64,000 bases of DNA from Methylobacterium sp. NMS14P. Lineage in GTDB: Bacteria; Pseudomonadota; Alphaproteobacteria; Rhizobiales; Beijerinckiaceae. Positions within the stretch are counted from its first letter, which is position 1, and every line of letters starts with the position of its first letter. The notes under the pieces were generated by a model that worked only from the letters and a program-made list of their open reading frames with translations, was not told the DNA's origin and did no database searches. The DNA is taken from the NCBI RefSeq assembly GCF_028583545.1, contig NZ_CP087106.1, positions 620,001-684,000 on the forward strand, given 5' to 3'. A program made the translations under genes and the position numbers. Shown piece by piece: positions 1-64,000 of the stretch.

Positions 1-54
1 CTGTGCCTCGACTTCCGCGACGCCTACGCGCTCGCCGTGGAGATCGCCGGCTAG
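1..54 (+). CDS. mtdB: C-terminal end of methylene-H4MPT dehydrogenase MtdB (partial)
   Basis: Only the last 17 codons and the TAG stop are inside the window; they read LCLDFRDAYALAVEIAG. This matches my memory of the tail of the NAD(P)-dependent methylene-tetrahydromethanopterin dehydrogenase MtdB of Methylobacterium, and the genes that follow (mch, fae) belong to the same pathway, so the assignment rests on tail similarity plus context. MtdB oxidises methylene-H4MPT to methenyl-H4MPT, the substrate of Mch two genes downstream. The next gene begins 22 bases after the stop, so they are probably co-transcribed. With so little sequence the call remains tentative. Confidence 0.65.
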   Translation: MCLDFRDAYALAVEIAG

Positions 55-76
55 GCCGCTCCGGCACCGGCCACCG

Positions 77-1228
77 ATGGCGGATGCGGTCCTGATCGCC
101 GCGCAGGCCGGGCGTGCCCTGGCCGAAGCGGCGCGGCGCGCCGGGCTCCGCCCCTACGTGGCCGACCTGTTCGGCGATTCCGACACCCGCGTGCTGGCCG
201 AGGCCTACCGGCCGCTGCCGGGCCGCTTCGGCACCGCCCCCGCCGCCGACGCCACCCTGGCGGCCCTCGACGACCTCGCCGCGCGGGCCGGAAGCCCGGT
301 CGGCCTGATCCTGGGCAGCGGCTTCGAGGACGCACCCGACCTGATCGCGCGCCTCGCCGCGCGGCACCGGCTGATCGGCGCCTCGGCCGGGACCGTCGCC
401 GCCCTCAAGGATCCCCTGGCCTTCGCGGCCCTGTGCGCGCGCCTCGGCGTGCCGCATCCGGCCGTCGCCACCGAGCCGCCGCCGGATCCCGCGGCGTGGC
501 TGCTCAAGCGGGTCGGGGGCTCCGGAGGCAGCCACATCCGACCGGCCACCCGGTCGCCCGCGCCGGCGGACCACTATTTCCAGGCGCGCGTTCCGGGGCG
601 GCCGCACGCCCTGAACGTCCTCGCCGACGGGCGCACGATCCGCGTCCTCGCGGTCACCGAGCAGTGGTGCGCGCCGTCGCCGATCCGCCCGTTCCGCTAC
701 GCGGGGGCGCTCGCCCGCGGCGCCGGAGAAGCCCCGGCGCTCCCCGCTTCGGTCCTAGAGGCGGCCGCCGCCGGGACCGAGCGGATCGTCGCCGCGACGG
801 GCCTGCGCGGCCTCGCCAGCGCCGACCTGCTGGTCGACGGGCCCGACTGGTGGCTCACCGAGATCAACCCGAGGCCCGGAGCGACCCTCGACGTCCTCGA
901 CCGGCGCGGGACGCCGCTGCTCGCGGCCCATATCGCCGCCTGCCTCGGCACGATGCCGGAGCCCGGACCGCATCCGGCGGGTGCGGCGGCCGCGCAGATC
1001 TGTTACGCGGACCGTGAGCTTGCGCCTGTGCCGGCCCTCGACTGGCCGGACTGCGTGCGCGACCGCCCGTGCCCCGGCTCGGTGGTCCGCCGCGACGCGC
1101 CGCTCTGCACGGTGCTGGCCGAAGGCGCGGACCGGGCGGAGGTGCTCGCCCTGTTGGAAACGCGGACGGCACACCTGCGGGCCGTCTGCGCGGCGAAGAA
1201 AACACACCCCGAGGAAGCCCCGTCATGA
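77..1228 (+). CDS. ATP-grasp protein of the H4MPT/methylofuran gene cluster
   Basis: A 383-residue soluble protein with an ATP-grasp fold. A glycine-rich loop ([10 protein letters not shown], about residues 142-151) fits the nucleotide-binding lid, and EINPRPG (about residues 263-269) is the metal-binding signature near the end of the ATP-grasp core. It sits between mtdB and mch, and its TGA overlaps the mch start as ATGA, so translation of the two is coupled. Genes of this type in methylotroph clusters (orf17-like in Methylobacterium) are thought to act as ligases in H4MPT or methylofuran synthesis, by analogy with archaeal cofactor ligases. The exact substrate is not known to me; the orf17 equivalence is inferred from position and family. 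Confidence 0.85.
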
Positions 1229-2199
1229 GTGCCAGCCCGTCCTATCCCAGCATCAACGCGCTCTCAGGCCCCCTGGTCGAGCGGCTCGTGGCCGACGCCG
1301 CGACCCTGCGGCTCTCCGTGTCGCAGGCCGCCGGCGGCGCCCGCATGGTCGATGCCGGCGCGCAGGCGCGGGGCTCGATCGAGGCCGGGCGGCGCATCGC
1401 CGAGATCTGCCTCGGCGGCCTCGGCACCGTTACCATCGCGCCGAGCGGGCCGATCGCGTCCTGGCCCTACTCGGTGACCGTCCATTCCGCCGACCCGGTG
1501 CTCGCGTGCCTGGGCAGCCAGTACGCCGGCTGGAGCCTCGCGGACGAGACCGGCGATTCCGGCTTCTTCGCCCTCGGCTCGGGCCCCGGCCGCGCGGTGG
1601 CGGCCGTCGAGGACCTGTACCAGGAGCTCGGCTTCCGCGATTCCGCCACCAAGACCGCCCTCGTGCTGGAAGCGGCGGGCGGCCCGCCCGAGAGCGTCGT
1701 TGCGAAAGTCGCCGAGGCCTCCGGCCTCAGGCCCGAGGACCTGACCTTCATCTTCGCGCCGACCCAGAGCCTCGCCGGCTCCACCCAGGTCGTGGCCCGC
1801 GTCCTCGAGGTCGCCCTCCACAAGGCCCACACGGTCGGCTTCGACCTGCACGCCATCGTGGACGGGATCGGCTCTGCGCCGCTGTCGCCGCCCCACCCGG
1901 ACTTCATCAAGGCGATGGGCCGCACCAACGACGCGATCATCTACGGCGGCCGGGTCCAGCTGTTCGTGGATGCCGACGACGCGGACGCCAAGCAGCTCGC
2001 CGAGCAGCTGCCCTCGACCACGTCGAGCGACCACGGCGCGCCCTTCGCCGAGATCTTCGCGCGGGTGAACGGCGACTTCTACAAGATCGACGGCGCCCTG
2101 TTCTCGCCGGCCGAGGCGATCGTCACGTCGGTGCGCTCCGGCGCCACCTATCGCGGCGGCCGCCTGGAGCCGACGCTGGTCGACGCGTCCTTCGTCTGA
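1225..2199 (+). CDS. mch: Methenyltetrahydromethanopterin cyclohydrolase
   Basis: This 324-residue cytoplasmic protein interconverts 5,10-methenyl-H4MPT and N5-formyl-H4MPT in the formaldehyde oxidation pathway. The N-terminus ([18 protein letters not shown]) and the [20 protein letters not shown] segment are characteristic of bacterial Mch, and the length is typical of the family. An open frame extends 52 codons upstream, but the ATG at 1225 is the right start: it has a GAGGAAG ribosome site 8 bases away, forms an ATGA overlap with the preceding gene, and starts at the conserved N-terminus. MtdB supplies its substrate; its product goes to the formyltransferase/hydrolase complex, which is not in this window. 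Confidence 0.96.
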
Positions 2200-2309
2200 G
2201 GGCACGCGGGGCGCCCCGCCCGCGCGGCGGGGGCCCCAGTCCGATCCACCGAGCGACAGAACCTCGGGCCGACCCGGATGCGGGCGGCCCCGTGACGATC
2301 AGGACCCCC

Positions 2310-3218
2310 ATGCGCATCGGGCTCGCGGCCGATAACGGCACCTGGCACAAGAACCGCCTGCTCGCGGCCCTCCGCGCGAGCGGCGTCGAGCCGGTGCTGT
2401 TCTCGCTGGCCGACGTGGCCGTCGTGACCGGCGGCCACGAGCCCCTGCGCGTGCCGGGCTTCCCCGACGCCCTGCCGGACGGCGTCCTGATGCGGACCAT
2501 CGCGGGCGGCACCTTCGAGGCGACGACGATGCGGCTCGGCGTGCTGCACACCCTGGTCGCGGCGGGGGTCACCGTCTGGAACGCGCCGACCGCGATCGAG
2601 CGCTCGGTCGACAAGGCGGCGACCTCGCTGCTCATCGACCGGGCCGGGCTGCCCACGCCGGCCACCTGGGTGTTCTCGAAGCGCGAGGCGGCCGCGGCCC
2701 TGGTCGCCGCAGAGGCGCGTCCGGGCGCGCCGCTGGTCCTGAAGCCGCTGTTCGGCTCGCAAGGGGAGGGGCTCGCCCTGATCGAGCGCCCGGAAGACCT
2801 GCCCGACGAGGAGGCGGTGGCGCGGGTCTACTACCTCCAGCGCTACGTGCCGCGCCGGGACGGCCTGTGGCGCGACTACCGGGTGTTCGTCTGCGACGGA
2901 CGGGCGATCGCCGGCATGATCCGCGAGGGCGACGGCTGGATCACCAACGTCCACCGGGGCGGCCGGCCGCTGCCCTGGGCGATGCCGCGCGCCGCCGCCG
3001 AGCTGGCCGAGGCCGCCGCCGCCGCGGTCGGGGTCGACTATTCCGGCGTCGACCTCGTCGAGGACGGGGAGGGCGGGTTCTCGGTCCTCGAGGTCAATTC
3101 CATGCCGGCCTGGTCGGGGCTCCAGACCGTGTGCGAGACCGATATCGCCGCCGCGGTGGTGCGCGGCTTCCTCGCCGCGGCCCGCGGCGCCAGCCGCCCC
3201 CGGCTCGTGGTGGCATGA
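2310..3218 (+). CDS. RimK-like ATP-grasp ligase (orf5-like)
   Basis: A 302-residue ATP-grasp enzyme of the RimK/LysX type, which joins an amino acid, usually glutamate, to a carboxylate through an acyl phosphate. Motifs in order are VLKPLFGSQGEGL (nucleotide loop, about residue 147), DYRVFVCDGRAIAGMIR (about 191-207) and VLEVNSMPAWSGL, the terminal metal-binding signature. It lies between mch and a CitG-like gene, matching the mch-orf5-orf7-fae order I recall for Methylobacterium; a role in adding glutamate to an H4MPT- or methylofuran-type cofactor is inferred. I chose the ATG at 2310, preceded by CAGGAC; an in-frame GTG at 2292 is the alternative. Its TGA overlaps the next ATG. Confidence 0.85.
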   Translation: MRIGLAADNGTWHKNRLLAALRASGVEPVLFSLADVAVVTGGHEPLRVPGFPDALPDGVLMRTIAGGTFEATTMRLGVLHTLVAAGVTVWNAPTAIERSVDKAATSLLIDRAGLPTPATWVFSKREAAAALVAAEARPGAPLVLKPLFGSQGEGLALIERPEDLPDEEAVARVYYLQRYVPRRDGLWRDYRVFVCDGRAIAGMIREGDGWITNVHRGGRPLPWAMPRAAAELAEAAAAAVGVDYSGVDLVEDGEGGFSVLEVNSMPAWSGLQTVCETDIAAAVVRGFLAAARGASRPRLVVA

Positions 3219-4054
3219 GCGGGGCCGGCCTCGACGCGGCGCTGATCGGGACGCTCTACCGGGCGGCCTGCCTCGCGGAGCTCGACGCCCTCAAGCCCGG
3301 CAACGTCCACGCCTACGCGCCCGGCCACCGCATGGTACTGGGGGATTTCGTCACGAGCGCAGACGTCTCGGCCCCGCCCCTGGCGCGCCCGGGCGCGGGC
3401 GTCGGGGCGCGGGTGCGCGACGGCGTCGCCGCCACCATGGCGGCGGTGGGCCAGAACACCAATCTCGGCATCCTGCTGCTCTGCGCGCCGCTCGCGGTCG
3501 CGGCCGAGGAGAACCGGACCGTCGCGGCCGTGCTCGACACGCTGAACGGCGCGGATTCGGAAGCCGTCTTCGCGGGCATCCGCCGCGCGAGTCCCGGCGG
3601 CCTCGGCGAGGCCGCCCGGCACGACGTCGCCGACGCGGCGCCCGGCTCCCTGCGCGACGCCATGGCGGAGGCCGCCGACCGGGACCGGATCGCCCACGCC
3701 TACGTCACGGGCTTCGCGGACGTGCCGGCGATCGGGCTCGCGGCCCTGCGCGAGGCCCGCGCCGCCGGACTCGACCCGACCTGGTGCACGACCGCGATTC
3801 ACCTGGCCTACCTGCGCGCGGTGCCCGACAGCCATATCGCCCGGAAGCACGGCGCGGTCGCGGCCGAGGGCGTCCGCCGGGAGGCCGACGCCGCGCTGGC
3901 CCGGATCGACCTCGCCGCGCGGCCGGTCGACGCGCTGCTGGCCCTCGACGCGTCGCTGAAGGCGCGGGCGATCAATCCCGGCACGAGCGCGGATTTCACC
4001 GTCGCGACGCTGTTCTGGGACGCGCTCGCGGGCGCCGGCGCCCGGCTGGCCTGA
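3215..4054 (+). CDS. CitG/MdcB-like (triphosphoribosyl-dephospho-CoA synthase family) protein (orf7-like)
   Basis: A 279-residue protein of the CitG family; the hallmark KPGNV sits in ALKPGNVHAY near residue 30, followed by the conserved GQNTNLGILLLCAPL stretch. True CitG makes the prosthetic-group precursor of citrate lyase or malonate decarboxylase, but no such enzyme is encoded here. The gene is ATGA-coupled to the RimK-like ligase and followed by fae, which ties it to the H4MPT pathway. Homologues in methylotrophs and methanogenic archaea suggest a phosphoribosyl- or nucleotide-transfer step in C1-cofactor synthesis; that is inference. Family membership is clear, the substrate is not. Confidence 0.85.
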   Translation: MSGAGLDAALIGTLYRAACLAELDALKPGNVHAYAPGHRMVLGDFVTSADVSAPPLARPGAGVGARVRDGVAATMAAVGQNTNLGILLLCAPLAVAAEENRTVAAVLDTLNGADSEAVFAGIRRASPGGLGEAARHDVADAAPGSLRDAMAEAADRDRIAHAYVTGFADVPAIGLAALREARAAGLDPTWCTTAIHLAYLRAVPDSHIARKHGAVAAEGVRREADAALARIDLAARPVDALLALDASLKARAINPGTSADFTVATLFWDALAGAGARLA

Positions 4055-4167
4055 GCCGCGTGCACGATCCGGTGTCCATAGCGCCGGGCGGATGGAAATT
4101 CCTTCGTGTCAGGGCCTTGCGCGGGTTGTGAGCCGCAGGGGCCCGCTGTAGGGTCCGCCGCGCTGTC

Positions 4168-4195
4168 CGGCCCAACCGGCTCGGCCCAACCGGCT
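4168..4195 (+). repeat. Two tandem 14-bp repeats upstream of fae
   Basis: The unit CGGCCCAACCGGCT occurs twice head to tail (4168-4181 and 4182-4195), and the start of a third unit follows. It lies in the 238-base gap between the CitG-like gene and fae, about 100 bases before the fae start. It could be a regulator site within the fae leader or promoter region, or simple slippage; the sequence alone does not decide. Confidence 0.7.
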
Positions 4196-4292
4196 CGGCC
4201 GGCATGGTCGGGCGCCGATAACAAGGATGGCTTCCCGGCCGCGGCACCGCCCGGCGCGCGGCTCTATTTCGGAATCCAGGGAGAGACACCGA

Positions 4293-4805
4293 ATGGCGAA
4301 GATCACCAAGGTTCAGGTCGGCGAGGCCCTCGTCGGCGACGGCAACGAGGTCGCCCACATCGACCTCATCATCGGACCGCGCGGTTCGCCGGCCGAGACG
4401 GCCTTCTGCAACGGCCTCGTGAACAACAAGCACGGCTTCACCAGCCTGCTCGCGGTCATCGCGCCGAACCTGCCGTGCAAGCCGAACACCCTGATGTTCA
4501 ACAAGGTCACCATCAACGACGCCCGTCAGGCCGTCCAGATGTTCGGCCCGGCCCAGCACGGCGTTGCCAAGGCCGTGCAGGACGCGGTGGCCGAGGGCAT
4601 CATCCCGGCGGACGAGGCCGACGACCTGTACATCCTGGTCGGCGTGTTCATCCACTGGGAGGCGGCCGACGACGCCAAGATCCAGAAGTACAACTACGAG
4701 GCCACCAAGCTGTCGATCCAGCGCGCCGTGAACGGCGAGCCGAAGGCTTCGACGGTCACCGAGCAGCGCAACTCAGCGCAGCACCCCTTCGCCGCCAACG
4801 CTTAG
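4293..4805 (+). CDS. fae: Formaldehyde-activating enzyme
   Basis: This 170-residue cytoplasmic enzyme condenses formaldehyde with tetrahydromethanopterin to give methylene-H4MPT, the entry reaction of formaldehyde oxidation and detoxification in methylotrophs. The sequence is nearly that of Methylobacterium Fae throughout, including [18 protein letters not shown] with the invariant histidine at residue 22, and [18 protein letters not shown]. The ATG at 4293 has a GGGAGAG ribosome site and gives the exact family length; 22 codons of upstream open frame are not part of it. A 238-base upstream gap with a tandem repeat and a strong terminator downstream suggest separate, high expression in addition to operon read-through. 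Confidence 0.98.
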
Positions 4806-4904
4806 ATCGGGGACGGTCCTGGGCAGAGCGAGCCTCCGCCCGCACCGCGGGGCCTGCTCCAGCGACTGGCTTCGATCTTCCTTGGCCGATAATTAGGCCC
4901 CTGA

Positions 4905-4934
4905 ACGGGACGGCGCGAGCCGTCCCGTTTTTTT
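4905..4934 (+). terminator. Rho-independent terminator after fae
   Basis: A perfect 10-bp stem (ACGGGACGGC / GCCGTCCCGT) with a GCGA loop is followed by seven T residues. It lies about 100 bases after the fae stop and closes the C1 operon. Confidence 0.95.
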
Positions 4935-5085
4935 GTCGCTTGCCGCGCGACATGGCGGCGGGGGGAGGCGCAGTCGTACAGGTGACGCGGCGTCGAAGCT
5001 CGGTGGCCGCCGGTGATGAACGGGATCGGCGCGCGCGGATACACTATCGTTCCGGCCGCACCGGGCAGAGCCGCGAGGTGAGGTC

Positions 5086-5376
5086 ATGCCTGCATCCGAC
5101 GAAGTGTCCGCGACCCTGCGCGATGACTGGACGCACGGCGGCCACTTGGTCCTCGCCGCGGATCCCGACACGTCCGATCACGCGGCGATCCATGCCTGGA
5201 TCCTCGACTTCATCGAGACAGGCGCGAACGATCCCGATCAGGGCAGCATCCGACCCCTGATCTACCACAGCCTGAACTTCGATATCCCGTTCCAGGCGAC
5301 CGAGCGCGTCCGGCAATCCTTGATTGCCACCGTGAGGGCGCGTCTCGCGGCCCTGGCGTCGCGTCGCGGCGTCTGA
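5086..5376 (+). CDS. Small protein of unknown function
   Basis: A 96-residue soluble, acidic-to-neutral protein with no signal peptide or membrane segment. The ATG follows a good GAGGTGAGG ribosome site, and codons are strongly GC-rich in third position like the neighbouring genes, so it looks real. I recognise no domain. Stretches such as AIHAWILDFIETGAND and FQATERVRQSLIATVRARLAA look helical. It stands alone between the fae terminator and the convergent groEL gene, so context gives no functional hint. Confidence 0.7.
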   Translation: MPASDEVSATLRDDWTHGGHLVLAADPDTSDHAAIHAWILDFIETGANDPDQGSIRPLIYHSLNFDIPFQATERVRQSLIATVRARLAALASRRGV

Positions 5377-5416
5377 CCGGCCCGCGCCCCGCGGGCCACC
5401 GCGGCGGGCCGGCGCC

Positions 5417-5448
5417 AAAAGAAAAGGGGCCGCCTCGCGGCGACCCCC
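5417..5448 (-). terminator. Rho-independent terminator of groESL
   Basis: Read on the minus strand, a 9-bp stem (GGGGTCGCC / GGCGGCCCC, one G-T pair) with a GCGA loop is followed by TTTTCTTTT. It begins about 30 bases after the groEL stop. The same GCGA tetraloop occurs in the fae terminator. Confidence 0.93.
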
Positions 5449-5475
5449 TTCCTCCGTGACGCGGGTGGCGCGGAC

Positions 5476-7161
<1,686 letters not shown>

Positions 7162-7187
7162 TCAAAGGGCGATGACGGGTGACCCGA

Positions 7188-7478
7188 TCAGGCGGCGACG
7201 ACGCCCATGATGTCGGATTCCTTCATGATCAGGAGGTCCTGACCGTCGATCTTGACCTCGGTGCCGGACCACTTGCCGAACAGGACGCGGTCGCCGGCCT
7301 TCACGTCGAGCGCGTTGACGCGGCCGGACTCGTCGCGGGCGCCGGGGCCGACGGCGACGACCTCGCCCTCCTGCGGCTTCTCCTTGGCGGTGTCCGGGAT
7401 GATGATGCCGCCCTTGGTCTTCTCTTCGCCTTCGATGCGACGGACGACCACGCGGTCGTGCAGCGGACGGAACTTCAT
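7188..7478 (-). CDS. groS: Co-chaperonin GroES (10 kDa)
   Basis: A 96-residue co-chaperonin that caps the GroEL ring. [20 protein letters not shown] at the start and the mobile-loop region [16 protein letters not shown] are typical. I chose the ATG at 7478 because it begins at the conserved N-terminus and has a GAGGGCAGCT-type ribosome site; 26 further open codons upstream run through the leader toward the operator. It is the first gene of the groESL operon. Confidence 0.99.
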
Positions 7479-7549
7479 GAGCTGCCCTCTTGCTTCAGGT
7501 CTGGAGTTGGCGTTGATGCGGCCGGCGGGACCGCTCGCGAACTCGACTG

Positions 7550-7576
7550 TTAGCACTCTGTCTCGGCGAGTGCCAA
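7550..7576 (-). promoter_or_regulatory. CIRCE operator (HrcA binding site) of groESL
   Basis: TTAGCACTC, nine bases, then GAGTGCCAA: the consensus CIRCE inverted repeat with a single mismatch in the right arm. It lies about 70 bases upstream of groES and just downstream of the predicted transcription start, so HrcA bound here should block transcription until heat stress. Confidence 0.95.
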
Positions 7577-7587
7577 AGACGGCCGCG

Positions 7588-7616
7588 AGATAGGCGCGGG
7601 CGGGTTCCGAGTCAAG
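7588..7616 (-). promoter_or_regulatory. sigma32 (RpoH)-type promoter of groESL
   Basis: On the minus strand CTTGAC (7616-7611) and CCTATCT (7594-7588) are separated by 16 bases. This matches the alphaproteobacterial heat-shock promoter pattern (CTTGAC ... CYTATNT). The CIRCE operator lies immediately downstream, so the operon combines positive RpoH and negative HrcA control. Confidence 0.82.
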
Positions 7617-7689
7617 GCTGTCGCACCCCCGCGCGACGGTGCGATGACGTGCCGGCGGCTCCGTTCCCCCTCATGGATAACGCGCTCTC

Positions 7690-8676
7690 ATGCTGAGCCT
7701 GCACGGACCCGAAGGCCCGGTGGCGCTGCAACCTGGCAGGCCGATCGCGCGCGACACCGTGTGGCTCGACCTGAACGACCCCACGCCGGAGGAGGCCGCG
7801 TCGGTCGAGGCCGCGACCGGCCTGCGCGTACCGTCCCGGGCGGCGCTCTCGGAGGTCGAGACGTCGAGCCGCCTGCGGCGGGTGAAGGGCGGGCTCTCGC
7901 TGTCGACGCCGATGATCACCTTCGAGCAGAGCGCGTCGCAGTTGAAGCCGCTGGGCTTCCTGCTGACCAAGGATCACCTCGTCACGATCCGCTTCCATGA
8001 GTTGCGCGCCTTCGAGACCTCCGCGAAGCGCGTCGCGGACGGCGACGGCAGCACGACGCCAAGCGAGATCTTCCTCGTCGTCCTGGAAGAGCTGGTCGAC
8101 AGCCTCGCCGACGCCCTGGAGGACATGGGATCCGAGCTCGACACGCTCTCCACCCGCATCTTCGACTTCGACGTCCGCGGTGCCGAGCGGCGGCGCCTGG
8201 AGAGCCCGCCGCCCCGGCGCCGCGACCTCGCCCTGCGCCGGATCCTGCGCGGCATCAGCAACCGCGGGAAGGTTCTGGGGAAGATCCGGTCGAGCCTGCT
8301 CGGGCTCGAACGGATCATCCCGTTCGTCGCCGCGGCCTGCGACAACCTCGGCCTGCCGGAGGATTCGCGCTTCGAGACGATCAAGCGGGACATCGAGTCC
8401 CTGGACGAGTTCGAGACGCGGCTCGCCGAGAACGTGCAGTTCCTGCTCGACGCCGCCCTCGGCCTCATCACCATCGAGCAGAACAACGTCTTCCGGGTCC
8501 TCACCGTCGTCTCGGTGGTCGGGGTCCCGCCGACGCTGATCGCGTCGATCTACGGCATGAACTTCAAGCACATGCCCGAGCTGGATTGGGCACTCGGATA
8601 TCCCTACGCGCTCGGCCTGATCCTCCTGAGCGCAGTCGCGCCCATCGTCTACTTCCGCATGCGAGGCTGGTTCTAG
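7690..8676 (+). CDS. CorA-family divalent cation transporter
   Basis: A 328-residue inner-membrane protein of the CorA magnesium/cobalt/nickel channel family. It has a long acidic cytoplasmic N-terminal domain, a stalk helix, two C-terminal membrane segments (about residues 262-286 and 300-321) and between them the selectivity signature GMN at 289-291, here in SIYGMNFKHMPE. Length and architecture are normal for CorA. It is divergent from groES across a spacer of about 210 bases holding the heat-shock promoter. I saw no Mg-sensing leader. Mg is the likeliest ion, but sequence does not exclude Co, Ni or Zn efflux (ZntB-like). Confidence 0.93.
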   Translation: MLSLHGPEGPVALQPGRPIARDTVWLDLNDPTPEEAASVEAATGLRVPSRAALSEVETSSRLRRVKGGLSLSTPMITFEQSASQLKPLGFLLTKDHLVTIRFHELRAFETSAKRVADGDGSTTPSEIFLVVLEELVDSLADALEDMGSELDTLSTRIFDFDVRGAERRRLESPPPRRRDLALRRILRGISNRGKVLGKIRSSLLGLERIIPFVAAACDNLGLPEDSRFETIKRDIESLDEFETRLAENVQFLLDAALGLITIEQNNVFRVLTVVSVVGVPPTLIASIYGMNFKHMPELDWALGYPYALGLILLSAVAPIVYFRMRGWF

Positions 8677-8883
8677 TATTTACGGACAAATTACAGCATT
8701 GAGATCGCTACGTCGCATCTCATTCTCCGATGGCAGCGCCGACTCGGATACCGACACGCAGAGACAGCGGCGCCAGAAGCATTCGTTCCGTCCTCGCTCG
8801 CACGTAATCTGGACGTAAGTCGAAATAAGGAATTCATTAACGCTGCGACGCTAGACCCGGCTCGGGGGAACGCGAGCAGCACC

Positions 8884-10344
8884 ATGTTCAATCGAACTGT
8901 CTTCAACGAAGCCCAGGCCAAGATCGACGCCCTGGACCGTTCGCTCGCGATCATCGAGTTCTCGATGGACGGAACTGTCCTCCACGCGAACCAGAACTTC
9001 CTTCGATTGATGAAGTACAGCCTCAGCGACGTCCAGAGCCGGCATCACCGTATCTTCGTAGACAAGAGCTATGCCGAGACTGCGGAGTACGGCGCCTTCT
9101 GGAACAAGCTGAAGGATGGCCAGTACGTCACGGGCGAGTTCCAGCGCCTCGACAAGGAGGGCGACTCGGTCTGGCTCGAGGCGACGTACAATCCCGTCCT
9201 CGACGCGCGGGGCAAGCCGATCAAGGTCGTCAAGTTCGCCGCGGACATCTCGGCGAAGAAGAAGGAGATCAACAGGCTCCTGACGATGATCGACAACGTG
9301 CCGGTGGCGGTCATGACGGCCGACTTCAAGGACAACTTCAAGATCGACTACATGAACGCCACGTCGCGCAAGACGCTCGGCACGATCGACCAGCACCTGC
9401 CGGTCAAGGTCGACGACATGCTCGGCCGCTCCTTCGACATCTTCCACAAGAACCCGAGCCACCAGCGCACCATGCTGGCGGATGCGAGCCGGCTGCCGCA
9501 CAGCACCAAGATCAAGGTCGGGCCTGAGACCCTGAACCTGCGGGTCACGGCCGTGACCGACGAGAAGGGCCAGTATCTCGGCCCGATGCTGACCTGGGCG
9601 GTGGTCACCGCGCAGGTGAACATGGAGACCGACGTCAAGCGGGTCGTCGAGGCCGTCGGCTCCGCCATCCAGGAGATGCAGAGCTCGGCCGAGGGCCTGA
9701 TGCAGTCGGCCGAATCCGCGCGCCACAAGGCCTCGTCGGTCGCGTCGAACTCCGAGCAGATGAACGGCGCGATCCAGGAGATCTCCGGCCAGGTCGGGCG
9801 GGTCTCGGAGCGCGCGCAGCAGATCGCCGCCCAGGCGGGGACCACCGACGCGACCATGCGCCAGCTCGCCGAGAACGCCCGCAAGGTCGACGCGGTGGTG
9901 AGCATGATCAAGTCGATTGCCGACCAGACCAACCTGCTCGCGCTGAACGCCACGATCGAGGCCGCGCGGGCCGGCGCCGCCGGTCGCGGCTTCGCTGTCG
10001 TGGCCTCGGAGGTGAAGGCGCTCGCCGAGCAGACCGCCAAGGCGACCGGTGAGATCACCCAGCAGGTCTCGGCGATCCAGACCGCGACCGGCGACGCGGT
10101 CGGCGCCATCGAGATGATCACCGCGGCGGTGGACGAACTGTCCAAGCTCACCCTGGCGATGGCGAGCGCCGTCGAGGAGCAGGCGGTCTCGACCCACGAG
10201 ATGGCGGGCAATATCGGCGGCGTCTCCGAGGCCGCCAACGCCACCGGTCAGCTCGCCCAGGCGGTCCAGGGCATCGCCGAGAGCCTCGCCGGCCACTCGA
10301 CGAGCCTGTCCGAGAGCGTGATCCGCTTCATGAAGACGGCCTGA
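8884..10344 (+). CDS. Soluble methyl-accepting chemotaxis protein with two PAS domains
   Basis: A 486-residue chemoreceptor with no membrane segments. Two PAS domains (about residues 12-125 and 133-245) are followed by a coiled-coil signalling domain whose hairpin tip carries [20 protein letters not shown] and [18 protein letters not shown], the CheA/CheW contact region. The first PAS resembles Aer/PpsR-like sensors ([21 protein letters not shown]), which often bind flavin or heme, so energy, redox or oxygen taxis is plausible; the ligand is not determined. The 207-base region upstream is relatively AT-rich and should hold its promoter. No other che gene is adjacent, so it is an orphan receptor. 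Confidence 0.95.
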
Positions 10345-10382
10345 TCCCGGTCACGCCGCTTCGAGCACGCCGAGGCGCGCCC

Positions 10383-11096
10383 TCAATCCCGGGCGAGCTG
10401 CGCCCGGCCGATGGCGAAGACCCGCCCGTCCCCGAGGAGATGGGCGGTGAACCCGTTGGGGAACAGGCTCTCGATCGCCCTGTCGCGGACGTTCAGGCCG
10501 CCCGCGTAGGCTCCGAAGGCCGGCATCACGAGGCGGGTGCCGTCCGTGACGAAGCAGCGTCGGCGGACGGCCCGCCCGCGCATCGCCACCTTCCCGCAGG
10601 GATGGAGATGGCCCGCGATCTCGCCGGGAACCGGTTCCGGGCTCGGCTCGTGGCGCAGGACGAGGCCGCCCAGCGTCAGTGCGTCGGCGTAGCGGCCGCC
10701 GACACCCTCGTTCACGGCGGCGTCGTGGTTGCCGGCGATCCAGACCCAGTCCCGGCCCTCTTGGAGGGCCGCCACGAGGGCGCGGTCGCCGGGCTCCATG
10801 CGCTCGGGTCCGCGGGCGTCGTGGAAGGAATCGCCCAGCGCGACCACGCGGGCGGGATCGTGGCGGACCACCGCCTCGTGCAGGCAGGCGAGCGTCTCGC
10901 GGGTGTCGTAGGGCGGCAGGAACTGGCCGGACCGGGCCGCGTAGGACGAGCCCTTCTCCAGGTGGAGGTCGGACACGATCAGCGTCCGGTGCTCCGGCAG
11001 CCACAGGCCGCCGCACAGGTCGAGCACCAGGGTCTCGCCCGCGAGCTGCAGGGTGGGGTGCTTGTGCGTCTTCTCGAGTCTCAGGCCGGCCGCCAA
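10383..11096 (-). CDS. pdeM: Ligase-associated DNA damage response endonuclease PdeM
   Basis: A calcineurin-like metallophosphoesterase of about 237 residues, of the PdeM family linked to DNA ligase and an Lhr-type helicase in DNA repair. All metal-binding motifs are present: SDLHLEKG, GDSFHD, GNHD and GHLHPC. No ATG or GTG start exists at the N-terminus. The coordinates use a TTG at 11096 that has GAGGA seven bases upstream. An alternative is a CTG at 11141 overlapping the helicase stop as CTGA, which would add 15 residues. It is the last gene of the esterase-helicase-pdeM operon; the partner ATP-dependent ligase and ligase-associated exonuclease are not in the window. Confidence 0.88.
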   Translation of the reverse strand: MAAGLRLEKTHKHPTLQLAGETLVLDLCGGLWLPEHRTLIVSDLHLEKGSSYAARSGQFLPPYDTRETLACLHEAVVRHDPARVVALGDSFHDARGPERMEPGDRALVAALQEGRDWVWIAGNHDAAVNEGVGGRYADALTLGGLVLRHEPSPEPVPGEIAGHLHPCGKVAMRGRAVRRRCFVTDGTRLVMPAFGAYAGGLNVRDRAIESLFPNGFTAHLLGDGRVFAIGRAQLARD

Positions 11097-11137
11097 GATC
11101 GCATCCTCGGTGTCGTCGGGGGAGGGCGGATCGACGG

Positions 11138-13864
11138 TCAGGACAGAGCCTCTTGGAGAAGCTCCGCCTCGGCCTCGGCCAGGATCTCGTCGGCGCCCTC
11201 GCCGTAGACCCGCTCGCGCCCGATCTCGAGCATCACGGACACGGAGAGCGGCGAGACCCGGTCGAGAGACCTGTGGATGATTCGCCCCTGGATGCGCTCT
11301 AGCATCATGCCGAGGCGCCTCACGTCGAGGAGTCCGGTTGCCGCATCCTGCCGCGCGGCCCGCAGCAGCAGGTGGTCGGGCTGGTGCTTGCGCAGCACGT
11401 CGTAGATCAGGTCGGTCGAGATCGTGACCTGCCGGCCGGACTTCTTCTGCCCCGGGTGATGGCGCTCGATCAGGCCGGCGATGACGGCGCACTGGCGGAA
11501 CGTGCGCTTCATCATGGCGGATTCGTCCAGCCACGCCTCCAGGTCGTCGCCCAGCATGTCGACCGCGAACAGGTCGCCGATGAAGTCCGGGTCGAGGGCG
11601 GCGCGCTCCGAGACGTCGCGGGTCGTCCAGATGGCGATGCCGTAATCGTTGGCCGCGAACCCCAGCGGCCGCAGGCCGGCGCGCTCCAGGCGCCGGGTCA
11701 GCAGCATGCCGAGCGTCTGGTGGGCGAGGCGGCCCTCGAACGGGAAGGCGGTGAGATAGTAGCGCTTGCCGCGCGGGAAGGTCTCCACCAGCAGGTCGCG
11801 CTCGCCCGGCAGGACCGAGCGGCGGCGCTGCTGCAGCAGGTACGCGCCGATCTGCTCGGGCAGGCGGTCCCACTCGAACGGGTCGGCGATCAGCGCCCGA
11901 ACCCGGGCGGCCAGGAAGGTCGAGAGCGGGAACTTCGCGCCCGCGTAGGACGGGATCGCCGGGTCGGTGCCGGCCGGCGCGCGGGTGACGAGGCACTCGT
12001 CCTCGGCGAGCCCCTCGAAGCGCAGGGTCTCGCCGGCGAACAGGAAAGTGTCGCCGACGGTGAGCGTCTCGGCGAACTCGTCCTCGATCTCGCCGAGCAC
12101 GCGCCCGGTCTTCGGCAGCACCGTGCCGGGCTTGCCGCGCAGGGTCCGGCCGAGCCGGACCTTCACCCGCGCCGCCTCCACGATCGTGCCGACATTCATC
12201 CGGTAGGCCTGGGCGGTGCGGGCGTCGCGCACCCGCCAGAGCCCGTCCGGTCCGCGCAGGATCTTGGCGAAGCGCTCGTAGGCGCGCAGCGCGTAGCCGC
12301 CGGTCGCGACGTAGTCGACCACCTGCTCGAACGATTCCCACGCGAGGTCGGCGTAGGGCGCGGCCGAGACGATCTCGTCGTAGAGGTCGACGGGATCGAA
12401 GGCGTCGGCGCAGGCCATGCCGAGCACGTGCTGGGCGAGGACGTCGAGGGCGCCCCGGCGGGCGTCGGGCGTGTCCTGCGCGGCCTCCTCGACGGCGTCC
12501 AGCGCCGCCTGGCACTCCAGCATCTCGAAGCGGTTGCCCGGGACGAGGTAGGCCTTCGAGGGCTCGTCCATGCGGTGGTTGGCGCGGCCGATCCGCTGCA
12601 TGATCCGGCTCGCCCCCTTCGGCGCGCCGACATTGACCACGAGGTCGACGTCGCCCCAGTCGATGCCCAGGTCGAGGGTCGCGGTGCAGACGATCGCCCG
12701 GAGCTGACCCGCCGCCATGGCGGCCTCGACCCGGCGGCGCTGCTGGGCGTCCAGCGAGCCGTGGTGGATCGCGATCGGCAGGGCATCGTCGTTGAGCCGC
12801 CACAGCTCCTGGAACGTGTACTCGGCCTGGAGCCGGGTGTTCACGAAGACCAGCGTGGTCCGGTGCTCCCGGATGAGCTCGTAGATCGCCGGCATCGAGT
12901 GCCAGGCCGTGTGGCCGGAGATCGGCAGCGCCCGGCCGAGATCGAGCATGCGCAGGTCGGCCTTCGCGCCGCCGGCGACGGTGACCAGATCGGCCATGGG
13001 TGGCGCGACCGGCCCCCTCTCCCGTGCGGGAGAGGGTTGGGGTGAGGGACGCGAAGCCTCAGGATCAGGCGCATCATCGCCGCCCGTCGCGGTCAAGCTA
13101 CGTTCTGAACGTTCTCGACCCTCACCCTGCCCCTCTCCCGCACGGGAGAGGGGACCCGTGCCTGTTCCCGCAGCCGGGCCGGCCTTCCCTTCGTGCAGCT
13201 TCAAAGGCGCGCCCGCAGAAGGAGGAGGGGGAAGTCGGCCCTGCGGCACAAGATATTTTCGTAATTCATCAGGCTCGCGAACGGTCGCGGAAAGCCCGAT
13301 CGCCGCGAGGCCGGGGCTCAGCCGGTGCAACCGCGCCAGCGCCAGGGACAGCAGGTCGCCGCGCTTCGACGTCACCAGCGCGTGGAGCTCGTCGAGCACC
13401 ACGCAGCGCAATCCGGAGAAGAACTCCGCCGCCTCGCGATGGGCGATCAACAGGGCCAGCTGCTCGGGCGTGGTCAGCAGGATGTCCGGCGGTCGGCTGA
13501 TCTGGCGGGTGCGCTTGTGGGCCGGCGTGTCACCGGTGCGCGTCTCGACGCGCACCGGCAGCGCCATCTCGGCGATCGGCGCGTCGAGGTTGCGGGCGAT
13601 GTCCACCGCCAGCGCCTTCAGGGGTGACACGTAGAGGGTGTGAAGGCCCGCCGCCTTCCTCTGCGGCCCGCGCTCGGCGAGGGCGACGAGGCTCGGCAGG
13701 AAGCCGGCCAGCGTCTTGCCGGCGCCGGTCGGCGCCACCAGCAGCGCCGAGCGGCCGGCGCCGGCGATCCGCAGGAGATCGAGCTGGTGCGACCGGGGCG
13801 CCCAGCCGCGCCCCGCGAACCAAGCCCGGAACCGCTCCGGCAGGATCTCGGACGGGTCGGTCAG
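11138..13864 (-). CDS. Ligase-associated DEXH-box helicase (Lhr-like), start codon apparently CTG
   Basis: A helicase of about 908 residues, probably acting with PdeM and a DNA ligase in repair. Walker A (APTGAGKT, about 44-51), the DEXH box DELH (about 158-161) and SAT (about 192-194) are followed by a second RecA domain and the Lhr C-terminal region (EDEFAETLTVGDTFLFAGETLRFEG written in part: VGDTFLFAGETL). The only ATG, GTG or TTG near the start is a GTG just before Walker A, too late. The conserved N-terminus (EILPERFRAWFAGRGW) requires initiation near a CTG at 13864 that overlaps the esterase TGA. An extra low-complexity stretch at residues 236-287 comes from an inserted inverted repeat. 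Confidence 0.9.
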   Translation of the reverse strand: MTDPSEILPERFRAWFAGRGWAPRSHQLDLLRIAGAGRSALLVAPTGAGKTLAGFLPSLVALAERGPQRKAAGLHTLYVSPLKALAVDIARNLDAPIAEMALPVRVETRTGDTPAHKRTRQISRPPDILLTTPEQLALLIAHREAAEFFSGLRCVVLDELHALVTSKRGDLLSLALARLHRLSPGLAAIGLSATVREPDELRKYLVPQGRLPPPPSAGAPLKLHEGKAGPAAGTGTGPLSRAGEGQGEGRERSERSLTATGGDDAPDPEASRPSPQPSPARERGPVAPPMADLVTVAGGAKADLRMLDLGRALPISGHTAWHSMPAIYELIREHRTTLVFVNTRLQAEYTFQELWRLNDDALPIAIHHGSLDAQQRRRVEAAMAAGQLRAIVCTATLDLGIDWGDVDLVVNVGAPKGASRIMQRIGRANHRMDEPSKAYLVPGNRFEMLECQAALDAVEEAAQDTPDARRGALDVLAQHVLGMACADAFDPVDLYDEIVSAAPYADLAWESFEQVVDYVATGGYALRAYERFAKILRGPDGLWRVRDARTAQAYRMNVGTIVEAARVKVRLGRTLRGKPGTVLPKTGRVLGEIEDEFAETLTVGDTFLFAGETLRFEGLAEDECLVTRAPAGTDPAIPSYAGAKFPLSTFLAARVRALIADPFEWDRLPEQIGAYLLQQRRRSVLPGERDLLVETFPRGKRYYLTAFPFEGRLAHQTLGMLLTRRLERAGLRPLGFAANDYGIAIWTTRDVSERAALDPDFIGDLFAVDMLGDDLEAWLDESAMMKRTFRQCAVIAGLIERHHPGQKKSGRQVTISTDLIYDVLRKHQPDHLLLRAARQDAATGLLDVRRLGMMLERIQGRIIHRSLDRVSPLSVSVMLEIGRERVYGEGADEILAEAEAELLQEALS
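13013..13048 (+). repeat. Palindromic repeat copy A inside the helicase gene
   Basis: A palindrome CCCTCTCCCG-TG-CGGGAGAGGG is followed by TTGGGGTGAGGG. The same unit occurs in inverse orientation about 70 bases away. On the helicase strand it is read in frame and encodes PSPQPSPARERG. This peptide pattern is familiar from interspersed palindromic repeats of proteobacterial genomes that land in coding regions. Confidence 0.85.
13119..13155 (-). repeat. Palindromic repeat copy B inside the helicase gene (inverted)
   Basis: CCCTCACCCTG followed by CCCTCTCCCG-CA-CGGGAGAGGG: the reverse complement of copy A with two or three differences. In the helicase frame it gives GPLSRAGEGQGEG. Together the two copies and the roughly 70 bases between them form one in-frame insertion. 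Confidence 0.85.
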
Positions 13865-14817
13865 GCGAGCGCCATCAGGAAGCGGTCGATCAGCTCCAGC
13901 GCCCGCTCGCTCATCGGGCTCGGGTAGCGGGCGAAGACGTGGCAGCCGCCGGGATAGATCGCCGTGTGGCCGCCATTGCCCGCCGCCGCCCAGCGCCCCG
14001 ACATGTAGAGCGTGTCGTCGAGGAGGGGATCGGCGGTGCCGATGGTGAACAGGGCCGGCGGCAGGCCCTTCAGGTCGGCGTAGATCGGCGACACGTCCGG
14101 CCGACGCCGGTCGATGCCCTCGCGGACGTAGCCGTCGGCGAACTTGGTCAGGTCGCGGGTGTTCACGACCAGCCGCTCCTCGCCCCAGTTCCGTACCGAC
14201 GGGGTGAGGCCGAGATCGAAGAAGCCGGCGTTGAGGTTGGCGCCCCGGAAGGCCCGCGGCAGGTTGTGCTTGTCGCGCAGCCGCAGCAGCACCATCACGG
14301 CGAGGTGCGCCCCCACCGACTCGCCGCCGATGGTCAGCGCGTGGATGCCGAACTCAGTCTTGCCCGGACCGGCCAGCCACAGGGCCGCGGCCTCGCAGTC
14401 GAGGAGGGCCGCCGGATAGGGATGCTCGGGAGCGAGGCGGTACTCGACCGACAGGGCGACGAAGCCGCAGGTGTCGGCGATGCGCTCCAGCCAGGGATCC
14501 TGCTCGTCCGCGGAGCCCCAGACCCAGCCGCCGCGGTGGATGTGCAGGTAGGCGCCGCGCAGCTTCGTGCCGGGCTTGGGCCGGACCACGCGGAGCTTGA
14601 GCGGGCCGCCGGGCCCGTCGATCGTCAGCCACTCCGCCCGGGCGCTGTGCGGCATGGCGGGCGCCGCCTTGGTGCCCATGCGGCGCCGCTCGCGCACCTC
14701 GGCGATCGGCAGCGACCAGGGATCGGGCAGCGCGGCGTGCGCCGCGACGATCTCGGCATTGAGCCGGAGCGTCTCGGGATCGATCGTCGCCGGGTCGAAC
14801 AGGGCGTGGTCGATCAT
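13861..14817 (-). CDS. Alpha/beta hydrolase, HSL-type esterase
   Basis: A 318-residue cytoplasmic carboxylesterase/lipase of the hormone-sensitive-lipase family. The oxyanion motif appears as HIHRGGW (about residues 102-108, instead of the usual HGGG), the nucleophile elbow as GGESVGAH, the acid as TADPLLDD and the histidine as GGCHVFA. It opens a leftward operon: its TGA overlaps the apparent CTG start of the helicase as CTGA. A shared function with the repair genes is not evident; coupling may only be transcriptional. The natural ester is unknown. Confidence 0.92.
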   Translation of the reverse strand: MIDHALFDPATIDPETLRLNAEIVAAHAALPDPWSLPIAEVRERRRMGTKAAPAMPHSARAEWLTIDGPGGPLKLRVVRPKPGTKLRGAYLHIHRGGWVWGSADEQDPWLERIADTCGFVALSVEYRLAPEHPYPAALLDCEAAALWLAGPGKTEFGIHALTIGGESVGAHLAVMVLLRLRDKHNLPRAFRGANLNAGFFDLGLTPSVRNWGEERLVVNTRDLTKFADGYVREGIDRRRPDVSPIYADLKGLPPALFTIGTADPLLDDTLYMSGRWAAAGNGGHTAIYPGGCHVFARYPSPMSERALELIDRFLMALA

Positions 14818-15092
14818 CGTGCGTATGGTCCCGTCGGCACTCAGAGCCTCTCACACCAATCCCGATTCCCGGGAGTTCTCCCTTTGGTCGAGGCCGCGTC
14901 GCGAGAGTCCCGCGTCGCAATCCACCCCGTCCCGCATCTTGGCGCGCGCGACGCCGCTTGCCATCTGCACGGCGCGCGAGAAACCCGCCAACGCCTGATC
15001 CGCGCTCGGGTTTCGACGCGGTGTGGTGTGCCGGCCACGGTTCCGCCCGCTTCGTCGCCGATCCGAGGGCCCTGAGGCTTCACGAGGACGCA

Positions 15093-15446
15093 ATGCTCGT
15101 CGATCACGACCGGCGCCGGCAAGGTTATCAGCAGGGTGCCCCGCCGAACGCCCCCTACGGCGCGGACAGCTACCGGTCGCGCCCCTCCGCGCTGCGGCGG
15201 TTCCTCGGCGGCTCGCCGGCCGGCGTGTTCCTGCGGCTCCTGTTCCTGTCGGTGCTGGTCGGCGCCTTCATGTCGATGCTCGGCCTGACGCCGGGGCGGC
15301 TGTTCTGGCACGTCTACGACTCGGCGCGGGCACTGGTGGAGGTCGGGCTCGCCTCGCTCCACGATTTCGGCGGCTGGATCGTCGCCGGGGCGATCGTGGT
15401 CGTACCGCTCTGGCTGATCGCGCGCCTCTTCGCCGTCTCCCGCTGA
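15093..15446 (+). CDS. DUF6460-family small membrane protein
   Basis: A 117-residue protein with a polar N-terminus (about 35 residues) and two hydrophobic segments (about 45-65 and 90-112, the latter WIVAGAIVVVPLWLIARLF). The FLGGSPAGVFLRLLFLSVLVG pattern (split here: FLGGSPAGVFLRL) is what I associate with DUF6460 proteins of Hyphomicrobiales, of unknown function. The ATG at 15093 has CACGAGGA upstream at suitable spacing. It probably sits in the inner membrane; neighbours do not suggest a role. Confidence 0.8.
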   Translation: MLVDHDRRRQGYQQGAPPNAPYGADSYRSRPSALRRFLGGSPAGVFLRLLFLSVLVGAFMSMLGLTPGRLFWHVYDSARALVEVGLASLHDFGGWIVAGAIVVVPLWLIARLFAVSR

Positions 15447-15573
15447 CGGGGCACCCTGAGGTTCGGGCCTATCGGCCGCGATCCGCGCGTCGATAGCACG
15501 GCCCCCCGTCACAGCAACCCGCCGATGCGATGACCGCGCTTTGCGCGGGCGGCGCGGCTCCTTAGCGTGAGGC

Positions 15574-16938
15574 ATGATGCACGCCGTCGCCAGCACGGGC
15601 CAACCGACGAACCGCCGCGTCCTGGCCCTGGCGCTGCCCATGACGATCGCCAACGTCACGACGCCGATGCTTGGCTTCGTCGGCGCGGCGGTGATCGGGC
15701 GGCTCGGCGACGCGGCGCTGCTCGGTGCCATCGCCCTCGGCGCCGTGATCTTCGACGCGATCTTCTGGTCGTTCGGGGCGCTCCGCATGGCGACCGCCGG
15801 CCTGACCGCGCAGGCGGTCGGCGGACGGGACGACGCCGAGGTCGACCGCATCCTGGCGCGGGCGCTGGCGGCGGGCGCCCTGATCGGGCTCGTCCTGGTG
15901 GCCCTGCAGGGCCCGCTCGCGCAGCTCGCCTTCGCGATCAGCGGGGCGAGCGCGGCGGTGATCGCCGGTCTCGCGACCTACTTCCACATCCGCATCCTGT
16001 CCGCGCCCTTCGTGCTGGCGAGCTACGGCGTGCTCGGCTCGATCCTGGGGCGGGGGCGCACCGATCTCGGCCTGCTGCTGCAGATCGCCATCAACCTGAC
16101 CAACGTCGCGCTGACGCTCACCCTGGTCCTGGGCTTCGGCCTGGGCCTCGCCGGCGCGGCGCTGGCGACCCTCGGCGCCGAGGCGCTCGGACTCGGCCTG
16201 GGGCTGATCCTCCTGGCCCGCCTCGGCTCCCGGCCGTTCCGGGTGCCGCTGCGCGACCTGCGCGACGCCGCGGCCCTCCGCCGGACGCTCAGCGTCAACG
16301 GCGACGTCATCCTGCGGACGCTCGCGCTGATCACCGGCATCGTGCTGTTCTCGGCGCTGGGCGCCCGGCAGGGCGACGTGGTGCTGGCCGCGAACTCGGT
16401 CCTGTGGAATCTCTTCCTGATCGGCGGCTTCTTCCTCGACGGCTTCGCCACGGCGGCCGAGACCCTGTGCGGCCAGGCGGTGGGCGCCCGGGACCGAGAG
16501 GCGTTCGACGCGGCCGCCGCCCTGAGCCTGCGCTGGTGCCTCGGCTTCGGCCTCGCGGTCAGCCTGCTGTCGCTGGCGGGCGGCCCGGCCTTCATCGATG
16601 CCGTGACCACGAACGGACCGGTGCGCGAGGCGGCCCGGTCCTACCTCGTCCTCGCCGCCCTGGCGCCGCTCGCCGCCGCGGCACCCTTCGCGTATGACGG
16701 GATCTATATCGGCGCGACCTGGACGCGGGCGATGCGCAACCTGATGGTGTGCGCGCTCGCCGCCTACTGCGCGATCCTCGCGCTCGTCGAGAGCCTGGGC
16801 TTCGGCAACACCGGGCTGTGGCTCGCCTTCGTGAGCTTCCTGGGCGCCCGGGGCGTCGGGCAAGCGATCGCCTTCCCGCGCCTCGCCCGGGACACGTTCC
16901 GGACGTCAGCCCCAGCCGCCCTCGAACCGGCAGCCTAG
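15574..16938 (+). CDS. MATE-family efflux transporter
   Basis: A 454-residue inner-membrane protein with about twelve hydrophobic segments in two homologous halves, the layout of the multidrug and toxic compound extrusion family. It begins NRRVLALALPMTIANVTTPM, typical of the NorM/DinF branch, followed by GFVGAAVIGRLGDAALLGAI. It likely exports organic cations, drugs or metabolites in exchange for Na+ or H+. The ATG at 15574 is followed directly by a second ATG; the second is better spaced from GTGAGG. It stands alone between small genes; no regulator is adjacent. Confidence 0.94.
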   Translation: MMHAVASTGQPTNRRVLALALPMTIANVTTPMLGFVGAAVIGRLGDAALLGAIALGAVIFDAIFWSFGALRMATAGLTAQAVGGRDDAEVDRILARALAAGALIGLVLVALQGPLAQLAFAISGASAAVIAGLATYFHIRILSAPFVLASYGVLGSILGRGRTDLGLLLQIAINLTNVALTLTLVLGFGLGLAGAALATLGAEALGLGLGLILLARLGSRPFRVPLRDLRDAAALRRTLSVNGDVILRTLALITGIVLFSALGARQGDVVLAANSVLWNLFLIGGFFLDGFATAAETLCGQAVGARDREAFDAAAALSLRWCLGFGLAVSLLSLAGGPAFIDAVTTNGPVREAARSYLVLAALAPLAAAAPFAYDGIYIGATWTRAMRNLMVCALAAYCAILALVESLGFGNTGLWLAFVSFLGARGVGQAIAFPRLARDTFRTSAPAALEPAA

Positions 16939-16964
16939 GCGGCCTCAGCACATCCGGAGGCGCC

Positions 16965-17306
16965 TCAGCGCGGATCCTTCCAAGTGGTGGGCTGAGCCGG
17001 CGGCGCCGCGCGGGCGACGGATCCCGTGGTGCGCGGCACGGCCGCTTCCGCCCGCCGCGGGTAGGACCGGCGCGGAGCCGCGTAGCCGTAGCGGCGGCCC
17101 CGGCGGACGTGGCGACGCCCGCGCTCCGTGGAGTTCCCCACGAAGCCGCCGACCACGGCCCCCGCCACGGCGCCGATCGGCCCGCCGACCAGCGCCCCCG
17201 CGACCGCACCGGAGCCGACTCCGAGGGTGGTCCGGCTCTGGGCCCTGGCCACCTCGGGTGCAGCCAATGTCCCGAGCAAGGCGAGGGTGACCAAGACTTT
17301 GCGCAT
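16965..17306 (-). CDS. Secreted glycine-zipper protein
   Basis: A 113-residue exported protein. Residues 1-22 form a signal peptide (KVLVTLALLGTLAAPEVARA), followed by a glycine zipper (GSGAVAGALVGGPIGAVAGA, about 31-50), then a basic, tyrosine- and proline-containing tail rich in arginine. Glycine-zipper proteins of this layout insert in or span the outer membrane or periplasm of alphaproteobacteria; no enzyme function is known to me. The ATG at 17306 places the signal peptide at the N-terminus; a longer open frame upstream has no support. It is convergent with the MATE gene. Confidence 0.8.
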   Translation of the reverse strand: MRKVLVTLALLGTLAAPEVARAQSRTTLGVGSGAVAGALVGGPIGAVAGAVVGGFVGNSTERGRRHVRRGRRYGYAAPRRSYPRRAEAAVPRTTGSVARAAPPAQPTTWKDPR

Positions 17307-17521
17307 CGTAGAGATCCCGGACTCCGAGAATTGGTTTCGTCCGGCCTTTAAGCGGCGGAACATGACCAAACCGCGGCTTCGATCTGCGGAGAGACGGCGC
17401 GGTATCAAACCCCGCGGGGACTCACCCGCCCCGACCTTTAGGGTGTGGCAGAGTCGGCTCCGTGCTTTAGGGTGCAGCGCAACGACGGGAGGCCGCGCGA
17501 CGGCCCAGGAGGGAGAAGCCG

Positions 17522-18415
17522 ATGGCCACGACCACCGATCTGCGCCTGCGCCGCAGCGTGCTGTACATGCCCGGCTCGAACCAGCGGGCGCTCGACAAGG
17601 CCAAGACCCTGCCGGTGGACAGCATCATCCTCGACCTCGAGGACGCCGTCGGCCCGGAGGAGAAGGAGATCGCCCGCGACCAGGTCTGTGCCGCCGTGAA
17701 GAGCGGCGCTTACGGCAGCCGCGAGCTGATCATCCGGGTCAACGCCCCGCAGACCCCGTGGGGCGAGGCGGATCTCCACGCCGCCATCGAGGCCAAGCCC
17801 GACGCCATTCTGATGCCGAAGGTCTCGTCCCCGGCCGTGCTGGAGAGCATCGCCGACCGGCTCGAATCGCTCGACGCGCCGGACGGCATCGCGATCTGGG
17901 CGATGATCGAGACCCCGGCCTCGATCCTCAACATCCAGGAGATCGCCCGGGCGAAGCGCGACCCGCGCAACCGCCTGACCTGCCTCGTGCTCGGCACCAA
18001 CGATCTCGCCAAGGACACCTGGGCCAAGATCGTCCCGGGCCGCGTGCCGATGCTGCCCTGGATGATGATGGCGCTCGCCGCCGCCCGGGCGGAGGGGCTC
18101 GCGATCCTCGACGGCGTCTACAACGACATCGCCGACACCGAGGGCTGCCGTGACGAGTGCCGGCAGGCCCGCGACCTGGGCTTCGACGGCAAGACACTGA
18201 TCCATCCGACGCAGCTGGAGCCGGCCAACACGTCCTTCGCCCCCACCGAGGAGGAGGTGCGCCGGGCCAAGCTGGTGATCGAGGCGTTCGAGCGCCCGGA
18301 ATACGCGAAGCGCGGCGCGATCAAGCTGGAGGGCCGGCTCTACGAGCGGCAGCATCTCGGCGTGAACCGGCGGGCGGTCACTTGGGCCGAGGCGATCAAG
18401 GCGAAGGGGTTCTGA
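17522..18415 (+). CDS. HpcH/HpaI-CitE family CoA ester lyase (malyl-CoA lyase/thioesterase type)
   Basis: A 297-residue TIM-barrel enzyme of the CitE family that cleaves or hydrolyses acyl-CoA esters such as malyl-CoA. Motifs include RRSVLYMPGSNQRALDKA at the start, the metal-binding ILDLEDAV (about 36-43), AMIETPAS (about 127-134) and GTNDLAKD, then GKTLIHPTQLEPAN near the C-terminus. It clearly differs from the serine-cycle malyl-CoA lyase MclA as I remember it, and is closer to MclB/beta-methylmalyl-CoA lyase or malyl-CoA thioesterase types; which reaction it runs is uncertain. The ATG at 17522 has an AGGAGGGA ribosome site. The gene is monocistronic and ends at an interspersed repeat. Confidence 0.88.
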   Translation: MATTTDLRLRRSVLYMPGSNQRALDKAKTLPVDSIILDLEDAVGPEEKEIARDQVCAAVKSGAYGSRELIIRVNAPQTPWGEADLHAAIEAKPDAILMPKVSSPAVLESIADRLESLDAPDGIAIWAMIETPASILNIQEIARAKRDPRNRLTCLVLGTNDLAKDTWAKIVPGRVPMLPWMMMALAAARAEGLAILDGVYNDIADTEGCRDECRQARDLGFDGKTLIHPTQLEPANTSFAPTEEEVRRAKLVIEAFERPEYAKRGAIKLEGRLYERQHLGVNRRAVTWAEAIKAKGF

Positions 18416-18444
18416 GCGCGGCTCCGTCCGATGTCGGCGCGTCC

Positions 18445-18533
18445 GTCCTCGCGAGCGGAGCGAAGCGATCCAGGGCAGCGCCACGCCCAAGTCTGTCGCG
18501 CTCCCTGGGTTACTTCGCTACGCTCGTGATGAC
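18445..18533. repeat. Interspersed inverted-repeat element, copy 1
   Basis: Left half CTCGCGAGCGGAGCGAAGCG then ATCCAGG; right half CCTGGGTTACTTCGCTACGC then TCGTGATGAC: near reverse complements about 35 bases apart. A second copy with the same halves lies at 61066-61154. This is a REP/BIME-like intergenic element common in such genomes. Its right end overlaps the last codons and stop of the convergent fdh4B-like gene. Confidence 0.85.
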
Positions 18534-18814
18534 GGCACCGACGGCCCTGAATCGGCGATCGTGTAGCGCGTCCGCTGGGTGCGCCCGTCGCGCGCCGTGA
18601 CGGCGACGAGGCCCGCCTCGTCCAGGCCCGAGAGGGCGCGCAGCACGAGGGCGTGCTCAACCCCGAAGGTGCGGGCGAAAGCGCGGCTGTCGCCCGGCAG
18701 GCCGAGGTCGAGTGCCGCCAGGAGGCCCGCCGCCAGCGGGTCGAGATCGGGCCGGGCCGCGGACACCCGGTCGAGTGCGGCGACGAACGCCGCCTCGTCG
18801 GGCTCCGCGCTCAC
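18518..18814 (-). CDS. fdh4B: Small partner protein of Fdh4A-type formate dehydrogenase (fdh4B-like)
   Basis: A 98-residue soluble protein that begins GTGA-overlapping the stop of the large oxidoreductase gene, so it is translationally coupled to it. Methylobacterium FDH4 is described as fdh4A plus a small fdh4B, and position and size fit; the identity is inferred from context. The middle (SRAFARTFGVEHALVLRALSG then LDEAGLVAVTARDG) resembles a small winged-helix fold. The last residues (SGPSVPSSRA) and the stop codon lie inside the interspersed repeat, so the original C-terminus may have been replaced by the insertion. Confidence 0.7.
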   Translation of the reverse strand: MSAEPDEAAFVAALDRVSAARPDLDPLAAGLLAALDLGLPGDSRAFARTFGVEHALVLRALSGLDEAGLVAVTARDGRTQRTRYTIADSGPSVPSSRA

Positions 18815-21108
18815 GCGGCCGCGCGCGCCTGCAGGGTGACCAGCACCGACTTGGAGGTCGGCGTGTCGCTCTTCTCGCCGTAGGTCGAGAGCGGCACGAG
18901 CATGTTCAGCTCCGGATAGTATCCGGCCAGCGCCCCCCGCGGCATGTCGAAGGGCACGAGGCGGAAATCCTCCGCCCGGCGGGTGATGCCGTCGTCGTGC
19001 GTGCCGACGACGTCGACCCGGTCGCCGAGCCGGTCGCGGATCTCCGCGAGGTCGTCCGGGTGGGCGAAGATCACGCGGCGCTCGCCGTAGACGCCGCGGT
19101 AGCGGTCATCCAGGCCGTAGATCGTCGTGTTGTACTGGTCGTGGCTGCGGAAGGTCTGCAGCACGTAGGTGTCGCGGGTCTTCCGGGCGGCCTGGTGCTC
19201 GGTCTCGGCCGGCAGGGCGTCGGCCGAGAAGGTGGCCCGGCCGGTCGCCGTCTCGAACACCCGCTCGGCGGCGAGGTTGCGCAGCATGAAGCCGCGCGGC
19301 TTGCGCACCCGGGTGTTGTAGCCGGTGAAGCCCGGGATCGTGGCGGCGATCGCCTCGCGGATCCGGTCGTAATCGGCGGCGAAGCCGGCCCAGTCGATGG
19401 CGGCGGCGCCGACGGTGGCCTGCGCCATGCCGGCGATGATGGCGATCTCGGAGCGCAGCTCCTTCGAGGCCGGCTTGTTGATGCCGCCCGATCCGTGGAC
19501 CATGCTCATCGAATCCTCGACGGTCACGATCTGGATCTTGCCCTCGGCGCCCCGGTCGATCTCGGTGCGGCCGAGGCAGGGCAGCAGGTAGCCGACCGCG
19601 CCCGGCACGAGGTGGGCGTGGTTGAGCTTCGTGGCGATGTGCACGGTGAGCCGGCACGAGGCCAGCGCCTGCGCCACGACCGGCGTGTCGGGCGTCGCCC
19701 GCAGGAAGTTGCCGCCGAGCCCGATGAAGGCCTTCGACGTCCCGTCCCGCATGGCGCGGATCGCCGCCAACACGTTATGGCCGTGCCGGCGCGGCATGGC
19801 GAGGCCGAAATGCTGCTCCAGGGAATCCAGGAAGGCTGCGGACGGGCGCTCGTTGATGCCGACCGTGCGGTCGCCCTGCACGTTGGAATGGCCGCGCACC
19901 GGGCAGAGGCCCGCGCCGGCCCGGCCGATATGGCCGCGCAGGAACAGCAGATTGGCGATCTCCCGGATCGTCGCCACCGAGTGCCGGTGCTGGGTCACGC
20001 CCATGGCCCAGGTGGCGATGACCCGCTGGGCGCCGAGATAGACGTCCGCCATCGCGGCGATCTCGTCCATGGTCAGGCCCGACTGGTCGAGGATCGCGTC
20101 CCAGGACGTCGCCTCGACGGCGGCGCGGTACGCCTCGAGCCCGGCGGTGTGGTGCTCGAGGAAGGCGCGGTCGAGGAGCGAGGGCCGGCCGGCCGCCAGC
20201 GCCTCGGCGTCGCGGGCGAACACGACCTTGGCGATGCCCCGGAAGGCCGCCATGTCGCCGCCCGAGCGCGGCTGCACATAGTGGCTGGCGATGGGGCGGC
20301 TGGCGCCGCGCAGCATCTCGACGGTGTTCTGCGGGTCGGCGAACCGCTCCAGGCCGCGCTCGCGGACCGGGTTCAGCACCACGACCTTGGCGCCGCGCTC
20401 CGCCGCCCGGCGCAGGTCGCCGAGCATGCGCGGGTGGTTGGTGCCGGGATTCTGGCCGACGCAGAAGATCGCGTCCGCCTTCTCGAAATCCTCCAGCAGG
20501 ACCGTGCCCTTGCCGATGCCGATCGCGTCGATCAGCGCGACGCCGCTCGCCTCGTGGCACATGTTCGAGCAGTCGGGGAAGTTGTTGGTCCCGTAGGCGC
20601 GGGCGAAGAGCTGGTACAGGTACGCCGCCTCGTTGGAGGCGCGGCCCGAGGTGTAGAACTCGGCCTGGTCGGGATGGTCGAGCCCCCGCAGGGTGGCGCC
20701 GATCTCCGCGAAGGCCTCGTCCCAGCTCACCGGCAGGTAGCGGTCGCTCGCCGCGTCGTACCGCATCGGGTGCGTCAGGCGGCCCTGGCCCTCCAGGGCG
20801 TAGTCGCTCCAGGTACGCAGCTCGGTCAGCGTGTGCTTGGCGAAGAAGGACGGCTTCGTGCGCTTGTCGGTGGCCTCCCACGAGACCGCCTTCACGCCGT
20901 TCTCGCAGAACTCGAAGGACGAGCCGTGCTCCGGGTCGCCCCAGGCGCAGCCGGGGCAGTCGAACCCGTCGGGCTGGTTCGCCTTCAGCAGCGCGCGGGC
21001 GCCGGTGAGGGGCGCGCGGCTGCCGAGCAGGTGCTTGCCGCAGCTCTTCAGAGCACCCCAGCCGCCGGCGGCGGAGGAGCGCTTGGAAGACCCTTCAGAC
21101 TGGGCCAT
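18811..21108 (-). CDS. fdh4A: FdhF/YdeP-family molybdopterin oxidoreductase, formate dehydrogenase 4 alpha
   Basis: A 765-residue cytoplasmic molybdopterin oxidoreductase. No Tat signal is present. DCPGCAWGDPEHG (about residue 50) and SNMCHEASG (about 178, with the likely metal-ligand or pocket cysteine) are typical of the FdhF/YdeP family, followed by molybdopterin-binding VGQNPGTNHPRMLGDLR and the C-terminal dinucleotide-binding domain. The usual N-terminal 4Fe-4S cysteine set of classical FDH is reduced. In Methylobacterium this family is FDH4, one of several formate dehydrogenases completing formaldehyde oxidation to CO2. Electron acceptor and metal (Mo or W) cannot be read from sequence. 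No fdhD is adjacent. Confidence 0.88.
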   Translation of the reverse strand: MAQSEGSSKRSSAAGGWGALKSCGKHLLGSRAPLTGARALLKANQPDGFDCPGCAWGDPEHGSSFEFCENGVKAVSWEATDKRTKPSFFAKHTLTELRTWSDYALEGQGRLTHPMRYDAASDRYLPVSWDEAFAEIGATLRGLDHPDQAEFYTSGRASNEAAYLYQLFARAYGTNNFPDCSNMCHEASGVALIDAIGIGKGTVLLEDFEKADAIFCVGQNPGTNHPRMLGDLRRAAERGAKVVVLNPVRERGLERFADPQNTVEMLRGASRPIASHYVQPRSGGDMAAFRGIAKVVFARDAEALAAGRPSLLDRAFLEHHTAGLEAYRAAVEATSWDAILDQSGLTMDEIAAMADVYLGAQRVIATWAMGVTQHRHSVATIREIANLLFLRGHIGRAGAGLCPVRGHSNVQGDRTVGINERPSAAFLDSLEQHFGLAMPRRHGHNVLAAIRAMRDGTSKAFIGLGGNFLRATPDTPVVAQALASCRLTVHIATKLNHAHLVPGAVGYLLPCLGRTEIDRGAEGKIQIVTVEDSMSMVHGSGGINKPASKELRSEIAIIAGMAQATVGAAAIDWAGFAADYDRIREAIAATIPGFTGYNTRVRKPRGFMLRNLAAERVFETATGRATFSADALPAETEHQAARKTRDTYVLQTFRSHDQYNTTIYGLDDRYRGVYGERRVIFAHPDDLAEIRDRLGDRVDVVGTHDDGITRRAEDFRLVPFDMPRGALAGYYPELNMLVPLSTYGEKSDTPTSKSVLVTLQARAAA

Positions 21109-21366
21109 GAACCGTCCTGGATTGGCTGACGCGATGTGTCTCGCAATCGCGAGATAAGCGCCTCTCCAGTCCCCTCACAATGGCGTGCCGGCGCAGGCCC
21201 CTCATGCACGGGACACAGGCTAAGCTCCCGCTGTGCAAAGCCTTTCCAAACTGCGACCGCAAAAAATTTATCCGGCCCGGCCCCGTTCACGGGCCGCCGC
21301 GCCGTCGACGCGATCCGCGGCGGTGCGGGGCCGGCTGCGCCGCGCTACGGTCGCTCTCGCGCCCGC

Positions 21367-22443
21367 TCAATCCCCGCGGGCGAGATCGGCGGCGTCGCGC
21401 CCGACGGCCTGCCGGAGCGAGGCGATGCCGGCCTCGTTCATGCGCCGCAGGAGCCCGTCCTTGATGCGCCCGACGAGGCCCGGGCCCTCGTAGACCAGCG
21501 CCGAGTAGAGCTGCACGAGGCTCGCGCCGGCCCGGATCTTGGTCCAGGCGGCCTCGGCCGAGTCCACGCCGCCGACCCCGATGAGCGGCAGCGCGTCCCC
21601 GACGCGCAGGCGCGTCTGGGCGAGCATCCGGGTCGCGGGACCGAAGAGCGGCCGCCCCGAGAGGCCGCCGGTCTCCCGGGCGAGCCCCTGCTCGCGCAGG
21701 CTCGCCGGGCGGGCCACCGTCGTGTTGGACACGACGAGGGCCTGGACCCCGCGCCGCTGGGCCGTGGCACAGACCGCGTCGAGGGCGTCCAGCGCCATGT
21801 CGGGGGCGATCTTGAGGAGGATCGCCGCGCCGGCACCGGACGCGTCCCGGGCCTCGACCGTCCGGGCGAGCAGCTCGTCGAGGAAGGCCTCGCCCTGCAG
21901 GTCGCGCAGGCCCGGTGTGTTGGGCGAGGACACGTTGACCGTGACGAAGTCGACCAGCGGCGCCAGGGCGGCGGTGCAGGCGGCGTAGTCGGCGAGGCGG
22001 TCGGCGGACTCCTTGTTCGCACCGATGTTGACGCCGACGATCCCGGGCCGACCCTTCCGGGCGCGCAGCCGATCGGCCACGACCTCCAGCCCCTCGCTGT
22101 TGAGCCCGAAGCGGTTGATCACCGCGCCGTCGGCGGCGAGCCGGAACACCCGCGGCCGCGGGTTGCCGGGCTGGGGCCGCGGCACGACCCCGCCCACCTC
22201 GACGAAGCCGAAGCCGAGGCCGAGCAGCGCGTCGGGAACGCGCGCGCCCTTGTCGAAGCCGGCCGCGAGGCCGACAGGGTTCGGGAAGCGGCGGCCGAGC
22301 AGGTCGACGGCGAGGCGCCGGTCGTCCGCCGGCCGGCCGCCCGGGGGCAGGAGTGCCAGGGCGCGAAGGGTCAGGTCGTGCGCGCGCTCCGCGTCGAGGC
22401 GGTGGAGCAGCGGCCGAACGAGGGGGAAGGCGGCCGCGATCAT
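21367..22443 (-). CDS. pyrD: Dihydroorotate dehydrogenase (quinone), class 2
   Basis: A 358-residue membrane-associated flavoenzyme that oxidises dihydroorotate to orotate with quinone, the fourth step of pyrimidine synthesis. The N-terminal amphipathic helix that marks class 2 enzymes is present, then [48 protein letters not shown], the catalytic-serine motif [15 protein letters not shown], and [10 protein letters not shown] for FMN binding. The ATG at 22443 overlaps the TGA of the upstream DUF952 gene (ATGA). carA and carB of the same pathway are elsewhere in the window. Confidence 0.98.
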
Positions 22444-22790
22444 GCCGGCAGGATCCCGGCCGGGAAGGCGTGCCGGCCATCGGCGCCCAGCGGCATTTCG
22501 TCCACCGCGACCACAGCGGAGAGCGGCAGCGGGCCGTACAGGTGCGGGAACAGGTCGCCGCCGCGGGACGGCTCGTAGCGCAGGTCGCCGCCGAGGGCGT
22601 CGGCCTCGACCGCGACGAGGAGCAGGTCGTCCTGACCGGCGAAGTGCCGGGCCGCCGTCTCGGCGACCTGGCCGGCCGTCGAGAAGTGGATGAAGCCGTC
22701 CTGATGATCGATCGGCGCGCCCGTGAACCGGCCCGCGGCCTCGGCCTCGCGCCACAGGGCGCGCGGACAGATCTTGTAGATGAGCGGCAT
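22440..22790 (-). CDS. DUF952 domain protein
   Basis: A 116-residue protein matching the DUF952 family: [18 protein letters not shown] at the start, then [20 protein letters not shown] and [18 protein letters not shown]. The HFSTAGQ and FPHLYGPLP segments are family hallmarks; function is uncertain, although the fold resembles ADP-ribose-handling or transferase-like proteins. The ATG at 22790 begins at the conserved start. It is translationally coupled to pyrD, a combination frequent in alphaproteobacteria, which may hint at a nucleotide-related role. Confidence 0.9.
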
Positions 22791-23106
22791 CGAAGCTCCC
22801 CGGAAACGACGCTGCGATAGAGGCGCCGGGCGCCCGCCGCAACCGCGGGGCGTCGGGTGTGATTCGAGGAGCGATTGCAATCTGCCGCCCGTAGTTCTAC
22901 TTTCCTACGACTAGGCTGGACGTCACACAGCCCTGTCCGGACCGGCAGAGCGGATCCGGAAAGTAAATTGTCCAGTATCTCCGCGCGTACCCGGCGGGTG
23001 TCGAACGGACCCGGCGGGCGAACCGTCTCCGTGCCTCCGAGGCAGCCGGATCCCGGCTGGTGAGACGGGGGTGCCGGCCCGCTCACGGTGAGCTTCCGAG
23101 CCCGCT
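22791..23106. other. 316-base divergent spacer between DUF952-pyrD and the S24 regulator
   Basis: No open frame with coding character is seen. It must hold the leftward DUF952-pyrD promoter and the rightward promoter of the S24-type regulator. The only structured element I can point to is the 25-base dyad at 22936-22960. Confidence 0.6.
22936..22960. promoter_or_regulatory. 25-base dyad, candidate operator
   Basis: TCCGGA-C-C-G-GC, then AGA, then GC-G-G-A-TCCGGA: arms of 11 bases with 9 complementary positions. It is followed by an AT-rich stretch (AAGTAAATT) and lies about 150 bases upstream of an S24-type repressor gene. Autoregulatory binding is a guess; no T-run follows, so it is not a terminator. 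Confidence 0.4.
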
Positions 23107-23739
23107 ATGCTGTCGCACGAGCAGATCTGGAACGCCATCGACCGGCTCGCCGAGCGCCACGGCTACTCGGCCTCGGGCCTCGCCCGCCGCGCCGGCCTCG
23201 ACGCGACCAGCTTCAACCGGTCGAAGCGCGTCGGCGCCGACGGCCGCAAGCGCTGGCCGTCCACCGAGTCCGTGTCGAAGGTCCTGGCCGCCACCGGCTC
23301 GAGCCTCGACGAGTTCCTGCGGCTCATCGAGGCCCGCGAGATCCCCGCCCGCACGATGGTCCCGCTGATCGGCCTGACCCAGGCCGGGGCCGGCCGCCTG
23401 TTCACCGACGAGGGCATGCCCACCGGCGGCGCCGGCTGGGAGGAGATCGAGTTTCCGGATCTCGGCGAGGAGCGGGCCTTCGCGCTGGAGATCCAGGGCG
23501 ATTCCATGCTGCCGCTGTTCCGGGACGGCGATGTCCTGATCGTGTCCCCCACGGCCAGCGTCCGCAAGGGCGACCGCGTCGTGGTCCGCCTGCACGGCGG
23601 CGAGGTCCTGGCCAAGGAGCTGCGGCGGCGCACCGCCCGGACCGTGGAACTGGCCTCCCTGAACCCCGAGCACGAGGACCGGGTCCTGAACCTCGGCGAG
23701 GTCGCCTGGATGGCCCGGGTGATGTGGGTGCGCCAGTAG
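23107..23739 (+). CDS. HTH transcriptional regulator with S24 (LexA/CI-like) peptidase domain
   Basis: A 210-residue protein with an N-terminal helix-turn-helix (about residues 5-65; YSASGLARRAGLDATSFNRS is the likely recognition region) and a C-terminal S24 peptidase domain. The catalytic pair is visible: Ser133 in GDSMLPLF and Lys170 in EVLAKELRRR. Such CI/LexA-like repressors cleave themselves when stimulated by RecA or act as uncleaved dimers; the expected cleavage site is not obvious to me. It differs from canonical LexA in its HTH. No phage genes are nearby, so it appears to be a chromosomal stress regulator rather than a prophage repressor. Confidence 0.92.
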   Translation: MLSHEQIWNAIDRLAERHGYSASGLARRAGLDATSFNRSKRVGADGRKRWPSTESVSKVLAATGSSLDEFLRLIEAREIPARTMVPLIGLTQAGAGRLFTDEGMPTGGAGWEEIEFPDLGEERAFALEIQGDSMLPLFRDGDVLIVSPTASVRKGDRVVVRLHGGEVLAKELRRRTARTVELASLNPEHEDRVLNLGEVAWMARVMWVRQ

Positions 23740-23845
23740 GCGGTGCCCGGACAGGTCAGGATGGTTCGACGCTTGGCCGTGAGGCCGTTCATCGCTATCG
23801 CTGGCCCGTCGCGGACCTTCCGCATCCGCTGAGCGCGAACGCAGC

Positions 23846-24943
23846 ATGGCGCAGCCCGGGACGGATCACAGCGCGGCCGAAGGCGCGCCGCTCGCGGACG
23901 AGGCGCGCACGCTCCTCGACGCGCTGCCGACGCCCAGCCTCCTGCTCGATCCGCAGGGCCGTGTCCGCCACGCCAATCCGGCCCTGGAGCAGCTCGCCGG
24001 CTACCCGGCGGAGCGGATCGTCGCGCAGGGGCTCGACCTGATCCTGGCGCAACGTACCGCGCCGCTCGATCCCGCCGGGACCGAGCCTCAGGAGTTCCTG
24101 GCCGCCCGCGCGGACGGGACGAGCTTCTGGGCCCGCCTGGAGACGGCGTCCCTGCCCGGGACCCCGTTCCGCATCGGCCAGATCCGCGACGAGACGGCCC
24201 GGCGCGAGGCCGAGGGCGCGCTCGCGCTCTCCCGCCAGCGCGAGGCCCTGGGGCTCCTGACCAACAGCGTCGCCCACGAGTTCAACAACTTCCTGCAGAT
24301 CCTGATCGGCTACATCGACGGCCTCAAGCGGCGGCTCGGCGACCGGCAGGAGCCCTTCGTCCAGCGAGCGATCGCCCGCTCGGCCGACGCCACCGAGCGC
24401 GCGGCCATCCTGACCCGGCACCTGCTCGCCTATTCCCGCCGCATCGCGCCGGACGTCCGGTCGGTCGACCTCGACGCGATCGTGGCGGACCTCGCGGCGC
24501 GCCTCGAACCCGATCTCCCGCCCGGGATCCGCCTCACCGTCGCGGAGACGCCGGGCCTGCCGCAGGCGATCAGCAATCCGACGCAGATCGAGTTCGCCCT
24601 GCGTCATCTCGTCGCCAACGCGTGCGAGGCCATGCCGTCGGGCGGGACCCTGACCCTGTCGACCTTCCGGGTGGATCCCGGCGACCGGTCCCTGCAGCAG
24701 CCGGGCCAGGGCAGCGTCGGGATCGCGGTCGGCGACACCGGGCAGGGCATGTCACCCGAGATGCTCGCCCGGGCGCTCGCGCCGTTCCAGACCAGCCACG
24801 AGGCGGGGCGCGGCGCGGGCCTCGCGATCGTGCACGGGCTGATGAAGCGGCAGAACGGGACCATCACCCTCGACAGCCGGAGCGGGGAGGGGACGCAGGT
24901 GCGCCTCTCCTTCCCGGCCGCGCCCGAGCGCACGCTCCACTAG
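23846..24943 (+). CDS. PAS-domain sensor histidine kinase, soluble
   Basis: A 365-residue kinase lacking membrane segments. A PAS domain (about 22-125) is followed by a dimerisation helix with the phospho-accepting histidine in SVAHEFNNFLQIL (about residue 145), and a HATPase domain with N box ANACEAM, G1 box DTGQGMS and a C-terminal G2-like GRGAGLAIV. The HEFNNFLQ type of H box belongs to hybrid- or NtrB-like kinases. No response regulator gene adjoins it and there is no receiver domain, so it is an orphan; its signal and partner cannot be inferred from the window. Confidence 0.93.
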   Translation: MAQPGTDHSAAEGAPLADEARTLLDALPTPSLLLDPQGRVRHANPALEQLAGYPAERIVAQGLDLILAQRTAPLDPAGTEPQEFLAARADGTSFWARLETASLPGTPFRIGQIRDETARREAEGALALSRQREALGLLTNSVAHEFNNFLQILIGYIDGLKRRLGDRQEPFVQRAIARSADATERAAILTRHLLAYSRRIAPDVRSVDLDAIVADLAARLEPDLPPGIRLTVAETPGLPQAISNPTQIEFALRHLVANACEAMPSGGTLTLSTFRVDPGDRSLQQPGQGSVGIAVGDTGQGMSPEMLARALAPFQTSHEAGRGAGLAIVHGLMKRQNGTITLDSRSGEGTQVRLSFPAAPERTLH

Positions 24944-25142
24944 AGCCGCGCCGCCGCGGAGCGCAGCCTCGGCGCGCCGATCGGGCGTGCGGGCTCGGCG
25001 AGCGCGCTGGCCGAGCGATGCGACGAACCGGTGGAAAACGTCATCCGGGCGACGATGGGCAGGACTAAAACGCCAGCCAGCCCGTTCCCATATCGTCACT
25101 GGCGCTCCGCGCCACCCGGTTCTCGTCCTCTGAGGCGTGTAC

Positions 25143-26147
25143 ATGTTTACTGAGATTTCGCGCCGCCGGCGTGTGGCCGCCCTCCTGGCGCTGGCCGCTG
25201 CGCTGACCGTCGCGGCGCCCGTCGTGGAAGCCCGTCCGGGCGGCGGCGGGTCCGTCGGATCCCGCGGCTCGCGCACCTACACGGCGCCCTCCGCCACGCC
25301 GACCGCCCCGGGCGGCGGGTCGACGATGCAGCGCTCGCAGACCGCGCCCTCGCCTGGCATGGGCAGCCCCGGCATGCAGGCCCCGGCCGCGCCGGGTCGC
25401 CGGTTCGGTGGCGGCTTCTTCGCGGGCCTGCTCGGCGCCGGCCTGATCGGCACGCTGCTCGGCGGCGGCTTCTTCGGCGGCCTCGGCGGCCTCGCGTCGA
25501 TGATCGGCCTGCTGTTCCAGGTCGGGCTCGTCGTGCTGGTGGTGATGCTGGCCCTGCGGTTCTTCCGCCGCCGGAACGAGCCGGCCGGTGCCGGTGCGCC
25601 CTACGCCCGCTCGTCGCTCGACGATCAGCCGGGCGCCCGCGGCCCGATGGGCGGCGCTCCCGGCGGTCCCGCTCCCGGCGGCCCCGCTCCCGGCGGCCCC
25701 GCTCCCGCCGGTATGTTCGGCGGCGGGCAGCGCCCGCCGCAGACGCGCCCGGTGCAGATCGGCCCGGCCGATTACCAGGCCTTCGAGCGCCTGCTCGGCG
25801 ACATCCAGGACGCCTACTCGCGCGAGGATCGGGTGACCTTGGGCAACCTGTCGACGCCCGAGATGGTCAGCTACTTCGACGAGGAGCTGCGCGGCAACGC
25901 GGCGCGCGGCGTGGTGAACAAGATCTCGGACGTGAAGCTGCTGCAGGGCGACCTCGCGGAGGCCTGGGGCGAGGACCGCACCGACTACGCGACCGTGGCC
26001 ATGCGCTACGCCCTGAAGGACGTGATGATCGAGCGGTCGAGCGGCCGCGTCGTCTCCACGGACTCGTCCGAGGCGACGGAGCTCTGGACGTTCCTGCGCC
26101 AGCCCGGCCGCGGCTGGGTGCTCTCGGCGATCCAGCAGACCCGCTGA
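25143..26147 (+). CDS. Tim44-domain (TimA-type) membrane protein
   Basis: A 334-residue protein. It begins with a signal-like hydrophobic segment (about 11-31, ending VVEARPGGGG), then a low-complexity Gly/Ser/Pro region, a glycine-rich membrane segment pair (about 97-137), a second Pro/Gly linker with three copies of a five-residue PGGPA unit, and a C-terminal Tim44-like domain (about 203-331). Tim44-like proteins of alphaproteobacteria sit in the inner membrane facing the cytoplasm; homology to mitochondrial Tim44 is known, the bacterial function is not settled. The ATG at 25143 has TGAGG upstream at 7 bases; a GTG two codons earlier is less likely. Confidence 0.88.
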   Translation: MFTEISRRRRVAALLALAAALTVAAPVVEARPGGGGSVGSRGSRTYTAPSATPTAPGGGSTMQRSQTAPSPGMGSPGMQAPAAPGRRFGGGFFAGLLGAGLIGTLLGGGFFGGLGGLASMIGLLFQVGLVVLVVMLALRFFRRRNEPAGAGAPYARSSLDDQPGARGPMGGAPGGPAPGGPAPGGPAPAGMFGGGQRPPQTRPVQIGPADYQAFERLLGDIQDAYSREDRVTLGNLSTPEMVSYFDEELRGNAARGVVNKISDVKLLQGDLAEAWGEDRTDYATVAMRYALKDVMIERSSGRVVSTDSSEATELWTFLRQPGRGWVLSAIQQTR

Positions 26148-26190
26148 TCCGATCGCGCTCCGGCCCTCGGGCCGGAGCCTCGACACTCTC

Positions 26191-27069
26191 TCAGGCCGGC
26201 GTCCCCACCGGGGCGCCGGCCTTCCTGTGCGCGTCCCACCGATTGGCGAGATCGACGAACCCGGACACCGGGATCTCCTCGGCCCGCGCGGTCTCGGACA
26301 GGCCGGCGGCGGCCAGCAGGGCGCCGGCCTCGGGCGTCAGCGCCCTGAGGCTCTGGCGCAGCATCTTGCGGCGCTGGCCGAAGGCCGCCCGGGTGACGGC
26401 CTCGAGCGCGCCGGCGCGGCAGGGCAGGGGCCGGGCGCGCGGCACCAGCCGGACCACGCTCGACGTGACCTTCGGCGGCGGCACGAAGGCCGAGGGGCTG
26501 ACGTCGAACAGGATCTCGGCCTCCGTCCGCCAGCCGCACAGGACCCCGAGCCGGCCGTAATCGGCCCGCTCCTCCGGGCCGGCGACGATCCGCTCGGCGA
26601 CCTCCCGCTGGAACATCAGCACGGCCTGGTCCCACCAGGGCGGCCAGGCCTCCCCGTCGAGCCAGCCGGTGAGCAGGGCGGTGCCGACATTGTAGGGGAG
26701 GTTGGCGACGATCCGCGCCGGGGCATCGCCCACCAGCGGCCGCGGGTCGAAGGCGAGGGCGTCGGCGTCGACCACCTCGAGGCGGCCGGGATAGTGGGCG
26801 GCGATCTCGGCGAGCGCCGGCAGGGCGCGCGGGTCGCGCTCGATCGCCACGACGCGGGCGGCGCCCTCGGCGAGGAGCGCGCGCGTGAGCCCCCCCGGGC
26901 CCGGCCCGACCTCCACCACGGTCACCCCCGCGAGGGGACCGGCCGCCCGGGCGATCCGCCCGGTCAGGTTGAGGTCGTAGAGGAAGTTCTGGCCGAGCGC
27001 CTTCTTCGGCTCCAGGCCGTGGCGGGCGACGACCTCGCGCAGCGGCGGAAGACCGGCCTCGGCGCTCAT
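26191..27069 (-). CDS. rsmA: 16S rRNA (adenine1518-N6/adenine1519-N6)-dimethyltransferase
   Basis: KsgA/RsmA, 292 residues, dimethylates two adjacent adenines near the 3' end of 16S rRNA during small-subunit assembly. The signature LGQNFLYD lies at about 26-33, the SAM site is [14 protein letters not shown], and the catalytic motif is [12 protein letters not shown]. The ATG at 27069 follows the pdxA stop by ten bases. It is the last gene of the lptF-lptG-lptD-pdxA-rsmA run, whose order is widespread in proteobacteria. Confidence 0.98.
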
Positions 27070-27079
27070 GCGGACACCC

Positions 27080-28195
27080 TCACAGCTCGTCCTCGGGATC
27101 GAAATGGCGGGCGCCCGCGGGGCGGGGCCGGCCGGCATAGACGCTGAACGGGATGATCTCGGCCCCGCCGGGGGCGTCGTCCCGCGCCGCCGCGTTGGCG
27201 GCCAGCCGGTCGGCGAGGCGCAGGGCCGCCACGAGGCTGTCGGGCCGGGCGACGCCCTGGCCGGCGATGTCGAAGGCCGTGCCGTGGTCCGGCGAGGTGC
27301 GCACGAAGGGCAGCCCGAGGGTGACGTTCACGCCGTCGTCGAACGCGATCGTCTTGATCGGGATGAGGGCCTGATCGTGCGTGGGCGCGAGGGCGACGTC
27401 GTAGGTCTCCCGGGCGCGGGCGTGGAACAGGGTGTCGGCCGGGAGTGGCCCGCGGATGTCGATGCCCTGCGCCCGCAGGCGCGCCACCGCGGGGGCGAGG
27501 ACGTCGCGGTCCTCACGGCCGATCGTCCCGGCCTCGCCCGCGTGCGGGTTGAGGCCGGCGAGGACGAGGCGCGGCTCGGGGAGGCCGAACCGCTCCCGCA
27601 GGTCGCGGGCGACGATCGCGGCGGTCTCCTCGACCAGCTCCTGGGTGAGCAGGCCCGGCACGTCCTTCAGCGGCACGTGGATCGTCACCGGCACCACCGA
27701 GAGGCCGGCGCTCCAGATCATCATGACCGGCCGGGGCGGCGTCAGGCCGGGCGGCACCGCGAGCGCGGCCAGGAACTCGGTGTGCCCGGGATGGGCGAAG
27801 CCCGTCCGGGTCAGCACGAACTTGGCGATGGGGTTGGTCACCACCGCGCTCGCGCGCCCCGTCTTCACGAACTCCACCGCCGCGGTGATCGACTCGATGG
27901 TCGCGCCGGCATTGACGGAATCGGGCACGCCCGGCTCGGCGGCGACGCGGGCGCCGCTCGGCAGGGGCACCACGGGGAGGGCGCGCGGGAACACCTCGGC
28001 GGCGGTCTCGGGATCGACCTCCGCCACCGGGACGGGGCGGTCGAGGCGATGGGCGAGGCGCTCGACGAAGTCCGGATCGGCCACCAGGAAGAACGGCGGC
28101 AGCGGGTCCGCGCCGCCCCGCCCGAGCCACGCGCTGAGCGCCAGCTCCGGACCGATGCCGGCGGGATCTCCGAGGGTGAGGGCGAGGGGCGGCAT
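27080..28195 (-). CDS. pdxA: 4-hydroxythreonine-4-phosphate dehydrogenase
   Basis: PdxA, about 371 residues, oxidises 4-phosphooxy-threonine in the DXP-dependent route to pyridoxal phosphate. It begins [19 protein letters not shown], the family signature; metal-binding histidines appear in [20 protein letters not shown] and PTHDQALIP; and [15 protein letters not shown] is the C-terminal hallmark. The C-terminus has an extra Pro/Arg/Asp-containing tail ([15 protein letters not shown]) that makes it slightly longer than the E. coli enzyme. It lies 110 bases after lptD, with no surA between. Confidence 0.97.
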
Positions 28196-28305
28196 GGGCG
28201 CTCTATAGCGCCCGCGCGGCGCGGGCGCACCCTCGGCGGCCAAGACCGAGCGGCGGGATCGCGGCGGGCGACGCGCCGGATCGGCGCGCCGCCGGTCCCG
28301 GTTCC

Positions 28306-30897
28306 TCAGCGGATCGAGGCGATGCCGTCGGCGGTGGTGGCGGTGCCGACGTTCTGGCGCAGGTCGGCCTCGCCCAGGGTCTTCAGCTCGACCCGCAGCA
28401 GCACCGTCTGGTTGCGCTCGCGCACGCCCGTCGCGGTGGCGATCGGCGAGTTGATGTAGTTCAGCGAGACGGTGGTGCACTCGTCCTGGTAGCCGCCGCC
28501 GAAGCTCGCGCCCGACAGGTAGAAGCGGCCCGGGTTCTGGTAGATCGGCACCGTCCCGATCGGGTTCGCCAGGTACGAGCTCAGCGCGTCCGTGTAGGTG
28601 TTGCGCACGTCGAGGTAGTGGGTCAGGTCGACGAGCAGCGAGCCCGACACGAACCAGTTCGGCGTGATGTTGTAGGTCGCGGTGGCGGTGATGCCCTCGC
28701 GGTAGTGGCTGTAGCCCAGCAGCGGCTGCGCCTCGTAGTACGAGTAGAAGGCCGAGACGGTGAGCGGCAGGAACGGCGCGAACCGCGCCGTCGCGCCGGT
28801 CTCGAACCGCGCCACGTGGAAGTCGGACTGGTTGAACCGGGCCCGGCTGATGAACGTGATGTTCTGGTTCGGCGAGACCTGGAAGCGGCCGACGAAGTCC
28901 GACCGCTGCGTCTCGAGCCCGGAATCGAGGCCGACATTGGCGATGTCGCCGCGGCGGAACGAGTTGACGCCGGCGAGCTGGATGGACTCGCCGAACAGCA
29001 CGTTCGCGTACCAGCCCGACGGGGTCACGACGGAGTACTGGCCGCCGAGGTTGGTGCGCACGCCCCCCTCGACCCGGTCGTAGCCCGAGAATTTGTCCCA
29101 CTCGAACAGCGAGGTGTCGTCGAAGACGAGGCTCTGCGCGTCCTCGTTCGGCAGGCGGCCGATCCGGGTCTCGGACGGGCGCGCGATGATCTGGCCGATC
29201 GGCTCGAGGGTGTGGACGCCGAGCGCGCCGAAATTGGCGACGAACGGGTAGCGGTAGTCGAGGCCGATCGCCGGCATGACCCGCCCGGCGAAGCCCTGGT
29301 CGACGTGGGCGACCTGCGGGACGAGGTCGTTCTGGTAGCCCGAGAAGCTCGTGCTGTTGAAGAACGCGTCCGTGCGCAGGTACGCGAAGGGCGTGAATTT
29401 CTGGCCCAGATCGTCGATGAAGCTGCGGCGCCAGGACAGCTCCGCGGAGGCGCGGGTGTTGGTGCCGGCCAGCCCGTCGATGGCGCACAGGCCGCGCTGG
29501 AAGACCGTGCAGGTCTGATAGAGCGGGAAGCTGACGCCGTTGACGCTCGGCGAGAACAGGTAGCTCGAGGTCCGCGGCAGGCCCTGGTACTGCGTGGTCT
29601 CGCGGGTCAGGCTCGTGATGTTCGCCTGGAAGCGCACCTCGCCGCCGATCTCCGAGGGGCCGTTGACCCGCTTGTCGTAGTCGATCACCGGCGCGACGAT
29701 CGGCTGCTGCTTCTGCCAGTCGAAGCTCGACAGGCCCTTGAAGTAGTAGCCCCGCGCCTCGAACCACGAGCGGTCGCCCTGGCCGATCAGGAACGCGGTC
29801 GAGGTCGCCTCGCGGAAATAGTCCGTGGTGATGTTCTGGTTGCGGATCCGGTAATTGTCGAGGAACCACTTGTCGGTGACGCCGACGAGGTCCCAGCCCG
29901 TGCGCCAGCGCGGGTTGATGTAGAACCGGCCCTGCGACTCGACCGAGCCGCGGAAGTCGCGCTCGCCGGCGCCGAGCGGGCTCGGCAGGAAGGCCGAGGG
30001 CGTCGTCTGCGAGATGCCCGAGAGGCGGATGTTGTAGAAGCCGTTATCGATCCGCTGGCGGAACTCGCCCTGCGCGAGCAGGCCCTGGCGGCTCAGCAGG
30101 GTCGGCGTCAGCGTCAGGTCGTAGTTCGGCGCGAGGTTGATGAAGTACGGGAGCGACACGCCGTTGCCGAGCGCCGTCGTCGTGATGAAGCGCGGCGTCA
30201 GGAAGCCGGTCTTGCGCTTCACCGTCGGATCCGGCGCCTCGAAATACGGCAGGTAGGCCACCGGGATGCCGGCGATCTCGAGCGTCGACTCGTCGAAGTA
30301 GACCGTGTGGGTCTCGTTGTCGTGGATGATCTTCTTCGCCTTGATCTGCCACAGCGGCGGCGTCTCAGGGTTGTCCTTGCACGGCTCGCAGGCCGTGTAG
30401 CTGCCGGACTCGAAGCTCGTCTGCTCGCCGTTCAGGCGCTCGGCCCGCGGCGCGGAGAACCGGGTTCGCACGGTCTCGAACTTGCGCTGGACCGTCTGCT
30501 GACCGCGGAAGGCGTCGACGAAACCGGTCTTGAAGTCGTCGGTGAGTTCCATGCGCGCGCCGGTCACGACGCCGCCATCGGCCTCGGTCAGGCGGACATT
30601 GCCCTCGGCGAAGACCCGGCCGGAATTCCGGTCGTAGCGCACGCGGTCGGCCTGCAGGGTCCGCGGGCCGTAATGAAGCTCGGCGTTGCCGCGGGCCGTC
30701 ACGGTGCCGTGGTCGTTGTCGTAGATCAGCTCGTCGGCCTCGACGAGGAGCTTGTCGCCGGGCTTGCCGGCCGCGACGGCGGGCAGGCCCTGTGCATGGG
30801 CGGACAGGCCCCCGGCCAGCGGCGCGGCGAGCGCCAGCGCGGCCCGGAAACCAGCCTTCCGCAGGATGTCGGCGACCTTACGCAACGCGCGTCCCAA
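28306..30897 (-). CDS. lptD: LPS assembly outer-membrane protein LptD
   Basis: An 863-residue outer-membrane beta-barrel with a periplasmic OstA/LptA-like jellyroll. A signal peptide (about 1-36, ending LSAHAQ) precedes the jellyroll domain (LVEADELIYDNDHGTVTARG in part: DELIYDNDHGTVTARGN). The cysteines used for LptD disulfides occur in YTACEPCKDNPETPPLW and near the C-terminus in GGYQDECTT. With LptE it inserts LPS delivered by LptB2FG-C-A. The only possible starts are TTG codons, at 30897 or 30885; an upstream TGA excludes longer versions, so translation initiation is non-canonical. Confidence 0.95.
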   Translation of the reverse strand: MGRALRKVADILRKAGFRAALALAAPLAGGLSAHAQGLPAVAAGKPGDKLLVEADELIYDNDHGTVTARGNAELHYGPRTLQADRVRYDRNSGRVFAEGNVRLTEADGGVVTGARMELTDDFKTGFVDAFRGQQTVQRKFETVRTRFSAPRAERLNGEQTSFESGSYTACEPCKDNPETPPLWQIKAKKIIHDNETHTVYFDESTLEIAGIPVAYLPYFEAPDPTVKRKTGFLTPRFITTTALGNGVSLPYFINLAPNYDLTLTPTLLSRQGLLAQGEFRQRIDNGFYNIRLSGISQTTPSAFLPSPLGAGERDFRGSVESQGRFYINPRWRTGWDLVGVTDKWFLDNYRIRNQNITTDYFREATSTAFLIGQGDRSWFEARGYYFKGLSSFDWQKQQPIVAPVIDYDKRVNGPSEIGGEVRFQANITSLTRETTQYQGLPRTSSYLFSPSVNGVSFPLYQTCTVFQRGLCAIDGLAGTNTRASAELSWRRSFIDDLGQKFTPFAYLRTDAFFNSTSFSGYQNDLVPQVAHVDQGFAGRVMPAIGLDYRYPFVANFGALGVHTLEPIGQIIARPSETRIGRLPNEDAQSLVFDDTSLFEWDKFSGYDRVEGGVRTNLGGQYSVVTPSGWYANVLFGESIQLAGVNSFRRGDIANVGLDSGLETQRSDFVGRFQVSPNQNITFISRARFNQSDFHVARFETGATARFAPFLPLTVSAFYSYYEAQPLLGYSHYREGITATATYNITPNWFVSGSLLVDLTHYLDVRNTYTDALSSYLANPIGTVPIYQNPGRFYLSGASFGGGYQDECTTVSLNYINSPIATATGVRERNQTVLLRVELKTLGEADLRQNVGTATTADGIASIR

Positions 30898-30962
30898 CCC
30901 CTGTGACGTCTGACGCCACCAACCTCAACACCCGTCTCCCGTCCCGCGAAGGATCGCGGAAG

Positions 30963-32054
30963 TCAGCCGTCTTCCTGGTACAGAAGCGTGAGCGTACCGA
31001 GAAGACTGCCTACCACGGCCGGGAACCAGGCCGCCACCGGTGCGGCGACGAGTCCGGATGCTCCGAGCCCCTCCATGACCTGTCGGACCACGTAGAGGGC
31101 GAAGCCGGCCGCGACGCCACCGAGGACGAGTTTACCGACACCACCAAAGCGGAAGAACCGTAAGGAAACGGTTGCGGCGACGATGACCATGGCCACGAAC
31201 AGCACCGGTCGCGCCCACAGGACATCGTACTGGAGACGGTACCGGGTGGCGTCCAAACCGGCCCGCTCGGTCCGCGCGATGGTTGTGGGAAGTTGCCAGA
31301 AAGGCACAGATTCCGGGGGGGTGAACCCCTGGCGCACCTGCGCGGGGTCGAGGTTCGAAGCGATCAGGTAGGTGTCGAACGACTCAGGCGGTGCGTCCGG
31401 TGTGAGAACGCGCACATCTGAGAGCTCCCAGTAGCCGTCGTGGAGCGTGGCGCGGGCCGCGACGAGCTGCTCGGCGAACTTGGCGGCCCCGTCGAAGGTG
31501 AAGACCGACACTCCCGCCAGGGTGGTCGTACCCTCGATGGCGGTCTCGGCGCGGAGGATCGCCTCGCCGTCGAGGCCCTTCTGGCGGATCCAGAGGTCCT
31601 TGCCCGAACTCGCCTTGGTGGATTTGGCGAAGATCTTCGCCTCGATCTCGGTGGAGCGCTGCTTCAGGATCGCCGAGACCGGGTTGTAGACGCCGACCGC
31701 CAGCGCGCCGAGGGCGAGGGCCACGAAGAAGCCGGGCTGCAGGAACTGCCAGGCCGAGATCCCGGCCGCGCGGGCGACCACCAGCTCCAGCTTGCGCGAC
31801 AGCTGGAGCAGGGCCGCCATGGAGCCGAACAGGACCGCGAAGGGCAGGACGCCCTCCGCCACCGCGGGGGTGCGGTAGAGCGAGAGCTGCGCCATCAGGC
31901 CCGCGGACGCGCCCTGGGCCTCGCCGGCGCGGCGGAGCAGCTCGACGAAGTCCAGGGTGTAGACCAGCGCGAACACGGTGACGAAGACGCCGAGCACCGT
32001 GCGGAGGAACCGGGCGGCGAAGTACCGCCCGAGGGTGAGGCCGATCAGCATCAT
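30963..32054 (-). CDS. lptG: LPS export ABC transporter permease LptG
   Basis: A 363-residue inner-membrane permease of the LptB2FG complex that extracts LPS from the inner membrane. It has three N-terminal hydrophobic segments (about 13-35, 60-80, 98-120), a periplasmic beta-jellyroll domain (about 130-265) and three C-terminal segments (about 275-355), the YjgP/YjgQ layout. Two consecutive ATG codons occur at the start. It begins five bases after the lptF stop, as expected of an lptF-lptG pair. Confidence 0.96.
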   Translation of the reverse strand: MMLIGLTLGRYFAARFLRTVLGVFVTVFALVYTLDFVELLRRAGEAQGASAGLMAQLSLYRTPAVAEGVLPFAVLFGSMAALLQLSRKLELVVARAAGISAWQFLQPGFFVALALGALAVGVYNPVSAILKQRSTEIEAKIFAKSTKASSGKDLWIRQKGLDGEAILRAETAIEGTTTLAGVSVFTFDGAAKFAEQLVAARATLHDGYWELSDVRVLTPDAPPESFDTYLIASNLDPAQVRQGFTPPESVPFWQLPTTIARTERAGLDATRYRLQYDVLWARPVLFVAMVIVAATVSLRFFRFGGVGKLVLGGVAAGFALYVVRQVMEGLGASGLVAAPVAAWFPAVVGSLLGTLTLLYQEDG

Positions 32055-32059
32055 CGGAG

Positions 32060-33220
32060 TCAGGCCGCCGGCGCGAGGCGCGGGCCGCGGAACCGGCCGC
32101 GCACGGCGCGGGCCAGGGCGGCGTTGAACGCGCGCACCCGGGGTCCGTAGAAGATGAGAAAGCTCGACAGGAGGATCGCGAGCAGCGGCACGCCGTAGAC
32201 CGCCAGGACCGCCGCGGGGCTGCGCGCGGCGGCGCTGACCGCCGCGAAGCCGCCGATCCGCAGGGCCACGACCGCCACGATCGCGCCCGCGATGGCGACG
32301 CCGCGCCCCTGCCGGGTGGTGCGGGGATCGCCCAGAGCCGCGAAGGCGATGAAGACCAGGGCCAGCGGGTAGAGGCAGGCTGAGAGCCGGTCGTGCAGCT
32401 CGGCTCGGAACCGGCCCCTCTGCAGCTTGTAATAGCCCTCTGTCGTGTCAGGGAACAGGAGCTGCGCCGTCGAGCGCTCGCGCGGCTTGTAGATCGTGTC
32501 GGAATCCGGCGGTGCGAAGGCCGCGAGGTCGATCGTGTAGCGCTCGAAGGTCAGGATCGAGGAATCGCGCGAGTCCTTCTGCTGCTGGTGGACGCTGCCG
32601 TTCTCCAGGATCAGGTAGCTCTGGCCGTCCACGTCGACCGCGTTGCCGCGCTCGGCGAGGTAGACTTTGGTCTTCCCGGCCTCGCGCCGGTCCTGGATGA
32701 ACAGCCCCTTGAGGGTGCCGCCCGGTCCGCGCTCGCGGAAGTGGAAGGTGATGCCGTTGTCGAGCTGGGTGAACTGCCCTTCCTTGACGACGTTCGCGAT
32801 GAAGTCGCCGCGCACCCGGGTGATCACGTCGCGCAGCTCCTGGAAGCTCGCCGGCATCACCACCACGACCAGGAAGCCCACCAGGAAGCTGACGAACAGC
32901 GCCAGGGTGAGGAAGGGCCGCAGCAGCGAGCGCGGCGGCATCCCGGCCGCCGACATGACGATCAGCTCGGAATCGCCGTTCAACTTGTTGAGCGCGTAGA
33001 TCGTGCCGATGAACAGCGCGACGGGCGCGATGACCACGACGAGGGTCGGCAGCGACAGGCCCGTGACGAAGAGGAAGACCAGCAGCGTCTGGCCCTTGGC
33101 TGTCACCAGATCGAGCTCGCGCAGGGCCTGCGTCAGCCAGATGGTGCCCGTCAGCCCGATCAGGCAGGCCAGGGTGGCGCCCAGGGCGATCCGAAAGATG
33201 TAGCGCTCGATCTGCCTCAT
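32060..33220 (-). CDS. lptF: LPS export ABC transporter permease LptF
   Basis: A 386-residue partner permease of LptG with the same six-segment, central jellyroll architecture. It starts MRQIERYIFRIALGATLACL, typical of alphaproteobacterial LptF; the coupling region ALNKLNGDSELIVMSAAGMP contacts the LptB ATPase. I chose the ATG at 33220 because it begins at the conserved first transmembrane region, although the frame stays open far upstream. It heads the leftward LPS operon and is divergent from pepA across 184 bases. Confidence 0.97.
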   Translation of the reverse strand: MRQIERYIFRIALGATLACLIGLTGTIWLTQALRELDLVTAKGQTLLVFLFVTGLSLPTLVVVIAPVALFIGTIYALNKLNGDSELIVMSAAGMPPRSLLRPFLTLALFVSFLVGFLVVVVMPASFQELRDVITRVRGDFIANVVKEGQFTQLDNGITFHFRERGPGGTLKGLFIQDRREAGKTKVYLAERGNAVDVDGQSYLILENGSVHQQQKDSRDSSILTFERYTIDLAAFAPPDSDTIYKPRERSTAQLLFPDTTEGYYKLQRGRFRAELHDRLSACLYPLALVFIAFAALGDPRTTRQGRGVAIAGAIVAVVALRIGGFAAVSAAARSPAAVLAVYGVPLLAILLSSFLIFYGPRVRAFNAALARAVRGRFRGPRLAPAA

Positions 33221-33404
33221 CGGCCCGGCAGTCCCGCTCGTCCTCTCGCGCCCTCGGGTCGGCAGGGACCCGACAAAAGGGGCGATTCCAGGGCTGTCAC
33301 GCCGCGTTGCGTTCTCCGTCTCAGCGGCTACACAGGGCGAATGGCCCGGGCGTCGGCGCGCGGGTGCGTAGTACGGCTCCGGGATAACGGGCAGGGCGAC
33401 GAGT

Positions 33405-34916
33405 ATGGCGGACGGTATCGAGATCGGTTTCGGCCCCCTGGAGCAGAGCGGCCAGGGCCCCGGCGGATCCGGCGATCTCGTGGTCTTCGTCGGCGACGAC
33501 CTGTCGCTCGGGTCGGCGGCCCGCGAGGCGCTGGGCGCCTCCGGGGCGGATCTCGTGGCCCGTGCGGCGGCCTCCGAGAAGTTCAAGGGCCGCTCGCTCA
33601 GCGCACTGTCCCTGCCGGCCCCTGCGGGCGTCGGCGCCGACCGCCTCGTCGTCGTGGGCCTCGGCTCCGAGAAGGACCGCGCCAAGACCGACTGGCCGGC
33701 GCTCGGCGGCTTCACCGCCAGCAAGGTTGCGGGGCGGACCGCCCGGGTGGTGCTCGACTGGCCCGGCGCGACGGTCACGGCGGCCCAGGCCGGCGAGTTC
33801 GCCCTCGGCGCGCGCCTGCGGACCTACGCGTTCGACCGCTACAAGACCAAGAAGAAGCCAGACGCCGACGACAAGTCCGTCACCGCGCTGACCCTGCTGC
33901 TCGCCGATCACGGCGCGGCCGGCCGCGAGGGCGAGGGCGCCCGGAGCCTGTCCGACGGCGTGATCCTGGCCCGCGACCTCGTGAACGAGCCGCCGAACGT
34001 GCTCTTCCCGGCCGAATTCGCCCGCCGCGCCTCGGACCTCGCCAAGCTCGGCGTCGAGATCGAGGTCCTGGAGCCGGCCCGGATGCGCGAACTCGGCATG
34101 GGCGCGCTGCTCGCGGTGGCGCAGGGCTCGGCCCGGGAGCCGCGGATCGTGATCATGCGCTGGAACGGCGGCCCCGCCGCCGAGGCGCCCGTGGCCCTCA
34201 TCGGCAAGGGCGTCGTGTTCGATTCCGGCGGCGTCTCGATCAAGCCGGGCGGCGGCATGGAGGACATGAAGGGCGACATGGGCGGCGCCGCCGCCGTGGT
34301 CGGCGCGCTCCACACGCTGGCCGCCCGCAAGGCGCGCTGCAACGTGGTCGGAGCCATCGGCATCGTGGAGAACATGCCGGACGGCAACTCGTACCGCCCC
34401 TCCGACATCCTGACCTCCATGTCCGGCCAGACCATCGAGGTGATCAACACCGACGCCGAGGGGCGGCTGGTGCTGGCCGACGTGATCACCCACGTCATCC
34501 GCAGCACCAAGCCCAAGGCGATCGTCGACCTCGCGACGCTGACCGGCGCGATCATCGTGGCGCTGGGCCAGGACATCGCCGGCATGTTCTCGAACGACGA
34601 CACGCTGGCGGGCAACATCCACGCCGCCGGCGAGGCGACCGGCGAGAAGGTGTGGCGGATGCCGCTGATCCCCGCCTACGACAAGGCGATCGATTCCAAG
34701 TTCGCCGACATGAAGAACACCGGCGGCCGCCACGGCGGCGCCGCCACCGCGGCCTCGTTCATCAAGCGCTACGTCGAGGACGTGCCGTGGGCGCATCTCG
34801 ACATCGCCGGCGTCGCGATGTCGTCGAACGCCAGCGAGATCAACCGCAGCTGGGGCGCCGGCTGGGGCGTGCGCCTCCTCGACCGGCTGATCCGCGACCA
34901 TTACGAGGCCCGCTGA
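33405..34916 (+). CDS. pepA: Leucyl aminopeptidase (M17)
   Basis: A 503-residue cytosolic, two-metal aminopeptidase that trims N-terminal residues from peptides. The metal and catalytic motifs are complete: [19 protein letters not shown] (about 269-287), [21 protein letters not shown] (about 349-360) and [11 protein letters not shown]. Length is normal for PepA. It is divergent from lptF, an arrangement common in Gammaproteobacteria and alphaproteobacteria; the usual downstream holC (DNA polymerase III chi) is not here, being replaced by a membrane protein gene. Confidence 0.98.
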
Positions 34917-34965
34917 GGCGGCCGCGGCTTTCCTGACGCCGCGCGCCTTTCCGGGTGATCTCAGC

Positions 34966-35697
34966 ATGGCCGCACACGCCAACGCCGCGCTCGACCGGGT
35001 CGGCCCGGGCGCCGGGACGTCCGGAGGCCGCGTCGGCGGCCTCCTGGCGGCCGCGGGGCCGATCCTCGCCATGCTGGCCGCCCTGGCGCTCGTCGCGGCG
35101 ACCGGCCTGAGCCAGCGCGACGCCGTGCCGGAAGCGCTCGAGCCCTGGATCTTCGGCTACTTCATCGGCCGCTACCCGCTCTTCGCCTTCGCGCTGGTCT
35201 ACGGGCTCGGCCACCTCGCGCGGGTGGCGACGGGCCCGGGCCCGGCCTCCGCGCCGCGCCGGATCGTGTTCGGCCTCGCGGGCGCGGCCGCGCTCCTCGC
35301 CGCCGGTCTCTACCCGACCTTCGGCGGCCTCGTCCTGCGCGGCGCCTTCGCGACCGGCGGCATGGCCTTCCTCACTCACCAGCCCCTGTGGCTGGCCTAC
35401 GGGCTCGGCGCCGCCGTGGGCGCCCTGATGTTCGGCGGCGTCCTCGGCCTGTTCGCGGTCGCGGCCAACCGCCCCCTGCGGCCGCGGCTGCGCCGGATCG
35501 GGTACGGGGTGCTCGCCTTCCTGGCCCTGTGGCTCGGCGCGGTCCTGATCGGCCTCGCCGGCGACCTGGGCGTCGGCCCGTGGCCCCGGCGGGCGATGCG
35601 GCCGGAGGAGGCGGCGCTCGCCGCCGGCCTGCTGATCGCCGCGGCGCTGCCCCACACCGCGCTGGCGACATTGCGCCGGCATCGTCCGGCCCTCTGA
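34966..35697 (+). CDS. Hypothetical inner-membrane protein
   Basis: A 243-residue protein that I do not recognise. It has roughly six hydrophobic segments (about 24-46, 63-82, 103-125, 140-160, 172-195 and 210-230) separated by short arginine-rich loops consistent with an inner-membrane protein with cytoplasmic positive loops. There is no clear catalytic motif. It starts 49 bases after pepA on the same strand and may be co-transcribed with it. Confidence 0.75.
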   Translation: MAAHANAALDRVGPGAGTSGGRVGGLLAAAGPILAMLAALALVAATGLSQRDAVPEALEPWIFGYFIGRYPLFAFALVYGLGHLARVATGPGPASAPRRIVFGLAGAAALLAAGLYPTFGGLVLRGAFATGGMAFLTHQPLWLAYGLGAAVGALMFGGVLGLFAVAANRPLRPRLRRIGYGVLAFLALWLGAVLIGLAGDLGVGPWPRRAMRPEEAALAAGLLIAAALPHTALATLRRHRPAL

Positions 35698-35796
35698 GCC
35701 CCCTGCCTTGCGGGCCGGCCTCCGTTCCCGCAGAGTCGGCGCGACAGGCGTTGCGGGACTCGGCCTCCGAGAGTCGGGCCCGCGGGAGGCATCGCG

Positions 35797-37551
35797 ATGC
35801 GTGAGGCGAACGTGATGGAGCACGGCGCTCGAGCCGCCACGGCCGGAGCGATGCCGGCCGCGCCGGTCGACGGGGCCTCCGACCGGCCCTGGCTGCCCTA
35901 TTATCCGGCCGGCGTTCCGACCGAGATCGACGTCGCGGGCCTCGGCACCCTGGTCGACCTGTTCGAGACCAGCGTGACCGCCTTCGCGGGCCGGCCGGCG
36001 ATGCTGTGCTTCGGCTCGACCATGACCTACGCGACCCTCGGGCAGCAGGCGCGCGACCTCGCCGCCTGGCTGCGCGGGCAGGGCCTGGCGAAGGGTGACC
36101 GCGTCGCGATCATGCTGCCGAACGTCCCCGCCTACGCGGTGGCGATCTTCGGCGTCCTCCTCGCGGGCGGGACGGTGGTCAACACCAACCCGCTCTACAC
36201 GCCCCGGGAATGCGTGCAGCAGATCAACGATTCCGGCGCGCGGATCCTGATCGTCCTGGAGAATTTCGGCGCCACCATCGCCGCCGCACTGCCGGACGTG
36301 GCGCTGGAGCGGGTCGTCCTCGTGGGTCCGGGCGACGGGCTCGGGCTGAAGGGACAGGTGATCAACCTCGCGAGCCGGCACGTCCGCAAGGCGGTGCCGC
36401 CGTTCCGCCTGCCGGACGGCCTCGCGATCCCCTTCGCCACCGTGCTCCGGCAGGGCCGAACGATGCCGCGCGTGTCCGCGGCGGTCGACCCGGAGGATCT
36501 CGCCTTCCTGCAATATACCGGGGGCACCACGGGCATCGCCAAGGCGGCGATGCTGAGCCACCGCAACATCATGGCGAATGTCGAGCAGTCGCAGCTCTGG
36601 TTCAACTCGAAGGATCCGAGCGTCGCGCGCTGCGTGGTCACGGCGCTGCCGCTCTACCACATCTTCGCGCTCACCGCGTGCTTCTTCCAGTTCATGCGCA
36701 GCGGCGGCTCCTGCCTGCTGATCCCCAATCCGCGCGACTGCGACGGCATGGTCAAGACGCTGAGCCGCACGCGCTTCACCCACCTGATGGGCGTGAACAC
36801 CCTGTTCAACGTGCTGATCAACCATCCGAAGATCGGCACGGTGGATTTCGCCCACCTCGATTTCGTGGTCGGCGGCGGCACGGCCGTCCAGCGCGCCGTG
36901 GCCGAGCGCTGGAAGGCCCTGACCGGCAACACGATCATCGAGGGCTACGGCCTGTCGGAGACCTCGCCGGTCGTGTGCGTCAACCCGCGGGGCATGCGCG
37001 ACTTCTCCGGCACGATCGGCTACCCGCTGCCCTCCACGGAGGTCTCGATCCGCGACATCTCCGGCCAGCCCCTCCCGAACGGGCAGCCGGGCGAGATCTG
37101 CGTGCGCGGCCCGCAGGTGATGCGCGGTTACTGGAACCGGCCGGAGGAGACCGCCCGGGCGATGACCGCGGACGGGTTCTTCCGGACGGGCGACGTCGCC
37201 ATCCTGCAGGCGGACGGCCAGGTCCGGATCGTGGATCGGATGAAGGACATGATCCTCGTCTCCGGATTCAACGTCTATCCGAACGAGGTCGAGGACGTGC
37301 TGGCGGCCCACCCGGCCGTGCTCGAATGCGCGGTGGTCGGCGCGCCGAGCGAGGAGACCGGCGAGATGGTCGTGGCCCACGTGGTCCTGAAGGACACGTC
37401 GGTCTCCACCGATGCCCTGCGGGCGCACGCGCGCACCCAGCTCACCGGCTACAAGGTGCCCCGCCGCGTGGTGCTCCACGAGACCCTGCCGAAGACCAAT
37501 GTCGGCAAGGTGCTGCGGCGGATGCTGCGCGACGAGACGCCGCCGGGCTGA
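35797..37551 (+). CDS. Long-chain fatty acid--CoA ligase (FadD-type)
   Basis: A 584-residue AMP-forming acyl-CoA synthetase. Motifs in order: FLQYTGGTTGIAKAAMLSHRN (ATP loop, given in part as QYTGGTTGIAKAAML, about 237-251), EGYGLSETSP (about 382), RTGDVAILQADG and the C-terminal catalytic lysine in LPKTNVGKVLRRMLRD. This order and the LPNVPAYAVAIFGVLLAG segment match FadD-like ligases that activate medium- to long-chain fatty acids for degradation or lipid synthesis. The ATG at 35797 follows GGGAGG by seven bases. It stands alone on the plus strand. Confidence 0.95.
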   Translation: MREANVMEHGARAATAGAMPAAPVDGASDRPWLPYYPAGVPTEIDVAGLGTLVDLFETSVTAFAGRPAMLCFGSTMTYATLGQQARDLAAWLRGQGLAKGDRVAIMLPNVPAYAVAIFGVLLAGGTVVNTNPLYTPRECVQQINDSGARILIVLENFGATIAAALPDVALERVVLVGPGDGLGLKGQVINLASRHVRKAVPPFRLPDGLAIPFATVLRQGRTMPRVSAAVDPEDLAFLQYTGGTTGIAKAAMLSHRNIMANVEQSQLWFNSKDPSVARCVVTALPLYHIFALTACFFQFMRSGGSCLLIPNPRDCDGMVKTLSRTRFTHLMGVNTLFNVLINHPKIGTVDFAHLDFVVGGGTAVQRAVAERWKALTGNTIIEGYGLSETSPVVCVNPRGMRDFSGTIGYPLPSTEVSIRDISGQPLPNGQPGEICVRGPQVMRGYWNRPEETARAMTADGFFRTGDVAILQADGQVRIVDRMKDMILVSGFNVYPNEVEDVLAAHPAVLECAVVGAPSEETGEMVVAHVVLKDTSVSTDALRAHARTQLTGYKVPRRVVLHETLPKTNVGKVLRRMLRDETPPG

Positions 37552-37712
37552 GCGCGGCCCGCGCGGCGGAGGACGGCCTGCGTCCCGGTGCCGCTCACGG
37601 GCGGCGTAACCCCTGCGCGCCGTTCGCCGAAAGGTGAGGCTGCGGCGCTTGCGCCCCTGTCGGCCCCGGCCGATCTGTGGGTTGTGCGCGCAGGAGATCC
37701 GAGGAGACGGCC

Positions 37713-38666
37713 ATGTTGATCAAGCGCAGGCGCGGGTGGGAGATTCCGGAACATCTGGCGACGCCGGAGGCCGTCTTCCTCAACCGGCGCGCCCTGATCG
37801 GCGGCGCGGCCGGTTTCGCGGCCGGCTCGCTCCTGGGCGGACGCGCGGCCTGGGCGGCCGCGGGCGACCAGCCGCTCTACCCGGCGCCGCAGAACCCCGC
37901 CTACACGCTCGATCGCCCGCTGACTCCGGAGCGCTTCAGCGCCGACTACAACAATTTCTACGAGTTCGGCACGTCGAAGACGGTGCTACCGGCGGCCAAC
38001 GCCCTCAAGACGCAGCCCTGGACCCTGAAGATCGACGGCCTCGTGGAGAAGCCGTTCGAGATCGGCGTCGACGACCTGATCCGGAAGGTCGGCCTTGAGG
38101 AGCGGCTCTACCGTCACCGCTGCGTCGAGGCGTGGTCGATGGCGGTGCCATGGACCGGCTTCCCGCTGGCGAAGCTGGTGGCGCTCGCCAAGCCCACCTC
38201 CGGCGCGAAGTACATCCGCTTCGAGACCTTCATGGACAAGGCGATGGCGCCCGGCCAGCGGGCCTTCTTCTACCCCTGGCCGTACACCGAGGGCCTGACC
38301 CTCGCGGAGGCCGGCAACGACCTCGCCTTCATGGTGACGGGGATCTACGGCAAGCCGCTGCCGAACCAGTTCGGTGCGCCGATCCGCGTCGCGGTGCCGT
38401 GGAAATACGGGTTCAAGTCGGCCAAGTCGCTGGTGAAGATCTCGTTCACCGCCGATCGGCCGAAGACCTTCTGGGAGGGGCTGCAGGCGTCCGAGTACGG
38501 CTTCTGGGCCAACGTAAACCCGGCCGTGCCGCACCCGCGCTGGAGCCAGGCGACCGAGCGCGTCCTCGGCACCGACCAGCGGGTGCCGACGCTGATCTAC
38601 AACGGCTACGGCGAGCAGGTCGCCGGCCTCTACAAGGGCCTCGAGGGCGAGCGCCTGTTCGTCTGA
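37713..38666 (+). CDS. msrP: Protein-methionine-sulfoxide reductase catalytic subunit MsrP
   Basis: A 317-residue periplasmic molybdoenzyme of the sulfite-oxidase fold that repairs oxidised methionines in envelope proteins. A Tat signal is present (NRRALIGGAAGFAAG, arginines 25-26), and the molybdenum-ligating cysteine is Cys137 in RHRCVEAWSM. PWKYGFKSAKSLVKI and the C-terminal NGYGEQVAGLYKGLEGERLF are typical of MsrP/YedY. The heme-containing membrane partner MsrQ normally follows, but here the next gene is an unrelated convergent one, so the electron donor must be encoded elsewhere. The ATG at 37713 has GAGGAGA upstream. Confidence 0.96.
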   Translation: MLIKRRRGWEIPEHLATPEAVFLNRRALIGGAAGFAAGSLLGGRAAWAAAGDQPLYPAPQNPAYTLDRPLTPERFSADYNNFYEFGTSKTVLPAANALKTQPWTLKIDGLVEKPFEIGVDDLIRKVGLEERLYRHRCVEAWSMAVPWTGFPLAKLVALAKPTSGAKYIRFETFMDKAMAPGQRAFFYPWPYTEGLTLAEAGNDLAFMVTGIYGKPLPNQFGAPIRVAVPWKYGFKSAKSLVKISFTADRPKTFWEGLQASEYGFWANVNPAVPHPRWSQATERVLGTDQRVPTLIYNGYGEQVAGLYKGLEGERLFV

Positions 38667-38762
38667 GCGCGGACCTGTGGGAGCCGCGCCGGCGCTGGCG
38701 TGGCTCCCGTCGCGACGGCGCGGCCCCAGCGCCGCCCCGCCATCCCGTCGGCCGCCCGCACC

Positions 38763-39023
38763 CTAGCGCGGGCAGCCATGGGCCCGCTCGAAGGCCTGCA
38801 GGTCCGCCACGGTCGCCTGCTCCTGGCGCGAGAGCGGCACGCGATCCATGGCGTCGTACCGGCAATCGGCGTTGCCGAAGGTCCGGATCGCCCGCGGCGT
38901 GCTGAAGCAGTAGCCCGCCTGCTTGTAGATCAGGTTGCGCTGGTACCAAGCTTCCGCGCAGTCATCCGCCATCGCACCGGTCGATCCCGCGACGAGGATC
39001 AGAGCGTAGAGAGCAGCGCGCAT
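38763..39023 (-). CDS. Small secreted protein with YARHG/DUF4453-like domain
   Basis: An 86-residue exported protein. Residues 1-19 form a signal peptide ending AMADD; the rest matches the YARHG/DUF4453 pattern: WYQRNLIYKQAGYCFSTPRA then IRTFGNADC. Cysteines at C22, C39, C54 and C84 (approximate) could pair in the periplasm. The ATG at 39023 puts the signal peptide at the very start; ten extra upstream codons are unsupported. Role unknown; it follows lsrB on the same strand by about 40 bases and could be co-transcribed. Confidence 0.82.
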   Translation of the reverse strand: MRAALYALILVAGSTGAMADDCAEAWYQRNLIYKQAGYCFSTPRAIRTFGNADCRYDAMDRVPLSRQEQATVADLQAFERAHGCPR

Positions 39024-39064
39024 CGAATCGTCTCCGTGAGAAGCCGGAGTCAACCATCGGATGC

Positions 39065-39955
39065 TCAGTAGGTCCAGCGCTGCGCCTTCGAGACGAGGAA
39101 GTCGCGGAACGCCTGCACGCGGGCGACCGAGCGCATCTCCTCGGCGTAGACGAGGTAACTCTCCAGGCTCGGCATCTCGGTCTCGCGCAGCACCTGCACG
39201 AGCTGCTGGCCCCCATCCACCGCGTAGTCGGGCAGGATGCCGATGCCGGCGCCGGCCTCCATCGCGCGTTGCAGGGCGCCGATATTGTTCACCGTCAGGT
39301 GGACCTGGCGCCGCTCGCGGCCCTCGCGGCCGGCATCGGCCAGCCAGTGGGCGGCCAGCAGGTACGAGGGCTCGTTGCCACCGAAGGAGACGAGGCGGTG
39401 ATCGTCGAGCTCCTCGATGGTCTTGGGCTCGCCGAAGCGCTTGACGTAATCCGGGCTCGCGAAGGCGTGGTAGTGCACGGTGAACAGCCGCCGCTGGATC
39501 AGGTCCGGCTGGGCCGGGCGCCGCATGCGGATCGCCACGTCGGCCTCGCGCATGGCCAGATCGAGCTCCTCGTTGGTGAGGATCAGCTCGATGCGCACGT
39601 CCGGGTATAGGTCGAGGAACTCGCCCACCCGCTGCGACAGCCAGGACGTGCCGAGGCCGACCGTGGTGGTGACCTTGAGATCGCCGGTCGGCCGCTCGGA
39701 GGTCTCGACGAGACGCGCTCGGGTATTCTCCAGGCGCAGCTTCATGTCCCGCGCCGCGCGGAACAGCAGGTCGCCCTGCTCGGTCAGCAGCAGGCCGCGG
39801 GCGTGGCGATGGAAGAGCGGCGCCTTCAGTTCGCGCTCCAGGGCGCTGATCTGGCGGCTCACCGCCGATTGGCTGAGCCCAATATCGTCACCCGCCTTGG
39901 TGAAGCTCCCCGCCTCCGCGACGTTGAGGAAGATCCGGATCTTGTCCCAGTCCAA
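39065..39955 (-). CDS. lsrB: LysR-family transcriptional regulator LsrB/VtlR
   Basis: A 296-residue LysR regulator. The winged HTH (about 1-60) reads MDWDKIRIFLNVAEAGSFTK and SQSAVSRQISALERELKAPL; a periplasmic-binding-like effector domain follows (about 90-290). The N-terminus and its place next to trxB match LsrB of Sinorhizobium and VtlR of Brucella/Agrobacterium, which control redox, envelope and small-RNA (abcR-type) genes. Orthology is inferred from these two facts. The 270-base upstream spacer contains two T-N11-A palindromes that look like its own binding sites. Confidence 0.9.
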   Translation of the reverse strand: MDWDKIRIFLNVAEAGSFTKAGDDIGLSQSAVSRQISALERELKAPLFHRHARGLLLTEQGDLLFRAARDMKLRLENTRARLVETSERPTGDLKVTTTVGLGTSWLSQRVGEFLDLYPDVRIELILTNEELDLAMREADVAIRMRRPAQPDLIQRRLFTVHYHAFASPDYVKRFGEPKTIEELDDHRLVSFGGNEPSYLLAAHWLADAGREGRERRQVHLTVNNIGALQRAMEAGAGIGILPDYAVDGGQQLVQVLRETEMPSLESYLVYAEEMRSVARVQAFRDFLVSKAQRWTY

Positions 39956-40086
39956 GGCGAGAACCCCTACCAGCGCGCGCCCGCGGGACGCGCCCCAGGT
40001 GTAGAGTGGGCGCGAAGCGGCGGGCAGATCACCGGGCGAACTGCGCGGTACCGAGCGCGGATGGCCGCTCGCGGCACCGCGCGGGC

Positions 40087-40101
40087 ATGCAATCGGTGCA
40101 T
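40087..40101. promoter_or_regulatory. LysR-type palindrome, site 1
   Basis: ATGCAATCGGTGCAT: an imperfect palindrome with the T-N11-A pattern of LysR boxes, 132 bases upstream of the lsrB start. It shares ATGCA---GGTGCAT with site 2. Confidence 0.6.
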
Positions 40102-40122
40102 CCCGGCGCAGTCAGCACTCCT

Positions 40123-40137
40123 ATGCACACGGTGCAT
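40123..40137. promoter_or_regulatory. LysR-type palindrome, site 2
   Basis: ATGCAC-ACG-GTGCAT: a perfect 6-bp inverted repeat with T-N11-A spacing, 36 bases from site 1 centre to centre. Its position between trxB and lsrB suggests autoregulation of lsrB. Confidence 0.65.
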
Positions 40138-40224
40138 GGTCCTGCGCAAGCGCGAGCGGCGCGAACTTGTTGAAATGCTCGGCGCGGTCGCTCCGTGCAG
40201 GAGGCGCGGAGGCCGGTGCGGCTC

Positions 40225-41205
40225 TCATTCCGCCGCGGCGGCCTGGACCGGGCTCTCGCCGATCTCGAGGTTGGCCAGGAATTTCTCGGCCTCCAGCGCC
40301 GCCATGCAGCCCATCCCGGCGGCGGTGATCGCCTGGCGGTATACGTCGTCCGTCACGTCGCCCGCGGCAAAGACGCCCGGGATCTCGGTCTCGGTGGTGC
40401 CGGGCTTCACGGTGAGGTAACCGCCGTGGCGCATGGGCAGTTGTCCCTCGAAGATCGCGGTGGCCGGCTGGTGACCGATCGCCACGAACACGCCGTCGGC
40501 CTTCACCTCGCTGATCTCGCCCGAGCGCGGATCCTTGAGGCGGACGTGGGTCACGTTCGGCGCCGGCTTCTGCACCCCGCAGATCTCGGCGATCTCCCGG
40601 TGCCAGAGCACCTCGACGTTCGGGTGCTTGAACAGGCGCTCCTGCAGGATCCGCTCGGCGCGGAAGCTGTCGCGGCGATGGACGACCGTCACCTTGCTGG
40701 CGATGTTGGCGAGGTACAGGGCCTCCTCGACAGCGGTGTTGCCGCCGCCGACCACCACGACTTCCTTGCCGCGGAAGAAGAACCCGTCGCAGGTCGCGCA
40801 GGCCGAGACGCCGCCGCCCTGGAACGCCGCCTCGGACGGGATACCGAGCCACTTGGCCTGGGCGCCGGTGGCGATGACCAGGGCGTCGCACGAGTAGGTC
40901 TCGCCGGAATCGGCCTCGAGTCGGAAAGGCCGCTGCTGGAGATCGACCTTCGTGATGTATTCCGAGACGATCCGGGTGCCGACATGCTCGGCCTGGAGGC
41001 GCATCTGCTCCATCAGCCAGGGGCCCTGGATGGCGTCGGCGAAGCCCGGGTAGTTCTCGACATCCGTGGTGATCATGAGCTGCCCGCCCGGCTGGAAGCC
41101 GGAGATCAGCAGCGGCTCGACCATGGCACGGGCCGCGTAGATCGCCGCCGTGTAGCCGGCGGGTCCCGAACCGATGATCACGAGCTTGGCGTGGGTGTGG
41201 GCCAT
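40225..41205 (-). CDS. trxB: Thioredoxin-disulfide reductase
   Basis: A 326-residue flavoprotein that reduces thioredoxin with NADPH. FAD-binding [16 protein letters not shown] starts at residue 12, the redox pair CATC is Cys136/Cys139 in [16 protein letters not shown], the NADPH site is [17 protein letters not shown], and the second FAD motif is [21 protein letters not shown] (in part: [14 protein letters not shown]). The length is normal for the low-molecular-weight type. It follows the ELM1-family gene by 14 bases and precedes lsrB, the conserved rhizobial order. Confidence 0.98.
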
Positions 41206-41219
41206 CTGTCTCGGTCTCC

Positions 41220-42269
41220 TCAGGCCGGTCCGGCCGCGCGGCGCGCGGCATAGGCGTCGGCGAGCGCCCGGGCGATCACCGGCGTCGCGTCGATCGGCTT
41301 GTACGTCAGATCTGCCAACTGACCGGTGAACGGCCGCAGCGCCCCTGCGATCGCCAATCCGGCGAACATGCGCCGATGCCGGATATAGGTACGCGGCAGA
41401 TCGAACAGCAGGACCGGCGCGCCGGTGGATACCGCCTCGCTGACCATATTGGCCGAGTCGGAGGTCACGACGATCGCCTCGGCGAGCGCCAGCATGGCGA
41501 CGTAGGGGTTGTCGCCGCTTCCGTCCCAGAGGAACCCTCCGGTCTCGGCGGCGAGCACCTTCACGGCGTCGCGGAGCGGGTTCGGCGTCCGGCGGGAGAT
41601 CGTCACCATCAGCCGACAGCCCTGCGCGGCCAGCCCGCGCAGATCCTCCACGAGGCGGATCATGTCGGTCTTGCGATAGCTCAGGTGACGGCTGTCGCCG
41701 CCGACCAGCACCGCCACGCGCGGACCGTCGAGGCGCGCGAGCCGGGGATCCGGCCGGGCGCGGGCCGCGGCCAGGCGCGCCGCGGTCACGAGGTGCGGCG
41801 CCGTCAGCGTCGTGAAGACGTTGGGACCGCGCAGATCGTCGTAATCCGGCACCCAGATGAAGTCGGCGCTGTCCGCGCCGGTTCGCGGATCCTTCAGGAA
41901 GGCCGTGAACGTCCGGCCGCCGGTCGCGCGCCGCACCGTCCGCAGGTACGGGACCGACCGTCGGCCGGAGGCGATCAGGATGTCGGGGTAAGGGCCCGAC
42001 AGGGCGCCGGCACGGCGGCGCGGCCCCTCGCGCGGGTCGATCGGTCCCCAGGGCGCCATCCAGCCGAACGGCCCGGAAGCCGGCACCTGCCGGATCTCGA
42101 AATCGAGGCCCAGGGTCTCGGCGATGCCGACGCACTGGTTCTCGTCACCGGCCTTGCCGTCCGTGACGATCCAGGCGCGGGCGCGGGCGAGTTCGGGCAG
42201 GCGCTCACGCCGCGGGTCCGGACTGCTGACCGGCGCGGTCTGCGCCTCCGACACGTCGATGCTTGCCAT
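41220..42269 (-). CDS. ELM1-family (COG3660/DUF1022) protein
   Basis: A protein of about 349 residues related to the plant mitochondrial fission factor ELM1 and to nucleotide-sugar-dependent glycosyltransferases. Typical segments are [57 protein letters not shown] and [20 protein letters not shown], the last resembling a donor-binding loop of GT-B enzymes. Bacterial members are of unknown function; a glycosyltransferase role is inference. The ATG at 42269 is preferred over the GTG at 42278 because GGTGAGG precedes it. It lies between a secreted protein gene and trxB. Confidence 0.88.
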
Positions 42270-42320
42270 GCTCCTCACCGGATACGCCCCACGCCGCCGA
42301 CCGGGGCCGGCGGCCGTCTT

Positions 42321-42821
42321 CTAATCCCGCGGCAGGTCGCGGGCGAGCCACTGGGCGTAGATGTCGGCGATGGCGGCGAGCCGGCGCTGCTCGAATTGCG
42401 GATCGTACCACGCGCCGCCGTAGCTCGACGGCGTCGCGGTCATCTGCGGGTAGCGTCCGAGCACCTGCCCCTTGGGCCCGACGAGCAGCGCCTCGCCCTC
42501 CATGTAGTCGGTCTGGAAATTGCCGCCGAGACCGCGCAGGGCGCCACTGCCGGCATAGGGCCGCAGCGACAGGCTCGTGACCACGACGACGAGGCGCGGA
42601 CCGCGGCCGCCGATCCGGCCGGCGAAGTTCTTCCGCAGGGCCTCGGTCAGGTCTCCGGCCAGCGCCTCGGCCTGCAGCCCCGCGCCCTTGTCGAGGAGCG
42701 GCCGAACGTCGACCCGGACGTCGGAGAAGACCGGGGTCGGCGGGAAATCGCTCGCCGCCGCGGATCCCGCGACGGCACCGAGGATCAGGCCGGCGAGCCG
42801 GCCCCAGGAACGCGGGCGCAC
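42321..42821 (-). CDS. Secreted protein of unknown function
   Basis: A 166-residue exported protein I do not recognise. Starting from the GTG at 42821, four bases after the greA stop, gives a clean signal peptide (about 1-24: GRLAGLILGAVAGSAAA). A longer frame overlapping greA is less likely. The mature part contains TEALRKNFAGRIGGRGPRLV and VVVVTSLSLRPY, with a beta-rich character and a C-terminal basic helix (RLAAIADIYAQWLARDL), and resembles small periplasmic proteins or lipoproteins, but no lipobox is seen. It is probably co-transcribed with greA and the ELM1 gene. Confidence 0.75.
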   Translation of the reverse strand: MRPRSWGRLAGLILGAVAGSAAASDFPPTPVFSDVRVDVRPLLDKGAGLQAEALAGDLTEALRKNFAGRIGGRGPRLVVVVTSLSLRPYAGSGALRGLGGNFQTDYMEGEALLVGPKGQVLGRYPQMTATPSSYGGAWYDPQFEQRRLAAIADIYAQWLARDLPRD

Positions 42822-42825
42822 CGGT

Positions 42826-43308
42826 TCAGCCGCCGTACTGGACGGCGACGACCTCGTAGGACTTGCCGCCACCAGGGGTCGTGACCTCGACCGTGTCGCC
42901 GACGCCCTTGCCGATCAGAGCGCGGGCGATCGGCGAGGTGATCGAGACCCGGCCCGAGCGCACGTCGGCCTCCGGCTCGCCCACGATCTGGTAGGTCTTC
43001 TCCTCCTCCGTGTCCTCGTCGACGAGCTTCACGGTGGCGCCGAACTTGATCCTGTCGCCGGAGAGCTTCGTGACATCGATCACTTCGGCCCGCGCGATCA
43101 TGCTCTCGAGCTCGAGGACGCGGCCCTCGTTGTGGGACTGCGCCTCCTTGGCGGCGTGGTACTCGGCGTTCTCCGACAGGTCACCGAGCGCGCGGGCTTC
43201 CGCGATCGCCTGGATGATGCGCTGGCGCTCCACCTGCTGGCGGTGCTTCAGCTCCTCTTCGAGGGCTGCCAGCCCGCGCACCGTGATCGGAACCTTGTCT
43301 ATCGCCAT
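42826..43308 (-). CDS. greA: Transcription elongation factor GreA
   Basis: A 160-residue GreA that rescues backtracked RNA polymerase by stimulating transcript cleavage. The N-terminal coiled coil carries the acidic tip [20 protein letters not shown] (Asp and Glu of GDLSENAEY), and the C-terminal FKBP-like domain ends [18 protein letters not shown]. The ATG at 43308 starts at the conserved N-terminus ([20 protein letters not shown]); 19 further upstream codons run into a hairpin and are not coding. It follows carB on the minus strand. Confidence 0.97.
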
Positions 43309-43329
43309 CGTCTCGCGCCACAATGAAGA

Positions 43330-43363
43330 GGCCCGGCCGAGAGTGCAGCACTCTCCCCGGGCC
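43330..43363. terminator. Strong hairpin between carB and greA
   Basis: GGCCCGG...CCGGGCC encloses GAGAGTGC...GCACTCTC: about 15 bp of stem with a two-base internal offset. Read leftward it follows carB by 30 bases and is followed by CTCTTCATT, a weak U tract, so it may terminate or attenuate carB transcription before greA. It could also be an mRNA processing or stabilising structure. Confidence 0.5.
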
Positions 43364-43392
43364 ATGAAATGAAGTCAGCGGAACCCTGAGGT

Positions 43393-46866
<3,474 letters not shown>

Positions 46867-47175
46867 CGTGGGCCTTCTCAGGCCAAGCGCGCCCGATCGG
46901 GCACGGCTCAATCGAAGCCCTGCTCCCGGACGCGCGTGGCGGGAATGTCGTTGAGCCCCGCGTTTACACGGGCCACGGGCGCATTGGAAGGCCGGGAGAA
47001 CCGCGCAATCTGGCCGCGCGCCCGGCGCATGGATGCGGCGCAGCTCCGTTGATTTGGAGTATTTATAAATTCTGGCAAGGATTCATCGATGCCTTGCCGG
47101 AGCTCGGCGTCGGCACGTAAGGCTCAATCGATCGGCCAATCCGTCGATCGACATCGTAATCGTTCGAGACTGAAG
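46867..47175. other. 309-base divergent spacer between carB and pseudoazurin
   Basis: No gene is seen. It must contain the leftward carB promoter and the rightward pseudoazurin promoter. A local AT-rich patch around 47050-47072 (TTTGGAGTATTTATAAATTC) stands out from the surrounding GC-rich sequence and is the likeliest place for the pseudoazurin promoter. I find no convincing FNR box. Confidence 0.5.
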
Positions 47176-47610
47176 ATGCCCAGGCCAGCCTCACTCCTCG
47201 CGATACTCCTGATCGGCTCGATAGCGAGCGCGAACGCCTCGGAAGTCGCCGTCAAAACCTTGAACAGCGGCCCGGGCGGGATGATGGTCTTCGACCCGGC
47301 CTTCGTGAAAATTCAGCCCGGCGACACGGTGCGGTTCGTGCCGGCCGACAAGGGTCACAATGCCGAGCTGATCAAGGGCATGGCGCCCGAGGGCGCGGCG
47401 CCGTTCAAGACGGTGGTCGGCAAAGAGGAGACCGTGACCTTCGAGAAGCCCGGCCTCTACGGCATCAAGTGCTCGCCGCACTACATCATGGGGATGGTCG
47501 GCCTCGTCCAGGTCGGCGACCAGCCCGACAATCTGGAGGCGGCCAAGGCGGTGCCGCAGAACAAGCTGGCCGCCAAGCGGTTCGAGCCGCTGTTCGAGAA
47601 GATCCAGTAG
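47176..47610 (+). CDS. Pseudoazurin (type 1 copper protein)
   Basis: A 144-residue periplasmic cupredoxin. The signal peptide is about residues 1-22 (ILLIGSIASANA). All type 1 copper ligands have the pseudoazurin spacing: His61, Cys99, His102 and Met107 (in DKGHNAE and KCSPHYIMGM). Pseudoazurins carry electrons to nitrite reductase, or to other periplasmic oxidoreductases and oxidases in methylotrophs. No denitrification or amine dehydrogenase gene is adjacent, so the partner is unknown. The ATG at 47176 gives the complete signal peptide; upstream in-frame codons lack support. Confidence 0.95.
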   Translation: MPRPASLLAILLIGSIASANASEVAVKTLNSGPGGMMVFDPAFVKIQPGDTVRFVPADKGHNAELIKGMAPEGAAPFKTVVGKEETVTFEKPGLYGIKCSPHYIMGMVGLVQVGDQPDNLEAAKAVPQNKLAAKRFEPLFEKIQ

Positions 47611-47645
47611 GCGCCGGGGCGGCGCGAGCAGCCCCGTCTCCCGCC

Positions 47646-48023
47646 TCAGAAGCCGGCGTGGAGCGCCGCGATCGCCCGGTCGATCGAGAGGTAGAACACC
47701 CCGAAGGCCACCAATGCGGCGGCCGCGAACTCGACGGCGACGTTCGAGAGCGTCTGGGCGCGGCGCAGGGCCTCGCGCCCGAAATAGACCGAGACCCAGG
47801 CGAGGGCGAGGACCGCCGGCATGGCGAACAGGTAGGACACCGTGCTCTCGACGCGGTCGAAGCCGCCGGTCGGATCGATCAGCGCCCGGATGTTGCGCAC
47901 CCAGGGGGCGTAGAAGGCGGCGTAGAGGGCGGTTAGCCAGGACAGGCCCACGGCGACGCCGAGATGGAAGGTGAAGCTGCGGTGCAGGCGGGAGAAATCG
48001 TCGCGCGCCTCGTCGATGGTCAT
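47646..48023 (-). CDS. Hypothetical membrane protein
   Basis: A 125-residue protein with an amphipathic N-terminus and three hydrophobic segments (about 18-40, 62-82 and 95-115). I do not recognise a family. Acidic and arginine residues in ARDDFSRLHRSF suggest a cytoplasmic N-terminus. It lies between pseudoazurin (convergent) and carA (same strand, 200 bases upstream). Confidence 0.72.
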   Translation of the reverse strand: MTIDEARDDFSRLHRSFTFHLGVAVGLSWLTALYAAFYAPWVRNIRALIDPTGGFDRVESTVSYLFAMPAVLALAWVSVYFGREALRRAQTLSNVAVEFAAAALVAFGVFYLSIDRAIAALHAGF

Positions 48024-48123
48024 CCGGCAATCCCCTGCGACGGGCCGCCGTCGCCGGGCGCGGATGCGCCGCCGTTCAGGGGCCGTCGTGAGCCCTCTTA
48101 AGCCGTCCGATCTGGCGGATTTT

Positions 48124-48166
48124 ATGGCCCCGCCGCGGCCCGATTGGGGTCGCGGCGGGGGGCCAT
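48124..48166. repeat. GC-rich inverted repeat downstream of carA
   Basis: ATGGCCCCGCCGCG and CGCGGCGGGG-GG-CCAT form a 14-bp stem with two unpaired bases, spaced by 13 bases that can also partly pair. It lies 60 bases after the carA stop. No T-run flanks it on either strand, so it may be a factor-dependent terminator or 3' mRNA stabiliser. Confidence 0.5.
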
Positions 48167-48226
48167 CTTCCCCCGGCCGTCATCGCGCTGCGGGACGATG
48201 ACGGCGGGTCGGTGCCCGCGCCGGTC

Positions 48227-49459
48227 TCAGGCGCTCTTCGCGGTCTCCGGCGCGCCGGAGCGCATCAGCGTCACGAAGCGCTCGAACAGGTAGTGGCTGT
48301 CGCGCGGGCCGGGGGAGGCCTCCGGGTGGTGCTGCACCGAGAAGGCCGGGCGGTCGGTGAGAGTCAGGCCACAATTCGAGCCGTCGAACAGCGACACGTG
48401 CGTCTCCACCGCCGTCTCCGGCAGGCTGTCCGGGTCCACCGCGAAGCCGTGGTTCATCGACACGATCTCGACCTTCCCGGTGGTCTTGTCCTTGACCGGG
48501 TGGTTCGCGCCGTGATGGCCCTGGCCCATCTTCACGGTCCGGCCGCCGAGGGCCAGACCCATGAGCTGGTGGCCGAGGCAGATGCCGAAGGTCGGCACCT
48601 TCTCGTTCAGCAGCTTGCGAATCACCGGGACCGCGTAGGCGCCGGTGGCGGCCGGGTCGCCGGGGCCGTTCGACAGGAACACGCCGTCCGGCTTCAGCGC
48701 CAGGATCTCGTCGGCCGTCGTGGTGGCCGGCACCACGGTGACGTCGCAGCCGGCCTGGGCGAGGAGGCGCAGGATGTTGCGCTTCACGCCGTAGTCGATG
48801 GCCACGACCTTGAGGCCCTCGCCGGGCGCCCGCTTGCCGTAGCCGTTGCCGAGCGCCCAGACGGTCTCGGACCATTCCGACGCCGCGCGGCTCGTCACCG
48901 GCGGCACGAGGTCGAGCCCCTCCATGGGCGCGAGGGCCGCCGCACGGGCCTTGAGGGCCTCGCGGTCGAATTCGCCATGGGGATCGTTGGCGATCACGGC
49001 GTTCGGCATGCCCTGGTCGCGGATGCGGGCCGTGAGCGCCCGGGTATCGACGCCCGTGATGCCGACGATGCCGCGGGCCCTGAGCCACCCGTCGAGATGC
49101 GACGAGGACCGCCAGTTCGACGGGTTCGTGACCGCGGAGGCGATGACGGTGCCGCGGACGCCCGAGGCCGGCGCCGCCTCGAGGCTCTCCAGATCCTCGT
49201 CGTTGGTACCGACATTGCCGATATGCGGGAAGGTGAAGGTGACGATCTGGCCGGCATAGGACGGGTCCGTCAGGATCTCCTGGTACCCGGTCATCGCGGT
49301 GTTGAAGCAGACCTCACCGTCGGCCACGCCGGTCTGGCCGATGCCGAATCCCTCCAGGATGGTGCCGTCGGCCAGCACCAGCAGGGCCGTCGCGACGGGC
49401 TCGGCCCAGGGCTCGGGAGCCTGAGGCTCGGGGGCATGCGCGGCGGCGTCTTGCAGCAT
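48227..49459 (-). CDS. carA: Carbamoyl-phosphate synthase small subunit
   Basis: A 410-residue glutamine amidotransferase that hydrolyses glutamine and channels ammonia to CarB. The N-terminal CarA domain has GQTGVADGEVCFNTAMTGYQ and DPSYAGQIVTFTFPHIGNVG; the class I amidotransferase domain has the nucleophile in FGICLGHQLMGLALGG and the His/Glu pair in VQHHPEASPGPRDS. Compared with E. coli CarA it has about 20 extra residues, rich in Ala and Pro, at the N-terminus, as in many rhizobia. It is divergent from yqeY across 192 bases. Confidence 0.99.
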   Translation of the reverse strand: MLQDAAAHAPEPQAPEPWAEPVATALLVLADGTILEGFGIGQTGVADGEVCFNTAMTGYQEILTDPSYAGQIVTFTFPHIGNVGTNDEDLESLEAAPASGVRGTVIASAVTNPSNWRSSSHLDGWLRARGIVGITGVDTRALTARIRDQGMPNAVIANDPHGEFDREALKARAAALAPMEGLDLVPPVTSRAASEWSETVWALGNGYGKRAPGEGLKVVAIDYGVKRNILRLLAQAGCDVTVVPATTTADEILALKPDGVFLSNGPGDPAATGAYAVPVIRKLLNEKVPTFGICLGHQLMGLALGGRTVKMGQGHHGANHPVKDKTTGKVEIVSMNHGFAVDPDSLPETAVETHVSLFDGSNCGLTLTDRPAFSVQHHPEASPGPRDSHYLFERFVTLMRSGAPETAKSA

Positions 49460-49651
49460 GGGCTGAGTCTCGCTTATGTCCGGCCGAAGGCGGGCGCCGT
49501 GTTGCGGCGCTCTCGGCTTGCGGCATGATCGTGTGCGGCGCTCTTAGCGAGCGGCCCGCGATGGGGTCAATGTGGCTCCGCTGCCGGCAGGGCTCAACAC
49601 CCGCAAATCGCAGGCCAGCCCCCCGCTTCGACCGTTGGAAGGTTCATCGAG

Positions 49652-50113
49652 ATGCTGCGCGCGCGCTTCACCACCGAGATGAAGGAGGCCATGAAGGCCG
49701 GCGACAAGGAGCGGTTGGCGACCGTCCGGATGATCCAGGCCGCCCTCAAGGACCGGGACATCGAGGCCCGCGGCAACGGCAAGGAGCCGATCTCCGACGA
49801 GGAGATCCTGTCGCTGCTCCAGAAGATGGTCAAGCAGCGCGCCGAATCGGCCGCGGTCTACGAGCAGGGCGGCCGCCCGGAACTCGCCGCCAACGAGCGT
49901 GCCGAGATCGCCATCGTCGAGAGCTTCCTGCCGAAGCAGATGGACGAGACCGAGATGAAGGCCGCGGTCGAGGCGGCTATCCTCGAGACCGGCGCCGCCG
50001 GCCCGAAGGACATGGGCAAGGTGATCGGGGTCCTGAAGGGCACCTTCGCGGGCCGGATGGATTTCGGCAAGGCGAGCGGGCTGGTGAAGGCGGCGCTGGC
50101 GGCGAAGGGCTGA
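49652..50113 (+). CDS. GatB/YqeY-domain protein
   Basis: A 153-residue protein of the YqeY family, similar to the C-terminal tail domain of GatB (the tRNA amidotransferase subunit). It opens LRARFTTEMKEAMKAGDKER and contains ETGAAGPKDMGKVIGVLKGT and FGKASGLVKAALAAKG, the usual GatB/YqeY ending. The molecular role of stand-alone YqeY is not settled. It heads the conserved yqeY-dnaG-rpoD run, 100 bases before dnaG. GGAAGG precedes the ATG. Confidence 0.95.
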   Translation: MLRARFTTEMKEAMKAGDKERLATVRMIQAALKDRDIEARGNGKEPISDEEILSLLQKMVKQRAESAAVYEQGGRPELAANERAEIAIVESFLPKQMDETEMKAAVEAAILETGAAGPKDMGKVIGVLKGTFAGRMDFGKASGLVKAALAAKG

Positions 50114-50213
50114 ACCTCTCCCCGCAATCCTCCACCGGATTCCGGGCGTGTGAGGGACTCGGTCACGCCTCTCGCGCTATAGGAGCGGGTTCACGCAACC
50201 CGTCCCAGGCCCC

Positions 50214-52103
50214 GTGCGCTATCCGCCCCACATCCTGGAAGAGATCCGCTCCCGGCTGCCGGCCTCGTCGGTGGTCGGCCGCCGCGTGCAGCTGAAGAAG
50301 GCCGGCCGCGAGTGGCGCGGCCTGTCGCCGTTCAACGCCGAGAAGACGCCGTCCTTCTACGTGAACGATCAGAAGCAGTTCTATCACTGCTTCTCATCCT
50401 CCAAGCACGGCGACATCTTCACGTTCCTCATGGAGACGGAAGGCCTCAGCTTCCCCGAGGCGGTCGAGCGGCTGGCGGGCGAGGCCGGCGTCAGCCTGCC
50501 GGCGCCCACCGAGGACAACCGCGCCAGCGAGCAGAAGCGCGCCGGGGCGATCGAGGTCATGGAGATGGCCGCGCGCTGGTTCGAGGAGCGCCTGCGGTCG
50601 GGCCAGGGCAGCGAGGCCCGCGCCTATCTCGAGCGCCGCGGATTGCGGGACGAGACCCAGCGGGCCTTCCGCCTCGGCTACGCGCCCAACGACCGCTACG
50701 CCCTGCGCGACCACCTCGCCGGACAGGGCGTCGAGAAGGCGCTGATGGTCGAACTCGGCCTGCTCGCGGCCGGGGAGGGCGTCTCGGTCCCCTACGACTA
50801 TTTCCGCGACCGGGTGATGTTCCCGATCACCGACACCCGCGGCCGGGTCGTGGCCTTCGGCGGTCGGGCGCTCGCCAAGGAGGTGCGCGCCAAGTACCTC
50901 AACTCGCCGGAGACGCCGCTCTTCCACAAGGGCCGCACGCTCTACAATTTGCACGGTGCCCGCAAGACCGCCCACGAGCGCGGCTCGATCATCGCGGTCG
51001 AGGGCTATGTCGACGTCATCGCCATGACGCTCGCGGGTCATCCCGAGACCGTGGCGCCCCTGGGCACCGCCCTGACGGAAGACCAGCTCGGCCTGCTATG
51101 GCGCCACGCCGACGAGCCGATCCTCTGCTTCGACGGCGACAAGGCCGGGCAGCGGGCGGCCTTCCGGGCCCTCGACATCGCGCTGCCGCTCCTCGAACCC
51201 GGCCGCTCGCTCCGGATCGCGCTGCTGCCGGGCGGCCAGGATCCGGACGACCTGCTGCGCTCGGGCGGCCCGGCGGCGATCGACCAGGTGCTGACGGCGG
51301 CGCTGCCCCTGTCGGAACTGCTGTGGCGGCGCGCCCTCGAGGCCGGCCCGGTCGACACGCCGGAGCGCCGCGCCGGCCTGACGCAGACCCTGCGCACCAC
51401 GGTGGCGACGATCCGCGACGAGACCGTGCGGCGCTACTACCGCGACGATATCGAGGAGCGCCTGCGCGGCCTGTCGCCCCGCGGCAACCGCGCCGCCGGC
51501 GCGGCCCCGCGCGGACGCCAGCGCTTCGCCCGCCCCGGCGAGCCCGTCTCGCCGCGCATCACCGGGAGCCCGAGCCCGTCGATGACGGCCTCGGCGGGCT
51601 TCACGGGCGCCGCCTCGGTGCGCGAGGCGGTGATCGTCGGTACCCTGCTGGCCCATCCCGAGATGATGGCGGAGTTCGGCGAGGAGGCGGCCGAACTCGA
51701 CTTCGAGGATCCGGACGCGCGGGCGCTGCTGTCGGTCCTGCTGGCCTGCGCGGCCGAGGACGAGCACACGGCGTCCGAGGTGTTGCAGAACCGCATCAAT
51801 CGTGCCGGACTCACAGGGGCGGCCGATCGAATCCTCGCCCTGGCCCGCTCGCGCGACCGCACGACCCTGGCCCCGCACGCCGATCCTGCCCACCGCGCAG
51901 ACGCGCTCCGACAGGCGATGATCTTGCACCGGCAGGCAGGAGCGCTACATAGCGAACTTCGCGAAGCACGGCAGGCGTTTGAGGACGATCCGACCGATGC
52001 CGGGTGGGCATGGCTCTGCGAAGTGAAGGCGAGGCTGGAAACCGTCATCGCCGCCGAGGCGGAGGCCGATACACCGGTGTCGAGCGACTCGACGGCCGTG
52101 TGA
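50214..52103 (+). CDS. dnaG: DNA primase
   Basis: A 629-residue primase that lays RNA primers for replication. The zinc-binding N-domain is recognisable (GLSPFNAEKTPSFYV, FYHCFSSSKHGDIF), but three of four canonical ligands are replaced: Ser38, Asn41 and Ser62, with only Cys59 left. A catalytic TOPRIM domain follows, with EGYVDVIAM and DGDKAGQRAA for metal binding, then the helicase-interacting C-terminal domain after an Arg/Pro-rich linker (about 420-460). Translation starts at a GTG. The gene lies between yqeY and rpoD in the macromolecular-synthesis arrangement. Confidence 0.98.
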   Translation: MRYPPHILEEIRSRLPASSVVGRRVQLKKAGREWRGLSPFNAEKTPSFYVNDQKQFYHCFSSSKHGDIFTFLMETEGLSFPEAVERLAGEAGVSLPAPTEDNRASEQKRAGAIEVMEMAARWFEERLRSGQGSEARAYLERRGLRDETQRAFRLGYAPNDRYALRDHLAGQGVEKALMVELGLLAAGEGVSVPYDYFRDRVMFPITDTRGRVVAFGGRALAKEVRAKYLNSPETPLFHKGRTLYNLHGARKTAHERGSIIAVEGYVDVIAMTLAGHPETVAPLGTALTEDQLGLLWRHADEPILCFDGDKAGQRAAFRALDIALPLLEPGRSLRIALLPGGQDPDDLLRSGGPAAIDQVLTAALPLSELLWRRALEAGPVDTPERRAGLTQTLRTTVATIRDETVRRYYRDDIEERLRGLSPRGNRAAGAAPRGRQRFARPGEPVSPRITGSPSPSMTASAGFTGAASVREAVIVGTLLAHPEMMAEFGEEAAELDFEDPDARALLSVLLACAAEDEHTASEVLQNRINRAGLTGAADRILALARSRDRTTLAPHADPAHRADALRQAMILHRQAGALHSELREARQAFEDDPTDAGWAWLCEVKARLETVIAAEAEADTPVSSDSTAV

Positions 52104-52301
52104 TGCCTGTGTCATGGCGGTGGCGGGGGACCCGGTCCCGCCATAGTTAACAATCGGTCAAGCCTCGGGCTTGCATACGGAAACCGACGACTCACGGCGA
52201 TTGGAGCGATCCGGCGCCGATCTCATACAGCGGCGCCGACGGCGTGGACCGGCCTCATCAGGGCCTCCGCAACGCGCCGCGTGCGAAACAATAGGCTGAT
52301 C

Positions 52302-54281
<1,980 letters not shown>

Positions 54282-54285
54282 GCCC

Positions 54286-54308
54286 GCGCCGCGGACCGCG
54301 CGGCGCTT
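54286..54308 (+). terminator. Hairpin after rpoD, possible terminator
   Basis: GCGCCGCG and CGCGGCGC form a perfect 8-bp stem with a five-base loop four bases after the rpoD stop. Only two T residues follow, so termination would be weak. Confidence 0.4.
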
Positions 54309-54357
54309 CCCCGTCGCCCGCGTTGCCTCGGTGCCGCGCGGCATCCAGTCTGGCGCC

Positions 54358-55617
54358 ATGCTCGAACGCCGCCCGCCAACGCCCGGATCCCCGACGGCCT
54401 TCGCGGATGGCTCGGAGGCTGACGACGTGCCCTTCGGCGCGCTGCAGCCCTCCGTGGGCATCCGCGACTGGCTGCTCGGCGAGGGCGCGCGGATGCCCAA
54501 CGCCGAGGAGATGCTGGCCGGACTCGCCGAGCGCCTGATCGCGATCGGCGTGCCGGTGGACCGGGCCTCCACGGCGATCGACACCCTGCACTCGGAATAC
54601 GCCGGGGTCGGCCGCATCTGGACCCGGGATGGCGGCACCACCGTGCGGCTGTTCCCGCACGGCGCCCGCTCGACGGACGCCTATCTCAACAGCCCGTTTC
54701 ACACGGTCCACGAGACCGGCGAGTGGCTGATCCTCGACCTGTCGGAGACCCCGGACGACGCCTACGCGATCGTTCCGGACCTGAAGGCCGGCGGCTACAC
54801 CCACTACGTGGTGGCGCCCCTGTTCTTCACGAACGGCACGCAGAACGGCATCACCTTCGCCACGCGCGCCCCCGGAGGGTTCCGGGACGACGACATCGCG
54901 ATCCTGCGCTTCGTCATGCCGGCGCTGGCGGCCGTGATGGAGATGCGCGTCCTCAACAAGCAGCTCGACCACGTGCTCCGGCTCTACGTCGGCGACGAGC
55001 CGCACCGGGCGATCCTGGCCGGCGATATCCGCCGCGGGCAGGTGACCCGGATCCGCTCGGCGATCCTGTTCGCCGACATGCGCGACTACACCCGCACCAC
55101 CGCCGACATGACGCCCGAGGAGGCCGTGGGCCTGCTCAACGTGTTCTTCGACTGCCTCGTGCCGCCGATCGAGCGGGAGGGCGGCGAGGTCCTGAAGTAT
55201 CTCGGCGACGGCCTGCTGGCGATCTTCCGCGAGTCCGGCGACGACCTGGGCGGCGCGGCCAAGGGCGCGCTCACGGCGGCCCAGCACGCCCTGGCGGCCC
55301 TCGACGAGGCGAACGCCCTCCACCAGTTCCCGGTGCCGGTGGCCGCGGGCATCGCGCTCCACCACGGCGAGGCCGCCTACGGCAATGTCGGGTCCGGCTC
55401 CCGCCTCGACTTCACGGTGATCGGCCGCGACGTGAACCTCGCGAGCCGCATCGCGCAGCTGAACCGCGCCCTCGGCGAGCCGCTGCTGATGTCGAAGCCC
55501 TTCGTGGATTTCCTCTGGGGCGACCCGATCCCGCTGGGCGAGCACCGGCTCAGCGGCTTCGACGAGCCCATGGCGGTGTTCCGGCCGAAATTCCTGCGCC
55601 CGCGCAGATCCAGCTGA
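54358..55617 (+). CDS. Class III adenylate cyclase
   Basis: A 419-residue protein without membrane segments. The N-terminal half (about 1-215) is a sensory-type region unlike a classical GAF or PAS to my eye. The C-terminal class III cyclase domain has the metal aspartates in [10 protein letters not shown] and [10 protein letters not shown], the adenine-selecting lysine in [10 protein letters not shown], and transition-state residues in [16 protein letters not shown]. It should make cAMP from ATP in the cytoplasm. Rhizobiales carry many such cyclases with diverse input domains. The ATG at 54358 is preferred to a GTG nine codons earlier; no strong ribosome site is visible for either. Confidence 0.92.
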
Positions 55618-55718
55618 CCGGGTCACGGAGAGCGTCCCCGATCGATCCCGACGTCACGCGGCCGTCGCCGACACCCGCCGCGATCTCGGGCCAGCGGCCG
55701 ATCCGTGCGCCGTCCGTC

Positions 55719-56873
55719 TCACCACGTCGGCACGAACGGCATTGCGTAGGGGGTGTGCCGACACCCCCAGACCGGATCGATCATCTTCGCCATCACGTCC
55801 CGGGCCAGGGCGCCGGCGCGTATGGCGACCTCCTTGGGGACCTGCGTCCGCTCGAGGATCTTCAGGCAGGCGTGTCCGCAGGCGCTGTACTGTCCGAGAT
55901 GGTACGCGTTGAGGGCGAACTCATCGAGCAAGCCGTACTCGTAGACCCACGGGTTCAAGGAAATCCCCTCGCTCGGAAGCTCGAGCGCCAGGCCCGCCTC
56001 CGCGTATCGATATCCGTCCGCGAACCGCTTCCTGAGCCTGCAGAACCGACTGGCCCCGTGTCGCGCTTCCGCCCGCGCCGGACGGACGGAGGTGGCGCGC
56101 TCGTAGAGCTGCAGCACCCTGTCCTCCGGCTCATCGAGGCGCTCCGCGTTCACGGCCGCCATCAGCAGGTTGAAATAGATTTCCTCGTCCCATCCACCTA
56201 GATCGGCCCGCTTCAGAAAGCATTCGTAGGCTTTCCGATACGCGCCGGCGGCATCGTGGGTGGTCCCGAGGTACATCGTGTACCGGGCGATCATGAAGGG
56301 ATCTGTCTCGACCGCCAGCGCCTTCTCGAGGACCGCGATATCCCGCGCGTCCGCCGTCGTGTCGCGGTGCCGGGCCCCGTCGTCGCCGCGGCGCATCGCG
56401 AGGGGAAGGATCGGTGTCTCGGCCACGCCGGGGCAGCTGAGAAATTCGTGCAGGACGCCCCGGTAGCGCCAGTTCTCCCGGCTGCTGACCAACTGGTTGC
56501 GCCAGTACCGCGTGTGCTCGTCGATGATCTCGAACCGATAGCCGGGCGCACGCAGTTTCGGCATCGCGAAGTCCGCCGGCATGATCAGCTCATCGTCGGC
56601 GTCGATGATCAGAACGTACTGCGCGTGACGCCGGGCGAGTTTCAAGGCCTCGTTCCGGTTGAAGGCAAAATCGACCCAGGGCCGCTCGACCAAGGCACCC
56701 GGTATGTCTGCCAGCGTGGCGCGGATGATATCCTGGGTTCCGTCCGTTGATCCGGTATCAACAATGATCCAATGATCGATAATCGGACGAACAGAGTCGA
56801 TACATCGACGGATAACGTGGGCCTCGTCCTTCACGATCATGGACAAACAGATTGTCGATCCGCGATTCTTCAT
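55719..56873 (-). CDS. Family 2 glycosyltransferase with C-terminal helical repeats
   Basis: A 384-residue cytoplasmic protein. The first 100 residues form a GT2 domain: SMIVKDEAHVIRRCIDSV, IIVDTGSTDGTQD and the DxD-like IIDADDELIMP. The rest contains TPR-like helical pairs (about 170-330; YTMYLGTTHDAAGAYRKAYE, EEIYFNLLMAAVNAERL). Proteins of this design glycosylate sugars, peptides or other proteins. Base composition, especially of the 5' half, is clearly lower in GC than its neighbours, and the spacer upstream is AT-rich, so recent acquisition is likely. It is monocistronic and convergent with the cyclase gene. Confidence 0.9.
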   Translation of the reverse strand: MKNRGSTICLSMIVKDEAHVIRRCIDSVRPIIDHWIIVDTGSTDGTQDIIRATLADIPGALVERPWVDFAFNRNEALKLARRHAQYVLIIDADDELIMPADFAMPKLRAPGYRFEIIDEHTRYWRNQLVSSRENWRYRGVLHEFLSCPGVAETPILPLAMRRGDDGARHRDTTADARDIAVLEKALAVETDPFMIARYTMYLGTTHDAAGAYRKAYECFLKRADLGGWDEEIYFNLLMAAVNAERLDEPEDRVLQLYERATSVRPARAEARHGASRFCRLRKRFADGYRYAEAGLALELPSEGISLNPWVYEYGLLDEFALNAYHLGQYSACGHACLKILERTQVPKEVAIRAGALARDVMAKMIDPVWGCRHTPYAMPFVPTW

Positions 56874-57225
56874 TCCGGAGCCGTCCCATCGTGCGCTCAG
56901 ATCTCGGGTGCGCAGTCATCAAGGCTCCTAACACCACCACGACGCGATGACAAAGTGATCGACAGCGTCACTAAAATTATACTTCGAAGAACTAAATTAA
57001 AGTCTGAAGTCGACTTTACATAAATAATTGAGGATCGTCACAATATCTCTATAGATAAATTTCAAATATTCAATTTAAGAGCATGAGGCCCGCGCATCGA
57101 AGCCCATCGGCCCTGGATCGGGAGCATGATCGACCCGATCCCGCGACCAACCTCGAAGGGCAGGCCGCACGGTCTTCCATCCGCGCTGCCGCAATCTCCA
57201 GAATCTTCATGGGCATGCGGGCGTT
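56874..57225. other. 352-base AT-rich spacer
   Basis: No gene is seen. From about 56960 to 57080 the sequence is roughly two-thirds A+T, in sharp contrast to the rest of the window, and includes a perfect palindrome AAGTCGACTT at 57006-57015. It probably contains the glycosyltransferase promoter, and it may be part of a transferred segment. The last 145 bases regain normal GC content. Confidence 0.7.
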
Positions 57226-57735
57226 TCAGCCCCTGAGCGTCATCGTGCTGCCGGAGACGCCGAAATCGCGCAGGCGCCTGAGGAACGACATGCCCAACAG
57301 GCTGGTCGATAGGAGCCCGCGCGGGATCACGACCGCCTCGACGTCCCGCACCGTGATCGATCCGATCTGCACGATCGCGATCCGGATCGGTGCGACGCGG
57401 ACCGTCCCGTTCGCGGTGTTCCAGACGCGCGTGAAATCGGACGGCCCGACCTGGATCCCGATCCGCGCGGCGTCCTCCTCGGAGAACGCGCAGGCGCTCG
57501 CCCCCGTATCGACCATCATCGGCAGCGAACGGCCGTCCAGAAGGGCGTTGACGAAGAAGTGGCCGTTGCGGCCAGCCTGGAGAGCCACACCGGCGGCGGC
57601 ACTGCCCGCGAGATCCGGCTCCGGCGGCGGAGCGATGGCGCGCGCGACCGGCGCCGGTCGCACGCCGTCGCGCAGTTTCAGGACGGCCGTGACACCGAGG
57701 AAGCCGAGCAGGCAGATCAACAGGATTGTGCGCAC
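57226..57735 (-). CDS. Retropepsin-like clan AA aspartic protease (TIGR02281 type)
   Basis: A membrane-anchored protein of about 169 residues. A hydrophobic N-terminal segment (about 3-20, TILLICLLGFLGVTAVL) is followed by a Pro/Ala linker and a retropepsin domain with the catalytic Asp76 in VDTGASACAF and the hydrophobic LLGMSFLRRL near the C-terminus. Such single-domain proteases of alphaproteobacteria act as dimers in the envelope; natural targets are unknown. I favour the GTG at 57735, which places the anchor first; the frame is open to 57897 and a longer N-terminus cannot be excluded. Confidence 0.85.
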   Translation of the reverse strand: MRTILLICLLGFLGVTAVLKLRDGVRPAPVARAIAPPPEPDLAGSAAAGVALQAGRNGHFFVNALLDGRSLPMMVDTGASACAFSEEDAARIGIQVGPSDFTRVWNTANGTVRVAPIRIAIVQIGSITVRDVEAVVIPRGLLSTSLLGMSFLRRLRDFGVSGSTMTLRG

Positions 57736-57969
57736 GCGAATCCGCCCGTGACGTGGAGTGCCGGGGACCGGAGGTGTTCCGGGATCCCGGCGATCAGATG
57801 CCAGACCCGTGAAGGGATGGTGCGCGATGGCGAGCGCCGCCCGGACCCGCGCGCCGATTCCGCTCCACGTGGTGTCCAGACCGTCACCGCGATCCACCGA
57901 TTGTCACGGCAAAGCCGCCGTGGCCGCGGCGCGGGGTTGACCGGCCCCGGACGGGGGGCCACATCTGCG

Positions 57970-58082
57970 TCTGTTCCAGGGAGATCCCCGGCAAGGGGCT
58001 GAGAAACCGCTGGCACGTCCGTCAGGACCTGCGGCGCGGAAATCCTTCGAACCTGATCCGGCTCATACCGGCGTAGGGATTG
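57970..58082 (+). promoter_or_regulatory. TPP riboswitch (thi box)
   Basis: The conserved core elements are present in the right order: CCCC-GGCAA-GGGG followed by CTGAGA (P3 and the pyrimidine-sensor loop), then GAACCTGATC, ATACCGGCGTAGGGA at the 3' side, and flanking ATCCC/GGGAT able to form P1. It lies 80 bases upstream of thiO and should switch the thiOSGE operon off when thiamine pyrophosphate is plentiful, probably by hiding the ribosome site or by termination. Confidence 0.95.
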
Positions 58083-58161
58083 GACCGCGGCCGCCCGAAA
58101 GGCAGGCCACAGCTTCTCACCGAAGCGCACGGCCCGATCTCCGCGACGGCAATCCGCGGAG

Positions 58162-59385
58162 ATGATTGTGCCCCTCGACCGACCCGCCTCACCGATCGGC
58201 CGCCGCCGCGATCCGGACGGCAGCGCTACGCCGACGCCCCTTCCGGCGCGGACCGACGTCGCGGTGGTCGGCGGCGGGCTGATCGGGCTGTCGATCGCGT
58301 GGCGCCTCGCCCGAGCTGGCCGTGCCGTGACGGTGCTGGAGCGGGACACGATCGGGGCGGGCGCGAGCCTCGCGGCCACCGGCATGCTGGCCCCGGCCGC
58401 CGAGCACGAGCCGGGCTCCGACCCGCTGCTCCCACTCGCCCTGGACTCGCTCCGTCTCTGGCCCGAGTTCCGCGACGCCCTGGAAGCGGAGTCAGGCCGC
58501 GCGATCGATTACCGGGCCGACGGCACCCTGGTGCTGGCGGTCGGCCGCGACGAGGTCGAGCGCCTGAGATTCCGCTACGACCTGCAGCGCCGCTCGGGGC
58601 TCGAGGCCACCTGGCTGCCGGGCAGCGAGGTGCGGCGCCTGGAGCCGGGCCTGCGCCCCTCCGTCACCGCCGGGATCCACTGCCCGCTCGACCATCAGGT
58701 CGATCCCCGTCTGGTCATGGACGCGCTCACCGAGGCCTGCCGCCGGGCCGGCGTGATCCTGGTGGAGCGGACCCCCGTCACCGGCCTCGACTGGTCGGGC
58801 GGCCGCGTGACCGGGATCCGCGCCGGCGACCGCGTCGCGGCGGCGGAGACCGTCATCCTCGCCTCCGGCGCCTGGAGCGGGGAGGGTGGTCTGCTGCCCG
58901 ACGCGCTCGCCCTTCCGGTCCGCCCGCTGAAGGGCCAGTCTCTGGCCCTGCGCACCACCGCCCGCACCGGTACCCTGGCGCGGATGGTCTGGACCGAGCA
59001 GGTCCACATGGCGCCGAAGAGCGACGGCCATCTCGTCGTCGGCGCGACCGTCGAGGATTGCGGCTTCCGGCCCGGCGTCACCGCGGGCGGGCTCTACGCC
59101 CTGCTGGAGGGTGCCCGCCGGGTGCTTCCCGGGATCGAGGAGATGGAGGTCGAGGCGGTGTGGAGCGGCTACCGTCCGACCTCGGACGACGACGCCCCGA
59201 TCCTCGACGCGATCGCCCCGGGCCTGGTCGCCGCCACCGGGCACCATCGCAACGGCTACCTGCTCGCCCCGGTCACCGCCGACGCGATTGCCGCGCTGGT
59301 GCTGCACGGCGCGCTGCCGGAGGTGGCGCGTCCCTTCACCCGCGCGCGCTTCGGCCAGCCGGAAGCGCTGAGGGCCTCGGCATGA
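58162..59385 (+). CDS. thiO: Glycine oxidase ThiO
   Basis: A 407-residue FAD-dependent oxidase that converts glycine to the imine (dehydroglycine) needed for the thiazole ring of thiamine. The FAD site is VAVVGGGLIGLSIAWRLARA (from about residue 33), with GAGASLAATGMLAPAAEHEP and, near the C-terminus, ATGHHRNGYLLAPVTADAIA. It begins with about 30 extra residues rich in Pro and Arg; the ATG at 58162 has GCGGAG upstream. It is the first gene after the TPP riboswitch, and its TGA overlaps thiS (ATGA). thiC, which often precedes thiO, is absent. Confidence 0.96.
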   Translation: MIVPLDRPASPIGRRRDPDGSATPTPLPARTDVAVVGGGLIGLSIAWRLARAGRAVTVLERDTIGAGASLAATGMLAPAAEHEPGSDPLLPLALDSLRLWPEFRDALEAESGRAIDYRADGTLVLAVGRDEVERLRFRYDLQRRSGLEATWLPGSEVRRLEPGLRPSVTAGIHCPLDHQVDPRLVMDALTEACRRAGVILVERTPVTGLDWSGGRVTGIRAGDRVAAAETVILASGAWSGEGGLLPDALALPVRPLKGQSLALRTTARTGTLARMVWTEQVHMAPKSDGHLVVGATVEDCGFRPGVTAGGLYALLEGARRVLPGIEEMEVEAVWSGYRPTSDDDAPILDAIAPGLVAATGHHRNGYLLAPVTADAIAALVLHGALPEVARPFTRARFGQPEALRASA

Positions 59386-59594
59386 AACTCCTCGTCAACG
59401 GTGAGCCCCGCGACTGCGCGGTCGAGACGGTGGACGCTCTCTTCCGCCTCGAGGCGGAAGAGAGCGGCATCGAGAGCCCGCAGGGCGTCGCCATCGCGCT
59501 GAACGGCCGGGTTCTGCGCCGCCGGGACTGGGGCGAGACCCCGGTCGCGGAGGGCGACCGCGTCGAGATCGTCCGCGCCATGCAGGGAGGTTGA
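59382..59594 (+). CDS. thiS: Sulfur carrier protein ThiS
   Basis: A 70-residue ubiquitin-fold protein that carries sulfur as a C-terminal thiocarboxylate for thiazole synthesis. It starts [12 protein letters not shown] and ends in the required diglycine (IVRAMQGG). The start overlaps the thiO stop as ATGA and the stop is two bases before thiG, so all are translationally linked. The activating adenylyltransferase (ThiF/MoeB type) must be encoded elsewhere. Confidence 0.96.
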
Positions 59595-59596
59595 GC

Positions 59597-60400
59597 ATGG
59601 ACCAGAATCACACGCCGCCGCGCTCCGAGCGTGGGGATGACAGCCTGACCATCGCCGGGGTCACGCTATCGTCTCGGCTGTTCATCGGCACCGCCGGCTA
59701 CCCGACGCAGGCGATCATGCGCGACGCCGTTCAGGCGAGCGGCGCCGACGTGGTCACGGCCTCGATCCGCCGGGTCTCCCTCCAGGGCCACGGCTCGGAC
59801 ACGGTCAAGATCCTGAAGGGCAAGCGCTTCCTGCCGAATACCGCCGGCTGCGAGACGGCCCGGGACGCGATCATGACCGCCGAGCTCGCCCGCGAGGCGC
59901 TCGACACCAACTGGATCAAGGTCGAGGTCATCGGCGACCGGGAGACGCTCTACCCGGACGTGATGGAGTTGATCGAGGCCTGCCGCCACCTCGTGGACGA
60001 CGGCTTCGTGGTGCTGCCCTACTGCAACGACGACCCGATCGTGTGCCAGCGCCTGGAGGATCTCGGCTGCGCCGCCGTGATGCCCATGGGCTCCCTGATC
60101 GGCTCCGGGATGGGGGTGGCCAACCCGGCCAATCTGGAGCTGATCTGCCGCCGGGCGAAGGTGCCGGTCGTCGTCGATGCCGGCATCGGCACGGCCTCGG
60201 ACGCGGTGATCGCCATGGAGCTCGGCGCCTCCGCCTGCCTGATCAACACCGCCGTCGCCAAGGCCGACGATCCGGTGCGGATGGCCCACGCCATGGGCCG
60301 GGCCGTGGAGGCCGGGCGCGACGCGCACCTCGCCGGGCGGATCCCCCGCCGCGGCCGGGCCGAGCCGTCGAGCCCGCAGCTCGGCCTCGTCGGCTCGTGA
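59597..60400 (+). CDS. thiG: Thiazole synthase ThiG
   Basis: A 267-residue TIM-barrel enzyme that joins deoxyxylulose phosphate, dehydroglycine and ThiS-borne sulfur into the thiamine thiazole. The catalytic lysine is in [61 protein letters not shown] and [14 protein letters not shown] are family signatures. The ATG at 59597 follows GGGAGG and is preferred to a TTG inside the thiS stop. Its stop overlaps the thiE start (GTGA). Confidence 0.98.
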
Positions 60401-61053
60401 GGGCGCTGCCGTCGCCGCTGCTCGCGGTGACGGACCGGCACGGGCATCCGCGGCCGCTCGCCGAGACCGTGCGGGCGGTCCTCGACGGCGGCGGGCGCTG
60501 GATCTGGTTCCGCGACAGGGACCTGGAGGCGGAGGCGCGCCTCCGCCTCGGCGCGGGCGTGGCCGAGCGCGTGCGGGCCGCGAACGGCGTCCTGACGGTC
60601 GGAGGCGATGTGGCGCTGGCGCGCGCGCTCGGTGCCGACGGCGTGCATCTCGTTGGCGGTTCGGAACCGGAGGCGATAGCGGCGGCGCGGGCCGCCCTGG
60701 GCGAGGCTGCGCTGATCGGCGTCTCGGCGCACACGCCGCGCGAGGCCGCGGCCGCCGCGAAGGCCGGCGCCGATTACGTGACCCTCAGCCCGATCTACCC
60801 GACCGCGAGCAAGCCCGGCTACGGACCGGCGCTTGGGCTGAAGGGCCTCGCCGCCGCACGTGCGGCGGGCCTGCCGACCGTGGCCCTGGGCGGTGTCGGT
60901 CCAGAGGTGATCGGGGCCTGTCGCGCGGCGGGGGCGGCGGGCTTCGCCGTCCTGGGTGGCCTGATGCGGGCCGTGGATCCGGCCGACGCGACCCGGGCTC
61001 TCCTGAAGGCCTGGGGCGCAGCGGAGTCTTCGGCGGCTCGCACAGCCACGTGA
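60397..61053 (+). CDS. thiE: Thiamine phosphate synthase ThiE
   Basis: A 218-residue enzyme that couples HMP pyrophosphate and thiazole phosphate to thiamine phosphate. Typical segments are [17 protein letters not shown] (substrate phosphate region), [29 protein letters not shown] (in part: [19 protein letters not shown]), [20 protein letters not shown] and [19 protein letters not shown]. It begins at a GTG overlapping the thiG stop; no other start fits the conserved N-terminus. It ends the riboswitch-controlled operon, directly before an interspersed repeat. Confidence 0.95.
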
Positions 61054-61065
61054 AAAACTGACCCC

Positions 61066-61154
61066 GTCTCTGCGAGCGCAGCGAAGCAATCTCGGGACAC
61101 GCCGCGTTCGGCGATGACGCGCCGCCCTGGATTGCTTCGTGCCGCCCGCGAAGA
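61066..61154. repeat. Interspersed inverted-repeat element, copy 2
   Basis: Left half TGCGAGCGCAGCGAAGCAAT, right half CCTGGATTGCTTCGTGCC followed by GCCCGCGAAGAC: the same two half-units as copy 1 at 18445-18533, again about 35 bases apart. It fills the gap between the convergent thiE and Anbu protease genes and can form a long hairpin. Confidence 0.85.
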
Positions 61155-61174
61155 CAGCCGACGGTGCACCCGCC

Positions 61175-61927
61175 CTAGGAGTTGGAAGGCCCGTAGGGCG
61201 GTCGCGGGATCGCCCGGTGCGCCGCGCGCAGCGCCGCCGACCAGCGCTCGCGCAGATCGTGGAAGTAGCCCTCGCCGGCCTCGATCCTGTGATTCACCTC
61301 GAGCGTCAGCGCGTTCCGGCGGGCGACCGCGATGTCGATCGGCAGGCCGACGCCGAGATTCGACCGCATCGTCGAGTCCATCGAGACGAGGCTCACCTTC
61401 AGGGCGTCGTAGAGGTCGGTCGTGTACTTCACGGCCCGGTCGAGGATCGGCTTGCCGTATTTGTGCTCGCCGATCTGGAGGAACGGCGCGTCGGTGCTGC
61501 ACTCGATGAAGTTGCCGGCCGAGTAGATCAGGTACAGCCGCATCTCGCCGTTGCCGATCTGGCCGCCGAACAGCAGCGAGATCGAGAACCGGATATTGGC
61601 CGCCTCGAACCCGTCCTTCTCGATCGAGCGCACCCGCCGGATGGCCCGGCCGATCAGCTGCGCCGCCTGGAACATGGTCGGCGCCTCGACGAGCTTCTGC
61701 GGCGGCTCGCCCTCCTCTTCGCCGGGCACGCCCTCTTGGAGCAGGCTGAGGACCGACTGGGTGATCGAGAGGTTGCCCGCCGAGGCGAGCATCATCACCC
61801 GCTCGCCCGGCACGTTGAAGTGGTGGAGCTTGCGGTAGGTCGAGATGTCGTCGAGCCCCGCATTGGTGCGGGTATCGGCGACCATGACCAGCCCCTCCTC
61901 CACCAGGACACCGACGCAGTAGGTCAT
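61175..61927 (-). CDS. Proteasome-type protease (Anbu / BPH family)
   Basis: A 250-residue Ntn-hydrolase related to proteasome beta subunits and HslV. After removal of Met1 the exposed Thr2 (MTYCVGVLVEEGLVMVADTR; the first residues suffice) is the likely nucleophile, as in Anbu. ADTRTNAGLDDISTYRKLH, MLASAGNLSITQSVL and LVSMDSTMRSNLGVGLPIDI are family hallmarks. It is the last gene of a leftward run: circularly permuted ATP-grasp, alpha-E, transglutaminase, Anbu. Known comparative work places Anbu with these genes and proposes a peptide-tagging or peptide-processing pathway; no ATPase partner is present, and the substrate is unknown. Confidence 0.95.
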   Translation of the reverse strand: MTYCVGVLVEEGLVMVADTRTNAGLDDISTYRKLHHFNVPGERVMMLASAGNLSITQSVLSLLQEGVPGEEEGEPPQKLVEAPTMFQAAQLIGRAIRRVRSIEKDGFEAANIRFSISLLFGGQIGNGEMRLYLIYSAGNFIECSTDAPFLQIGEHKYGKPILDRAVKYTTDLYDALKVSLVSMDSTMRSNLGVGLPIDIAVARRNALTLEVNHRIEAGEGYFHDLRERWSAALRAAHRAIPRPPYGPSNS

Positions 61928-61972
61928 CGTCTTCGGGCTCTCGTGCGGGTCGGCGGACCGGTGTCGGAACGA

Positions 61973-62800
61973 TCAGGATTGAGCGGCGGCCCTGCCTTGC
62001 TCGACCCGCAGCTTCACGTCCAGTGTTTCAGTGCCACCGCCGGTGCGGCTGCCGCGGATCGGCGCCGCGCCGAGGTAGTCCAGGCCGGTCGCGACGCGGA
62101 TGTAATTGTCCGCCGGGCTGACGTCGTGGCACGGGTCGAACGCCACCCAGCCGAGATTCGGCACCAGGGCCTCGACCCATCCGTGGGGCGCCTCGACATC
62201 CGCCTGGCCGTCGTCCCGGGCCCGGTAGCCGGCGACGTAGCGGGCCGGGACGCCGATGTGGCGGGCGGCGGCGATCAGGACGTGGGCAAGATCCTGGCAG
62301 ACGCCGCTCCCGGCCGCGAACGCCTTGGCGGCCGGCACAGCGCTGCTCGCGGGACCGGGCTCGTGGGCCACCGCGCCGTGGACAGCGCCCATCAGCCGGT
62401 GGAGCCGGGTCAGGACCGCGCCGTCGCCCTCGGCGGCGACGCGCTCCGCGAAGGCGTGCAGATCCGGGCTCGCGGCACACAGGTCCGTGTCGCGCAGGTA
62501 GAACTCGTCCGGCAGGCGCTCCACCGTGCCGCGGACGACGCCGTGCGTGTCGTCGGTATCGACCTCGCCGGTGACGCGGATGGTCAGGGCGTCGGCCGGC
62601 TCGTCCGGGGTGAACCAGTGGACGACGTTGCCGAACCCGTCCTCGCGGGCGGTCAGCCGCCCGTCGACGGTGGTGTCGATCCGCCACCCGCGGACGTACT
62701 GCCCGTCATGGTCCCTCGGTGTCAGCCGGAGGACCTGCACGAGCCCGCGGGCCGGCTGCTCGTAGGTGTAGATGGTCTCGTGAACCACGCGGATGCGCAT
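61973..62800 (-). CDS. Transglutaminase-like protease family protein
   Basis: A 275-residue cytoplasmic protein with an N-terminal beta domain (MRIRVVHETIYTYEQPARGL, about 1-95) and a transglutaminase-fold domain. The catalytic triad can be read as Cys in GSGVCQDLAHVL, His in EAPHGWVEALV and Asp in VAFDPCHDVSP. Such proteins form or cleave isopeptide or gamma-glutamyl bonds. It lies 45 bases upstream of the Anbu gene and 21 downstream of the alpha-E gene, so it is clearly part of this operon. Whether it acts as transferase or protease is not known. Confidence 0.95.
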   Translation of the reverse strand: MRIRVVHETIYTYEQPARGLVQVLRLTPRDHDGQYVRGWRIDTTVDGRLTAREDGFGNVVHWFTPDEPADALTIRVTGEVDTDDTHGVVRGTVERLPDEFYLRDTDLCAASPDLHAFAERVAAEGDGAVLTRLHRLMGAVHGAVAHEPGPASSAVPAAKAFAAGSGVCQDLAHVLIAAARHIGVPARYVAGYRARDDGQADVEAPHGWVEALVPNLGWVAFDPCHDVSPADNYIRVATGLDYLGAAPIRGSRTGGGTETLDVKLRVEQGRAAAQS

Positions 62801-62821
62801 GCGCCGTCCTGTCCGTCCCGT

Positions 62822-63769
62822 TCAGCCGACCAGATACTGCTTGGCGATCGCCTCGCCCACCCTGTTGTTCTCGGCGATGAACGCCTCGACGAACTCGTGC
62901 AGCCCTGTGGCGAAGACCCGGTCGATATCCTCGCCCTCCAGCTTCGCCAACATGTTTCCCGCGAGGCGCTGGCTCGGGCCGCGGCGGCCGTAGGCGTCGG
63001 CGATCAGGTCGAGGTACTCGACGATCACGCCGTAGCAGTTCGCGAAGGAGCGCGGCATCTGCTTGTTGAGCATCAGCAGGTCGGCCACCAGCAGCGGCTT
63101 GATGCTCTCCCGGTAGACCCAGTGATAGGCGTTGAACGCCGACACTTCGCGCAGGATCGTGGTCCACTGGAAGTAGTCGAGGCTGCCGCCCACCGTCTCG
63201 TCGTGCGGCAGCAGGATCTGGTACTTCACGTCGAGGATGCGGGCGGTGTTGTCGGCCCGCTCGATCGCCGTGCCGAGCCGGGTGAACCAGAACGAGTCGT
63301 TGCGCAGCATCGTCCGGAAGGCCGAGCCGTCGAAAGTCAGCGAGACGGTCTTCACCCAGTCGAGGAAGCGGCCGAACTCGTCGCGGTTGAGATCCTTGCC
63401 GGCGTAGTTGCGCAGCTCCAGCCACGCGCCGTTGATCGCGTCCCACATCTCGGTGGTGAGCGCCGTGCGCACCGAGCGGGCATTCTCGCGGGCCGCCTCG
63501 ATGCAGGAGCGGATCGAGGACGGGTTGTGCGGGCTGAAGGCCAGGAAGTCGCAGACCGTGTCGGCGTTGACCGCGCTGTAGTGGGTCTTGAACGCGTCGG
63601 GGTCGCCGGCCGAGGCGAGGGCCGATTCCCACTCGTTGCTCCCGCCGCCGCCGTAGCTCGTCGGCAGCGACGCGAAGCGGTGCGCCGCGTCGAGGATGCG
63701 GGCGACGAAGTCGGCGCGCTCGACGTAGCGCGAGAGCCAGAAGAGGTTATCGGCAGTCCTGGAAAGCAT
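62822..63769 (-). CDS. Alpha-E domain protein (DUF403)
   Basis: A 315-residue all-helical protein of the alpha-E family. It begins MLSRTADNLFWLSRYVERAD and contains LREVSAFNAYHWVYRESIKP and ANCYGVIVEYLDLIADAYGR, all typical. The function is unknown. The family is nearly always encoded beside a circularly permuted ATP-grasp protein and a transglutaminase, as here, and is thought to assist or bind the product of that ligase. Length is normal. Confidence 0.96.
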   Translation of the reverse strand: MLSRTADNLFWLSRYVERADFVARILDAAHRFASLPTSYGGGGSNEWESALASAGDPDAFKTHYSAVNADTVCDFLAFSPHNPSSIRSCIEAARENARSVRTALTTEMWDAINGAWLELRNYAGKDLNRDEFGRFLDWVKTVSLTFDGSAFRTMLRNDSFWFTRLGTAIERADNTARILDVKYQILLPHDETVGGSLDYFQWTTILREVSAFNAYHWVYRESIKPLLVADLLMLNKQMPRSFANCYGVIVEYLDLIADAYGRRGPSQRLAGNMLAKLEGEDIDRVFATGLHEFVEAFIAENNRVGEAIAKQYLVG

Positions 63770-63834
63770 CGGTCTTCAGCCAAGTCGTGCGGACCACAAT
63801 GTCCGCGCCTCGGAACGTCGGGACGGCCTAGGCC

Positions 63835-64000
63835 TCAGGCGTCGAGCACCCAGGTGTCCTTCGTGCCACCGCCCTGGCTGGAATTGACCACCAGGGAGCC
63901 TTCCTTCAGCGCCACCCGGGTCAGACCGCCCGGAACGATGCGGATCTTGTCGGCCCCGCACAGCACGAAGGGCCGCAGGTCGACGTGGCGGGGCGCGACG
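63835..64000 (-). CDS. C-terminal part of circularly permuted ATP-grasp protein (DUF404/DUF407), partial
   Basis: The last 54 codons and the stop lie in the window; the rest is beyond the right edge. The tail contains [20 protein letters not shown] followed by GGTKDTWVL, the hallmark ending of circularly permuted ATP-grasp type 2 proteins. These are predicted amide or peptide ligases. It precedes the alpha-E gene by 65 bases on the same strand and is the first visible gene of the Anbu operon. Confidence 0.9.

Follow-up and report, generated by a model that had tools for sequence, protein, structure and literature searches.

The four genes at the right end of the window (the whole stretch of 64,000 nucleotides of Methylobacterium sp. 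NMS14P that was analysed) form a typical example of the Anbu operon known from the literature, and a sigma-54 type promoter element precedes the leading gene. Taken as a whole, we read the locus as a sigma-54-driven nitrogen-starvation operon that may carry out the ligation and cleavage of amides, a reading which is possible but still somewhat short of probable. Anbu is a proteasome relative for which standard substrate assays failed. The recurrence of the sigma-54 type promoter in distant families suggests a growth condition to try before the hunt for a substrate.

Genes and catalytic residues of the operon

Reading frames and Pfam matches agree with the preliminary description of four same-strand genes of these families (Table 1), with ATP-grasp as the first gene followed by Alpha-E, transglutaminase and Anbu, and the measured gaps fall in its range of 21 to 65 bases. 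Its view of the genes as one operon-like unit holds, the gene order being conserved in relatives, and a search by consensus detected neither a sigma-70-like promoter nor a terminator in the gaps or flanks. No AAA+ unfoldase gene is found among the four, in agreement with the ATPase-free Anbu described before. Extension of the sequence to the right, as had been proposed, gave the complete ATP-grasp gene; its direct upstream neighbours are genes for a RadC-type protein and an M24 peptidase (matches in the whole genome), and the second Alpha-E or ligase that had been envisaged is absent from these positions.

Table 1. Features of the Anbu operon, numbered from the first letter of the window
Feature	Position	Strand	Basis or remark
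Anbu, proteasome-beta-like Ntn hydrolase, 250 aa	61175..61927	(-)	Pfam, PDB matches, residue conservation (45 sequences)
Gap transglutaminase/Anbu, 45 bases	61928..61972	(-)	
Transglutaminase-like protein, 275 aa	61973..62800	(-)	Pfam; triad conservation (53 sequences)
Gap Alpha-E/transglutaminase, 21 bases	62801..62821	(-)	
Alpha-E, 315 aa	62822..63769	(-)	Pfam, AlphaFold2, hhalign
Gap ATP-grasp/Alpha-E, 65 bases	63770..63834	(-)	
ATP-grasp (circularly permuted type 2), 3' end	63835..64000	(-)	Full gene 477 aa, to 65268 (G000:C1:685268)
Sigma-54 type promoter (predicted) TGGCGCGCCTCTTGC	65300-65314 on the extended window, outside the window (G000:C1:685300-685314)	(-)	

The association, which had been called known, is not lost in most relatives: all four genes stand in order in 65 of 80 named relatives and at 63 of the 94 loci of a phylum-wide sample, own genome excluded. 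Anbu was found in 94 of the 239 genomes of that sample, 93 of which also contain Alpha-E, while 48 genomes contain Alpha-E without Anbu (Fisher p about 1e-28, uncorrected for kinship). Because Anbu nearly always comes with Alpha-E and not the reverse, Anbu looks like an add-on to a ligase/Alpha-E system.

The whole ATP-grasp gene confirms the circularly permuted identity proposed earlier, with a match to CP_ATPgrasp_2 at E 9.5e-164 and to the solved relative 3n6x at E 1.6e-200. Residues K370, G376-G379, D430, R432, N462, K470 and D471 are conserved in 100% of 53 sequences (the alignments behind all residue counts were thinned for redundancy). Judged from its sequence, the protein appears to keep the ATP-binding Lys, the Gly-rich loop and the metal/phosphate residues of active ligases; individual residues presumably have the roles described in other ATP-grasp enzymes. 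Alpha-E matches PF04168 (E 9.9e-96) and its AlphaFold2 model is all helical (pLDDT 92), with no clear match in a fold search. It is a tandem duplication of a unit of ~150 residues, each bearing an ER..A..AR..D motif, and the two halves align at E 1.7e-19 against E 0.37 for the reversed control (hhalign). The transglutaminase matches Bact_transglu_N and Transglut_core in Pfam, and the full Cys-His-Asp triad ascribed to it was located at C168, H206 and D222; of 53 sequences, 94% have the Cys and 100% have the His and the Asp. It is also the least conserved of the four genes in 66 of the 66 named loci holding all four.

The element before the ATP-grasp gene and probable nitrogen control

The element TGGCGCGCCTCTTGC begins 46 bases ahead of the ATP-grasp gene. 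It has the form TGG(C)-N10-GC with fixed spacing and is conserved before the first gene, and both RpoN and NtrC are encoded in this genome; by these features it looks like a sigma-54 (RpoN) promoter. Of the 66 named loci used here (the others of the 80 are without the ATP-grasp gene or its upstream DNA), 40 have the strict motif no more than 120 bp from that gene, versus 7 sites per 2.42 million strand-bases elsewhere. The phylum-wide count took 63 intact operons of the 94 loci, and the strict motif precedes 26 of the 53 with RpoN, from nine families, 1 of the 10 without it and 70 of 5681 control windows (1.2%). A scored motif (at least 20 of 22.8, with assumed weights) gave 19 of 67 with RpoN, 1 of 11 without it and 1.1% of 4192 control windows. 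Eight of these 11 genomes gave no RpoN match; for the other three (G142, G175 and G238) its lack is inferred from its absence among the matches listed.

We give little probability to the explanation that the motif is an inherited background without a working promoter and that the operon is constitutive or has its promoter elsewhere. It would agree with the genome-wide count, where the motif is not enriched (51 sites against 82 for the reversed pattern; 30 of the 51 were fetched, and 10 of the frames that they head, chosen by hand, were compared with Pfam), and with the many operons without the motif: 27 of the 53 RpoN-bearing intact ones, including all six in each of two alphaproteobacterial families. 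Ten further intact operons lie in genomes scored as RpoN-less, which speaks against sigma-54 control. Excerpts of published work also go in that direction, as expression was flat across several conditions (PMC5666114) and three of the four genes kept a 14-20 fold induction when rpoN was mutated in P. putida (PMC7801951 Table 2). In the wild type, PP_2685, the Anbu gene, changed just 1.12-fold in the same table. A mere background is at odds with the position-specific enrichment in RpoN-bearing operons over control windows, which extends over nine families and falls to a single case among the RpoN-less.

An NtrC-like palindrome (at most two mismatches to a consensus that we take to be the enteric one) occurs in the 200 bp that precede the strict motif at 8 of 27 loci, one of the 27 being from an RpoN-less genome, versus 43 of 2141 controls. 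These are 7 of the 10 loci outside the class of the window and 1 of the 17 inside it. In three genomes of one genus, the arms CGCAC/GTGCG are kept while the spacer varies. No canonical NtrC site was found before the Methylobacterium operon, where the best candidate has four mismatches to the enteric consensus, from which the alphaproteobacterial one may differ. In Acidithiobacillus caldus two Anbu genes adjoin ntrB-ntrC. According to the excerpted literature, PP2685-2687 are up under nitrogen limitation (PMC3325844), nitrate gives higher levels of PP_2685 and PP_2688 than ammonium (PMC8050072), and predicted sigma-54 regulons include COG3484, that is Anbu (PMC12316311). The promoter finding would extend nitrogen control, because this is already known in Pseudomonas putida.

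Candidate chemistry and the place of Anbu

In the explanation that we tentatively favour, a standard Anbu operon would be transcribed from one sigma-54 promoter before the ATP-grasp gene, so that nitrogen shortage would most likely switch it on, probably via NtrC or a related activator. ATP-grasp and Alpha-E would act as one ligase that spends ATP to couple amines or amino acids with carboxylates of peptides or proteins. The transglutaminase may transfer or hydrolyse the side-chain amide, and Anbu would cleave the amide or isopeptide so formed; in sum, bound nitrogen would be stored, moved or released. In this sequence of steps we infer that the two proteins pair as a ligase, what class of substrate is used, which way the flow runs and that NtrC activates the operon in Methylobacterium.

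The genome also contains a second cluster (L008) composed of DUF2126, an ATP-grasp-Alpha-E fusion and a transglutaminase. We counted the fusion of Alpha-E to ATP-grasp in favour of the explanation above. The fused protein is without equivalents of the Gly-rich loop, D430 and N462, which suggests a degraded ATP site.

The preliminary description had proposed the making, transfer and processing of a peptide or tag, which goes back to Iyer et al. 2009 according to excerpts of PMC5666114 and PMC6376114. We shifted this scheme because the promoter points to nitrogen starvation and Anbu looks like an add-on. That ATP-grasp/Alpha-E and the transglutaminase build a small peptide or modified metabolite, which Anbu trims, is unlikely, if still a serious candidate. 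Besides those two papers, the model of the fused paralogue speaks for it, with a predicted fold nearest to 3n6x and eukaryotic glutathione synthetases and then to glutathionylspermidine and trypanothione synthetases. However, no transporter, carrier or precursor peptide is evident among the few neighbouring genes examined, and in the excerpted text of PMC5666114 its authors rated the proposal less likely after proteasome-inhibitor binding.

Concerning Anbu itself, the frame matches Pfam Proteasome at E 7.9e-6, and a PDB sequence search gives solved Anbu structures with E values from 3e-78 to 1e-59; its five PDB matches at E <= 0.001 all bear the name Anbu (for designed or natural proteins) or 'Peptidase' (5lox; 5nyw). 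The label of proteasome ancestor, used before for this protein, is one view among those published. The catalytic residues T2 (mature T1), D18 (D17) and K33 (K32) are all present; the Thr-nucleophile site described earlier is supported by T2, after the Met, which at least 90% of the 45 sequences share, with D18 and K33 invariant. The entry 5lox is an Anbu one (excerpt of PMC8665760).

Such a conserved Ntn site would also suit an Anbu that acts as a general degrader of proteins or peptides for nitrogen recycling, with ligase and transglutaminase merely preparing or tagging its substrates, as would the binding of inhibitors and the nitrogen induction treated in the excerpts of PMC5666114. We consider it rather unlikely, as standard peptides were not cut by Anbu (excerpts of PMC6376114) and HslV is also encoded in this genome. 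Furthermore, no strict sigma-54 site was found within 160 bp upstream of Anbu in the 23 loci without ligase genes directly upstream, which would be odd were Anbu the point of the response. Pull-downs with the four operon proteins yielded no specific complex, according to the same excerpts of PMC6376114. This result, the uncut standard peptides and the 23 loci also count against the explanation that we tentatively favour.

We give very little credence to a nitrogen-starvation tagging cycle, in which the acceptor would be bound at the pair of symmetry-related ER sites in Alpha-E and ATP-grasp/Alpha-E would attach a nitrogen-rich residue or short chain to side chains of proteins or peptides. The transglutaminase would move or deamidate the tag, Anbu would be the de-tagging isopeptidase, and the fused paralogue with its degraded ATP site might read or carry the tag. 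If true, the cycle would explain the company of Anbu with Alpha-E, its inertness on standard linear peptides and the lack of an unfoldase. Testable partners and residues come from the reliance of Anbu on Alpha-E, the Alpha-E duplication and the degraded ATP site of the paralogue.

Comparison with known systems

The locus shares with the published Anbu operon, as excerpted from PMC5666114 and PMC6376114, the four families, their order and strand, the catalytic residues and the lack of AAA+ among the four; gene content is identical, and the Methylobacterium group adds the sigma-54 type element. Like HslV and the 20S proteasome, Anbu belongs to the Ntn beta-subunit family with a Thr1/Asp17/Lys-type catalytic set. 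Unlike the ATP-dependent proteasome and HslUV, its operon is without an AAA+ unfoldase gene, and unlike HslV and the 20S proteasome, published Anbu assembles into an open split ring (excerpt of PMC8665760), reported as dodecameric in other Anbu proteins.

In P. putida, PP_2685-PP_2688 correspond to this operon by the names seen in excerpts, proteasome beta-like (PP_2685), transglutaminase (PP_2686) and CP ATP-grasp type 2 (PP_2688). An NtrC link for the P. putida operon was reportedly described by Hervas et al. 2009, whereas a canonical NtrC site, by the enteric consensus, is not seen in Methylobacterium. Nitrogen-dependent induction of the P. putida genes appears in the excerpts of PMC7801951, PMC3325844 and PMC8050072.

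The L008 cluster resembles the Anbu operon in its paralogous ATP-grasp, Alpha-E and transglutaminase, and differs in that Anbu is absent and the ligase and Alpha-E are fused. By annotated domains, B. cenocepacia I35_5080-83 resembles L008, and this paralogous cluster belongs to the NtrC/sigma-54 regulon according to the excerpts of PMC5491218.

The four-gene operon and its distribution

In the 6.88 Mb genome, where the window spans 620001-684000 of the first contig, gene frames, family matches and conserved residues bore out what the preliminary description had claimed for the four genes (ATP-grasp, Alpha-E, transglutaminase and Anbu). Extending the sequence rightward, we found that the ATP-grasp gene runs past the window end, to 65268, and is the first gene of the operon. 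Upstream of it, where a second Alpha-E or further ligase had been thought possible, there are instead a RadC-type gene and an M24 peptidase gene; the latter could in principle remove the Met ahead of Anbu Thr1. Neither a sigma-70-like promoter nor a terminator turned up when the operon and its surroundings were scanned by consensus. Because HslV is encoded in this genome too, Anbu is no replacement for it.

Coordinates of the features (G000:C1, first contig of the own genome; L, fetched loci)
Feature	Location	Remarks
ATP-grasp gene	window 63835-65268	minus strand
Alpha-E gene	window 62822-63769	minus strand
Transglutaminase gene	window 61973-62800	minus strand
Anbu gene	window 61175-61927	minus strand
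RadC-type gene and M24 peptidase gene	L007:7472-9025	same strand as operon, directly upstream
DUF2126 protein, ATP-grasp/Alpha-E fusion, further transglutaminase	L008:11-6126 and L272; G000:C1 about 1881005-1888125	second cluster, own genome
HslV gene	G000:C1:3466371-3466880	own genome
SBP_bac_5 (two), Peripla_BP_5, Peripla_BP_6 and Peptidase_C26 genes	L287, L301, L291, L304, L294	own genome, behind sigma-54-like elements
Two Anbu genes, Acidithiobacillus caldus megaplasmid	L097:2368-3132 and 6001-6771	adjoin ntrB-ntrC

The nearest named relatives are Methylobacterium spp., the top one with 95% identity in Anbu. All four genes share order and strand in 65 of the 80 named relatives; at least one is absent from the available DNA in 14, several owing to contig ends. 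In the remaining relative, Anbu and the other three genes have opposite orientations. Among the 66 named four-gene loci, the transglutaminase always shows the lowest similarity to the own-genome copy, and ATP-grasp the highest in 64. Extra unrelated genes lie between transglutaminase and Anbu in loci L057, L067, L086, L190, L192, L193; L070, L079; L061, L074, L075. Those of L067 match SBP_bac_5 and carboxymuconolactone decarboxylase, and elsewhere the assignment rests on similarity to L067 or on inspection by eye.

An even sampling of the phylum (239 genomes) contained Anbu in 94 genomes, Alpha-E in 141 and RpoN in 214. Beyond the own genome, the gene order is intact in 63/94 Anbu loci, spread over 20 families. 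One family (f33) has neither ATP-grasp nor Alpha-E near Anbu in any of eight loci (7 genomes). It seems to be Anbu that depends on the ligase system and not the reverse, because 93 of the 94 Anbu genomes contain Alpha-E (the sole exception being genome G094), 48 genomes have Alpha-E without Anbu, and the f33 genomes lacking ligase genes beside Anbu still encode Alpha-E elsewhere.

The sigma-54 type element and NtrC-like sites

A sigma-54 type -24/-12 element, TGGCGCGCCTCTTGC, is located at -46 of the ATP-grasp gene, and RpoN is encoded in the genome. The strict motif TGGCNC-N5-TTGC occurs within 120 bases upstream of ATP-grasp in 40/66 named loci; the 80 loci together (2.42 million strand-bases) contain only 7 further copies. 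The phylum sample weighs more, because related genomes are not independent. There, TGGC-N7-WTGC lies within 160 bases upstream in 26 of the 53 intact operons whose genomes encode RpoN, in 1 of the 10 whose genomes do not, and in 70/5681 control windows. These 26 operons represent nine families, of which three belong to the window's class and six lie outside it; in two alphaproteobacterial families, all 6 operons of each lack the motif. A scored motif gave a weaker contrast (19/67 with RpoN, 1/11 without, 1.1% of 4192 control windows). The promoter reading is limited by the intact operons that persist in genomes scored as RpoN-less, and by 23 Anbu loci without ligase genes directly upstream, none of which has a strict site within 160 bp. 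Among the six named records whose fetched stretch includes ATP-grasp, a sigma-54-like element precedes this gene in Caballeronia, Aeromonas, Klebsiella (ATGC instead of TTGC) and the Acidithiobacillus caldus megaplasmid (L097), and is absent in Paracoccus and B. cenocepacia.

A further limit is that the motif is not enriched across the own genome (51 sites vs 82 for the reversed pattern). Some other matches there lie ahead of four solute-binding-protein genes (SBP_bac_5 twice, Peripla_BP_5, Peripla_BP_6), of a Peptidase_C26 gene and of one for a GntR regulator. As these come from 10 hand-picked frames, of which six had any Pfam match, the elements before solute-binding-protein and Peptidase_C26 genes are only suggestive.

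The own genome has an NtrC protein above the family cut-off, and no canonical NtrC site was found before the Methylobacterium operon with an enteric consensus, from which the alphaproteobacterial one may differ. In the phylum, an NtrC-like palindrome (up to 2 mismatches, within 200 bases upstream of the element) accompanies 8/27 cases vs 43/2141 control windows, 7/10 outside the window's class and 1/17 inside. Three congeneric genomes share the same palindrome arms around a spacer that varies. A different palindrome, of TGC-N11-GCA type, lies 25 bases before the element in L190-L193 and L217 (last base differing in L217), with similar ones in named Bradyrhizobium and Afipia loci, e.g. L050, L062 and L070.

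The ligase proteins and the second cluster

The ATP-grasp positions which we take to be catalytic are invariant in 53/53 sequences. The Alpha-E model has high confidence (pLDDT 92), and Foldseek gave no PDB match at E 0.001 or better. Its two halves align by hhalign with 99.2% probability (E 1.7e-19, 140 columns; reversed control 0.2%) and each carries an ER motif, so by sequence comparison Alpha-E is an internal tandem duplication; in all 54 sequences compared, R18, R24 and E170 are unchanged.

In the second cluster, the start of the DUF2126 protein resembles, by eye, a transglutaminase. The 46 ATP-grasp/Alpha-E fusions have mostly lost the ligase positions (numbered as in the operon's 477-aa protein): K370 is kept in 10, K470 in 19, G376, G377 and G379 in 4, 6 and 3, and the D430 and N462 equivalents in none, while G170 and R178 are retained in all, R432 in 43 and D471 in 39. 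At K370, G376, G377, G379, D430, N462 and K470 the own-genome fusion carries R, Q, A, D, A, E and A, respectively. In the model of this fusion (pLDDT 87.5), the ATP-grasp half matches 3n6x as well as glutathione synthetases of eukaryotes. With its degraded ATP site, the fusion is likely a pseudo-ligase. Adjacency, fusion and co-occurrence suggest that ATP-grasp pairs with Alpha-E.

Probable nitrogen control and comparison with published work

The same operon in P. putida, PP_2685-2688, is described in PMC7801951 as induced by nitrogen limitation and is assigned there to NtrB/NtrC, citing Hervas 2009. In passages of two further reports, PP2685, PP2686 and PP2687 were up under nitrogen limitation (PMC3325844) and PP_2685 and PP_2688 were higher on nitrate vs ammonium (PMC8050072). 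A 2025 survey lists COG3484 (Anbu) in predicted sigma-54 regulons (PMC12316311). Nitrogen control of the operon is thus not new in itself. According to Table 2 of PMC7801951, an rpoN mutant retains 14-20 fold induction of three of the four genes, and the wild-type change of the Anbu gene PP_2685 is only 1.12-fold, which argues against strict sigma-54 dependence in P. putida. Our searches of open-licence papers brought up no extension to Methylobacterium with a defined sigma-54 element, no comparison with RpoN-less genomes and no account of how Anbu behaves outside the operon.

Gene presence and order, the conserved residues and the promoter-like element are direct observations. In our best reading, the operon would constitute a unit of amide ligation and cleavage under nitrogen starvation, whose substrates and direction of reaction we can only infer. 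The published tests, as given in part of PMC6376114, describe phosphate release from ATP by ATP-grasp, Anbu inactive on standard peptides and no specific complex among the operon proteins. The operon is real, ordinary and already well described; what our study adds is regulatory and comparative, rather than a new system.
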